This document shows positions 1 through 34,314 of a DNA stretch of 34,314 bases, one piece after another (positions within the stretch are counted from its first letter, which is position 1; the number at the start of each line of letters is the position of its first letter). The position numbers and the translations under genes are program-made. The stretch comes from a virus, in IMG/VR virus record IMGVR_UViG_3300021963_000389, positions 1-34,314 of that record. One strand, 5' to 3'. The notes below the pieces were generated by a model that was given only the letters and a program-made list of their open reading frames with translations, searched no databases and was not told where the DNA came from.

Positions 1-545
1 TAATACCCCATATCAGTAATAGCCATGTGAATAGAACCATGAAAAAGGCCAACTAAATGACGCGTTTCATTCCTGTAAATATTCGGAATGTCCGATGATT
101 TTATATAATTTTCCATCGTATCGAATATTGACATGTGGTTAAATAGTATATCACCCAAAATAAAAAGTCCTGTATTTTTTAAATAAAACAAATTTTTGTG
201 TTGTAAGGCGTCGATAATAGGACTTATACTATCTAGTCTACTTTTATTGTTTAGTGTAGCGTCGTGATTTCCAGCTATAACTACAGTCGGGCGAATATCT
301 GCCAGGTTTTTTAGAAAATCCGAAGCAAGTTTTACACATTCTGGACTTAAATCGGATTTAGAATGAAATATGTCTCCTAATACAGCGACGCAGGTATTGG
401 TTGGTGTTTTATGAACTACATCATATAACTTTTTAAATACTGACAAATACTCATCATGCCGTTTTGTCAACCTGATATGTATATCCGCTACATGTAGTAT
501 TCCTATAAAATTCTTTACGTCGCAGTTTAGTCTAGTAACATTCAT
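1..545 (-). CDS. SbcD/Mre11-like recombination nuclease (T4 gp47-like), C-terminus cut by window edge
   Basis: Metallophosphoesterase subunit of an SbcCD/Mre11-Rad50-type nuclease, the kind that processes DNA ends during phage recombination and replication. I translated 181 codons from the ATG at 545. The metal-binding motifs are visible in order: D-x-H in HVADIHIR (D21, H23), GDIFH (D58, H61) and GNHD (92-95), with a further FHGSIH histidine motif near residue 170. The second motif has H where many family members have D. The gene runs off the left edge, so the capping domain and the SbcC/gp46 partner are not seen. Its start overlaps the end of the primase gene by 14 nt, which suggests translational coupling in one replication operon. 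There is no clear Shine-Dalgarno site. Confidence 0.88.
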   Translation of the reverse strand, partial: MNVTRLNCDVKNFIGILHVADIHIRLTKRHDEYLSVFKKLYDVVHKTPTNTCVAVLGDIFHSKSDLSPECVKLASDFLKNLADIRPTVVIAGNHDATLNNKSRLDSISPIIDALQHKNLFYLKNTGLFILGDILFNHMSIFDTMENYIKSSDIPNIYRNETRHLVGLFHGSIHMAITDMGY

Positions 546-1497
546 AAATTAATTTTAATTTTAACAATTCATCAAAACTTATAAGTTTTGATGATCTTAT
601 TGCCTCCCAAGTCTTTTCAAAACCTATTTCCGATGGATCTTTATCGTTTAGTATCACCAACTTAGTTTTAATATTATTTTTAATTAAAAATTCTAAAATT
701 CTAATAGATTCTTTTATAGCATCATTATCCAATAATACGTTTACAATTGAAACTTTATTTATTATTAATGATTCTTTTAATTTTCTTGACAAGGTTTTAC
801 CAAATAAAGGAATGCAATTATATCGAACGGCAAAAGCATCAAACGCCCCTTCCACCAAAGTAATTTCCTGATTTAAATCGATTAAAGATTCAAATCCTAT
901 AATATTTTTGTTGAATTCACAGTTATTATACTTTAATTTTGTGTCTTTATAATAGCTTCTTCCTATAAAAAAGTTTAAATGGTTGTCTTTATCAAAAGAC
1001 GGCACTATAATTCTTTGTCTAAACTCACCTTCTTCACAATATCCAATTTGGTAACGATATATATCATATTTATTTAAACCCCTCGACATCAAATATTTTA
1101 AGGCATTGTTATATTCCACCGAATTTCTATATTCATACAACGGAATGTATTCCAACGGCAACTTCAGCATTGCAACATTGCACTCTGTTTTTTCTTTGAA
1201 TAAACTTTCAAGAACATCGGATTGATTGTGATGTGAACTATAAGATCCACCGGCAGGTTTAATTAAACTATATAAATCATATGATAAATTTAGTTTCTTA
1301 AACAAAGTTTTAAAACTTGTTCCTGAAAAATTACAAACCCAACAGTTATACTTTCCTGTGTTTAAATTTATTTCTAATTTTCTTTTATAATGCTTGCAGT
1401 TTGGACAAAAGTATACTGCATCAGTTCCTTTTCTAATTCTAGCTTTTTGATTCAAAGCCTTATTTAAAATCCCCACAATCTCATTCTGCAATAACAT
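532..1497 (-). CDS. DnaG-type DNA primase with zinc finger and TOPRIM domain
   Basis: Makes RNA primers for lagging-strand synthesis, normally with a replicative helicase that is not in this window. The N-terminus carries a zinc-binding domain with C31-x2-C34 and C52-x2-C55. The TOPRIM core shows E216 in TLVEGAFDAF, the D257-x-D259 pair in LLDNDA, and a third acidic cluster in NDKDPSE (near 284-290). At 321 residues it is close to T4 gp61 (342) and much shorter than bacterial DnaG; no C-terminal helicase-binding domain stands out. It overlaps the downstream nuclease gene by 14 nt. The ATG at 1497 follows an A-rich leader (AAAAAG) without a true Shine-Dalgarno site. Family assignment is firm; choosing between gp61-like and DnaG-like subfamilies would need a profile search. 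Confidence 0.88.
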   Translation of the reverse strand: MLLQNEIVGILNKALNQKARIRKGTDAVYFCPNCKHYKRKLEINLNTGKYNCWVCNFSGTSFKTLFKKLNLSYDLYSLIKPAGGSYSSHHNQSDVLESLFKEKTECNVAMLKLPLEYIPLYEYRNSVEYNNALKYLMSRGLNKYDIYRYQIGYCEEGEFRQRIIVPSFDKDNHLNFFIGRSYYKDTKLKYNNCEFNKNIIGFESLIDLNQEITLVEGAFDAFAVRYNCIPLFGKTLSRKLKESLIINKVSIVNVLLDNDAIKESIRILEFLIKNNIKTKLVILNDKDPSEIGFEKTWEAIRSSKLISFDELLKLKLIYECY

Positions 1498-1532
1498 CTT
1501 TTTAATCTAAACTCAAAACTCAAATCGTCAAT

Positions 1533-2039
1533 TTAAAATAAAGATAAAATCATAGCATCGTACATATCCGAGTTTCTTTTATCCCAATTTCCTTTGGTAT
1601 TTAACACATCAAAATCGTGAATAGGGTGGATTTTTTCCAAATAAGTTTTTACAAAATCTTTAGATTTCATCCCCTTTTCACGACACTTTCCTATCACCTT
1701 TTTTCTGGCTGTATTAACATTTAATAGTTCAATTTTAATTTTCCAGTGTTCACTCAAAATATATTCAAATATCGCATTAAATCTTGAAAGGGTAATTATA
1801 ACTTGTTGTGACGTAAATCCACCAGCAAATCCGCTTAATGCAGATTCTAAATAAATCATATCCACTTTTGAAAAATTTACGTTTTTTTCAATGTTTTGTA
1901 TAACAAAAAACGACTTATCTTTATTGGTAGACTTAGATTTTATATCTATAAAACCCGCATCAATAATTTTTTTATTTTCAGAAAAAGCCCATCCACAAGT
2001 AGTTGTAGAAGCGTCGAACCCGAGAGTTTTGTAACTCAT
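1533..2039 (-). CDS. RuvC-like Holliday-junction resolvase (RNase H fold)
   Basis: Probable endonuclease of the RuvC/RNase H-like superfamily that cuts branched DNA during recombination or before packaging. The protein begins MSYKTLGFDAS; the expected acidic residues are D9 (first beta strand), E65 (YLESAL) and D158/D161 in the terminal DMYDA motif. The 168-residue length fits bacterial RuvC (about 170). The frame is open 24 codons further upstream to an ATG at 2111, but that extension reads MFFFFKK and is encoded by the T-tract and hairpin of the preceding gene's terminator, so I chose the ATG at 2039. It sits before the primase, 35 nt away, in an apparent replication/recombination cluster. 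Function is by motif only; a generic RNase H-like nuclease is the alternative. Confidence 0.8.
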   Translation of the reverse strand: MSYKTLGFDASTTTCGWAFSENKKIIDAGFIDIKSKSTNKDKSFFVIQNIEKNVNFSKVDMIYLESALSGFAGGFTSQQVIITLSRFNAIFEYILSEHWKIKIELLNVNTARKKVIGKCREKGMKSKDFVKTYLEKIHPIHDFDVLNTKGNWDKRNSDMYDAMILSLF

Positions 2040-2096
2040 ATTACACAATATATATCGTGATAAATCAAAAAAAGGAGAATTTTTTCTACTTTTTTT

Positions 2097-2130
2097 GAAA
2101 AAGAAAAACATCGATGAAAGTCGATGTTTT
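2097..2130 (-). terminator. Rho-independent terminator after the virion gene cluster
   Basis: Inverted repeat with a 10-bp stem (AAAACATCGA, loop CTTTCA, TCGATGTTTT read on the minus strand), followed by a T-rich run. It lies 5 nt after the stop of the 89-residue gene and ends the long virion transcription unit. The T-run creates the false MFFFF extension of the RuvC-like frame. Confidence 0.8.
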
Positions 2131-2135
2131 GACTT

Positions 2136-2405
2136 TTAAGGTTTATATTTTTTATTTGAAAATCCTTTTATAAATGAAGATAATTCTTTGGAAGCGTTTC
2201 CCTGAGCATCCTTAAATTCACTCTGACCTAACTGAACCTTTGGTTTGAATCCCTCCGTAGAAGTAAAGTTTTTTTCTTGAAGACTCGTAGGAATCGTTGA
2301 CGCGCCCGCCGTTTTTGAGTCAAAAGCACCTCCTGATTTGGTTTGGTTATACCTCTGTTCCAGTGGTGTATTTATAGATTCTCTTTTTATAGGTGTGTTT
2401 GCCAT
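2136..2405 (-). CDS. Small hydrophilic protein of unknown function, last gene of the virion cluster
   Basis: 89 residues, rich in Ser, Thr, Lys, Gln and Gly, with no predicted membrane segment, no cysteine and no recognisable motif. The sequence looks largely disordered (SKTAGASTIPTSLQ, GFKPKVQLGQ). It follows the FG-GAP/dockerin gene by 16 nt and is itself followed by a strong terminator, so it is probably co-transcribed with the tail genes. A TATTTAT element lies 5 nt before its ATG. A minor virion or chaperone-like role is possible from position only; I do not recognise the family. Confidence 0.6.
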   Translation of the reverse strand: MANTPIKRESINTPLEQRYNQTKSGGAFDSKTAGASTIPTSLQEKNFTSTEGFKPKVQLGQSEFKDAQGNASKELSSFIKGFSNKKYKP

Positions 2406-2421
2406 ATATTATAAATATCAT

Positions 2422-4875
2422 TTAAATGTCAAATCGTATAATAAAATTTAAAGGAAATTTTCCTTCGTTTTTTATAGGCGTTCCTAACTTTGCGACTCCA
2501 ATCAAATCCAAATTGTTATATAAACCTATAGTTGTAATATATGGAGACAGTAATGAACCCGTAGTGAAGTTTGAACCAGAGTCATATCTGGACTGAAAGA
2601 CATCCTTAATAATAAATTTATTACCTTTTCCTGTAATAATATCCAGATAATCTTTAGCAGAGGAATATAAACTTCTAACCCCCACGCTTTTGCTGGTTAT
2701 AAAAGAATCATAATTACTAGCAGTTAGAGTATCAGCAAAATATTTCCATATTATATAAAGATCCCTAATATCAGCAATTCCGTCGCCGTTTATATCCAAC
2801 TTAGTATCTAAGTTATTAATGATATAATCAAATTCGTATTCGGTTAGTATGGAATCTGTCAAATTAAATAAAGTTTCATTTTTTATAGACTGTGTTACGT
2901 GATATAAAAATTTACTTTTTTCCACTACATTCTCAAATCCAATTGGATATTCCAACTGCAATAGATTCCACCAAGTTTCGTTGCCGTTAAACTTTTTATA
3001 TATTGCTCTTAAAATTTTGTCACAATCTTGGAAATCAAATTTTCCATTTTTATTTAAATCTAAATCAAATGAAGTTGGAACATATGCGGTAGGATTTGTA
3101 GAATAATTGAATTCTCCGGGATTTACAGTGCATATTATTTGTTTTTCATACAAAGAAGTTTTGCTATTGTATGAAATGTCATAAATTGGTTCATCATTTA
3201 CATCGCTTTCAAATATGTGATCAAATATAGAACCAGAATTTGAAAACACCATCTTTCCGTTTCTATAAAACACATTTCCTACATGGTGGTGTGATTCAAA
3301 CTCGTTTAAATTGAATATGGAAAAATCGCCATTTAAATTTATCGCCAAATCATCCCTGTCTTCAACTATTTCAACTATTCTATTTGAATCCGTCAAAGCT
3401 ATAGGAGAGCCGACAATTAAATTTTCTTTGTGGATAGAAACGTCATGTGCAAAAAAGTTAAATGGATAGCCAAATTTCTTTCTAGGTTTGAATTTGGCGT
3501 ATACGTTGTTCCATCCATCATCTTGTTTTTCATAGATATAAAACATTCCCAAGTAGTCATTTTCAAAAATCTCATCACAATCTTCGGCTTTAAATAAAGT
3601 ATTCTGTATATAAGATGAGGAAAATTCGGACAAAAATTTAGGAGACGAAATTAAAATCTTGTCTTCAGATATATCTAGAGAGTGTCCAAATCTATTGAAT
3701 TTAAAAGAATCTTCATCACCAAACAATTTAGTTTCTTTCCAAAATGAGCTAGTCGTGTCATCTATTTGACACTTTATTAAATCATAGATGTATACACACC
3801 CATTTCTGTAACAGTTAGAACCACTGAATTCTTTGTAAATTCTATCATACGGCGCTCCGACTGCGACTGTCACATCTGTAGAAGAAGAACAGTAAATAGA
3901 CACGGAATTTCCATAACCATCGGGAAGAGTAATTACAGGATCATATTGTGGAACCGGTAAAAATTTTAAGTTTTCCGGAGTTCTGTTAGACGTGAAAACA
4001 TTAGTTAATTGCCAATTATCTGACCCCGACACATATTCATATAAAATTGCTTTTGAATTAGCATTTAGTATACTTCCATTTCCCACTATTAGTTTATTAT
4101 AATTTTTATCTAACTTCAAACAAGAACCAAATAAATTTACGCCGCTAGAAGTTATATAACTGTGATATTCATATCCATTTGAAGAACTTTTAAACAAAAA
4201 TACAGATCCACCATTCGAAGTGTAAGGACTTCCAACAGCAACAAAGTCTTGGTTTATTGATACTGACCAACCAAATGAATTTGATCCCGTATCTACAGAA
4301 TCAGTTACATCTGAAGCATATATAGATTGTACCAGAGAATCTTCAACCGAAAGATCGTGAATTTCAATAACACCTTCATCATTTCTTATAACATTGTCAA
4401 TATTTAATAGTGTATATGTTAATTTTGTAGAACCAATTGCACATGAATTTTCATATATGTCTAAACACCTTCCAAAATCGGATGATAGAATTAAAATATC
4501 TTCGCCGGTAGCAATTAGAAAACTTGAACTGTCAAATGAACTTATGGTATCCGAATATGATCCTGAACTGCCCGTCTCCGTCAATAAAGGATAACTTCCT
4601 GAGGTCAATCCTGTGATAGAGCTGGTAGTATTATTCTCAGTATATAAAATGTAATCATCTCTCAAAGATGAAACTTTTATAGTTTTATGATATTTGAACC
4701 TATTATTGACTGTAGAATCATATTTGTATACATCCACCGACCCATATTCAAGAATGGGATTGTTGGATGAACTGTCAAAAGAATCGAACGAGGGATTGCC
4801 AATCAAAGCATATATATCCCCCATAGCCACAGAATAACCAAAATCTTTTTTATCTATGTAAATTTTTTTGTGCAT
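2422..4875 (-). CDS. Virion adhesin: FG-GAP-like beta-propeller plus two dockerin-type calcium loops
   Basis: 817 residues, probably a tail-fibre or baseplate-attached adhesin. A repeated pattern FG-x-S-(V/L)...(I/V)-x-(V/S)-G/S-x-P appears near residues 12, 201, 248, 320, 395 and 473 (for example FGYSVAMG, FGWSVSIN, FGHSLDIS), the signature of an FG-GAP/integrin-type propeller. Two dockerin/EF-hand-like loops follow: DLNKNGKFDFQD near 605 and DINGDGIADIRD near 692, both of form D-x-N-x-(N/D)-G-x-x-D-x-x-D, so calcium binding is likely. The C-terminus (TTIGLYNNLDLIGVAKL to the end) matches the C-terminus of the 370-residue virion protein at 7632-8732. The start codon shares one base with the upstream stop (TAATG). 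The propeller class is my inference from repeats; receptor binding is inferred from position. Confidence 0.7.
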   Translation of the reverse strand: MHKKIYIDKKDFGYSVAMGDIYALIGNPSFDSFDSSSNNPILEYGSVDVYKYDSTVNNRFKYHKTIKVSSLRDDYILYTENNTTSSITGLTSGSYPLLTETGSSGSYSDTISSFDSSSFLIATGEDILILSSDFGRCLDIYENSCAIGSTKLTYTLLNIDNVIRNDEGVIEIHDLSVEDSLVQSIYASDVTDSVDTGSNSFGWSVSINQDFVAVGSPYTSNGGSVFLFKSSSNGYEYHSYITSSGVNLFGSCLKLDKNYNKLIVGNGSILNANSKAILYEYVSGSDNWQLTNVFTSNRTPENLKFLPVPQYDPVITLPDGYGNSVSIYCSSSTDVTVAVGAPYDRIYKEFSGSNCYRNGCVYIYDLIKCQIDDTTSSFWKETKLFGDEDSFKFNRFGHSLDISEDKILISSPKFLSEFSSSYIQNTLFKAEDCDEIFENDYLGMFYIYEKQDDGWNNVYAKFKPRKKFGYPFNFFAHDVSIHKENLIVGSPIALTDSNRIVEIVEDRDDLAINLNGDFSIFNLNEFESHHHVGNVFYRNGKMVFSNSGSIFDHIFESDVNDEPIYDISYNSKTSLYEKQIICTVNPGEFNYSTNPTAYVPTSFDLDLNKNGKFDFQDCDKILRAIYKKFNGNETWWNLLQLEYPIGFENVVEKSKFLYHVTQSIKNETLFNLTDSILTEYEFDYIINNLDTKLDINGDGIADIRDLYIIWKYFADTLTASNYDSFITSKSVGVRSLYSSAKDYLDIITGKGNKFIIKDVFQSRYDSGSNFTTGSLLSPYITTIGLYNNLDLIGVAKLGTPIKNEGKFPLNFIIRFDI

Positions 4876-7601
4876 TATGAATAGTAATTATAATTAGGAT
4901 TATTTTCCACATAATGATAAACAAAATTCTCATCGGAAATTATAGAATTTATATTAGATGAAGTCACATAGCCAGATCCACTTAAATAAAATTTATCAAA
5001 ATTGGAATTAGATAAATTCAATTCGTCTATAAATTCAGGTATCACAATTCTTTCAAAGTCTATCGCCCAGTTATTATGAATTTGATTATCTGTAACGGAA
5101 TCCACATACACGACAAGTTTCTTTTGATATTTGTCATAGGAAACAAATCTTCCTGTCATAGTGACACTGTAATCTCTAGAACCAGTCTGTCCCATTGAAA
5201 TATTAGAATCTAATTTTGTAATATAAGTTGTAGTGTTTATATATCCACCATAATGTTCATCCGACAGATTCAGAGATCCAGTATCTAAATAAAATTCTTT
5301 TACCCCAATTGACATAGAAACCTCGTTTGACTGTCCTGAAGCAATATACGAATATATTTCTTTGTTGTTATATTTTTGTGATAAAACCTCCAATCCAGAA
5401 AACATCGGTGTATTGTGGGGGTTATTTGATTTTGGAATCTTGACCTTGTAATCCGTTAGATTATATTGTTTTGTAGTATTTAAATTTATATTAAATTGTA
5501 TATCAGTGTTTTGTGTAGTCGTGCCTTTTAGTGATTTATTTGAAGTGTAATCATTATAGTATACTAACTTTTGATATTTTACATTTGGATCTAGAATGGT
5601 AAATTTTCTTCCCATTCCGATGTTGTAAAACATATATTTTGTTATAAATGGATCCTCCCCCCACGAAAATGCAAATCTAGGAGATTTTCCAAATCTAGAA
5701 TCCAACAAGGTAGTATCCGTGTATCTTTTTATAAAAGACAAACTCCTATTTGCTTTGGCAATAACTGAAAAAACATTGCTCATGCCTTTTGTGGCAACAG
5801 ATGTAGGAGGGACAACTGTAGACCAGTCTGAGTTTATATTTTGTCCAAAAGGTATAAAAGATTGAGAATAATCGTTTTTTCCCCAAGATACACATTCTCC
5901 ATTATTTTTTACAATAATGGTATGATCGTCTCCACAATCGACATCCAAAATATTAGTATCATGTGAATTTGGAATTTTTGATTGACTATAAGTTGAATCT
6001 ACTCCCCAAGAATATAAATTTCCGTTGTTATCTAGAATCATTCCATGAGATCGCCCGATTGATATCTTTTTGACGTTAGTTTTCTGTGGAATTGACGTGA
6101 AAAATGAACTGGCTGAACTGTGTCCGAATCCATAAATTAATCCGTTTTTATGAATTGCAATACTTCCACTTGGTCCCGCCTTTATGTAAGAATAATTGTT
6201 ATCGACAGATGTGGGTATAGAGCCGGTATAAGAAGATTCACCCCAAACATAAATTTTACCATTTTGATCTATAGCAATTATATGATGGTTTCCGGCGGAT
6301 ATATCATCAATGATTCCATCAAAATTTGGAACTGAACCGGTAATTGAACCACTACCCCATACAGTTAAACTTCCATTAGTTTTTAAAACTGCAACGAAAT
6401 CATTGCCACATTCTATTTTTTTAAAGTTTCCCAGTAAATTTTGATGGGGAATATTATTTAAATTATTAGAACCGTCACCAATATACATTGTGTAAGAATC
6501 TGTAGAAATCGGAGGTATTATATCTTTTTCATCATAACCTCTTACATAAAAGGTATCGGCGACATCTCTATTTACAAAAATTATATTATTTTTATAATAT
6601 TGCCAGTTCAAGTCAGTTAAATCACCATCATTTATAGAAAAGTTTCTTTGATTAAAATTAATATAAGAACAAGAATGAAAATAATTTATATCTTTATTTT
6701 GATCTGATACTATTATTCCAAACACATTTTCTTTTACATATAAATTTCCCTGACCATCATCGATTATAGTATAAGTTTGATCGCTAGAATCTTCTATAAT
6801 TTCCACGCTGTTTTCCATTATTCTGTCTCCGAAATATGCCTGTGGAATCGTTACGACTTTAATTTTGTCATAGAGAACTCTACTTTTTCCATCTAAAAAT
6901 GTATCTAGGTTTTCTAATCCCAATAATTTAGTTGGATCTTTGGAATCATTATAAAACAAATTTTTTATCTGATCATATGTTATTCTCTTGTATGTATCAT
7001 TTAAATTCTGTTGTTCAATATTCGGGTTAAATTTTACAAACTGTTCAACTTTTAATCCGTCTTCTATGGTTACAAAATTATCATCGGACTGTTCTAGACA
7101 AAGATTACATAGAGAATTTGTAAACGGAACATCAATCGACAAATCAAATCTATATGGGGGACCATTGTAAGGAGCTTTGCTATCGCTTAATTCAGTATAA
7201 GATTCCAGTAACCAATAATCCGTAGACCCTTCCATTTGTATGTCTATTTCTCCACTACTAGTATTCTCTATTATTATCGAATAACTTGGTTGAAAAACCA
7301 AAGAAGATGAACATCCAAATTGCCATCCATCGCCATAGTCTATAAACTCTAACGCGAGATTTTTTACTGTAAATGATGAAACTCCAGTAACCTCCGCCTC
7401 AGTATTAAATACTGTATTACCGGATTCTGATACAAATGAAGCAGACGTCGACTCCGAAACAAACAAAGCATTGTTATAATAATAATCAAAATCCGCATCG
7501 CCCATCAAAAAGTTTGAATTTGATTTGCTTGTTGATCTCCATCTTTTTGATACTACAAACGGAATCGAAGTTATATCATCTTTATTTAGACTCTTAATCA
7601 T
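4875..7601 (-). CDS. Virion adhesin with RCC1-type beta-propeller repeats
   Basis: 908 residues. Between about 385 and 590 lie five RCC1-like repeats with the core pattern G-x-x-(H/F)-x-x-x-(I/V/L)...G-x-(I/L/V)-x-x-(W/F)-G, for example GNHHIIAIDQNGKIYVWG, GRSHGMILDNNGNLYSWG and GDDHTIIVKNNGECVSWG. Flanking segments are Ser/Asn-rich beta-strand-like sequence without a signal peptide. RCC1 propellers serve as protein- or ligand-binding scaffolds; in a tail-gene context an adhesin or fibre tip is the likeliest role. It is the neighbour of a second, FG-GAP-like propeller protein with a one-base start/stop overlap. Its own start has a TATTTAT element 6 nt upstream and no clear Shine-Dalgarno site. 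Confidence 0.7.
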   Translation of the reverse strand: MIKSLNKDDITSIPFVVSKRWRSTSKSNSNFLMGDADFDYYYNNALFVSESTSASFVSESGNTVFNTEAEVTGVSSFTVKNLALEFIDYGDGWQFGCSSSLVFQPSYSIIIENTSSGEIDIQMEGSTDYWLLESYTELSDSKAPYNGPPYRFDLSIDVPFTNSLCNLCLEQSDDNFVTIEDGLKVEQFVKFNPNIEQQNLNDTYKRITYDQIKNLFYNDSKDPTKLLGLENLDTFLDGKSRVLYDKIKVVTIPQAYFGDRIMENSVEIIEDSSDQTYTIIDDGQGNLYVKENVFGIIVSDQNKDINYFHSCSYINFNQRNFSINDGDLTDLNWQYYKNNIIFVNRDVADTFYVRGYDEKDIIPPISTDSYTMYIGDGSNNLNNIPHQNLLGNFKKIECGNDFVAVLKTNGSLTVWGSGSITGSVPNFDGIIDDISAGNHHIIAIDQNGKIYVWGESSYTGSIPTSVDNNYSYIKAGPSGSIAIHKNGLIYGFGHSSASSFFTSIPQKTNVKKISIGRSHGMILDNNGNLYSWGVDSTYSQSKIPNSHDTNILDVDCGDDHTIIVKNNGECVSWGKNDYSQSFIPFGQNINSDWSTVVPPTSVATKGMSNVFSVIAKANRSLSFIKRYTDTTLLDSRFGKSPRFAFSWGEDPFITKYMFYNIGMGRKFTILDPNVKYQKLVYYNDYTSNKSLKGTTTQNTDIQFNINLNTTKQYNLTDYKVKIPKSNNPHNTPMFSGLEVLSQKYNNKEIYSYIASGQSNEVSMSIGVKEFYLDTGSLNLSDEHYGGYINTTTYITKLDSNISMGQTGSRDYSVTMTGRFVSYDKYQKKLVVYVDSVTDNQIHNNWAIDFERIVIPEFIDELNLSNSNFDKFYLSGSGYVTSSNINSIISDENFVYHYVENNPNYNYYS

Positions 7602-7631
7602 TCTACCATAAATATCAATTAATTTGTGATT

Positions 7632-8732
7632 TTAGAAGTCTAATCTCACCCTAATCAACAATTCGTTGGTAAAATCTTTTCTTGTGGGTCTACTCAATTT
7701 AGCGACCGCAATCAATTCATTGAGTTCATTATATAAACCAACAGTAGTAACGAATGTTTTTGGTTCAGTTTGAAGGCCGGATATTATTTCCCCCTTCGTA
7801 TTGTTTTCATCCGTGGTTTGATAAATAAAAGAGGGATTGTTTGAAAAATTGTAGTCTTGATTTTTAACTCTTATAAAATAATGAGATGAGGGAACCAGTT
7901 CGGTTTTTCTTACTCGCATGAGAGCTGACGGAGCAAGATTGCCTGCGCCTTTTAATTTTTTAAATAACTCTTGATGGTTTACTATTGTTGATGAGGTAGT
8001 GTTATCAAATTGATGACCGGCATATTCAGCCAATTTATTTGCATTCAAAACAATAATTCCATTTTTTGGATAAAATAAACCCAATCCTCTATAATTTACA
8101 TCGAAAGCACTATTTTGACCTATCGCTTCATTGTAACTTCCTGAGATTATTTGGTAAACCAATCTTTGTTCCTTTTGTTCCGCAGAACTTAGAATAGAAT
8201 ATTCATCAATTAAACTTAAACTCGATGACGTGTTAGATCCTGAGATAGTAAAGTTCCATTGACCCCTATCGATTTGATCCTTCATCAAATCTGAACTGAA
8301 AGCAATCACGAATATTTCCGAGCTTGTAATATAAGTGGAAGAACCCGCACTGCCTGTTTTAAAACTAAATTTTCCATCCAAATCTGATATTCCCAATAAT
8401 AAGTTTTTGTATTGGGCGTAAATTGCAGCTGAACTAGAAAATACCAAATTAGAACCACTTACTCCACCACCGTTCACAGAACCATAAGAAATTGAAAATA
8501 ATACTTGTGGGTTGTTTATATTGTTGTTATAAGCGTTAGTATAATATAATCCATTTAAAACGTCATAAATTCCGTTTGAACCTGTTAACTTTGATTGTGC
8601 GCTGGACGTTTGAAAAAAAGACTGTGAAATCTTTATGTCGCCTCCAGGAAAATATCCACTCGATACTCCCGTGGTTTTTCCAGAAATTATATCAGTCGAT
8701 TCAAATGGTTGATAAATTTTAAAATTTGCCAT
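7632..8732 (-). CDS. Virion structural protein sharing a C-terminal module with the FG-GAP adhesin
   Basis: 366 residues, beginning MANFKIYQPFES. Rich in Ser, Gly, Asn and Tyr, as is typical of tail or baseplate proteins. The last 45 or so residues (TTVGLYNELNELIAVAKL, ending in VRLDF) match the end of the propeller protein encoded at 2422-4875 (TTIGLYNNLDLIGVAKL, ending in IRFDI), so both probably dock to the same virion partner or share a folding module. A longer frame would use a TTG at 8744 inside the preceding gene; the ATG at 8732 lies 4 nt after that gene's stop and gives a better protein start. No enzyme motif seen. The exact position in the tail is unknown. Confidence 0.7.
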   Translation of the reverse strand: MANFKIYQPFESTDIISGKTTGVSSGYFPGGDIKISQSFFQTSSAQSKLTGSNGIYDVLNGLYYTNAYNNNINNPQVLFSISYGSVNGGGVSGSNLVFSSSAAIYAQYKNLLLGISDLDGKFSFKTGSAGSSTYITSSEIFVIAFSSDLMKDQIDRGQWNFTISGSNTSSSLSLIDEYSILSSAEQKEQRLVYQIISGSYNEAIGQNSAFDVNYRGLGLFYPKNGIIVLNANKLAEYAGHQFDNTTSSTIVNHQELFKKLKGAGNLAPSALMRVRKTELVPSSHYFIRVKNQDYNFSNNPSFIYQTTDENNTKGEIISGLQTEPKTFVTTVGLYNELNELIAVAKLSRPTRKDFTNELLIRVRLDF

Positions 8733-8736
8733 AATT

Positions 8737-9369
8737 TTATTCAACAGTTACGGTTACAGGTATGCTGACTCCGCCACCACTCTCATTTCCTATGATGGTT
8801 AATGTGGTTGTGGTTGTTTGTTGTAGTTTTGAAGAAGGCGTAAAAGCGAATTCCAATCCCACCAAAGCTTGTGAATTTTCTGAAGACGTATCACCTGCAA
8901 ATCCTGATACAGTCCCTACAGCTGTAGTCACAGGAGACTCAATTGTTACAATTAAAGTTCCAACTTTAGAATTTCCCAATATAGCCGTATATCCACCATT
9001 AGCATTATAGTTAGATGGAGTAGTCGATGGGGTGATCACAATACGACCATTATATGTAGATACGACATTAATTGAAGATTGTGCAATTGTAACAGTAGGA
9101 ATAAAAGTAGTTCCTTGATCCAAAGTAACCAATTTATACTTCATCACTTGAGTTTCATCAACACTTGGCTCAAAAATTGGAGTATTTATTAAGGCAATCT
9201 CCTTTAAATCTTCAGAATCGGCATTTTCGTTATAAAGACCATAATTAATTTCATCGTCCGCTAAAGCGAATGATGTTATTTTTAAACTTCCGTTTTTGGA
9301 AAGAAGTTCTCTTCCTTTTTTTGTTAAAACCGCGTCAACTACGATGGATTTATTGTCTAAGTATGCCAT
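8737..9369 (-). CDS. Virion structural protein with Ig-like C-terminal half
   Basis: 210 residues. The N-terminus (MAYLDNKSIVVDAVLTKKGRELL... SFALADDEINYGLYN) resembles a family often found in large myoviruses among tail genes. From about 115 on the sequence is Thr/Val/Ser-rich with alternating hydrophobic residues and ends VSIPVTVTVE, which suggests an Ig-like beta-sandwich decoration or attachment domain. A TATTTAT element lies upstream of the start, and the next gene starts 4 nt after its stop. No catalytic motifs. The role as a virion protein is inferred from composition and neighbours. Confidence 0.65.
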   Translation of the reverse strand: MAYLDNKSIVVDAVLTKKGRELLSKNGSLKITSFALADDEINYGLYNENADSEDLKEIALINTPIFEPSVDETQVMKYKLVTLDQGTTFIPTVTIAQSSINVVSTYNGRIVITPSTTPSNYNANGGYTAILGNSKVGTLIVTIESPVTTAVGTVSGFAGDTSSENSQALVGLEFAFTPSSKLQQTTTTTLTIIGNESGGGVSIPVTVTVE

Positions 9370-9416
9370 ATTTCATTTAATAAATAGTTTTAATTTTTAT
9401 TTTTATTCTTTTTTAT

Positions 9417-12400
9417 TTACAACCCTCTGCCACCAAATAATACGTTTGGTTGGAAATCATCTGGAATTCTATATTTAGTATATTCCTTTACAACTCCAAC
9501 GTTTTCTGTTATTTGAGATAATATAGAGTTATTATTTACTTCTCCGTTAGATATATATAAAGTTGCATTATTAAATCTTCTCTTATTTTCTATATCTACT
9601 ATCGGACCGTTATACGGAGATGAAAATCTTGGAAGTTTTCTTAAATTTCCATACCAAGGTAAGGTAGGCAATTTGGATATAGATGACGTGGTATAATTTC
9701 CTGCTAAAGCTTGACCGACATCTATAGTAATCACAGGCTCCCTATCTTCGTTGCCAGGCTCATTGATAGTAGTGAATCTGTTTTGTCTACCCTTTCCAAA
9801 GTAATCCGGCGGAAAATCCACAGTGTCAAGGCTGCCCGTGACATAATACAATTCTTTTCTCAATGACAAGTTCTTTCTACTTATATGAGGAAAATCCCTC
9901 AAGTCAGTTAAAATTTTATATGCCGAAGAAGTTATAAAAGAACTTCCACTGTTGACAAGTTCTACGGAAATAAAATCTTTAATATAATTCGAGGAAGTAA
10001 TATTATCCGGAGAATAACTCAGGGTTTTCTTATTAGTTTTAGTATAAGCAAAATACTTTTTTCCTTCAATATCAACTAAACCATTTAAATCCACGAATAT
10101 ATTGTTCATATATTTATCTGGCGTATCATTTATACTTTTGAATTCTTCAAACGATGAGTTATTAAAAGATAAATTGGTTTCGTGTAATTCTACATCAATA
10201 ATAGAATTTGTGATAGATGTAATTGTAGAACTATCTGTATCACCCAGTATGGTAGTTAAATCTACACTGGAGGTAAAAACTTGTAGGTTAGTTATATTAA
10301 CAGGCTTTTCTTCAATACGATTTCTTTCCAAAATTGTAGGTTCTATCAATAATCCGTTATAAACCTTGTTTCTGGCAGGTAATAAGTTTTTAAGGGTATC
10401 AAAAATACTTGCATCTACATATGTTTTATAAATTGTAAATAATTCGTTAAATAGAATTTTATTTACATAATTTTCTCCATAATAATACTCTCTTAATTTT
10501 TCCAACCCTAAATATTTTCTACCAAATCGTTCTCTAGGATCAGAAATAGACGATACAATTTCATAATCACCAAAGAAATTCAAAATTGATTTATTTCTTT
10601 CGTGAATAGGCGATAAAAATATTCCAAGTTTGTTGGTGTCGACATAATGATCCTCGTCATTTTTATAAGTCTGAGATTTAAGAGGAGACAGAGATTGATC
10701 ATAAGTATGAATTGAATTTTTCTTTACTTTATTATTTTCAAACCTACTAGGACCTACTTCTCCTGTAAAATATTCATTTGTAATATTAAATTCTTTTGTT
10801 TGATGTGGAAATACTGAATATGATTCGGTGAAACAACTTGAAGTATTGTAGTAAGAATAATAATTACTTCCTGAAACATTATATATCTTGGCATAAATGT
10901 TTGGATAATATGGGTTAACGTTGTTTACTGTATATCCTGATTCCGTAGAAGAACTGTATGATATATCTATTGGTATTCCTGAGTCAAATCTAAATAATAT
11001 ATCTTCGTAACTAGAGGATGGTTGTCCTTGATAATAATAATTAAAATTTTTACATTTCAAATAAAAATTTTCGTCAGACAACGCATTTCTCTGAAAAACG
11101 AATCTGTCTAAACATCCGTAAAATTTTTCTACTTTGTATTTACTCAAATTTTCATCCAAAAAATTTTCCAATAAATCAGATGTTTCAGAAATAAGACTTC
11201 CACTTTCATTCTCAGAATCCAATAAGATATTTGCAAAAGAAATAGGAATGTTTCCCAATTCAGACCCTAAATCCAAAGTCTCATTAAAATTTCCAAATAT
11301 TACATATCCACCCAAATTATCAAAAGCTTTATTCAAAGATTGACTTAAATAAAAAGTAAATTTTTTATCAATTGGGTCTATACAAAATTCGTTCTGATGG
11401 ACGCATATATCATATTTAGTAGGAGCCACGTCCTCATCTTCAGGAATTTCAAAGTTTGAATTTATTTCATTCCTTCTTATCAATATACTCATCACTTCAT
11501 TGTTAAACATATGAAATGGTTCTGTAATTACTGTTCTTGATGAAGATGGAACCGTATCGTAATCTTCTATTAAAAAATAAAGGCTGCCTAATTTTTCTGA
11601 TAATTTTATAAATCCAAAAGAATAAATCGGTAAAGAACCAGAAGTATATGTTGTGTGAATAGGAACTATTATTTTATTTAGGTTTTTATACTTTTCTTTG
11701 TCTATGTAAAGTTTAAAATCCAAAGATTTATACGGTTGTAAATTGTTTATTTCAACCCGTTCATCTAATCCACCACTGAATTCTAACAAATATTCTTTAT
11801 CTTCCACTAAATAAGATGAAGTGATTTCACTTCTCGTATATCCACCCCCAAATTCTTTAATCAAAATCATGTTATTTGGGATACCATAAATTGAAAATAT
11901 TTGTCTGAGACACTCTTCTGTTCCTTTTGTCTTATAAATTGATGGGAGATTATTTAAAATTCTTTTCCATATTGTTTTGGTCTTTTTATCCAAAGATATA
12001 GAATTTTTCAAGCTAGCTTTTTTAGAACTATCTAAGTAAGACTCCTCAATTGTCGCATCTTCTAAAATTCCACTCAAACTTGGCGGCGTGGAAAATCCAA
12101 AACTTGATAAAATATGATTAATGATATCTGAGGAAATACCCAACGAATAATCTTCTCCAACTTTTTTATAAATTCCTATGGCCGAAATATACAAATAAAT
12201 ATTATCAAAATGATGACCTATCATACACAAAAACTTCAGATATTCATCATTATTTTCATCTAGATAAACATATTCAGGAGTATTATTTACAAGCGAATCT
12301 CTATTATCTTTGTCATATTCTGATGATTCGTCTAATAATTCACTCACAAATTGAGAAGAAGATGTATCAGATATAGATTCTGTAAATTTTTTTAACGTAG

Positions 12401-14345
12401 TATTATATATAAACTTATTAGTGTCATACAGATAGGATTCATATCCATCAAAAGTAGAGAATATTTCGTCAATTTCTTTTTTATTATTTTCTATTTTTTT
12501 ATAAACGTTGAGTTTGTCGTATACAGAAGAACCACTTGGATCCAACTCTGCCAAATTTTCATTTTCTTCGGTCAACAAAGTAATGTTTTTTATTTTATTT
12601 TGAAAAATTTTAATACGAAGATTTGCTGAAGAAAATACAACGAAGTTATTAAAGTTTGTATAATCTACATTTAAATTTTTAAAATTTTTTACCGTTTTGA
12701 TTTTATTATTATCATCCTGATTTACACTCAACGTATCAGAATTATAGTATTTTGTTCCACTAGTTCTATTTGACGGTTCGTTTATATCTATAGAAAAATT
12801 TGGTCGGGTAAGCTTTATTGTATTCTTCACCGACTCCGTTTCAAAATTTACTATTTGATAAAATGGAGTATAAGAGTTATTTGAAATTTGACAGAAATCG
12901 CCAACAACATAATTATCTGGAATTGGGTCTTTTAATTTTACCCAAAACTCATCGTTTTGTACTGTTGAATTTAATATAAAAAATAAATTATTTTCGCCGA
13001 AGTTTACCGCATTTTTTAAAGGCGATTTAAATTTTGATAAGTATTCACTTTCAACGGTGTCTATTACAAACGTTAGAAATTCAGAAATTATTCCTGATGT
13101 ATATTTAAACGAATCGATATATTGTTGTCTAGATTGTTTTGAAATATTAACATTTGGGTTAAAAAATAGTAATCTTTTGTTACATGCAAAATTGTTAATG
13201 TCAAAAAATGTTCTTCTTACATAACTAAAATTATTTATAAACTCGTAATTAAATTTAAAGTAGTTTAATATGTAATCTTTTATTCCAAGTAATTTTATTT
13301 GTTTCTTTTGTTGAGCATCATAATAAGATTCTCCATAGTAAATTGATCGTAAAATACCCATTACTCCATCATCATCCACCAAAGAAAATAAAGATTTTAA
13401 AGAGTTTATTTCGGTCTTATAATTGTTTTTTGTCTTTGAATAAATGTCACTTATACTAAATGAATTTACATAATACTCAAACTCAGTATACACTCTTTTA
13501 TTTATAAAACTTCCGTCATCCAAAGACAAAAATTCTGTGTTTAATTTGAAAGTTTCGTTGTCTACTATACCTTCAAATTGTATAACACATCCACTGTCTT
13601 TAAAATTTTTATTATATATAAATAACGTAGGAGGAACATCCTCAGTTGTATCTAATATGATTTGTCGTGAAGACTGTTTGTATAATACATTTGTGATATA
13701 ATCCGAACCACCGTTAAATTTACCATCCTTAACTCTGCTAAATCTAAGTGTGTTTACATCTTGATTACTGAAATTTAAGTTATAAACAGTTCCTTTCTTT
13801 ATTTTTATTTCAGTTTTACCATTGAGCAGTATTTGGTTTCCATTGAAAGTAACAGATATATCATTCGACACGTCTTCATCCGTGAAATTTTTTATAAATT
13901 TTATTTCTTTTCTAGAATTACTTATTTCTTTTATAATAAGCGGATTTTTTTTCGAAAAAATCGGGGAAGTGGGTGTTAAAGATAAGTAAAAATTATTACT
14001 TGTTATGGATTGTGAATTTACAATATCCTCTACCGAAACCAATAAGTTTTTATCCAAATCTTGAATTAAGTTAGACTTAATAGGAAAATAATAATCTGTA
14101 AATATATTATTATCTATGTCTTCATATCCATAATATACTTTTAAATTTGAAGATGAACCCGTTATTTCTCCAGAAGAAATTAATTGATTTTGAGAATCAT
14201 ATATGCCGATTGAAATCGAATCCAAATCTTGTTCACCAAAAAAATATTCCTTGGTAGAATTTAAAGAGAACAACTCCGATTCTTTAATGGATAAATAACT
14301 TACTTGATTGATTTGTTCGGCCGATTGTGTAATAATACTCAACAT
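9417..14345 (-). CDS. Giant tail/baseplate protein with a gpI-like segment
   Basis: 1642 residues, the largest gene in the window. Around residues 775-825 the sequence IWKRILNNLPSIYKTKGTEE followed by CLRQIFSIYGIPN resembles the conserved core of phage tail protein I and baseplate-wedge relatives, where a helix leads into a K-G-T-x-x-x-(L/I)-x-x-x-x-x-x-(Y/F)-G pattern. The N-terminal third and the region after 850 are beta-rich, and the latter may include lectin-like sandwiches (FGFIKLSEKLGSLYFLIEDYD). It may do the combined work of T4 gp7/gp8-type wedge proteins that join the gp6 ring to the fibres. It follows a coiled-coil gene by 38 nt and is followed by adhesins. No signal peptide or membrane segment. 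The fold assignment of most of its length is unknown. Confidence 0.65.
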   Translation of the reverse strand: MLSIITQSAEQINQVSYLSIKESELFSLNSTKEYFFGEQDLDSISIGIYDSQNQLISSGEITGSSSNLKVYYGYEDIDNNIFTDYYFPIKSNLIQDLDKNLLVSVEDIVNSQSITSNNFYLSLTPTSPIFSKKNPLIIKEISNSRKEIKFIKNFTDEDVSNDISVTFNGNQILLNGKTEIKIKKGTVYNLNFSNQDVNTLRFSRVKDGKFNGGSDYITNVLYKQSSRQIILDTTEDVPPTLFIYNKNFKDSGCVIQFEGIVDNETFKLNTEFLSLDDGSFINKRVYTEFEYYVNSFSISDIYSKTKNNYKTEINSLKSLFSLVDDDGVMGILRSIYYGESYYDAQQKKQIKLLGIKDYILNYFKFNYEFINNFSYVRRTFFDINNFACNKRLLFFNPNVNISKQSRQQYIDSFKYTSGIISEFLTFVIDTVESEYLSKFKSPLKNAVNFGENNLFFILNSTVQNDEFWVKLKDPIPDNYVVGDFCQISNNSYTPFYQIVNFETESVKNTIKLTRPNFSIDINEPSNRTSGTKYYNSDTLSVNQDDNNKIKTVKNFKNLNVDYTNFNNFVVFSSANLRIKIFQNKIKNITLLTEENENLAELDPSGSSVYDKLNVYKKIENNKKEIDEIFSTFDGYESYLYDTNKFIYNTTLKKFTESISDTSSSQFVSELLDESSEYDKDNRDSLVNNTPEYVYLDENNDEYLKFLCMIGHHFDNIYLYISAIGIYKKVGEDYSLGISSDIINHILSSFGFSTPPSLSGILEDATIEESYLDSSKKASLKNSISLDKKTKTIWKRILNNLPSIYKTKGTEECLRQIFSIYGIPNNMILIKEFGGGYTRSEITSSYLVEDKEYLLEFSGGLDERVEINNLQPYKSLDFKLYIDKEKYKNLNKIIVPIHTTYTSGSLPIYSFGFIKLSEKLGSLYFLIEDYDTVPSSSRTVITEPFHMFNNEVMSILIRRNEINSNFEIPEDEDVAPTKYDICVHQNEFCIDPIDKKFTFYLSQSLNKAFDNLGGYVIFGNFNETLDLGSELGNIPISFANILLDSENESGSLISETSDLLENFLDENLSKYKVEKFYGCLDRFVFQRNALSDENFYLKCKNFNYYYQGQPSSSYEDILFRFDSGIPIDISYSSSTESGYTVNNVNPYYPNIYAKIYNVSGSNYYSYYNTSSCFTESYSVFPHQTKEFNITNEYFTGEVGPSRFENNKVKKNSIHTYDQSLSPLKSQTYKNDEDHYVDTNKLGIFLSPIHERNKSILNFFGDYEIVSSISDPRERFGRKYLGLEKLREYYYGENYVNKILFNELFTIYKTYVDASIFDTLKNLLPARNKVYNGLLIEPTILERNRIEEKPVNITNLQVFTSSVDLTTILGDTDSSTITSITNSIIDVELHETNLSFNNSSFEEFKSINDTPDKYMNNIFVDLNGLVDIEGKKYFAYTKTNKKTLSYSPDNITSSNYIKDFISVELVNSGSSFITSSAYKILTDLRDFPHISRKNLSLRKELYYVTGSLDTVDFPPDYFGKGRQNRFTTINEPGNEDREPVITIDVGQALAGNYTTSSISKLPTLPWYGNLRKLPRFSSPYNGPIVDIENKRRFNNATLYISNGEVNNNSILSQITENVGVVKEYTKYRIPDDFQPNVLFGGRGL

Positions 14346-14383
14346 ATTATATAACTATTAAATTATTTGAATATTCTATTGTA

Positions 14384-14851
14384 TTATTCTTGAGTTTTTA
14401 ATGTATATGGAAACTCGTCATTAAACTCTGAAGCATCGGATCCCTCACCATTCGAAATCCTTAGTTGAATTATAACATCTCTTATAGCTATTTTTTGTAC
14501 ATCCATTATATCTTTTTCATTTAACGATTGATTTGCAACTTCCAATTGACTTTGTAAATCAACTACTTGATTTTCTAAGTTTGAAATTTTTTCGCCTTGT
14601 TCAATAGAATTTTGAGATATTACATTTTCATTATTTACAATAAACTCCTCAAAGTCGGTAGGATACAATTTTATTAATTTTTTAAGGTCATATTCTAAAT
14701 TTTTTACATCTACCTTTAGATACTGTTGATTTAATTGATTGGAATTTGATTTAAAAAATAAATTTCCTGCGGAATTAAAACTGTATGTGTAATTCAACAC
14801 GCCATTTCTAAATTTTTGAACTTCTTCGCCAAATTTGTTTATGTCAGTCAT
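14384..14851 (-). CDS. Coiled-coil protein in the baseplate cluster
   Basis: 155 residues. Residues about 75-115 (IEQGEKISNLENQVVDLQSQ and on through LEVANQSLNEKD) show heptad-like spacing of I, L and V, indicating a parallel coiled coil, probably an oligomerising stalk. The C-terminal part ends in EFPYTLKTQE and may be a small globular cap. The start lies one base after the stop of the DNRLRE-type gene, so translation is coupled. No known family recognised. A short trimeric fibre or chaperone for a fibre would fit, but that is inference from shape and place. Confidence 0.6.
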   Translation of the reverse strand: MTDINKFGEEVQKFRNGVLNYTYSFNSAGNLFFKSNSNQLNQQYLKVDVKNLEYDLKKLIKLYPTDFEEFIVNNENVISQNSIEQGEKISNLENQVVDLQSQLEVANQSLNEKDIMDVQKIAIRDVIIQLRISNGEGSDASEFNDEFPYTLKTQE

Positions 14852-14852
14852 A

Positions 14853-16097
14853 TTATCTTACAACTTTAAATACATCGCCATTGTCAAATATCTGAATAGA
14901 TCCGTCGGAAAGTTCAGTTTTTATCAAAATTCTATAGTATCTTTCCTGAGGAAGTCCTGTGGTATCTAAATAGAAATAGTTGCCATATTCATCACAACTT
15001 AATTTTGTATAATCGTCAAATCCAATTATTACTTCTTCACTTTCGTTATCTTTTATAGAGTAGAAGCTAGATGTAGGCAAATATTTCGGAGTTAAATATG
15101 AGGTTTGAAAAGATGTGAACTGTTTCTTCGGATTTTGTTCACGAGCAAAAACTGTAAATTTTACTTTTGACCCACTTTTATATTCTTTCTTTAAATTTTT
15201 TATTGAAATTGAAACTCCTAAACTTGATGTGATGGGAGACAAACTGCTTGTATTAAATGTAAAATCCGACCATTGAACATCTATATAAGGAGAATATATA
15301 GTATTTGTTTCTCTGCTAAAAAATTTTAAGTTGCTGGTGGCATTTGGATTCAGTTCATCCGAAGTCAAAAGTATAAGTCCTTCGTTTGGTATACATCCAC
15401 ATATCCAAGCTTGACATATATTTGTTATATCCAATTTGATATCGGAAGTAGAATAACTAAATGATTGAGTGCAAATATAGTTGGCTCCAGATATATTTGA
15501 ACAAAAACTTTGAGAAACATTATTAGATGTGCTTATAGGCGCCGAATAATACCAAGTTCCTCCGCCTTTTGTAAATGAAGCGGTAGACGCATAATCTAAA
15601 TAATTTACTCCTGAAATATTTGCCTCCATATCAATGTTTGGATACCAAACACTTGAACTATCTGGATATTTTCTATATTTCCAATTTACTCCTGATGTTC
15701 CTCCACCCGCCGCAACGGTTCCAATACCCATATCCCAACTTTGACTTATAGGAAAGGCATAAATTTTATAATCCAAAGGAACCTCAGTAGATTCTATAGT
15801 TTTTAAATTTAAAATAAACTTAGGTTCCGATATATCTCCAGAAGAAATTGACGCGCTTATAGAACTTAAATCGAATTTTAGTATGGATCTTTTTAAAAAA
15901 GATTTGTAATTTGTCAAATATCGGTTTACTGTTTCGTAATAATTTCCTGAAATGTATCCGGTAAGAACTCCAGAAAAGTTTGTTAAACTTCCAGTATAAC
16001 CGCATGCCGAACCGCTAAAAGAACCTGATATTGTTCCTGAAACACAGGCGCTTCCTGTGACACCTACAAAACTATCTACTGTAAAAGTTAATGCCAT
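14853..16097 (-). CDS. DNRLRE-like virion protein with Gly/Ser-repeat N-terminus
   Basis: 414 residues. The first 55 residues are a glycine/serine repeat (SGTISGSFSGSACGYTGSL and on) of the kind that forms beta-solenoid fibre segments. Residues about 65-280 look like a DNRLRE carbohydrate-associated beta-sandwich: RSILKFDLSSI, ISQSWDMGIG, then LDITNICQAWICG and EGLILLTSDE leading to SPYIDVQWSD, which follows the family's usual order. The C-terminal 130 residues contain FTVFAREQNPKK and may be another sandwich. An adhesin or fibre role in surface recognition is likely. ATG at 16097; an AT-rich TTATAAAT box runs directly into the start. Confidence 0.65.
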   Translation of the reverse strand: MALTFTVDSFVGVTGSACVSGTISGSFSGSACGYTGSLTNFSGVLTGYISGNYYETVNRYLTNYKSFLKRSILKFDLSSISASISSGDISEPKFILNLKTIESTEVPLDYKIYAFPISQSWDMGIGTVAAGGGTSGVNWKYRKYPDSSSVWYPNIDMEANISGVNYLDYASTASFTKGGGTWYYSAPISTSNNVSQSFCSNISGANYICTQSFSYSTSDIKLDITNICQAWICGCIPNEGLILLTSDELNPNATSNLKFFSRETNTIYSPYIDVQWSDFTFNTSSLSPITSSLGVSISIKNLKKEYKSGSKVKFTVFAREQNPKKQFTSFQTSYLTPKYLPTSSFYSIKDNESEEVIIGFDDYTKLSCDEYGNYFYLDTTGLPQERYYRILIKTELSDGSIQIFDNGDVFKVVR

Positions 16098-16127
16098 ATT
16101 TATAAGTATAAAAATTTATTCGTATTT

Positions 16128-16514
16128 TTAAGTAAAATAATAGAAATCTTCGGGAGCAGAAATATAAATAAAATTACCAAAATCGTCAGTAATTATGTTT
16201 CCAAAATCATCAACGACGCGTATTGGCTCACAAATTCCTCCCGGCTGACCGACCGATACACAATTTATTATACCATTTACAGATCCAGAAGAACAATTAA
16301 TACTTCCTGTGAAATCTCCTGTGAAATTGATTAAGTTTTCTGAAATTAATTGATTAGACGAAGATATGAATTGTAAGACAGAATCTTCATAATTAAAATC
16401 TAATTTATTTACCGACCCTAACTCTAAAAAACCATCCAATGAAAAATTTTTATTAAACAAAATTTCATCATTTAATATATAAGTGTCTTTTTTACAAAAA
16501 ATAAAATGATGCAT
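16128..16514 (-). CDS. Small Gly/Ser-repeat virion protein, paralogue of the gene before it
   Basis: 128 residues from MHHFIFCKKDTYILND. The N-terminus aligns with the gene just upstream (MHKFIYSSSDSFISND), and both go on to a FTGDFTGSI / YITGSITGSG type repeat, so the pair arose by duplication. The frame is open 6 codons further upstream, but the ATG at 16514 lies 4 nt after the upstream stop and gives the matching N-terminus. The C-terminal part (VVDDFGNIITDDFGNFIYI) contains a duplicated DDFGNxI unit. Probably a small fibre or baseplate decoration protein. No motifs of catalytic function. Confidence 0.6.
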   Translation of the reverse strand: MHHFIFCKKDTYILNDEILFNKNFSLDGFLELGSVNKLDFNYEDSVLQFISSSNQLISENLINFTGDFTGSINCSSGSVNGIINCVSVGQPGGICEPIRVVDDFGNIITDDFGNFIYISAPEDFYYFT

Positions 16515-16518
16515 ATAA

Positions 16519-16806
16519 TTAACATGAACCACTATCCTCTACATACATTCCACTTCCTGATAAACTTCCTGAAACTATTCCCGACCCAGTGATTGAGCCT
16601 GTGATATATCCATAAAAATTCAATACTGTCAATCCCACTCTTTCCGACGAAGAGGAAATTTCTGCGGAAGATGTATATACAAAAGTTCTAACATATCGAT
16701 TGGTCGATTCTATTTCTAGGATTTCATCACGACCGAAGTTTTTTAAAACGTAAGTTCGGTCGTTCGAAATAAAAGAATCTGAAGAACTGTATATAAACTT
16801 ATGCAT
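16519..16806 (-). CDS. Small Gly/Ser-repeat virion protein
   Basis: 95 residues. Starts MHKFIYSSSDSFISND and ends in a run of short glycine/serine repeats (GYITGSITGSGIVSGSLSG) before a C-terminal cysteine. It is a shorter paralogue of the following gene. Its ATG overlaps the stop of the gp6-like gene by one base (TAATG), so it is coupled to the baseplate genes. The repeats resemble short beta-solenoid turns seen in phage fibre proteins. Function beyond a likely virion part is unknown. Confidence 0.6.
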   Translation of the reverse strand: MHKFIYSSSDSFISNDRTYVLKNFGRDEILEIESTNRYVRTFVYTSSAEISSSSERVGLTVLNFYGYITGSITGSGIVSGSLSGSGMYVEDSGSC

Positions 16807-18770
16807 TATAATATCTTTCCTTTAATATCAATGTTTGGGTTTTTAACTTCAAAAATAGCAGGATCTATTGGTGGATATATTATTTTGTTTTTTGTAGCCG
16901 ATGGTATATCATATTCACAAACTGAATAACCCGAATCCGTTATATTTACTATTTCCAAATTTGCAACGGATTGTACTCCCTCTATTTTTACAATTTCCAG
17001 TTCCAATTGATTTATGTTAATTGGTTGAGAAATTTGCCATAAATCTATATTGAAAAAATTCCGCACCGCAGTTATACAGTTATTTAATACTTCTTTTTTA
17101 TTATAATTAGAATATGTTAATATTGTAAAATTTACGCCAATATTAATAATAAAAGCATCAATTATATTAACTCTATCGGACAACATCCTATACTTAGATA
17201 AATAATTTCTAAGATTATATGAAAGTGCCTCATTTATAGGTTTTAGTTTTTTATTATCATCATAGGTCAAAACATATAAATTTACGGCATTAGGATTTAT
17301 ACCATCTAAATTAATTTTTCTAAAATCTTTGTTTTGTTCATCTACAATTATATTGTTATTTTCATCTATTAATCCTGGTATAAAAGAAGTATTATTCGTA
17401 TAAAGATCGTTCTCAGTAGTCACATAGGCCTTAGAAACCTTTCCATATTCAGGCGACATACTAAAAACCCTAGCGATATAATCATCTTTTGTAACAATTC
17501 TATCTTGTGCCGCAAAATTGGCCATAGCGTTTTGTTTTATTTCGTTAATTGTTTCAAAACCAGCTCCTCCAACAGCAGGTATAGGATTTTCTACTCTTAA
17601 ACTGGTTTTTATGGTATTAACCAATCCGATTTCCGAAGGTAAATAATCTTGTAATTCAATAAATTCTATTTTACTTATCTTTGTTATATCTCCCACATTT
17701 ACATTTGATTCTATCCCACCCCCCACAACATAAGTTATTTCTAAAGTAGTGTTAAACGGTGACAATCCATAAGAGTTGGAGTTAATAAAAGAAGTAGGAT
17801 CCAGAGTTAGGTTGTATTTACTTATGTTAGAAAAGCCAACACCTAAGCTGTCAGAATTTGGAACCAACAACTCTTCTTCTATACTATCCGTTGATGGGCC
17901 GAATTGTAAAAAAGTTTTATTATTTTCGTCCACTTCAACTGTAAATCTTCTGTTAGTTCTTAAAAACTTTATAATATTTGGAACAGTCGATCTAAATTGT
18001 GAAAATTTCTCAAAATTATATTGATTGTTTTCAACGGGTAATTGAACCAAATCTTGTGCCAAATATTCAACTTGATACCAGTTATTATTATCAGCATCTT
18101 TTACACTTAAAATTTTTATCACGTTATCTTCGATAAGTTCGATTCGTAAATTTGGGGTATCAGAATTAACTAATACAGACGTTGTAATTTTTTTGCCGCT
18201 ATAAGCTTTAACAGATTTTTTTAACAAATAAAATTCAGGCTCGCCTTCGTCATTTCTAGAAAATACTTCATCTGTTCTAGGAGACAATTCACTTTTTAAA
18301 GAAAAGTTTACTGTATCCATTGTTAAAAAAGAAACTCCTGTAGAAGAAATAACCTCCATTGCTTCAGAAATACTTAATGTGTATCGTTCATCTGGCTCAA
18401 AAGTTCCATCTGAATTTCTTTTTGAGGGGGCGATCATATACAAATCCAAATTCGTTATGGAAGGCTTGGATGGTTTTGTAGTATATCCCAAATATTTTGC
18501 TAAATTTATTACATTCTTTCTTTCTTCTGAAAATTGCATAAGTCCTTCTTTGAACTGATAATCAATATAAAAAGAAAGAACGTCGCCAACATATGATGCC
18601 ATATCTATAAACATCATTCCAGGAGATGCATCGTTAAAATCTTTATAGGACTTCGGATAATATTGTTTAGCAAAATCAATCAGATTTTGTTTAATCTGAT
18701 TAAAATCCCGTCCCAGATATTTAACTTCTCGTGACTGAGGTTTAAAATTTTTATCTAAAATAGTTGACAT
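16806..18770 (-). CDS. Baseplate wedge protein, T4 gp6-like (baseplate J family)
   Basis: 654 residues, close to T4 gp6 (660). The N-terminus (YLGRDFNQIKQNLIDFAKQY followed by YPKSYKDFNDASPGMMFIDM) is the typical start of gp6-like wedge proteins. Residues about 398-450 hold the baseplate-J core: GGAGFETINEIKQNA, then AAQDRIVTKDDYIARV, matching the GG-x-x-x-E-x...R-x-V-T-x-x-D-Y pattern. gp6 dimers form the inner ring that ties the baseplate wedges together and relays contraction. It directly follows the gp25-like gene (2-nt gap), the same pairing as in many contractile-tail clusters. Start ATG at 18770, no Shine-Dalgarno site. Confidence 0.92.
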   Translation of the reverse strand: MSTILDKNFKPQSREVKYLGRDFNQIKQNLIDFAKQYYPKSYKDFNDASPGMMFIDMASYVGDVLSFYIDYQFKEGLMQFSEERKNVINLAKYLGYTTKPSKPSITNLDLYMIAPSKRNSDGTFEPDERYTLSISEAMEVISSTGVSFLTMDTVNFSLKSELSPRTDEVFSRNDEGEPEFYLLKKSVKAYSGKKITTSVLVNSDTPNLRIELIEDNVIKILSVKDADNNNWYQVEYLAQDLVQLPVENNQYNFEKFSQFRSTVPNIIKFLRTNRRFTVEVDENNKTFLQFGPSTDSIEEELLVPNSDSLGVGFSNISKYNLTLDPTSFINSNSYGLSPFNTTLEITYVVGGGIESNVNVGDITKISKIEFIELQDYLPSEIGLVNTIKTSLRVENPIPAVGGAGFETINEIKQNAMANFAAQDRIVTKDDYIARVFSMSPEYGKVSKAYVTTENDLYTNNTSFIPGLIDENNNIIVDEQNKDFRKINLDGINPNAVNLYVLTYDDNKKLKPINEALSYNLRNYLSKYRMLSDRVNIIDAFIINIGVNFTILTYSNYNKKEVLNNCITAVRNFFNIDLWQISQPININQLELEIVKIEGVQSVANLEIVNITDSGYSVCEYDIPSATKNKIIYPPIDPAIFEVKNPNIDIKGKIL

Positions 18771-18772
18771 AT

Positions 18773-19186
18773 TTAAATTCTATTATTTTGCAGTTCCAAT
18801 AGTAAAACATCCGTTTCTTTGGTTTTATTTATAATAAATTCCAGAGAAATGTACAATTTATATGAATCGGTATTTTCTTTATCAGATTTATCTGATACAC
18901 TAATTTTCTGTATAGTGACTTCAGGCATCCAATACTTTACCTCTTCATTTATTATGTTTTTTGTTATTTCTACTACATTTTCATCAATTTGTTCAAACAC
19001 CACATCATATAATTTAGTTCCAAACTCAGGAAACATCCTTCTTTCACCCCTTTTGGTTTTTAAAAAATTTAAAAGGTTTTGTTTAACTTTGCTGTTGGTA
19101 TCGAACGTCTGTTGAAAATAACCATTTTTACCTCTTGTGAAAGGTACTTCCAAACCGATAGGTGAATATGAAGAGGTTATAGTCAT
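18773..19186 (-). CDS. Baseplate wedge protein, GPW/gp25 family
   Basis: 137 residues versus 132 for T4 gp25. The family signature is clear at about 45-65: LKTKRGERRMFPEFGTKLYD, with the conserved R-G-E-R...P-E-F-G stretch. The rest (VVEITKNIINEEVKYWMPEV, LYISLEFIIN) fits the family's helix and final beta strands. gp25 links the wedge to the sheath and helps start sheath assembly. It sits between a 134-residue gene of unknown function and the gp6-like gene, with gaps of 2-3 nt, so it is in the same operon. Confidence 0.93.
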   Translation of the reverse strand: MTITSSYSPIGLEVPFTRGKNGYFQQTFDTNSKVKQNLLNFLKTKRGERRMFPEFGTKLYDVVFEQIDENVVEITKNIINEEVKYWMPEVTIQKISVSDKSDKENTDSYKLYISLEFIINKTKETDVLLLELQNNRI

Positions 19187-19189
19187 TTA

Positions 19190-19594
19190 TTATCTTTTTT
19201 CTTTTGTCTTCTTATCTACAGCTTTTAATAAAGAAGAATAATTTTTTGTCAATGCGGCCGACACCGCATCGGGTAAATTTTCAGTATTATCCAATACCGA
19301 TGGAGTTGAATTGCCAATCGAAGACATCTCAGTTTCATTTGGAATTCTCACCACAGTTTCATTTAAAATGTCATTTAATATGGGATTGTTTTTTATATAA
19401 GTCTTTTTTGTGACATTTTTATTAGATTCGCTTATATTTTTTGAACCATCCAATATCTTTTTAAGATTGCCTTCATTGGTGGTAGATGTCGAAGGTTTTT
19501 TTGAAAAGAACTCATTCAGTATTTGTGGTAATACTGTTTTCAATTCCTCGTTTACAGTTTCTCTTATTATTTTCCTAAATGATTCAGTATTCAT
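19190..19594 (-). CDS. Hydrophilic protein of unknown function between spike and gp25 genes
   Basis: 134 residues. The N-terminal 30 residues (FRKIIRETVNEELKTVLPQI) form a likely amphipathic helix; the rest is Lys/Ser/Asn-rich and probably disordered, with a second helix near the end (AVSAALTKNYSSLLKAVDKK). Short proteins with this organisation occur in baseplate clusters of large myoviruses, where they may be assembly factors, but I cannot name it. A TATTTAT element lies 5 nt upstream of its ATG, and its stop lies 3 nt before the gp25-like start. No cysteines or membrane segments. Confidence 0.6.
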   Translation of the reverse strand: MNTESFRKIIRETVNEELKTVLPQILNEFFSKKPSTSTTNEGNLKKILDGSKNISESNKNVTKKTYIKNNPILNDILNETVVRIPNETEMSSIGNSTPSVLDNTENLPDAVSAALTKNYSSLLKAVDKKTKEKR

Positions 19595-19606
19595 ATATTA
19601 TAAATA

Positions 19607-21226
19607 TTAATATTTTCTAGAACTCTCTCTTCTATTTTTTCCTTTAAAATTACCAGGAACACCATCTCCGTTAATTACATTTATTTTTAAAGGTTGTATT
19701 CCGTCTTTAATAGCCCCACCATCTGCTCCTGGAGCATATCCTCTTCCAGTCACAAATACACGGCGACTTAGATTTTCATGTAATTTACTTCTAAGAGTTC
19801 TAAGTTGTTGTAGCTCAACCGGAATTTGAGTATCTGATGGTTCCGCGTCGCCGGCATCAGGATGAGAGTGTTCATAGTGATGTGTGTGTTCTTCCAACCA
19901 CAAACACAAATCATATAACCAATCCACGGTAGTTTGTCCTAATAATACTGGTTCGTTTGTATTATCATATTCCCCCAAATAAATCGCAGGTGAGTTAATA
20001 ACTGTTTTTTGATTAGTAGTCATTACAATTTGATCGTGCGCATCCACTGTATATTCACCATCGGTGGTTATCATATATCGTCTTTTGGAAAAATGCATTG
20101 TTTCTCCAAATCTAGAAGCAAAAATTAACCTATCACTGTGAATTACAACTTGATCTCCACTAAGAATCGGAGTTTTAAAATTTGTTGATCCTGATGGAAT
20201 AAATTTTAATTGTTCTTCCGACTTGTCTATTGAGAAATATCTCTTATAACATGTAGTTTTAAACTGTGAAACAGTAAGTCCGCTGGTTATATGAATTGAA
20301 GAACCATCGTTATTAATATCTTCCACCATATATCCCCCGACATTTTTTTCATTTAACGAAGATGAAATATCAGATATAGAATTTAAAAGGGGGTGTAATG
20401 ATTGTTTTTTATTTTGAGCTAGTGGACGTTGACGATTTCTTATTAATATCATCGGATTTCCACCACCATAAGTATTATTTTCGCCACTTTTATAATCAGT
20501 ATAAAATCCTTTATCGTTTAATCTATTATCATCATAAGCACCCATTCTAATACTTTGACCAAATCGACTTTCAAATATACTATCACCCTCAAAACGGCGT
20601 AAATTTCTTATTCGTGAATTAAACCAAAAATAATTTCCTAAAATTCCTCTAAAACTTACGGCATATTTGTCTTCTTTAGAATCAAATCTAGACTCAGGTC
20701 CTTTCAAATTTCCGCCGGAATAAGAAACATTTTCCATCTTTTTTCCATAAGATTGTTCATATCTAAAATCAGCAGATGTATTTGACCAATTCTTAACATT
20801 AATTTTGTTGGTATAATAATACCTATCCAAAACCTTAATTACTTGAACCGTTTCATTTAATAATGGATATGTAGTAAAGTTATTTTCTAAAGGCATTATC
20901 CACAATAAATTTTCCTTTTCTACTTTTTGTTGAGAATAACATAATCTAATTAAGGCACACCCAATCGATAAATAATCTAAATCGTCAGTAGAAGGCGGTT
21001 TTCCATCAAAATTCACAGGATGTTCAGATGGAACAGATAAACGGCCCATTTTTCCGTATTTAAATAATGGATGTCTATCGTCCAATATTATGTCTAAAAC
21101 TATTCCCGGTTCAAACTGAAACTCGGATAAATGATTTAATGAAATATTGTTATTTTTAGTACCAATAAAAGGCGTATTTAAATCAGAACTATCAGGCACA
21201 TATAAATTATCTTTAATATAACTCAT
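19607..21226 (-). CDS. Baseplate central spike protein, gp5/gpV-like
   Basis: 539 residues. Near residues 43-70 an OB-fold-like segment (GIVLDIILDDRHPLFKYGKM, GRLSVPSEHP) resembles the start of spike/VgrG-type proteins. Residues about 385-430 have repeated short beta strands (YMITTDGEYTVDAHDQIVM, TNQKTVINSPAIYLG) typical of the beta-helix of spike proteins. After that comes a His-rich stretch, EEHTHHYEHSHPDAG (about 440-455), as in metal-binding spike tips. No lysozyme catalytic motif is apparent, unlike T4 gp5. Its ATG overlaps the preceding stop in an ATGA arrangement. The spike punctures the outer membrane in contractile tails. Assignment is from layout and motifs and is less firm than gp6 or gp25. 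Confidence 0.65.
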   Translation of the reverse strand: MSYIKDNLYVPDSSDLNTPFIGTKNNNISLNHLSEFQFEPGIVLDIILDDRHPLFKYGKMGRLSVPSEHPVNFDGKPPSTDDLDYLSIGCALIRLCYSQQKVEKENLLWIMPLENNFTTYPLLNETVQVIKVLDRYYYTNKINVKNWSNTSADFRYEQSYGKKMENVSYSGGNLKGPESRFDSKEDKYAVSFRGILGNYFWFNSRIRNLRRFEGDSIFESRFGQSIRMGAYDDNRLNDKGFYTDYKSGENNTYGGGNPMILIRNRQRPLAQNKKQSLHPLLNSISDISSSLNEKNVGGYMVEDINNDGSSIHITSGLTVSQFKTTCYKRYFSIDKSEEQLKFIPSGSTNFKTPILSGDQVVIHSDRLIFASRFGETMHFSKRRYMITTDGEYTVDAHDQIVMTTNQKTVINSPAIYLGEYDNTNEPVLLGQTTVDWLYDLCLWLEEHTHHYEHSHPDAGDAEPSDTQIPVELQQLRTLRSKLHENLSRRVFVTGRGYAPGADGGAIKDGIQPLKINVINGDGVPGNFKGKNRRESSRKY

Positions 21227-21603
21227 TTTATATCCTTAACTTTTATAGAATTGACATCGGGTTTTTTTAAATTTTCCACTTCTTGCATCAATTGTTTTCT
21301 TTCTTCGTCGGTAATCATAAAATTACCTGTCGAACCATCGCCGACATCTGTTTGTCTTGATATTATACGTTGAATGACGGCTGCCAATTTAACCAATTGT
21401 TCATCGTTCTTTACACCTACATCTATGTAATCCCTAATTAAAGGAACTATAACCATGGCATCATTAACCGTCTTGATCAAAGCTCTCAATTCGCTAACTA
21501 ATACATCTAATTGGTCTTTTTTTTCGTTTTGATTGACCACAATTTCCTTACATAACGCAGAAAATGGTTTTCCTTTATATATTTCAAAATCCTTTAAATC
21601 CAT
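21223..21603 (-). CDS. Helical protein of unknown function, first gene of the virion cluster
   Basis: 126 residues, mostly helical and charged (NEKKDQLDVLVSELRALIKT, DEERKQLMQEVENLKK). No cysteines, no membrane segments. It leads the tail cluster, and its stop overlaps the spike gene start by 4 nt (ATGA). Its own start has a TATTTAT element and a TATAAATA box within 15 nt, so transcription of the tail cluster may begin here. In other myoviruses genes at this place can be tail or spike chaperones, but nothing in the sequence proves that. Confidence 0.6.
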   Translation of the reverse strand: MDLKDFEIYKGKPFSALCKEIVVNQNEKKDQLDVLVSELRALIKTVNDAMVIVPLIRDYIDVGVKNDEQLVKLAAVIQRIISRQTDVGDGSTGNFMITDEERKQLMQEVENLKKPDVNSIKVKDIK

Positions 21604-21733
21604 AATATTTATAAATATACTACGCCATTAAGTTTCCCCTCAGATTTTTCTATAAGTTTTTACTATAGAATATCTTTTTGGGTTTTTTTAAAAGTATCTT
21701 GTTGGGGATTTTTGTTAATATAAATACTTAATA

Positions 21734-22582
21734 TCAAATTTTTCCATTTTCTATATACATTTTCGTTATTTTTTCTTGATATTCTTTCATCTTGTTAATT
21801 ACTTTTGTTATCTGTTGCGTTTTACAAGAAGAAATTTCTCTAATGTAGAGGTATAAAGCTTTTTTATTAAAATAGTCTATTCTATCACTATGTCTGAATA
21901 ATTCAATAACTGCCTCTGCTATTTTTAAATCTCTTTTTTTTGAAAAAATTTCGTTTAAATTTTTATCCCAATATTTAACCATCATTTCTATGAATTCTTG
22001 ATTTTCTACGCTTTTATAATGAGAATCTTCGGTTTGTAATCTAACAGTGTTTTCTTCATTCTCTTCACTAATGTCTACCTGTTGGTTATATCTCTTGTAG
22101 TTGGAATTGTTATGAAAAATCAAATAGTTTTTTGCTATTATACTAAAATATGCAAATGCCTTTCCTTTTCCCGATTCATATTTGTGAAGATTTGCTACTA
22201 GGTGAGATAATGTTTCTTTTTGCACTTCTAACGGACCCACATCAAAATAGGTGAATTTGAAAGTATTAAATACATTTTCTACTAATTTTTCTAAAGCGAA
22301 CCTTATCTCTGTTTCAAATATTTTATTCTTTTCCACCACATCCAACTCTTTATTATAAGAAATAATAGCGTCCTCAGTGTCTTTTGTAAAATACATTTTC
22401 CCCGTACTTACTTTTTTATTTGAAACCTCAACATTTTCGGGTTTTTTGGAAACAACTTTTTCAGTGATATTTATTACTGGAACATTTTTTATTTTGCTTT
22501 GTTTTTTTATAAATTTTTGTTTTCTGTTGACGGAATTTAATTTAACGGTCTTCTTTTTTTTCAATGTTCTTCTCTTCTTCAT
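21734..22582 (-). CDS. Late-transcription sigma factor, T4 gp55-like, with Lys-rich N-terminal extension
   Basis: 282 residues versus 185 for T4 gp55. The conserved sigma region-2 part is around 108-150: DVGPLEVQKETLSHLVANLH and GKGKAFAYFSIIAKNYLI, typical of phage late sigma factors. The C-terminal part (IAEAVIELFRHSDRIDYFNK, ALYLYIREISSC) is helical and may bind a clamp-linked co-activator. The first 62 residues are very Lys-rich. A second ATG at 22396 (MYFTKDTEDAIISYN) is preceded by GGGGAAA and lies where many homologues would begin, so the true start could be there. The long frame overlaps the gene before it by 41 nt. It likely directs host polymerase to late promoters. Confidence 0.85.
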   Translation of the reverse strand: MKKRRTLKKKKTVKLNSVNRKQKFIKKQSKIKNVPVINITEKVVSKKPENVEVSNKKVSTGKMYFTKDTEDAIISYNKELDVVEKNKIFETEIRFALEKLVENVFNTFKFTYFDVGPLEVQKETLSHLVANLHKYESGKGKAFAYFSIIAKNYLIFHNNSNYKRYNQQVDISEENEENTVRLQTEDSHYKSVENQEFIEMMVKYWDKNLNEIFSKKRDLKIAEAVIELFRHSDRIDYFNKKALYLYIREISSCKTQQITKVINKMKEYQEKITKMYIENGKI

Positions 22583-22835
22583 AAATTTTAGTTCTCAAGT
22601 CTTTTATAATTTCTAATATGTCAGAAAACACAAATCCAACTTCATCGTCTTTTTCAAACATTTGTTTTTCATCTACAAACTTTAAAGCTTGATAAGTTTC
22701 TTCAATTTGATTTTTATATTCTAAAATCCAATCCTCATAAATTTCTACCTTAGTTAAATTTATGCGAACCAACTTAAATAATAATATATTTCCAATTAAA
22801 GAAACAACAAGCGATGTCAGTAAAATGTAAAACAT
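22542..22835 (-). CDS. Small membrane-anchored helical protein, conserved type in T4-like phages
   Basis: 97 residues. One N-terminal transmembrane helix (residues 3-21, YILLTSLVVSLIGNILLF) followed by a charged helical region (YEDWILEYKNQIEETYQALK, MFEKDDEVGFVFSDILEIIK). Proteins with the same plan (short anchor, then the W-I-x-x-x...F-E-K-D-D-E-V-G-x-V-F motif) are familiar hypothetical proteins near the late sigma gene in T4-like phages. Its 3' end overlaps the long form of the sigma factor by 41 nt. Function unknown; cytoplasmic side interaction with a phage complex is possible. Confidence 0.65.
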   Translation of the reverse strand: MFYILLTSLVVSLIGNILLFKLVRINLTKVEIYEDWILEYKNQIEETYQALKFVDEKQMFEKDDEVGFVFSDILEIIKDLRTKIYEEEKNIEKKEDR

Positions 22836-22841
22836 TATAAA

Positions 22842-22979
22842 TCAGTGTGTGTCATCGTCCGATTCATCTTCGACATATTCTTCAAGATATTCTATGGATT
22901 CCAAAACGTAATCCCAATCTTTTGTTTTTATTGATTTTCTTAAAAGTCCTAAAAGTTCAGTTATATTATTATCATCCAT
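22842..22979 (-). CDS. Small acidic protein (45 residues)
   Basis: Reads MDDNNITELLGLLRKSIKT, then KDWDYVLESIEYLEEYVEDE and a short SDDDTH tail. Strongly acidic, probably two helices with a conserved-looking K-D-W-D-x-V centre. It lies between two genes on the same strand with its stop 6 nt before the next ATG, and similar tiny acidic proteins with this K-D-W-D core occur in other large phages. Coding is supported by spacing and by the lack of any better use of the gap. No function can be given. Confidence 0.6.
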   Translation of the reverse strand: MDDNNITELLGLLRKSIKTKDWDYVLESIEYLEEYVEDESDDDTH

Positions 22980-23018
22980 ACTATGTTATAAACTATATAT
23001 TAAAATCTTTTTTGAAAA

Positions 23019-23951
23019 TCAATTATTTTTAAATAATCTTGAAAAAACACCATGACTTCTAACTTTTTTATGTTTAGATTCATCAGATGAATTCATATCT
23101 CTTTTCATATTATTTAATAAGTTTAGATTGTCAATAATTTTCTCTTCAATTACATTATTTTTTTTTTTATCTTCCAAAAATATAATGTTATTATATGACA
23201 ATAATAAACAAATAGCAAGCGGATCGAATACGGATATTAAAATAGAAATAAACCACTTTACTACTTTATCCATTGTCACATTAAATTCATCGGATACAAA
23301 TTTAAAGGTAATTATATCACTTTGTTCTCTTCCTGACAATTTATATTGATTGATAGTATCGTTTAATTTGAATATTTCATCATTCGACTCTTGAATTTTC
23401 TTATTTTCCGATTCAATATTTTTTTCACTATTAGAAATCAATTCCATAGTCTGAGATTGAATTTCTTGCAATTGAATCGGATTTCTAGCTATAAATGTAT
23501 TTGTCATCGCCTCACTTAATCTACGTTCTTGAGATAAACGTAAGTCTTCAATCGTTCTTATTCTCAATTTTGATTGAGAAATTTTTTCAACATAAGACGA
23601 TTTCTTGGATTCATACATTTGAATTTTTTCTTCATTAGACTTGTTTGTTAATGAGGATTTTTGATAAGATGCACTTAGATAACCAAATATACCCAATGAT
23701 GTTATAAACATCAAAATAACCACACTCAGAGTCAGATAAAACTTCAAAAATGCTCTTGTATCTTGCCAATATCTAAACAAATAACTTGTTGCGACCAACT
23801 TTCCCAACTCCAATGAAGAAGCCATTATTATAGCCGATTGTTTTGAACCAGAAAATAACATTGCAATTCCAATTATAGAAAAATAAGCAGCACAAGATGC
23901 AATAAATAATGAAGTGGATCCTACCAAATTTTTAAAATTAAATTTATCCAT
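23019..23951 (-). CDS. Membrane protein with central coiled coil, function unknown
   Basis: 310 residues. Two or three N-terminal membrane helices (about 10-35 LVGSTSLFIASCAAYFSIIG, 38-55, and 68-93 FYLTLSVVILMFITSLGIFG), a long charged coiled coil (about 105-205, rich in K, E, S, Q), and one more membrane segment (about 232-255, WFISILISVFDPLAICLLLS), then a Lys-rich tail. This plan is known from uncharacterised large-phage proteins. The coiled coil would lie on one side of the inner membrane between two hydrophobic blocks. It is a stand-alone gene with a TATTTAT element 5 nt before its ATG and follows a strong terminator. A role in superinfection exclusion or lysis control is only a guess. 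Confidence 0.65.
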   Translation of the reverse strand: MDKFNFKNLVGSTSLFIASCAAYFSIIGIAMLFSGSKQSAIIMASSLELGKLVATSYLFRYWQDTRAFLKFYLTLSVVILMFITSLGIFGYLSASYQKSSLTNKSNEEKIQMYESKKSSYVEKISQSKLRIRTIEDLRLSQERRLSEAMTNTFIARNPIQLQEIQSQTMELISNSEKNIESENKKIQESNDEIFKLNDTINQYKLSGREQSDIITFKFVSDEFNVTMDKVVKWFISILISVFDPLAICLLLSYNNIIFLEDKKKNNVIEEKIIDNLNLLNNMKRDMNSSDESKHKKVRSHGVFSRLFKNN

Positions 23952-23974
23952 AAATTATAAATAGTATATATAAA

Positions 23975-24002
23975 TAAAAAAACCCCCGATAAATTCGAGG
24001 GT
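23975..24002 (-). terminator. Rho-independent terminator of the heat-shock gene
   Basis: On the minus strand CCCTCGA, loop ATTTA, TCGGGGG and a run of seven T. The 7-bp stem includes one G-U pair. It lies just after the stop of the small heat-shock gene and insulates it from the membrane-protein gene. Confidence 0.8.
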
Positions 24003-24023
24003 AAACATTAGTTAAGTTTTTAT

Positions 24024-24506
24024 TTAACTAATATTAATTTTTTTCTTTTTGACAATATTGGTAGGTTTTATCTTTTTTAACTTAATAACCAATAATCCAT
24101 TTTCAACCTTCGCATCAATCGTTTCAGTGTCAATATTTTCACTTAAACTAAAACTACGAACAAAACTACTATATTTTAGTTCACGATATGAACTACATAT
24201 AACATCGTCAGATTCATTATTTTTTGTAAATTTATTGCCTGTTATGGTTAATACTCCTGACCCCACATCCACACTAATATCTGATTTAGTTAATCCAGGA
24301 ACACCTGCCTCAATAACTACAGAATTTTCGTATTCAGTTACATTTACTTTGGGATATGCTCCTTTTTCAAAAAAATCGACACCGAATTCTTTGCTGAAAT
24401 TTGGCGAAGTTACTTTATAAAACTCATCAAAGATTTTATCGAATGGAGTTAAAAATTCGTCACGAGAAACATAACGAAACAACGGATTGTTTTTAATAAT
24501 ATTCAT
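24024..24506 (-). CDS. Small heat-shock protein (Hsp20/alpha-crystallin family)
   Basis: 160 residues. The alpha-crystallin domain spans about 50-145: YPKVNVTEYENSVVIEAGVP, GLTKSDISVDVGSGVLTITG, SFVRSFSLSENID and the closing GLLVIKLKK, which matches the family's G-x-L-x-(I/V)-x-(L/I) signature. The N-terminus (NPLFRYVSRDEFLTPFDKIF) is the usual hydrophobic oligomerisation arm. Such chaperones hold unfolded proteins and occur in many T4-like phages, where they may protect virion assembly. This is one of few genes with a clear Shine-Dalgarno site (AAAGG, 6 nt before the ATG). A TTGACA box and a hairpin lie upstream, and a terminator follows, so it is a single-gene unit. Confidence 0.92.
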   Translation of the reverse strand: MNIIKNNPLFRYVSRDEFLTPFDKIFDEFYKVTSPNFSKEFGVDFFEKGAYPKVNVTEYENSVVIEAGVPGLTKSDISVDVGSGVLTITGNKFTKNNESDDVICSSYRELKYSSFVRSFSLSENIDTETIDAKVENGLLVIKLKKIKPTNIVKKKKINIS

Positions 24507-24550
24507 ATTTTACCTTTCTATTTATGTATTCCACATGGATATACATTTAT

Positions 24551-24573
24551 GTCAACCCAACATAGGTGTTGAC
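24551..24573 (-). promoter_or_regulatory. Inverted repeat and TTGACA box upstream of the heat-shock gene
   Basis: On the minus strand GTCAAC and GTTGAC arms (with CC/GG continuing after a bulged A) form an 8-bp stem around TATGTT. The right arm overlaps a TTGACA hexamer (24550-24555), a perfect sigma70 -35 box, though no good -10 hexamer is found at 16-18 nt. It lies 44 nt upstream of the ATG and could be an operator or a leader hairpin. It does not match the CIRCE element. Confidence 0.4.
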
Positions 24574-24606
24574 AATCTATATATATAGACGAAAAGATAA
24601 ATCACT

Positions 24607-25269
24607 TCAATATTTTTTAAGCCTTTTTGACTTATCATATTCAGCACGACACGCCAAATAATCGGCATAATGAATGATTCTAGGAAGATTGCTTTTTAAA
24701 TCATGATCCTCATTATAATTTTTTAAATAAGAGGTGTTTGCTTCATTGTATAGACCGTCGGATAATTTTATTGCTAAGGTTTCTTTCAAAGTACACTTTA
24801 TCTGATATTCTTGTAAAATATATAAAGATCGATCTGCCACATCCATATATTGTAATTTTGAATTAAACTTAAATACCTCTCCTCTATTTTTAATATACCA
24901 ATCGTTATCCTGTGGCAAATAATATTCTCCTTGTTCTTTGTCGCCTAATTTTCCCAAATCGTGATGAATAGCGGAAAATGCTAACTCTTCATCTGTAAAA
25001 TCTATTGTGGCCCCCATCACCTCCCACAATTTTTTTACCCCCAAAGACGCTCGATATACATTATTAACATGATCCAGATAACCACCAATGTAAGCATTAT
25101 GAAAATGAATCTTTGAGGAAGCAGGCGAAGTAATTAAACGCAAACCAAACTGTTCTTCTTCATATAAATATAACAATTTTTCAAGTCTTTCTCCTGAAAA
25201 TAAAGATTTTATTAGGGATATAAAATTATCGTAATTTTCTTTTAATTCAACTTCGGTGTATTCTTTCAT
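24607..25269 (-). CDS. HD-domain phosphohydrolase
   Basis: 220 residues from MKEYTEVELKENY. The HD-type metal ligands are in place: H57 (HFHN), H67 (GGYLDH), the H102-H103-D104 doublet in AIHHDLGKLGD, and a later aspartate in ADYLACRAE. HD proteins cleave phosphate esters of nucleotides or nucleic acids; this one is nearest in style to phage HD proteins with the GGYLDHV motif, sometimes described as nucleotidyl phosphohydrolases. The frame opens 6 codons earlier only with a TTG at 25287, so the ATG is preferred. Gene order (PhoH, virion protein, 48-residue gene, HD, heat-shock) suggests a mixed middle-gene block. Substrate unknown. Confidence 0.8.
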   Translation of the reverse strand: MKEYTEVELKENYDNFISLIKSLFSGERLEKLLYLYEEEQFGLRLITSPASSKIHFHNAYIGGYLDHVNNVYRASLGVKKLWEVMGATIDFTDEELAFSAIHHDLGKLGDKEQGEYYLPQDNDWYIKNRGEVFKFNSKLQYMDVADRSLYILQEYQIKCTLKETLAIKLSDGLYNEANTSYLKNYNEDHDLKSNLPRIIHYADYLACRAEYDKSKRLKKY

Positions 25270-25304
25270 TAGGTGAGAATAAACCAAAATAAAAATTACT
25301 CAAC

Positions 25305-25451
25305 TTATTTTATGTCCGACAATTTTTTCTTAATCTTAAATGCCAATTCATTAATTTTAGCAAAATCTAAATCTCCATTTTTTGCTTTTTCAAATGAAAT
25401 CTTTAAAATCTCTTCCAAAATAATCTCTATATTTTTTAAATTGTCATTCAT
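25305..25451 (-). CDS. Small helical protein (48 residues)
   Basis: Reads MNDNLKNIEIILEEILKISF, then EKAKNGDLDFAKINELAFKI and a KKKLSDIK end. The whole chain is predicted to be two amphipathic helices with charged faces. The gene fills the gap between the virion gene (stop at 25457, 5 nt before its ATG) and the HD gene, on the same strand and with close spacing, which supports real coding. Family unknown. Confidence 0.55.
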   Translation of the reverse strand: MNDNLKNIEIILEEILKISFEKAKNGDLDFAKINELAFKIKKKLSDIK

Positions 25452-25456
25452 GTTTC

Positions 25457-25903
25457 TTAATTAAGATCAACCCATGCACCAGCAGCATAAAGCTGAAGTT
25501 TTGATGTGGAAGAATTATATATTAAACTTCCGTTCTTTAAATTGATTAAATTGTTAATTTCTGAGTTATTGTAGGATTTGATATAAAATGCCTCACCTAT
25601 TTCTCCACCCGATCTAGCTATATTACACGTATCCGAAATAGAAGCACTTACAGCGTTATTTGCAGAAACGGCAGTGTCCGCCGTAAAAGCTCTTTCGGAC
25701 GTTATAGAGATCTCAGAATTTTCTGCGCTGACAGCATGAGTCGCCTCGTCAGGTATAAGATTTCTAACCAAATAGCCGGAAAACTCTGCCACGCTCATGT
25801 TTTTAGTCTCAGAGAAACTTCTATCTACCACCACCAATAAATCTTGAGAATCAAGACTCGCGGAAGTCATCGGAGACAACTCAGTAATTCTTTTATTAGC
25901 CAT
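25457..25903 (-). CDS. Virion-type protein with fibre-like N-terminus
   Basis: 148 residues. Starts ANKRITELSPMTSASLDSQD followed by LLVVVD, a motif common at the N-terminus of phage fibre and baseplate-attached proteins (R-I-T-E-L-x...L-x-x-x-D-x-L-x-V-V-D). The middle is Ala/Ser/Thr-rich with a repeated (S/T)A(D/E/N)-type pattern that suggests a trimeric shaft, and the end SKLQLYAAGAWVDLN resembles the final strand of phage tail tips. It lies apart from the main tail cluster between PhoH and a small gene. A TATTTAT element is 11 nt upstream of the ATG. Probably a structural or fibre protein. Confidence 0.6.
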   Translation of the reverse strand: MANKRITELSPMTSASLDSQDLLVVVDRSFSETKNMSVAEFSGYLVRNLIPDEATHAVSAENSEISITSERAFTADTAVSANNAVSASISDTCNIARSGGEIGEAFYIKSYNNSEINNLINLKNGSLIYNSSTSKLQLYAAGAWVDLN

Positions 25904-25925
25904 AATTTCAAAAAATAAATAGTCT

Positions 25926-26645
25926 TTAACCAGCGTTTTTTATTTTTTTAATTAAAAATTTAACCAATTTAGACCTAACTATATCATCTTCGGTAAATTC
26001 AAAGGAATAAACTCCATTTTCTTTACTTTCACTATCAGAAAATAAATCAATCATTTTCTTAAAACCACTTTTATTGCCAATGTCAGATTGATCGGGATCG
26101 CCTAATATAAATAATTTACTAAATTCACCCACACGAGTTATTAAAGTCACCAGCTCTTTAGTAGTCATATTTTGAGACTCATCTGAAATAATAACTTTAG
26201 CATTCCAATTCAATCCTCGCAAAAATCCCACAGGAACAGAATCAATATGTCCGTTTTTTTGTAAAAAATCTATGTCACCTTTGTTTAAAAACTCCTCAAG
26301 TTTGTCAAGCAAAGGTTGCAAATATGGAGCCATTTTTTCATGACTTTCTCCTGGCAAAAACCCTAACTTGCTATCGCTGCTCTCCACTGCACTTCTAATA
26401 TAAATCAAATCACTAACTTTATGTTCATTTAATAATTTTAATGCGATTAATATTGAAAGATAGGTTTTGCTAGTACCAGCAGGACCAGAAACAAAAATTA
26501 TCTTGCTTTCCTTTTTTAATCCTAATTCTAAAAACAACTTTTGTTTTTCGGTTAAAATCTGTTGTTCTTTTATGTTTATATTTAATGAAAGTTTTTTACC
26601 CTGATGAACATGTGGACTTTTGTCAGCAAATTTATTTTTTTTCAT
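25926..26645 (-). CDS. phoH: PhoH-like ATPase
   Basis: 239 residues, matching the PhoH core domain. Walker A is GPAGTSKT (54-61), Walker B VIISDESQN (151-159), and the family-typical GDPDQSD (182-188) follows. The conserved SAVESSDSKLGFLPGE segment (85-100), including the L-G-F-L-P-G motif, is also present. PhoH proteins are P-loop ATPases of the helicase superfamily and are common in large phages; their exact phage role (RNA handling or phosphate stress are proposed) is not settled. The start overlaps the end of the preceding gene by 14 nt, so the two are co-translated. Confidence 0.92.
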   Translation of the reverse strand: MKKNKFADKSPHVHQGKKLSLNINIKEQQILTEKQKLFLELGLKKESKIIFVSGPAGTSKTYLSILIALKLLNEHKVSDLIYIRSAVESSDSKLGFLPGESHEKMAPYLQPLLDKLEEFLNKGDIDFLQKNGHIDSVPVGFLRGLNWNAKVIISDESQNMTTKELVTLITRVGEFSKLFILGDPDQSDIGNKSGFKKMIDLFSDSESKENGVYSFEFTEDDIVRSKLVKFLIKKIKNAG

Positions 26646-26946
26646 ATTTGTTATTTAACTTCAAATTTATTTTTTTGATTTTATTGCAAAGTTCATAATG
26701 TTCATTTTCAATACAATATTCATATATTTGTTCAATATTGCAAGGAAAATTCTTACGTTCTAAAGTCACAACAAAATCACTGTTTTCAAATTTAAAAACT
26801 TCTACAATTGATAAATCTTTTTCGACTGAATGATTGATTGATTCAATTACATTTTCCAATAAAACCAATCGATGTGTTTTTATGTATGATTTGAGGTTAT
26901 CTTCACCGGAAGGCAAAATCATCGGTTTGTATTTAATCTTATTCAT
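26632..26946 (-). CDS. Conserved-type hypothetical protein upstream of phoH
   Basis: 104 residues, mixed alpha/beta, with EVFKFENSDFVVTLERKNFP and YEYCIENEHYELCNKI in the second half. The two cysteines near the end do not form a clear metal site. It overlaps phoH by 14 nt, and a similar small gene often sits next to phoH in T4-like genomes. A TATTTAT element begins 16 nt upstream of the ATG, making this the start of a unit containing phoH. The protein has no signal peptide or membrane helix. Function unknown. Confidence 0.6.
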   Translation of the reverse strand: MNKIKYKPMILPSGEDNLKSYIKTHRLVLLENVIESINHSVEKDLSIVEVFKFENSDFVVTLERKNFPCNIEQIYEYCIENEHYELCNKIKKINLKLNNKYEKK

Positions 26947-27002
26947 AAGACAACTAACACTAATAAATATCTAAAAAAATATCTTAAATCAAATTATTGC
27001 AA

Positions 27003-27040
27003 ATAAAAAAGCCCGACTGATATACAGTCGGGCTTTAAAT
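27003..27040 (-). terminator. Strong Rho-independent terminator
   Basis: Stem GCCCGACTG, loop TATAT, CAGTCGGGC, followed on the minus strand by six T. It follows the 76-residue gene by about 20 nt. The stem is flanked by AAA on the other side, so weak two-way action is possible, but the longer T-run is on the minus strand. Confidence 0.85.
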
Positions 27041-27053
27041 TACCTACCCACTA

Positions 27054-27284
27054 TCACTTTTTAATATTATTCTTATCAATAATAGAAACTTTTGACGTAG
27101 GATCCCATTTTGATGTCAAACTTTTCCAATAAGCATACTCAACCGATGCGTTTTCTTCTGTATCATATTCACGGTCAGATACCCTGAATCCGTCCCTATT
27201 AACGTAGTATCTTTTAATACTATCGTTGTTATTTTTCACTTTGTTGTGGTTTTGTTTTTTATTAGTATTTTTTGTATCACTCAT
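27054..27284 (-). CDS. Small hydrophilic protein of unknown function
   Basis: 76 residues. The N-terminal third is a Lys/Asn-rich tail (TNKKQNHNKVKNNNDSIK), followed by a compact region with RYYVNRDGFRVSDREYDTEE and VEYAYWKSLTSKWDPTSKV, which looks folded because of its aromatic residues. The gene lies between a strong terminator and another small gene (15-nt gap), all on the minus strand. I do not recognise the family; a nucleic-acid contact through the basic tail is possible. Confidence 0.55.
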   Translation of the reverse strand: MSDTKNTNKKQNHNKVKNNNDSIKRYYVNRDGFRVSDREYDTEENASVEYAYWKSLTSKWDPTSKVSIIDKNNIKK

Positions 27285-27298
27285 ACAAGTTCATATTC

Positions 27299-27553
27299 TC
27301 ATATATCTTTGGAGATGTCAACATTCTTAATAACATACATTATATTGTTTATCGCAGAAGAATATACATTTAGATCATTTGACTCACCAATAGATAAAGA
27401 AATTTTTTCAATCTCCTTCAAAGCCTTTTGAAATTTTTTTTTCAACTTTTTTTCTTCGGAAACAAAACTTTTAGGAACTAAATTTTCAAGAGCAGGTAAA
27501 GAAGTTTGTTTGAAATCATCCTCATCCATGTAATATCGTTTTTGGTTTTTCAT
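27299..27553 (-). CDS. Small charged protein of unknown function
   Basis: 84 residues. Starts MKNQKRYYMDEDDFKQTSLP and continues with a highly charged helix (SEEKKLKKKFQKALKEIEKI), then a short helix. Its start overlaps the end of the 99-residue gene by 32 nt. An internal ATG at about 27529 (MDEDDFKQTS) would remove most of the overlap and could be the true start. No known domain. Confidence 0.5.
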   Translation of the reverse strand: MKNQKRYYMDEDDFKQTSLPALENLVPKSFVSEEKKLKKKFQKALKEIEKISLSIGESNDLNVYSSAINNIMYVIKNVDISKDI

Positions 27554-27821
27554 TTGAAGTATCCGTGTTAAGTAAAAAATCTACAAGTTCTGTTTTAGTT
27601 TTTTCATTCAAAATAATTTCATCCGCCCAAAGATTTCCAGTAGTGAACAATCTCCATGCCCATCTAAAACGTTCTTTCCAAGAAAGCGGCTTTGTGACTG
27701 TGCCATACTGCCATATCGTTAAATTATATTGATTAAATTCCACATCGTGTTCAATCTCAATAGCGTGCCCATAACAAGCACATTTTAAAAATTTAGTCCT
27801 AAAAGTTTGGTCTTTATTCAT
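27522..27821 (-). CDS. Conserved-type phage protein with CACYGH motif
   Basis: 99 residues, probably a small beta-sandwich: FLKCACYGHAIEIEHDVEFN, then NLTIWQYGTVTKPLSWKERF and RWAWRLFTTGNLWADEIILN. The C-x-C-x-x-H cluster near the N-terminus could bind a metal. Similar small proteins with C-x-C-x-G-H followed by a W-x-x-R-x-R-W-(A/C)-(W/F) segment are known as hypothetical proteins in large phages. The leader on the minus strand contains TTATAAATA about 14 nt before the ATG, resembling the T4 late promoter. Function unknown. Confidence 0.6.
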   Translation of the reverse strand: MNKDQTFRTKFLKCACYGHAIEIEHDVEFNQYNLTIWQYGTVTKPLSWKERFRWAWRLFTTGNLWADEIILNEKTKTELVDFLLNTDTSNEKPKTILHG

Positions 27822-28187
27822 ATATTTTTATATTTATAATAACTATGAACCCCTATCCCCGTCAGAATATTCGTGATAGATTTTTTCATATAATTCTCCA
27901 CATAATGTGTATAATACGTATATCATATAAACTTTTAATTGGCAAGATTTTATATGAAGATTTTAAAAACCGACTAAAATTTTTCAGAGATGGCATTATT
28001 AGATCGGTTCTAAGAAAGTAAATCGAAAGTATTTTGACCACGGAAATCTCGTTCCATCCAAAGTCACACATTCAAGGTAGCGGTCTATCACGGTAATTCG
28101 GTTAATCTTAATAACTTACTGTTTCGCGTGAATATCCGTATATGATATATGACGGATAACTTATAGTTCATCACAGGTAACTTTACG
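27822..28187. other. Gene-poor stretch between small genes and the tmRNA
   Basis: Both strands hold only weak short frames: 58 residues on + at 27845-28021 and 61 residues on - at 27886-28071. Neither has a credible start signal or composition. On the minus strand just after the tmRNA there is an inverted repeat (ATCCGT near 28134-28139 and ACGGAT at 28152-28157), which may be a 3' processing or weak termination structure, though it has no T-run. I see no tRNA in this stretch. Confidence 0.5.
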
Positions 28188-28570
28188 GGTGGAGCCAGCG
28201 GGAGTTGAACCCGCGTGGACGATATTTACTCAACCCAAGACTACACGTTTATAGTTTTTGTTTTTTCGTGAAACTGATACTAAAACTCGAAAGTTCCGTT
28301 TCCTTAGATTTGAGTTATTTTGACATACCAACCAAATCAAATGGTTTGTCTAGCTCGATATATAACGTGATACAGAAATATCGTGCGTCAATCTGCATCA
28401 CGGGCAGCCTAATTAGGCTACGGCGTATTCGGCCTCGACACCTTCTGGTGTGAAGTCGTATGCGATTACGTTATTAGCGTTTATTTTTTGATAGTTTTTT
28501 TAAGAGGCCGACCATCATCCTCTACGTGCCTTAGATTTCGTTTACACCGCCTCGAAACCAGTATGGCCCC
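28188..28570 (-). ncRNA. ssrA: Transfer-messenger RNA (tmRNA), one-piece type
   Basis: A complete single-piece tmRNA. The 5' end GGGGCCA pairs with TGGCTCC near the 3' end to form a 7-bp acceptor stem with one G-U pair, followed by discriminator A and CC; the final A of CCA is not encoded. The T arm is GCGGG-TTCAACT-CCCGC. The 5' part has GGTTTCGA, as in bacterial tmRNAs, and AGAGG/CCTCT can form pseudoknot 1. After ATAAAC the resume codon GCT (28478) opens a 21-residue tag that begins ANNVIAYDF and ends AEYAVA; its TAA is at 28413-28415, in the loop of the next hairpin (GTAGCC/GGCTGC). The tmRNA rescues stalled ribosomes and marks their products for proteolysis. A sigma70-type promoter lies upstream. 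Identification is firm. Confidence 0.95.
28413..28478 (-). other. tmRNA tag-peptide reading frame
   Basis: 22 codons from the resume codon GCT to TAA. The tag starts ANNVIAYDF, continues TPEGVE, and ends AEYAVA. It is about twice as long as the common 10-14 residue tags, but keeps a small hydrophobic end (A-V-A in place of L-A-A), which is what ClpXP-type proteases read. Confidence 0.85.
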
Positions 28571-28593
28571 AATAGTATTCAAAGAACAATTCA

Positions 28594-28621
28594 ATCCTAA
28601 CATCTATAAATAGAAAGTCAA
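28594..28621 (-). promoter_or_regulatory. Sigma70-type promoter of the tmRNA
   Basis: On the minus strand TTGACT, 16 nt, TAGGAT; the -10 box ends 23 nt before the mature 5' end. The extended -35 CTTGACTTTCTAT is the same as in front of the gene starting at 33436 and nearly the same at 34209, so it belongs to a promoter family in this genome. It lies just after the stop of the zinc-ribbon gene. Confidence 0.65.
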
Positions 28622-28628
28622 GTTCAAT

Positions 28629-29783
28629 TCAGAGCGTATTAAGAAACCCATTCCAACCACCATCAAATGTCCGATTGACGTATTTTTTAACCTGTTCATC
28701 TGTTGCGGTAGATAGCCAGTGAATTATATTCTCCTCGTCTTCTGGATTAACCGCGCAATCGAGAATCCAGTCTTTCGCGGCTTTGACGGGATTTGTATCG
28801 GCTGTCTCCACGTCATTTTCCTTCAACAAATCATCTTTGGTTGAATATCTTGGGAGGGTGTGACCACATGAACTACAAGACCTGGTTCCATGCCAATCGC
28901 TGTATAGAGAAGTTTCACCGTAAGTTCCCTTCTTACACTTTACACACTTTTTTCCCGTCACATCGATGGTTTTGACTGGTTTTGGTTCCGGCTTTGGCAT
29001 AGTGAAATTTTGAATTTCTTTCACCATATCCGATTCATTTACAAAATCCCACATATTTTTATCACGTATCGATTCGTCAATTGCATCCTCCACCAAAGAC
29101 TCCACCGCCTTATGTGGTTCCGGCACAATAGAGTTGATTTCTATGTCAATTGCATCCGGATCAATCTCAGAATAATCTTCTCCATGCGGCTGATGTGAAG
29201 TCGTCACCGTTCCCTCCACGGTGGCCTGATAGTCGTAATCTACATCACCCACCGATACAGTTCCTTCCACTTCCTTTATAAAACGTTCATTTTTACTTTC
29301 TGACTCCTTTAAATTATACATCTTACGGAAAGCCTCATAATCATAAACTACATCGCCCGCAAACGAGTAAACGCCTATATCACGTTTTCCATTTGGATAT
29401 TTTGCCCAAACATATTCGTATTTTTTACCACCCATCATAAATGGAACTTCTCCAGTCATTTGAGAATGATATTCAACGTATAACGGTTCTTCGACGGACT
29501 CGCTAATACATTTTCTTATAAACTGTTTCAATTTATCCCGATCAGATTCACGGAGCCAACCGAATCGTTGATTATCGGCCTCAAGACTTTTTATTAAGTC
29601 TTGGGTTTTTTTCGATTTCAACCATTGTTCAACCGCCCAAGATCCTTTAAATCTATCCCAAGACACCGCTGCAGCATAATCACCTGAAAGCAATTCTGAA
29701 TAATAGGCAGCCTGTGGAAAATCTTTATTTTTTATGGCCGCCTTATAGGCCGACTTAATTTTTCTGTAATCTTCGTCTCTCAT
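28629..29783 (-). CDS. Zinc-ribbon protein of unknown function
   Basis: 384 residues. The N-terminal third is helical (DEDYRKIKSAYKAAIKNKDF, AAYYSELLSGDYAAAV), the middle is acidic and Val/Asp-rich with a duplicated VEGTV unit near 170 and 190, and around 275-305 there is a zinc ribbon with CVKCKKG and, 20 residues on, CSSCGHTLPRY (C-x2-C...C-x2-C). The C-terminal part (AAKDWILDCAVNPEDEENII) is again helical. Codon use is richer in G+C than in the tail genes. It is transcribed just before the tmRNA. No family recognised; zinc ribbons of this kind often bind nucleic acid. Confidence 0.6.
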   Translation of the reverse strand: MRDEDYRKIKSAYKAAIKNKDFPQAAYYSELLSGDYAAAVSWDRFKGSWAVEQWLKSKKTQDLIKSLEADNQRFGWLRESDRDKLKQFIRKCISESVEEPLYVEYHSQMTGEVPFMMGGKKYEYVWAKYPNGKRDIGVYSFAGDVVYDYEAFRKMYNLKESESKNERFIKEVEGTVSVGDVDYDYQATVEGTVTTSHQPHGEDYSEIDPDAIDIEINSIVPEPHKAVESLVEDAIDESIRDKNMWDFVNESDMVKEIQNFTMPKPEPKPVKTIDVTGKKCVKCKKGTYGETSLYSDWHGTRSCSSCGHTLPRYSTKDDLLKENDVETADTNPVKAAKDWILDCAVNPEDEENIIHWLSTATDEQVKKYVNRTFDGGWNGFLNTL

Positions 29784-29813
29784 AATTTTGATTTTTTAAT
29801 ACAACAATAAATA

Positions 29814-29852
29814 TTTAAAAAAAAAAATAAACCGCCAGAATATTCTGACGGT
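29814..29852 (-). terminator. Rho-independent terminator after the beta-barrel gene
   Basis: Minus-strand stem ACCGTCAGAA-TATTCTGGCGGT, with one G-U type mismatch, followed by TTA and a run of ten T. It lies 30 nt after the stop of the beta-barrel gene. Confidence 0.85.
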
Positions 29853-29881
29853 CTATTATTATAATTAAGTAATGTATCTTG

Positions 29882-30649
29882 TTAGAAACTTAACTTAACA
29901 CCAGTGGTAAAGGCCAAATTGCCCTCAAACTTACGTGCCACTAAAGCAGTGTCAGTGGTCACATATCCAACATCAACATATGGCTTCAAATACTTAATAC
30001 CAGTATAAGCCAAAGTTCCACCAGCCGTATAACTCGTGTGTTTGTCAAACAAATACGCCTCAGCTCTAGGCGTCAATTCAACTCTGCCCAAAACAAAAGT
30101 TCTGTCAACGCCCACTGTAGCACCAAATAAACGAGTGTCAAAATCCCGCGCCACCTTAACATAAGGAGTAGCCAAAACAGTCAACACAGGAAACTTGTTC
30201 AAACGCAATCCACCATACGCAGTAAGTGTATCACTAAACGCACCACCAATCATACGCTTCTCAACACCACCAACCGCCGTCATAGCAACAACGTCATTGC
30301 CAAGTCTACGTGAAACATTCGCATCAAAAATAGCCTGATCAGCATTTTCTCCACGAATAAAATAAGTAACTCCCACCTGAGGCGTCAAAATCGAATTCTC
30401 TAACGCCACCGTTGAAGCCACAAACGCACTGTTTTTCTGAAATTGCAAACCAAGATGATTCGCCCGTGTCGTATAACCAGAATCAAAAGTAACTCTCGGA
30501 GTCACCACAAATTCTGACTTCGCCACCGCCCGCGTCATCAATGAATTTACATTCGAATTAGTGTTAACTTTTGCAGACTGTGCCATTAGATCACTAAAAC
30601 CTAAGAACACAATCAAGATTAACATAATATTTTTTATTGTTTTTGTCAT
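29882..30649 (-). CDS. Secreted outer-membrane beta-barrel protein
   Basis: 255 residues from MTKTIKNIMLILIVFLGFSD. A classical signal peptide (KTIKN, hydrophobic core, then DLMAQS) is cleaved near residue 23-25. The mature part alternates polar and apolar residues (FVVTPRVTFDSGYTTRANHL, TPYVKVARDFDTRLFGATVG) and ends in F (FTTGVKLSF), the usual assembly signal of outer-membrane barrels; 8-10 strands would fit. The frame is open 14 codons upstream, but AAGGA sits 10 nt before this ATG. Phage-made barrels such as Lom of lambda change the cell surface or block superinfection, so a similar role is inferred here. It has its own terminator and two palindromes upstream. Confidence 0.75.
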   Translation of the reverse strand: MTKTIKNIMLILIVFLGFSDLMAQSAKVNTNSNVNSLMTRAVAKSEFVVTPRVTFDSGYTTRANHLGLQFQKNSAFVASTVALENSILTPQVGVTYFIRGENADQAIFDANVSRRLGNDVVAMTAVGGVEKRMIGGAFSDTLTAYGGLRLNKFPVLTVLATPYVKVARDFDTRLFGATVGVDRTFVLGRVELTPRAEAYLFDKHTSYTAGGTLAYTGIKYLKPYVDVGYVTTDTALVARKFEGNLAFTTGVKLSF

Positions 30650-30666
30650 ATTTTTTTTTCCTTTTA

Positions 30667-30706
30667 TTTCAATTGAAACTAAACTACACATTCAATTTCA
30701 ATTGAA
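30667..30706 (-). promoter_or_regulatory. Pair of palindromes upstream of the beta-barrel gene
   Basis: TTTCAATTGAAA (30667-30678) and TTTCAATTGAA (30696-30706) are identical over 11 nt with centres 29 bp apart, close to three helical turns. They lie just upstream of the Shine-Dalgarno site and are good candidates for operators bound by a dimeric regulator. No clear -35/-10 pair could be fixed, so the promoter position is not given. Confidence 0.5.
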
Positions 30707-30777
30707 GATAACTATAACTAAATAAATAAAACAGTCAAATATAATAATTGAAACCTACGTAAATACCTAATAACCAA

Positions 30778-31932
30778 TTACTTATAAGAACGCATCAAAT
30801 CTTTAGGATTTATCTTCAAATCCCTAATACGTTGTAATATTTGCACCGCACTCGTGCCATAACCACGAAAATTTTTCTCCAACTCACGATACAAAATATC
30901 CGACGAAATACTTTCATCATCACCTTCCAACTTGTCAAATACCTTAATAACCACTCGTTGCAAATCTACCTCGCCCGCCGCCAATGCCGCAGTCAAAGCC
31001 TCACTTTCACTACGCAAATTCTTTAACTCCAATAAATAACGATTACGCTCGCCCACACTCAAAGCCGCCTTCTTCGCATGAAAATCACGCTCTAAATTCA
31101 CCAACCTTTCATTCACATTATCCAAACGAACCTCAATCTCATTTTTTATCTTCTTCGCCTCCGTATTCTGTCGGTTAAATAATTCATCGTAACTCAAAAA
31201 AATATAAAATGAAGAATTATTATAATTCTTATACTTGCCAGAATTTATCACTTCAAACTTCACCATCATCTTATCTAAACCAATAATCTCAAAAATTTTG
31301 TGAATCTCATCACGTCGACTCAAATAATTCTCAACATAACCATCCCACATGCTAAAATAATACTGTTTATCAACCCTATATATTCTAAATCGAAGATTCT
31401 TTTTATGATCATTTTCATAATAATCATAATAATTACTCTTCAAATTAATTATCCCCTCAAATGAACTATGACCAAATAAATAACGTCCGCCACCACCATC
31501 AGGTCTATGAATCGAATCTTCAATCTCCTTCGCCACACGTTCACCATCATTACCAGCACGAATCACCTTCACAAAATAATTAACCAAACCACCAATACGC
31601 TCATTGCCTACCAAAATCCGCCCACCACCATTATCAATATCAAATATAATTCCCGTCACCACATTAAAATTACCTTCATCATAAGAATAATATATATTAT
31701 CAACTTTAATTCGATCCGTAGACTCTTTCAATTTTTTGTGGTTTTTCTCCACCTGCTTACTCACAATACCACCATTCTCTTTTGCCAATATATTCAATAT
31801 ATCACGTAACTCATTTAAATTATCCGCCCGCTCAACACCTCTAATCACACTGCCCATTACATAATAACCACCAGACAATGAACGAACAATCTTGATATAT
31901 TCTTTATTCCTAAAATTAATACGCGTTATCAT
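30778..31932 (-). CDS. Coiled-coil protein of unknown function
   Basis: 384 residues. The N-terminal 240 residues are mixed, with Gly-rich turns (DNGGGRILVGNERIGGLVNY, RPDGGGGRYLFGHSSFEGII). A charged coiled coil runs from about 255 to 320 (KIKNEIEVRLDNVNERLVNL, ELKNLRSESEALTAALAAGE), and the tail (SDILYRELEKNFRGYGTSAV) is helical. No cysteines, no signal peptide. Coding-strand base use is very G-rich compared with C, more extreme than in the tail genes. It lies between the beta-barrel and SET-domain genes. No family recognised. Confidence 0.6.
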   Translation of the reverse strand: MITRINFRNKEYIKIVRSLSGGYYVMGSVIRGVERADNLNELRDILNILAKENGGIVSKQVEKNHKKLKESTDRIKVDNIYYSYDEGNFNVVTGIIFDIDNGGGRILVGNERIGGLVNYFVKVIRAGNDGERVAKEIEDSIHRPDGGGGRYLFGHSSFEGIINLKSNYYDYYENDHKKNLRFRIYRVDKQYYFSMWDGYVENYLSRRDEIHKIFEIIGLDKMMVKFEVINSGKYKNYNNSSFYIFLSYDELFNRQNTEAKKIKNEIEVRLDNVNERLVNLERDFHAKKAALSVGERNRYLLELKNLRSESEALTAALAAGEVDLQRVVIKVFDKLEGDDESISSDILYRELEKNFRGYGTSAVQILQRIRDLKINPKDLMRSYK

Positions 31933-31976
31933 ATTAAATATATATCAAATACATTTCCTTGTATTCACATTTAACC

Positions 31977-32351
31977 TCAATGCTTCACCCACCCACCACT
32001 CCAATACGACTCACCATAATTGATAAATACCTCCTCACCCAACACTATCTTACGCAAAGTCTTTATGTAAATTCCACCATCAGTCGTATACCACATCGCA
32101 TTATTATTATCCGCATGATTATAAATACTCACATATCCCAACGCAATAACATAAACATCACTGCCCTGTGGAAAAGAAAATACATACTTCTTTAACTCAT
32201 ATGGCACCTCCCCCCACATAGATGCATAACTCCTTATCACAGGACTATACTCAATCACTAACCCACCCTCTAACTCACTACCACTATATACCCCCAAACC
32301 ACGCCGCTCACTATCACCCAAATATAAATTCTCATCAATAAAATACTTCAT
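31977..32351 (-). CDS. SET-domain protein, viral-type minimal form
   Basis: 124 residues, nearly only the SET domain, like the small viral SET protein of chlorella viruses. Signature parts: RRGLGVYSG (17-24) for the first SAM-contact loop, SIYNHADNNNAM with N78-H79 and N84 standing for the canonical N-H-x-x-x-x-N, and GEEVFINYGESYW (105-117) with the conserved tyrosine Y112. SET domains are SAM-dependent lysine methyltransferases. The post-SET Cys cluster is absent. The target could be a host or phage protein; nothing in the sequence says which. It is the last gene before the repeat/G-rich region and has the same strong G-over-C coding bias as its neighbour. Confidence 0.8.
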   Translation of the reverse strand: MKYFIDENLYLGDSERRGLGVYSGSELEGGLVIEYSPVIRSYASMWGEVPYELKKYVFSFPQGSDVYVIALGYVSIYNHADNNNAMWYTTDGGIYIKTLRKIVLGEEVFINYGESYWSGGWVKH

Positions 32352-32429
32352 ATCAATATCATATTTTGTATACTATTATAAAATCTATATAAATCAAATT
32401 AAAATAAATTTTTACCACCCAATCATCTT

Positions 32430-32608
32430 CATAAAAAATCTTTTCCCGTGTTTTTTTCAAACCTTCACAAAATAATAACTTTTCTACCCCACAAAATCAC
32501 AACTAATCAACAAATACCCCCCATAAAAAAATCTTTTCCCGTGTTTTTTTCAAAAAATAAACCAAATAATAAAAAATAATCAAACAAAATCACAAATCAA
32601 CAACAAAA
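32430..32608. repeat. Imperfect tandem repeat of about 92 nt, two copies
   Basis: Copy 1 starts at 32430, copy 2 at 32522. The first part (CAT, 6 or 7 A, then TCTTTTCCCGTG, 7 T and CAAA; 32430-32461 and 32522-32554) differs by one A. Further on ACAAAATCACAA recurs near 32491 and 32585, so the whole unit is duplicated and then diverged. The conserved TCTTTTCCCGTG core could be a protein-binding site. Confidence 0.8.
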
Positions 32609-32660
32609 AAGTTTCAAGAAAAATATTCGGTGTGTGTCAGGAACCTCTGGCCGTCAGTTT

Positions 32661-32850
32661 GGGGTGGGGGCTCCCCTATTCAGAAGTGGGGGGTACCGTC
32701 ATTTTGGGGGTATTTTGTGGGGGTCTGGGGCGGGAGAGTTGTGTATTTGGGTATGGGTGGGGTATGGTGATGGGTGGGGATTTGGGTATAAGTGTTTGGT
32801 GAGGATGGGTGGAGGTATGGATGTGGTAGAGTATGTTGGGTGGTGGGGTG
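32661..32850 (+). other. G-run tract with G-quadruplex potential
   Basis: Many runs of 3-6 G on the + strand: GGGGTGGGGG near 32661, then GGGGGG, GGGGG, GGGGG, GGGG and GGG in 32687-32735 with loops of 12, 8, 3 and 1 nt, and GGGTATGGGTGGGG near 32750. Several overlapping near-canonical quadruplex motifs result. This adjoins the tandem repeat and the skew flip. Confidence 0.55.
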
Positions 32851-32851
32851 G

Positions 32852-33436
32852 TTACTGAATTTTCTGATAGGTGATGGCGGCGCGGCCACGGCCTGAGGAA
32901 GATTTGGTGCGTTTGATTTCGATGATGGAGCCGGTGGTGGAGAGTTTTTTAATTTCGATATAGGCGAGAGGTTGGGTCCATTGGGGGTTGATGGCGAGCA
33001 ATTGTTTCATGGTGAAGCCATCTTGGTGGGTAGGAAAGACGAGGTTTGGACGTTGGGTTTTTGGGCGACCTTTGGATTTTTTAATGGTTGGGGTTAGGGC
33101 TTGGATGGTGGTTTTGGGTTCAACGGGCGTGTTTTTGTTTTGAAACAGTTGGTTGAGTTTATTGAGTGCGGCTTGGCGGTTATTGAACGACCAGGCGTAG
33201 TGTCCCCATTGGGAGGTTGAGGGGTAGCGTTCTTCGTCTTCGGCGAGGATTTGTTTGAAGATTTGGGTACCTGCTTTGAGGGTTTTGATGATGATGGTTT
33301 CGTAGTCTTTTACTATGTTCTTGCGACTACGTTCATAAACCGCGAAGTTTTGTTTGCGTGCGATTTGTTTATAGGTGAGGGGTTCGGATGAGTAACCACC
33401 TTCGCCGCTGACAAACTGTGTTTCGAGTGTTTTCAT
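32852..33436 (-). CDS. AT-hook / winged-helix-like DNA-binding protein
   Basis: 194 residues. The middle has a basic AT-hook-like stretch, KKSKGRPKTQRP (about 123-135), and the C-terminal 60 residues (GFTMKQLLAINPQWTQPLAY, IEIKKLSTTGSIIEIKRTKS, then GRGRAAITYQKI) resemble a small winged-helix domain: F-T-x-K-x-L...V/I-x-K-L...G-x-I-x-x-I...G-R-G-R-x-A-x-x-Y. The coding strand is C/T-rich, opposite to the genes left of 32.6 kb. The promoter at 33447-33474 puts its start very close to the ATG. A regulator or a protein binding the neighbouring repeats and G-rich tract is a reasonable inference. Confidence 0.65.
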   Translation of the reverse strand: MKTLETQFVSGEGGYSSEPLTYKQIARKQNFAVYERSRKNIVKDYETIIIKTLKAGTQIFKQILAEDEERYPSTSQWGHYAWSFNNRQAALNKLNQLFQNKNTPVEPKTTIQALTPTIKKSKGRPKTQRPNLVFPTHQDGFTMKQLLAINPQWTQPLAYIEIKKLSTTGSIIEIKRTKSSSGRGRAAITYQKIQ

Positions 33437-33446
33437 TTGTAGAAAC

Positions 33447-33474
33447 AGTATAGACCTTTTTTATAGAAAGTCAA
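33447..33474 (-). promoter_or_regulatory. Sigma70-type promoter of the AT-hook gene
   Basis: Minus-strand TTGACT, 16 nt, TATACT, with the -10 box ending 10 nt before the ATG, so the leader is only a few nt long. The -35 overlaps the TGA of the preceding gene. Extended -35 CTTGACTTTCTATA is shared with the tmRNA promoter. Confidence 0.75.
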
Positions 33475-33656
33475 GGTTCTGATTTGAATTTGTTTACTTT
33501 CATACCAACCCCACACAAAATCAAAATGGATAAAAACTTGAAGTATAAATTTTCTGATTCGTTGTAGGGTTGGATTTTATCTACATAAAGTGTTGTAACC
33601 ACGATGGTTATGCAAATAGGTATCGTCAATAACCCATACCAATTTACATTTAACAT
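33471..33656 (-). CDS. Small membrane protein (61 residues)
   Basis: Starts MLNVNWYGLLTIPICITIVV. Two membrane helices (about 7-24 and 42-54, LYFKFLSILILCGVGM) with a polar loop and a basic tail (KVNKFKSEP). The frame could be read 13 codons further upstream, but that part overlaps the preceding gene; the ATG at 33656 lies 4 nt after that gene's stop. With the 75-residue gene before it, it forms a pair of small membrane proteins. No family recognised; holin-like, exclusion or toxin-like roles are all possible. Confidence 0.55.
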   Translation of the reverse strand: MLNVNWYGLLTIPICITIVVTTLYVDKIQPYNESENLYFKFLSILILCGVGMKVNKFKSEP

Positions 33657-33660
33657 GATG

Positions 33661-33888
33661 TTAAAGCTTGTTCCAATCGAACAAAACTCCCACATTTACT
33701 ATTGCAAAACAACTCGATGCAAGTTTAATGCTTAGAGGAGCGTCAGAATTGTTCACCAATGCGATGATTCCGATGATTGCGATCAACACTATTCCAATCG
33801 CGAAATGTTCCACCTTTGTCAAAACAAAGTCATTTTTGACTTGTTTTTGGTGGTCAAACGAAGAATTGTTTTGGTTAAGTTCGTTCAT
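33661..33888 (-). CDS. Small membrane protein (75 residues)
   Basis: Starts MNELNQNNSSFDHQKQVKND; two hydrophobic helices follow (about 27-45, FAIGIVLIAIIGIIALV, and 52-70, LSIKLASSCFAIVNVGVLF) with the short loop NNSDAPLS. Its stop is 4 nt before the next small membrane gene, so they are probably co-expressed. The N-terminal 25 residues are polar and would stay in the cytoplasm. No Shine-Dalgarno site and no TTGACT-type promoter were found directly upstream. Function unknown; the pair resembles phage small membrane proteins in general form only. Confidence 0.55.
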   Translation of the reverse strand: MNELNQNNSSFDHQKQVKNDFVLTKVEHFAIGIVLIAIIGIIALVNNSDAPLSIKLASSCFAIVNVGVLFDWNKL

Positions 33889-33927
33889 GGGGTTTGAATT
33901 AACTGTAAGTGTTGATAACCTAACGAC

Positions 33928-34209
33928 TTACGCCGGCATCGGCTCGCCGAAGACTCGGTGACGAAACTCAGCCAACTCACGGTCACGGGCAGCGTTGGTT
34001 TGTTTCACAACTTGGGCAGCCTCGGTAGTGGGAAGAACACTGTAGCGATAGCCCTGTTCTCCAGCGATCAAATTGAACTTGCGAAGGTGAGCAACCCGCT
34101 CATGACACTCTGATTCAGGAGCAGTGAGAATGACGGTGGCCTGCTCCTTTACTCCGAGGCCAGGCAGATGATAGAACTCGACGACTGACTTAGTAGAGGT
34201 AATGTTCAT
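33928..34209 (-). CDS. Small protein of unknown function, possible helix-turn-helix
   Basis: 93 residues: VEFYHLPGLGVKEQATVILT, then SECHERVAHLRKFNLIAGEQ, GYRYSVLPTT and a long charged helix to the end (AARDRELAEFRHRVFGEP). The HLRKFNLIAGEQGYRYSV part could be a small wing. Its codons are clearly richer in G+C than those of the tail genes. The promoter at 34219-34246 gives a leader of only a few nt. I do not recognise the family. Confidence 0.55.
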   Translation of the reverse strand: MNITSTKSVVEFYHLPGLGVKEQATVILTAPESECHERVAHLRKFNLIAGEQGYRYSVLPTTEAAQVVKQTNAARDRELAEFRHRVFGEPMPA

Positions 34210-34218
34210 TGTGGAAAC

Positions 34219-34246
34219 AGTATGAACGTGTTTTATAAAAAGTCAA
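34219..34246 (-). promoter_or_regulatory. Sigma70-type promoter of the 93-residue gene
   Basis: Minus-strand TTGACT, 16 nt, CATACT, with the -10 box ending 9 nt before the ATG. The same CTTGACTTT-TAT extended -35 and the ACTGTTTC-CACA discriminator/leader as at 33447-33474. The -35 overlaps the stop codon of the preceding gene. Confidence 0.7.
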
Positions 34247-34314
34247 GCCACTTTCTTCAACGCGGCCTTGATTTGTGCGAGTGAATACTTAACTCCCTCA
34301 ATCTCAATAGTTTG
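34243..34314 (-). CDS. C-terminal end of a gene cut by the right window edge
   Basis: The last 23 codons read QTIEIEGVKYSLAQIKAAL followed by KKVA and TGA. They form a plausible protein end with a beta strand and an amphipathic helix, in phase up to the window edge. The promoter of the next gene overlaps its stop, as in the neighbouring pair. Nothing can be said about function. Confidence 0.45.
   Translation of the reverse strand, partial: QTIEIEGVKYSLAQIKAALKKVA

Follow-up and report, generated by a model that had tools for sequence, protein, structure and literature searches.

A conserved dockerin-like insert and a predicted integrin-like propeller in the split core protein of an uncultured phage family

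Dockerins are assembly plugs of bacteria, which use them to build cellulose-degrading complexes. A Type I dockerin (PF00404) sits at the end of an enzyme and has two 12-residue calcium loops, each with Asp at position 12 and a helix after it. The propeller of the integrin α subunit is made of seven FG-GAP-type repeats, and its blades carry calcium loops of the form DxDxDGxxD. Accessory Ig-like or lectin domains are also known from tail proteins of phages, where such exchangeable surface domains are grafted on a conserved structural protein.

The protein family described here shares this design with the tail proteins, except that the grafts are a dockerin-like domain and whole propellers. In the literature searched (open-licence papers), no paper was found that reports a dockerin from a comparable phage tail protein, and the resemblance described in PMC5967307 rests on modelling. 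A first-pass annotation of the 34,314-nucleotide stretch of viral DNA analyzed here (the window) had described one gene product as a virion protein combining FG-GAP-like propeller repeats with two dockerin-type loops, and both elements were found.

The 817-residue protein and its propeller

The open reading frame (ORF) at 2422-4875 is on the minus strand, starts with ATG and encodes 817 amino acids, while the plus strand of the same interval is stop-rich throughout. The protein is composed of a propeller and two pieces of a conserved core, A and B, with a dockerin-like insert between the pieces:

2422..4875, minus strand: 817-aa protein (propeller, core piece A, dockerin-like insert, core piece B)
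3301..4875, minus strand: predicted FG-GAP β-propeller of seven repeats, integrin-α-like, residues 1-525, at insertion site 1
3088..3288, minus strand: core piece A (VGNVFY...EFNYSTNPT), residues 530-596, with HMM matches to core proteins without the EF domain
2548..3087, minus strand: dockerin-like insert, residues 597-776, at insertion site 2
3025..3060 (read 3060-3025), minus strand: putative calcium loop 1, DLNKNGKFDFQD, residues 606-617
2761..2796 (read 2796-2761), minus strand: putative calcium loop 2, DINGDGIADIRD, residues 694-705
2425..2547, minus strand: core piece B (YITTIGLYN..DLIGVAKLGTPI...IIRFDI), residues 777-817, common to the 370-aa paralogue

The whole protein was modelled with AlphaFold2 from an input of 47 sequences, giving a mean pLDDT of 75. 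The propeller was predicted well, with confident β structure over about residues 1-525. The loop region was mainly helical at a pLDDT of about 80-92, with a weaker linker, and the two core pieces were below 50. Both folds, the propeller and the dockerin-like domain, are predicted ones.

The propeller was matched by Pfam FG-GAP_2 with an E-value of 2.4e-16 and 60.1 bits (cut-off 23), and seven FG-GAP-type repeat starts could be read from the sequence, at residues 12, 134, 201, 249, 321, 396 and 474. FG-GAP was also matched at E≤0.1 in 41 of the 47 alignment members. Both Foldseek and VIA-align placed the model nearest to integrin α chains, the latter with Z of 28-31 over 345-387 residues. Although the seven repeats are common to the two propellers, their identity is only about 15-18%, and the phage protein has no integrin partner. 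No integrin-type DxDxDGxxD loop was present in the window propeller before residue 530, and such a loop was seen upstream of GNVFY in 2 of the 47 alignment rows.

In some relatives the FG-GAP propeller itself carries further domains. A second β-propeller of RCC1 and DUF5122 type sits within it in locus L004 (4716-9320), and an unassigned propeller-like stretch occupies apparently the same loop in L061 (3382-6879). In L021 (3646-6975) an RCC1 propeller is inserted at another loop. The contigs L004 and L008 share 99.7-99.9% identity, and this protein has one RCC1 repeat (39 aa) more in one of them than in the other, near 6590-6804, which suggests a change of blade number between near-identical phages; a collapse of repeats in assembly would give the same picture.

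A core protein with two insertion sites

The gene upstream of the 817-aa ORF encodes a protein of 908 residues, and its stop codon overlaps the 817-aa start by one base. A paralogue of the core family lies beyond it:

4875..7601, minus strand: 908-aa protein (N-core, then RCC1 repeats)
6693..7601, minus strand: N-core, residues 1-303 of the 908-aa protein, assigned by HMM
5796..6440, minus strand: RCC1 repeat region, about residues 388-602 of the 908-aa protein
7632..8744, minus strand: 370-aa paralogue, ending in core piece B and without the insert

HMMs were built for the N-core (58 members, from the upstream 908-aa protein) and for pieces A and B, which flank the loops. By these HMMs, the core in the window is spread over two adjacent genes, with the N-core in the 908-aa ORF and A and B in the 817-aa ORF. 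The order N-core, A, B was also found on one single protein in LR756508 (a 306-aa ORF), Flavobacterium phage immuto (gp165, QQO92083.1; 357 aa) and Microcystis phage Mel-JY01 (WWT39517.1; 591 aa). None of the three has the dockerin-like insert, and their first slot is either empty or holds a LamG domain. In LR756508, immuto and Mel-JY01, A is separated from B by 26, 38 and 22 residues, respectively, as against 180 in the window. As a check on bias, relatives were also fetched via a different gene, a 210-aa neighbour (11 loci). A and B were in one protein in seven of these with gaps of 24-75 residues, and no dockerin-like or EF domain was found in the loci fetched in this way.

Taken over the insert-free relatives, site 2 (the A/B junction) measures 22-75 residues, and in most loop-less relatives the core is a single chain of about 310-410 aa. 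The first slot, at the junction of N-core and A, is 0-80 residues long in the other proteins with a detected N-core; it is filled by Laminin_G_3 in Mel-JY01 and in one uncultured locus (L124), and by the propeller in the window family. The comparisons at both slots lead to the conclusion that the gene encodes a core protein of phages in which two sites accept insertions. The dockerin-like domain is a separate insertion into this conserved core, independent of the propeller. The first-pass description of two loops near the end of a propeller adhesin holds in that both modules are present, but the loops belong to a domain of their own within the core.

The splitting of the core varies within the family. 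Among 61 insert-bearing ORFs, the N-core was fused in 5, lay in an ORF ending ≤150 nt upstream in 30 and was farther upstream in 17; for the other 9 it was unseen or truncated. In five inspected loci the propeller is an ORF of its own as well.

The relatives were collected by a protein scan (10 loci), a C-terminal alignment scan (27 loci) and a wider-alignment scan, from which the best 80 of 158 relatives were used; many of these loci come from repeated contigs. Distinct ORFs with the common C-terminal motif (n=98, one of them without the first motif) fell into two classes by the distance from NPT to GLY, which is 30-36 residues in the class of the 370-aa paralogue and 169-194 in the insert-bearing class. 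The pattern used for collecting insert-bearing ORFs missed at least 11 loop-bearing loci. The combination of propeller and dockerin-like domain recurs in many related uncultured phages. In contigs of prokaryotic genomes, an alignment-based scan gave no confirmed case of the insert, and none was seen in cultured phages; tblastn with the 817-aa protein gave six phage records, all aligned solely in the core.

Few relatives of the core come from cultured or complete phages, namely immuto, Mel-JY01, LR756508 and Rhodothermus phage RM378. Contigs of metagenome-assembled genomes that carry the 210-aa neighbour gene fall into bins of Flavobacteriaceae, other Flavobacteriales, Winogradskyella and others, which gives a weak hint of the host. 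The best explanation takes the phage to be large and T4-like, with relatives whose hosts or bin companions are aquatic bacteria, in several cases Bacteroidota. One core with two fixed sites, which take whole domains such as integrin-like, RCC1 and other propellers, LamG lectins and the dockerin-like module, would offer a concrete system for testing how receptor-binding surfaces diversify in large phages.

Calcium loops and dockerin likeness of the insert

The two loops of the window have 76 residues between them, close to the 75 or so first estimated, and are 88 residues apart from start to start. Two such loops appeared in none of 20,000 shuffles of the 817-aa protein and one loop in 0.25% of them, and no dockerin-type loop was present in the other frames of the window. 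Conservation was measured on 62 aligned sequences including the window, reduced to 48 representatives below 90% identity and to 47 after a truncated row was removed. In loop 2, D1, N/D3, D/N5 and D12 were kept in all 47 and D/N9 in 42. Loop 1 was slightly more varied, with D1 in 44, N/D3 in 43, D/N9 in 43 and D/N12 in 47. The start-to-start spacing was 72-92 residues throughout the set. Residues outside the ligand positions were conserved as well, including F10 and R18 of loop 1 (41 each) and W17, K18 and Y19 in the helix after loop 2 (43, 45 and 44, respectively). Four representatives have lost loop 1 ligands, suggesting that not every member requires a pair of calcium ions.

The loci contain 689 distinct ORFs with a length of 100 aa or more, and two loops were present in 39. 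Four of the 39 were outside the collected set and end ≤6 bases from the end of the locus match, and they therefore represent the same gene. The two-loop ORFs thus belong to the family of the 817-aa protein, which, together with the shuffles and the pair's persistence in the 47 representatives, argues against chance matches in a protein rich in Asp and Asn. The low Pfam score of the window protein alone (see below) would fit such matches, whose probability we consider negligible; a chance origin of the pair is already refuted by its conservation among relatives. The loop module is real, conserved and structurally sensible.

The relation of the module to dockerins was assessed at the level of profiles, loop pattern and structure. 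Against Pfam Dockerin_1 (cut-off 22.9 bits), the full window protein scored 13.6 bits and the loop region alone 19.1, both below the cut-off, and a six-frame search with both loops summed reached 24.9, which is above it. Dockerin_1 was matched by 44 of the 53 members of the region alignment (E≤0.01) and by 34 of the 47 full-length rows, more than any EF-hand family in both alignments. When ten members were run singly against Pfam, four were over the Dockerin_1 cut-off, three were listed below it and three had no family at E≤0.001. PHROGs and NCBIfam models did not match the insert-bearing family apart from one marginal hit. In a profile search of the PDB with the region, a cellulosomal dockerin came first (4fl4, E 2.4e-5) and 2y3n was matched with an E of 9e-5; EF-hand proteins of calmodulin type were also among the matches, with SCP in second place and GCAP1 likewise present.

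The ligand pattern D1, N/D3, D/N5, N/D9 and D12 is present in both window loops, with a few loop 1 exceptions among the 47 representatives. By sequence, the loops also fit the dockerin calcium pattern of n, n+2, n+4 and n+11 given in a cellulosome paper (PMC5429695). Type I dockerin is the best family match by HMM and heads the structural realignment described below. However, the dockerin loop starts are 35 (4fl4) and 33 (2y3n) residues apart in the alignments, compared with 72-92 in the phage proteins, where a helical insert lies between the loops. Since the spacing does not fit, the domain is, as read from its sequence, dockerin-like and not a proven dockerin.

Folded alone with AlphaFold2 (53 sequences), residues 595-762 gave one compact helical domain with a pLDDT of 88.3 and a pTM of 0.84, and the structure prediction proposed at the outset returned both a propeller and a folded loop region. 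Foldseek found no match to the region at E≤0.001 in the PDB, where only Mcl-1 and globin noise appeared at E≥0.2, or among the viral structures of BFVD. In a second look, 609 chains were realigned with VIA-align. Just seven reached Z≥2, headed by two dockerins: 8x39 with Z 3.9 over 70 residues and 4fl4_A with Z 2.7 over 68 of 68 residues, each spanning both loops. For helical bundles a Z under about 13 may reflect just a common arrangement, and the dockerin values are below this. The structural match to the dockerin fold (loop-helix-helix-loop-helix) is therefore weak and suggestive, and no proof.

A true dockerin that aids adsorption through a cohesin, carried by the host surface or by some other protein, would agree with the Dockerin_1 matches and with the dockerins at the head of the PDB profile matches. 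We nevertheless consider it quite improbable. The loop spacing speaks against it, and the helix residues stay conserved among phages of many different sites, unlike what adaptation to differing host cohesins would give. Furthermore, the cohesin-like partner on the virion that the first reading had envisaged did not appear: Cohesin (PF00963) had no match at E≤1 in any of 14 related phage records (the window and 13 contigs of 74-369 kb, completeness unknown), while in the controls 2 of 14 genomes matched, one over the cut-off. The phage domain further differs from Type I dockerins in lying within a core protein. The conservation of a dockerin-like module in a widespread family from the tail region of uncultured phages suggests that phages share the calcium-loop solution.

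Gene neighbourhood and proposed role

Genes for gp6-like and gp25-like baseplate-wedge proteins lie upstream of the 817-aa gene in a one-direction run, and a RuvC-like gene followed by a DNA primase gene lies downstream. From this position downstream of the wedge genes, we infer that the 817-aa protein is a virion protein. Proteins secreted by bacteria commonly carry propeller and dockerin domains, which would suit a non-virion protein acting in secreted form or on the cell surface during infection. This is very unlikely, given the run with the wedge genes, the core-family paralogue next door and an N terminus with no visible likeness to a signal peptide. The order of RuvC-like gene and primase is apparently also found in LR756508 (by eye, from translations); there, an ORF at 8608-9837, which we take to be TnpB/IS605-like, lies between the core protein and the RuvC-like gene.

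A small gene directly follows the 817-aa ORF:

2136..2405, minus strand: 89-aa protein, candidate partner of the dockerin-like domain

The ends of this protein are conserved (SLxxRY and KYxP). Homologues were found in 106 of 131 sequence sets (the window and 130 loci, duplicates included) and in none of 14 insert-free loci, some of which are too short to show one. The insert-bearing loci without a match were L006 and L007 (with their duplicates), L048, L086 and L091. In L006 and L007 the position is taken by a repeat-rich ORF with similar ends, and in L048 by an ORF (6899-7435) that by eye resembles a response regulator; the sequence of L086 stops just past the insert-bearing gene. The 89-aa protein is thus a candidate partner of the dockerin-like domain, or else a clade marker.

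We propose that the 817-aa protein would be the C-terminal part of a modular protein of the tail periphery. The conserved core, composed of the N-core from the upstream gene and pieces A and B, would form the attachment part, and the seven-bladed integrin-like propeller at the N-core/A junction would form the outward part, which probably binds a ligand. At the A/B junction, the two calcium loops and their following helices would pack in dockerin fashion, separated by an additional helical stretch. Calcium would be needed for the folding of this domain, which may then dock within the virion to the split core, to a neighbouring copy or to a phage-encoded partner such as the adjoining small protein. 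Calcium binding by the loops and docking by the domain are both inferred, and the reading towards which we lean slightly is that the domain folds, or docks within the virion, in a calcium-dependent way. The same locus bears on why adsorption may need calcium.

The loop pair could instead be a calcium-stabilized structural insert which stiffens the core and has only its own chain as partner. Its place between A and B within the core, the folding of the region as a single compact domain, the survival of the insert in the four representatives with lost loop 1 ligands and the lack of a cohesin in the related phage records are all consistent with this. However, the strong conservation of the post-loop helix residues is perhaps beyond the needs of fold upkeep, and a separate 89-aa gene co-occurs with the insert. 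We regard purely structural stiffening as possible, at a distinctly lower probability than a role in folding or docking.

The preferred role in folding or docking has a more specific form, in which the dockerin-like domain is a virus-encoded, calcium-dependent plug-in that docks a phage partner, possibly the small repeat-bearing protein of the next gene. This is a tentative and unlikely proposal. If true, propeller-type receptor-binding heads would be swapped or assembled on the virion like cellulosome enzymes on their scaffold.

Several other genes of the window were noted. The product of 29882-30691 (269 aa) has a signal-peptide-like N terminus and a β-barrel-like sequence ending in F; no Pfam family was above cut-off for it, and it is possibly a phage-encoded outer-membrane protein. 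A SET-domain protein (Pfam SET, 1.1e-07) is encoded at 31977-32351, and the phage also encodes an Hsp20 (24024-24506; 1.5e-18) and a PhoH (25926-26645; 1.4e-49).

Follow-up and report, generated by a model that had tools for sequence, protein, structure and literature searches.

The noncoding interval from 32.35 to 32.85 kb of the T4-like phage analysed here is predicted, with a little more confidence than doubt, to be a replication origin. An abrupt inversion of strand bias coincides at this place with a noncoding element (32,434-32,711), in which an invariant core is combined with a G-run tract and with three iteron-like repeats set in AT-rich DNA. Four phage lineages have the element, each time as a single copy per contig and at a corresponding place in the gene order. 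An origin is the favoured reading, and a transcription boundary is its main rival. A preliminary description had proposed a candidate origin from the skew. This proposal was strengthened by the conserved repeat element at the switch and by a signature of two transitions at fourfold-degenerate sites, but the skews of two relatives, G001 and G003/G004, did not fit it. An origin is still the best explanation because a repeat-bearing element is conserved and the mutational signature is of the single-strand type, which goes beyond skew alone.

The window (W) is the entire IMG/VR record of 34,314 bases, a fragment of a phage genome. Its gene set is T4-like (baseplate wedge, PhoH, primase); a tmRNA and a SET-domain protein are encoded as well. 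Among annotated genomes, that of Microcystis phage Mel-JY01 is nearest, with a baseplate wedge protein that is 41% identical. The SET-domain protein (124 aa, gene 31977-32351, minus strand, Pfam E=1.1e-07) had no tblastn match in G003, G004 or the 103-kb relative G001 (IMGVR_UViG_3300020221_000005). The tmRNA is encoded on the minus strand at 28187-28570 and carries the tag ANNVIAYDFTPEGVEAEYAVA; the G003 lineage also has a tmRNA (L042, 488-871). Gene 29882-30691 (minus strand) encodes a conserved protein resembling a secreted outer-membrane barrel; it has its own early-type promoter and terminator and is found near the element in relatives. The coordinates of the features are given in Table 1.

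Table 1. Positions of the features at and around the skew switch of the window
Feature	Positions	Strand	Remarks
Gene-free interval	32352..32851	.	Flanked by the last early gene (32852-33436) and the first structural-side gene (31977-32351); from ORF list and sequence
Conserved noncoding block	32599..32711	-	Four lineages; nhmmer profile matches W, G001, G003/G004 and L071; alignments
Invariant core CTATTCAGAAGT	32676..32687	+	Gene strand reads ACTTCTGAATAG; GGTACC then at 32692-32697
Iteron-like repeat 1, CACCGAATATTTTT	32619..32632	-	Near-constant distance to the core (55-56 bases; W, G001, G003/G004)
Iteron-like repeat 2, CACGGGAAAAGATTTTT	32527..32543	-	
Iteron-like repeat 3, CACGGGAAAAGATTTTT	32434..32450	-	
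93-base tandem repeat, 1.9 copies	32433..32607	+	Contains iteron-like repeats 2 and 3; AT-rich
G-run tract	32654..32850	+	Quadruplex-forming potential only with loops of up to 12 allowed
Early gene 32852	32852..33436	-	194 aa, no known family, adjoins the element
Sigma-70-like early promoter of gene 32852	33447..33474	-	TTGACT-16-TATACT
Strong intrinsic terminator	29826..29857	-	After the outer-membrane-like gene 29882-30691; left bias arm ends here
Right bias arm	32605..33436	+	Plus strand G- and T-rich; fourfold GC skew of gene 32852 -0.88 (gene strand)
Left bias arm	29882..32604	-	Minus strand G- and T-rich

Extent and nature of the strand bias

With arms of 1 kb, the GC skew of the window changed from -0.68 to +0.46 at position 32,610. 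The second-largest jump was 0.30, compared with 1.14 at the switch, a value reached in 0 of 1000 shuffles (block sizes of 200, 500 and 1000 bases). The flanking genes to the left and right are both on the minus strand, and the abrupt inversion at unchanged gene direction was thereby confirmed. The skew ranged from about -0.55 to -0.84 between 31 and 32.5 kb and from about +0.5 to +0.76 between 32.6 and 33.1 kb. The G-rich DNA described to the right of the switch was present, but it ended at about 33.35 kb, beyond which the skew was about zero. A tandem repeat of period 93, AT-rich DNA (76% A+T at 32,352-32,640) and G-run DNA (16 runs of GGG or longer within 32,604-32,860) were all found where the preliminary description had placed them. 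The stretch is also free of genes, as the ORF list of the window contained no reading frame of at least 80 amino acids within 32,352-32,851.

The GC content increased from about 0.35 to about 0.45 at the switch, which would suit a contig joint or a chimera. However, five other contigs contain a 68% relative of gene 32852 and share the gene order and conserved bases across this point, and in two further lineages the element lies upstream of the same genes. A joint, which had been named as a possible refutation, is excluded by these five colinear contigs and is given hardly any weight here. The five contigs are near-identical and were counted as one lineage.

At fourfold-degenerate sites the GC skew of the gene strand was -0.61 over the 1.5 kb that precede the element and +0.73 and +0.68 over the 3 kb that follow it; past 3 kb it was +0.11 and then about +0.05. 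Three genes of the left arm had values of +0.67 to +0.88, and the next gene had +0.16. The bias reached about 0.8 kb rightward and about 2.8 kb leftward. Of the 33 ORFs in the window, the five with the most deviant skews all lie beside the element or overlap it, and one of these five is a spurious ORF in the noncoding interval. Because the bias is present at fourfold-degenerate sites it is not protein-driven, and protein content cannot account for it. Relative to distant genes, G and T were increased and C and A decreased on one and the same strand on the structural side. This one-strand signature looks like a combination of C to T and A to G. In mitochondrial genomes, deamination of single-stranded DNA gives C to T with A to G, and by analogy the pattern would be that expected from deamination in single-stranded DNA.

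The G-rich strands that had been described as running outward in both directions correspond to this mirrored bias, but the extreme bias is local and no trend over whole replichores was seen. Ordinary replichore skew would not be confined to so short a distance, which counts against an origin. The cumulative GC skew of the 34-kb window had its minimum at 32,604, as anticipated, whereas the minima of G001 (1.3 kb, with the element at 35.6 kb) and of G003 were not at the element; all of these are partial contigs.

A noncoding element shared by four lineages

The element has a common layout, with an invariant ACTTCTGRATAGGGG that is preceded by GGTACC in three lineages, a CACAC(C/G)G..TTTT repeat 51-56 bases past the core, and more copies of this repeat in AT-rich DNA. 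In the window three iteron matches were found inside the element and none elsewhere in the 34 kb. In G003 three of the four matches in 80 kb fell in the element, while shuffles of the region averaged 0.004. The strict pattern gave three matches each in W, G003 and G004, and one match plus one degenerate copy in G001; three repeats, two of them identical and one diverged, were recognized by eye in L071. As in iteron origins, a cluster of direct repeats lies beside AT-rich DNA and is kept in relatives, although this is weak in G001, where the low number of repeats counts against an origin. The AT-rich tandem-repeat stretch is a candidate unwinding region.

No quadruplex pattern with loops of up to 7 was present in the G-run tract. 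A conserved hairpin was not detected, as the element folded no better than shuffles (z of -1.3 to +1.2). A known structured RNA at the element was rejected, since only the tmRNA elsewhere reached the Rfam threshold. One weak DnaA-box-like site was located near the element of the window, and there was none in the other lineages. Among 2.9 million IMG/VR viral contigs the core pattern matched these relatives only, once per contig, and the exact 93-base repeat unit was not found in other viral contigs. Seven matches in 257 Gb of bacterial genomes consisted of the core alone and were taken as chance. The annotated phages yielded no significant match to the element, that in Mel-JY01 being suggestive only.

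The strand bias flips at the element in three of the four lineages (W, G001 and L071), and in these the sign change is independent of gene direction; this was not so in G003/G004. The largest skew jump of G001 (+0.74 at 35,680) lies at the place matching the switch of the window. The fourth lineage, L071, was found through PhoH, and a profile made from the first three lineages only matched it with E=1.4e-12. Its largest jump (+0.72) is also at the element, with skews of -0.43 and -0.56 before and of +0.5 to +0.65 after it. In L071 the early-side neighbour of the element is another gene, and the contig covers only about 0.4 kb of that side; neighbour genes differ among the lineages though the jump is at the same place in G001 and L071. 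The element was absent from the outgroup L073, which has other neighbour genes.

In the third lineage (G003, G004 and L040) the element is upstream of the homolog of gene 30778. A single-sequence search gave no relatives of this gene, which were reached later via neighbour genes. G003 and G004 retain the element without the inversion (fourfold skew +0.31, then -0.20), and this counts against an origin. Where they adjoin the element, gene 32852 and its homolog had fourfold skews of -0.88 and -0.91, compared with -0.20 for the G003 homolog 11 kb away. The position effect suggested by these values is weakened because G003 is unbiased near its own element too.

A second strong skew jump of G001 (+0.63, at about 1190-1370) lies near a pair of CCGCCTCGAGGGGGGGTACCACCCCC palindromes. 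Two palindrome copies, CCGCCTCGAGGGGGGG(G)TACCACCCCC(C)TC, are situated there about 110 bases apart, and a gene on the opposite strand is found to the left. The skew minimum of G001 is at the same place, and both count against an origin at the element. The locus is a possible second origin, and two origins would not be strange, since T4 has several (PMC3016281). In L060 (Flavobacterium phage immuto) a jump of +0.57 was seen at about 17,720 in a small early-gene cluster, with no lasting change of gene direction.

Origin, transcription boundary or packaging site

On the gene strand, 18 occurrences of the early promoter motif TGACTTTYTATAA were found to the early side of the element and none to the other side (W, G001 and G003). 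The early promoters are host-type, and because these sites occur on the early side only, the element marks the border between the early genes and the structural block. That early-type promoters cease exactly here speaks for a control region of early and structural transcription (a promoter, terminator or Rho-loading site), a reading considered rather unlikely. The bias would then be caused by strong leftward transcription with a rightward antisense transcript, or by a C-rich, G-poor Rho-loading stretch ending the early unit. The left bias stops at the intrinsic terminator after gene 29882 and therefore fits a prediction of the transcription model; the same coincidence counts against an origin. 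The right bias stops near the start of gene 32852. Rho-loading sites are C-rich and G-poor, and the early-side RNA is strongly so. However, the right arm runs counter to its own gene and would require an unseen antisense transcript, promoter-like sites were at chance level with no conserved promoter seen in the block, and the bias of G001 runs past the terminator (one small gene). Rho loading would leave about 2.8 kb of left fourfold-site bias unexplained, and the C-rich stretch is missing in G003.

Eight of the ten element-bearing contigs (W, L002-L005, L040, L041 and L071) start less than 7 kb from the element on its early-gene side, as would suit a packaging or recombination site, with the element as terminase recognition site or preferred genome end. 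The starts nevertheless differ in their distance (0.4-6.9 kb), and two of the contigs extend 28 and 35 kb through. Repeated early promoters in the cluster could break assembly, and the contig starts are probably such breaks. In Mel-JY01 the large terminase (15.8 kb) and the corresponding interval (about 150 kb) are widely separated, and a cut site predicts no mirrored mutational bias. Packaging at the element is accordingly regarded as improbable.

For an origin, the extreme skew jump sits exactly at the element. A protein would bind the repeats or the core, the AT-rich DNA would then open, and forks would depart in both directions. Displaced strands near the start may stay single-stranded long enough for deaminations (C to T and A to G), and each outward strand would become G- and T-rich over the first 1-3 kb. 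An initiator protein or gene for the element was not identified, which counts against an origin. Gene 32852 was rejected as initiator: it belongs to no family, its G003 homolog is 11 kb from the element, and its structure model was unusable (pLDDT 43). It is conceivable, though doubted more than believed, that the element represents a new family of phage origins, absent from annotated phages, in which core, three iterons and G-run tract would prolong single-strandedness and lead to mitochondria-like deamination over 1-3 kb per side. Explanations other than an origin, a transcription boundary, a packaging site or a joint make up the rest of the probability.

To our knowledge, the origins of most large uncultured phages are unknown. 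If the origin reading is true, origins in this clade could be predicted from sequence alone by a conserved marker, to which the strand bias first drew attention and which an independent lineage confirmed. A clade that combines conserved iterons with a mutational trace that can be seen would make the iteron-origin question testable. If the element is a transcription boundary instead, its unusually strong local strand-bias footprint would still need an explanation.

Comparison with known systems

Iteron-bearing phage origins are already known; the element family is one without an annotated relative, and its unusual part is the local footprint of two transitions. Mel-JY01 also has a long noncoding interval (149,966-150,808), which lies where the matching structural block starts and contains GGATAGGGG and ACCGAA..ATTTTT 14 bases apart. 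After detrending, the skew of this 190-kb genome has its minimum at 146.6 kb, though a broad one. However, the profile match was not significant (E=24) and the skew inversion is absent. In the same genome (PP395634.1), CCCCCGGGGG palindromes are densely arrayed at about 123,600-124,400, in DNA that is free of genes, lies near a change of gene direction and shows a skew jump of -0.65.

In T4, oriE has conserved iterons (direct repeats) in syntenic places of relatives, and oriE, oriF and oriG are located at shifts of compositional bias; the oriE iterons were not tied to origin activity (PMC3016281). The window is T4-like as well, with repeats conserved at a syntenic position and a bias shift at the site. 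In contrast to these T4 origins, the transcribed strand does not switch in the window, and unlike those of oriE its repeats are not evenly spaced 12-mers. The R-loop origins oriF and oriG consist of a middle promoter and a downstream unwinding element with a persistent R-loop. At the site in the window AT-rich DNA is present, and promoter-like sites are at chance level.

Iteron origins of plasmids and of PLE, the satellite of phage ICP1 (PMC7145576), likewise have few direct repeats and A/T tracts in a noncoding interval. The putative origin differs from them in having only three diverged repeats and no identified initiator gene. In PMC4182315, fourfold-site bias of vertebrate mitochondrial genomes is argued to be a sign of replication orientation. 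The strand asymmetry of vertebrate mitochondrial DNA resembles the bias described here in affecting one strand, in pairing C to T and A to G changes and in being strong at fourfold sites, but in the window the bias is mirrored on both sides and limited to 1-3 kb.
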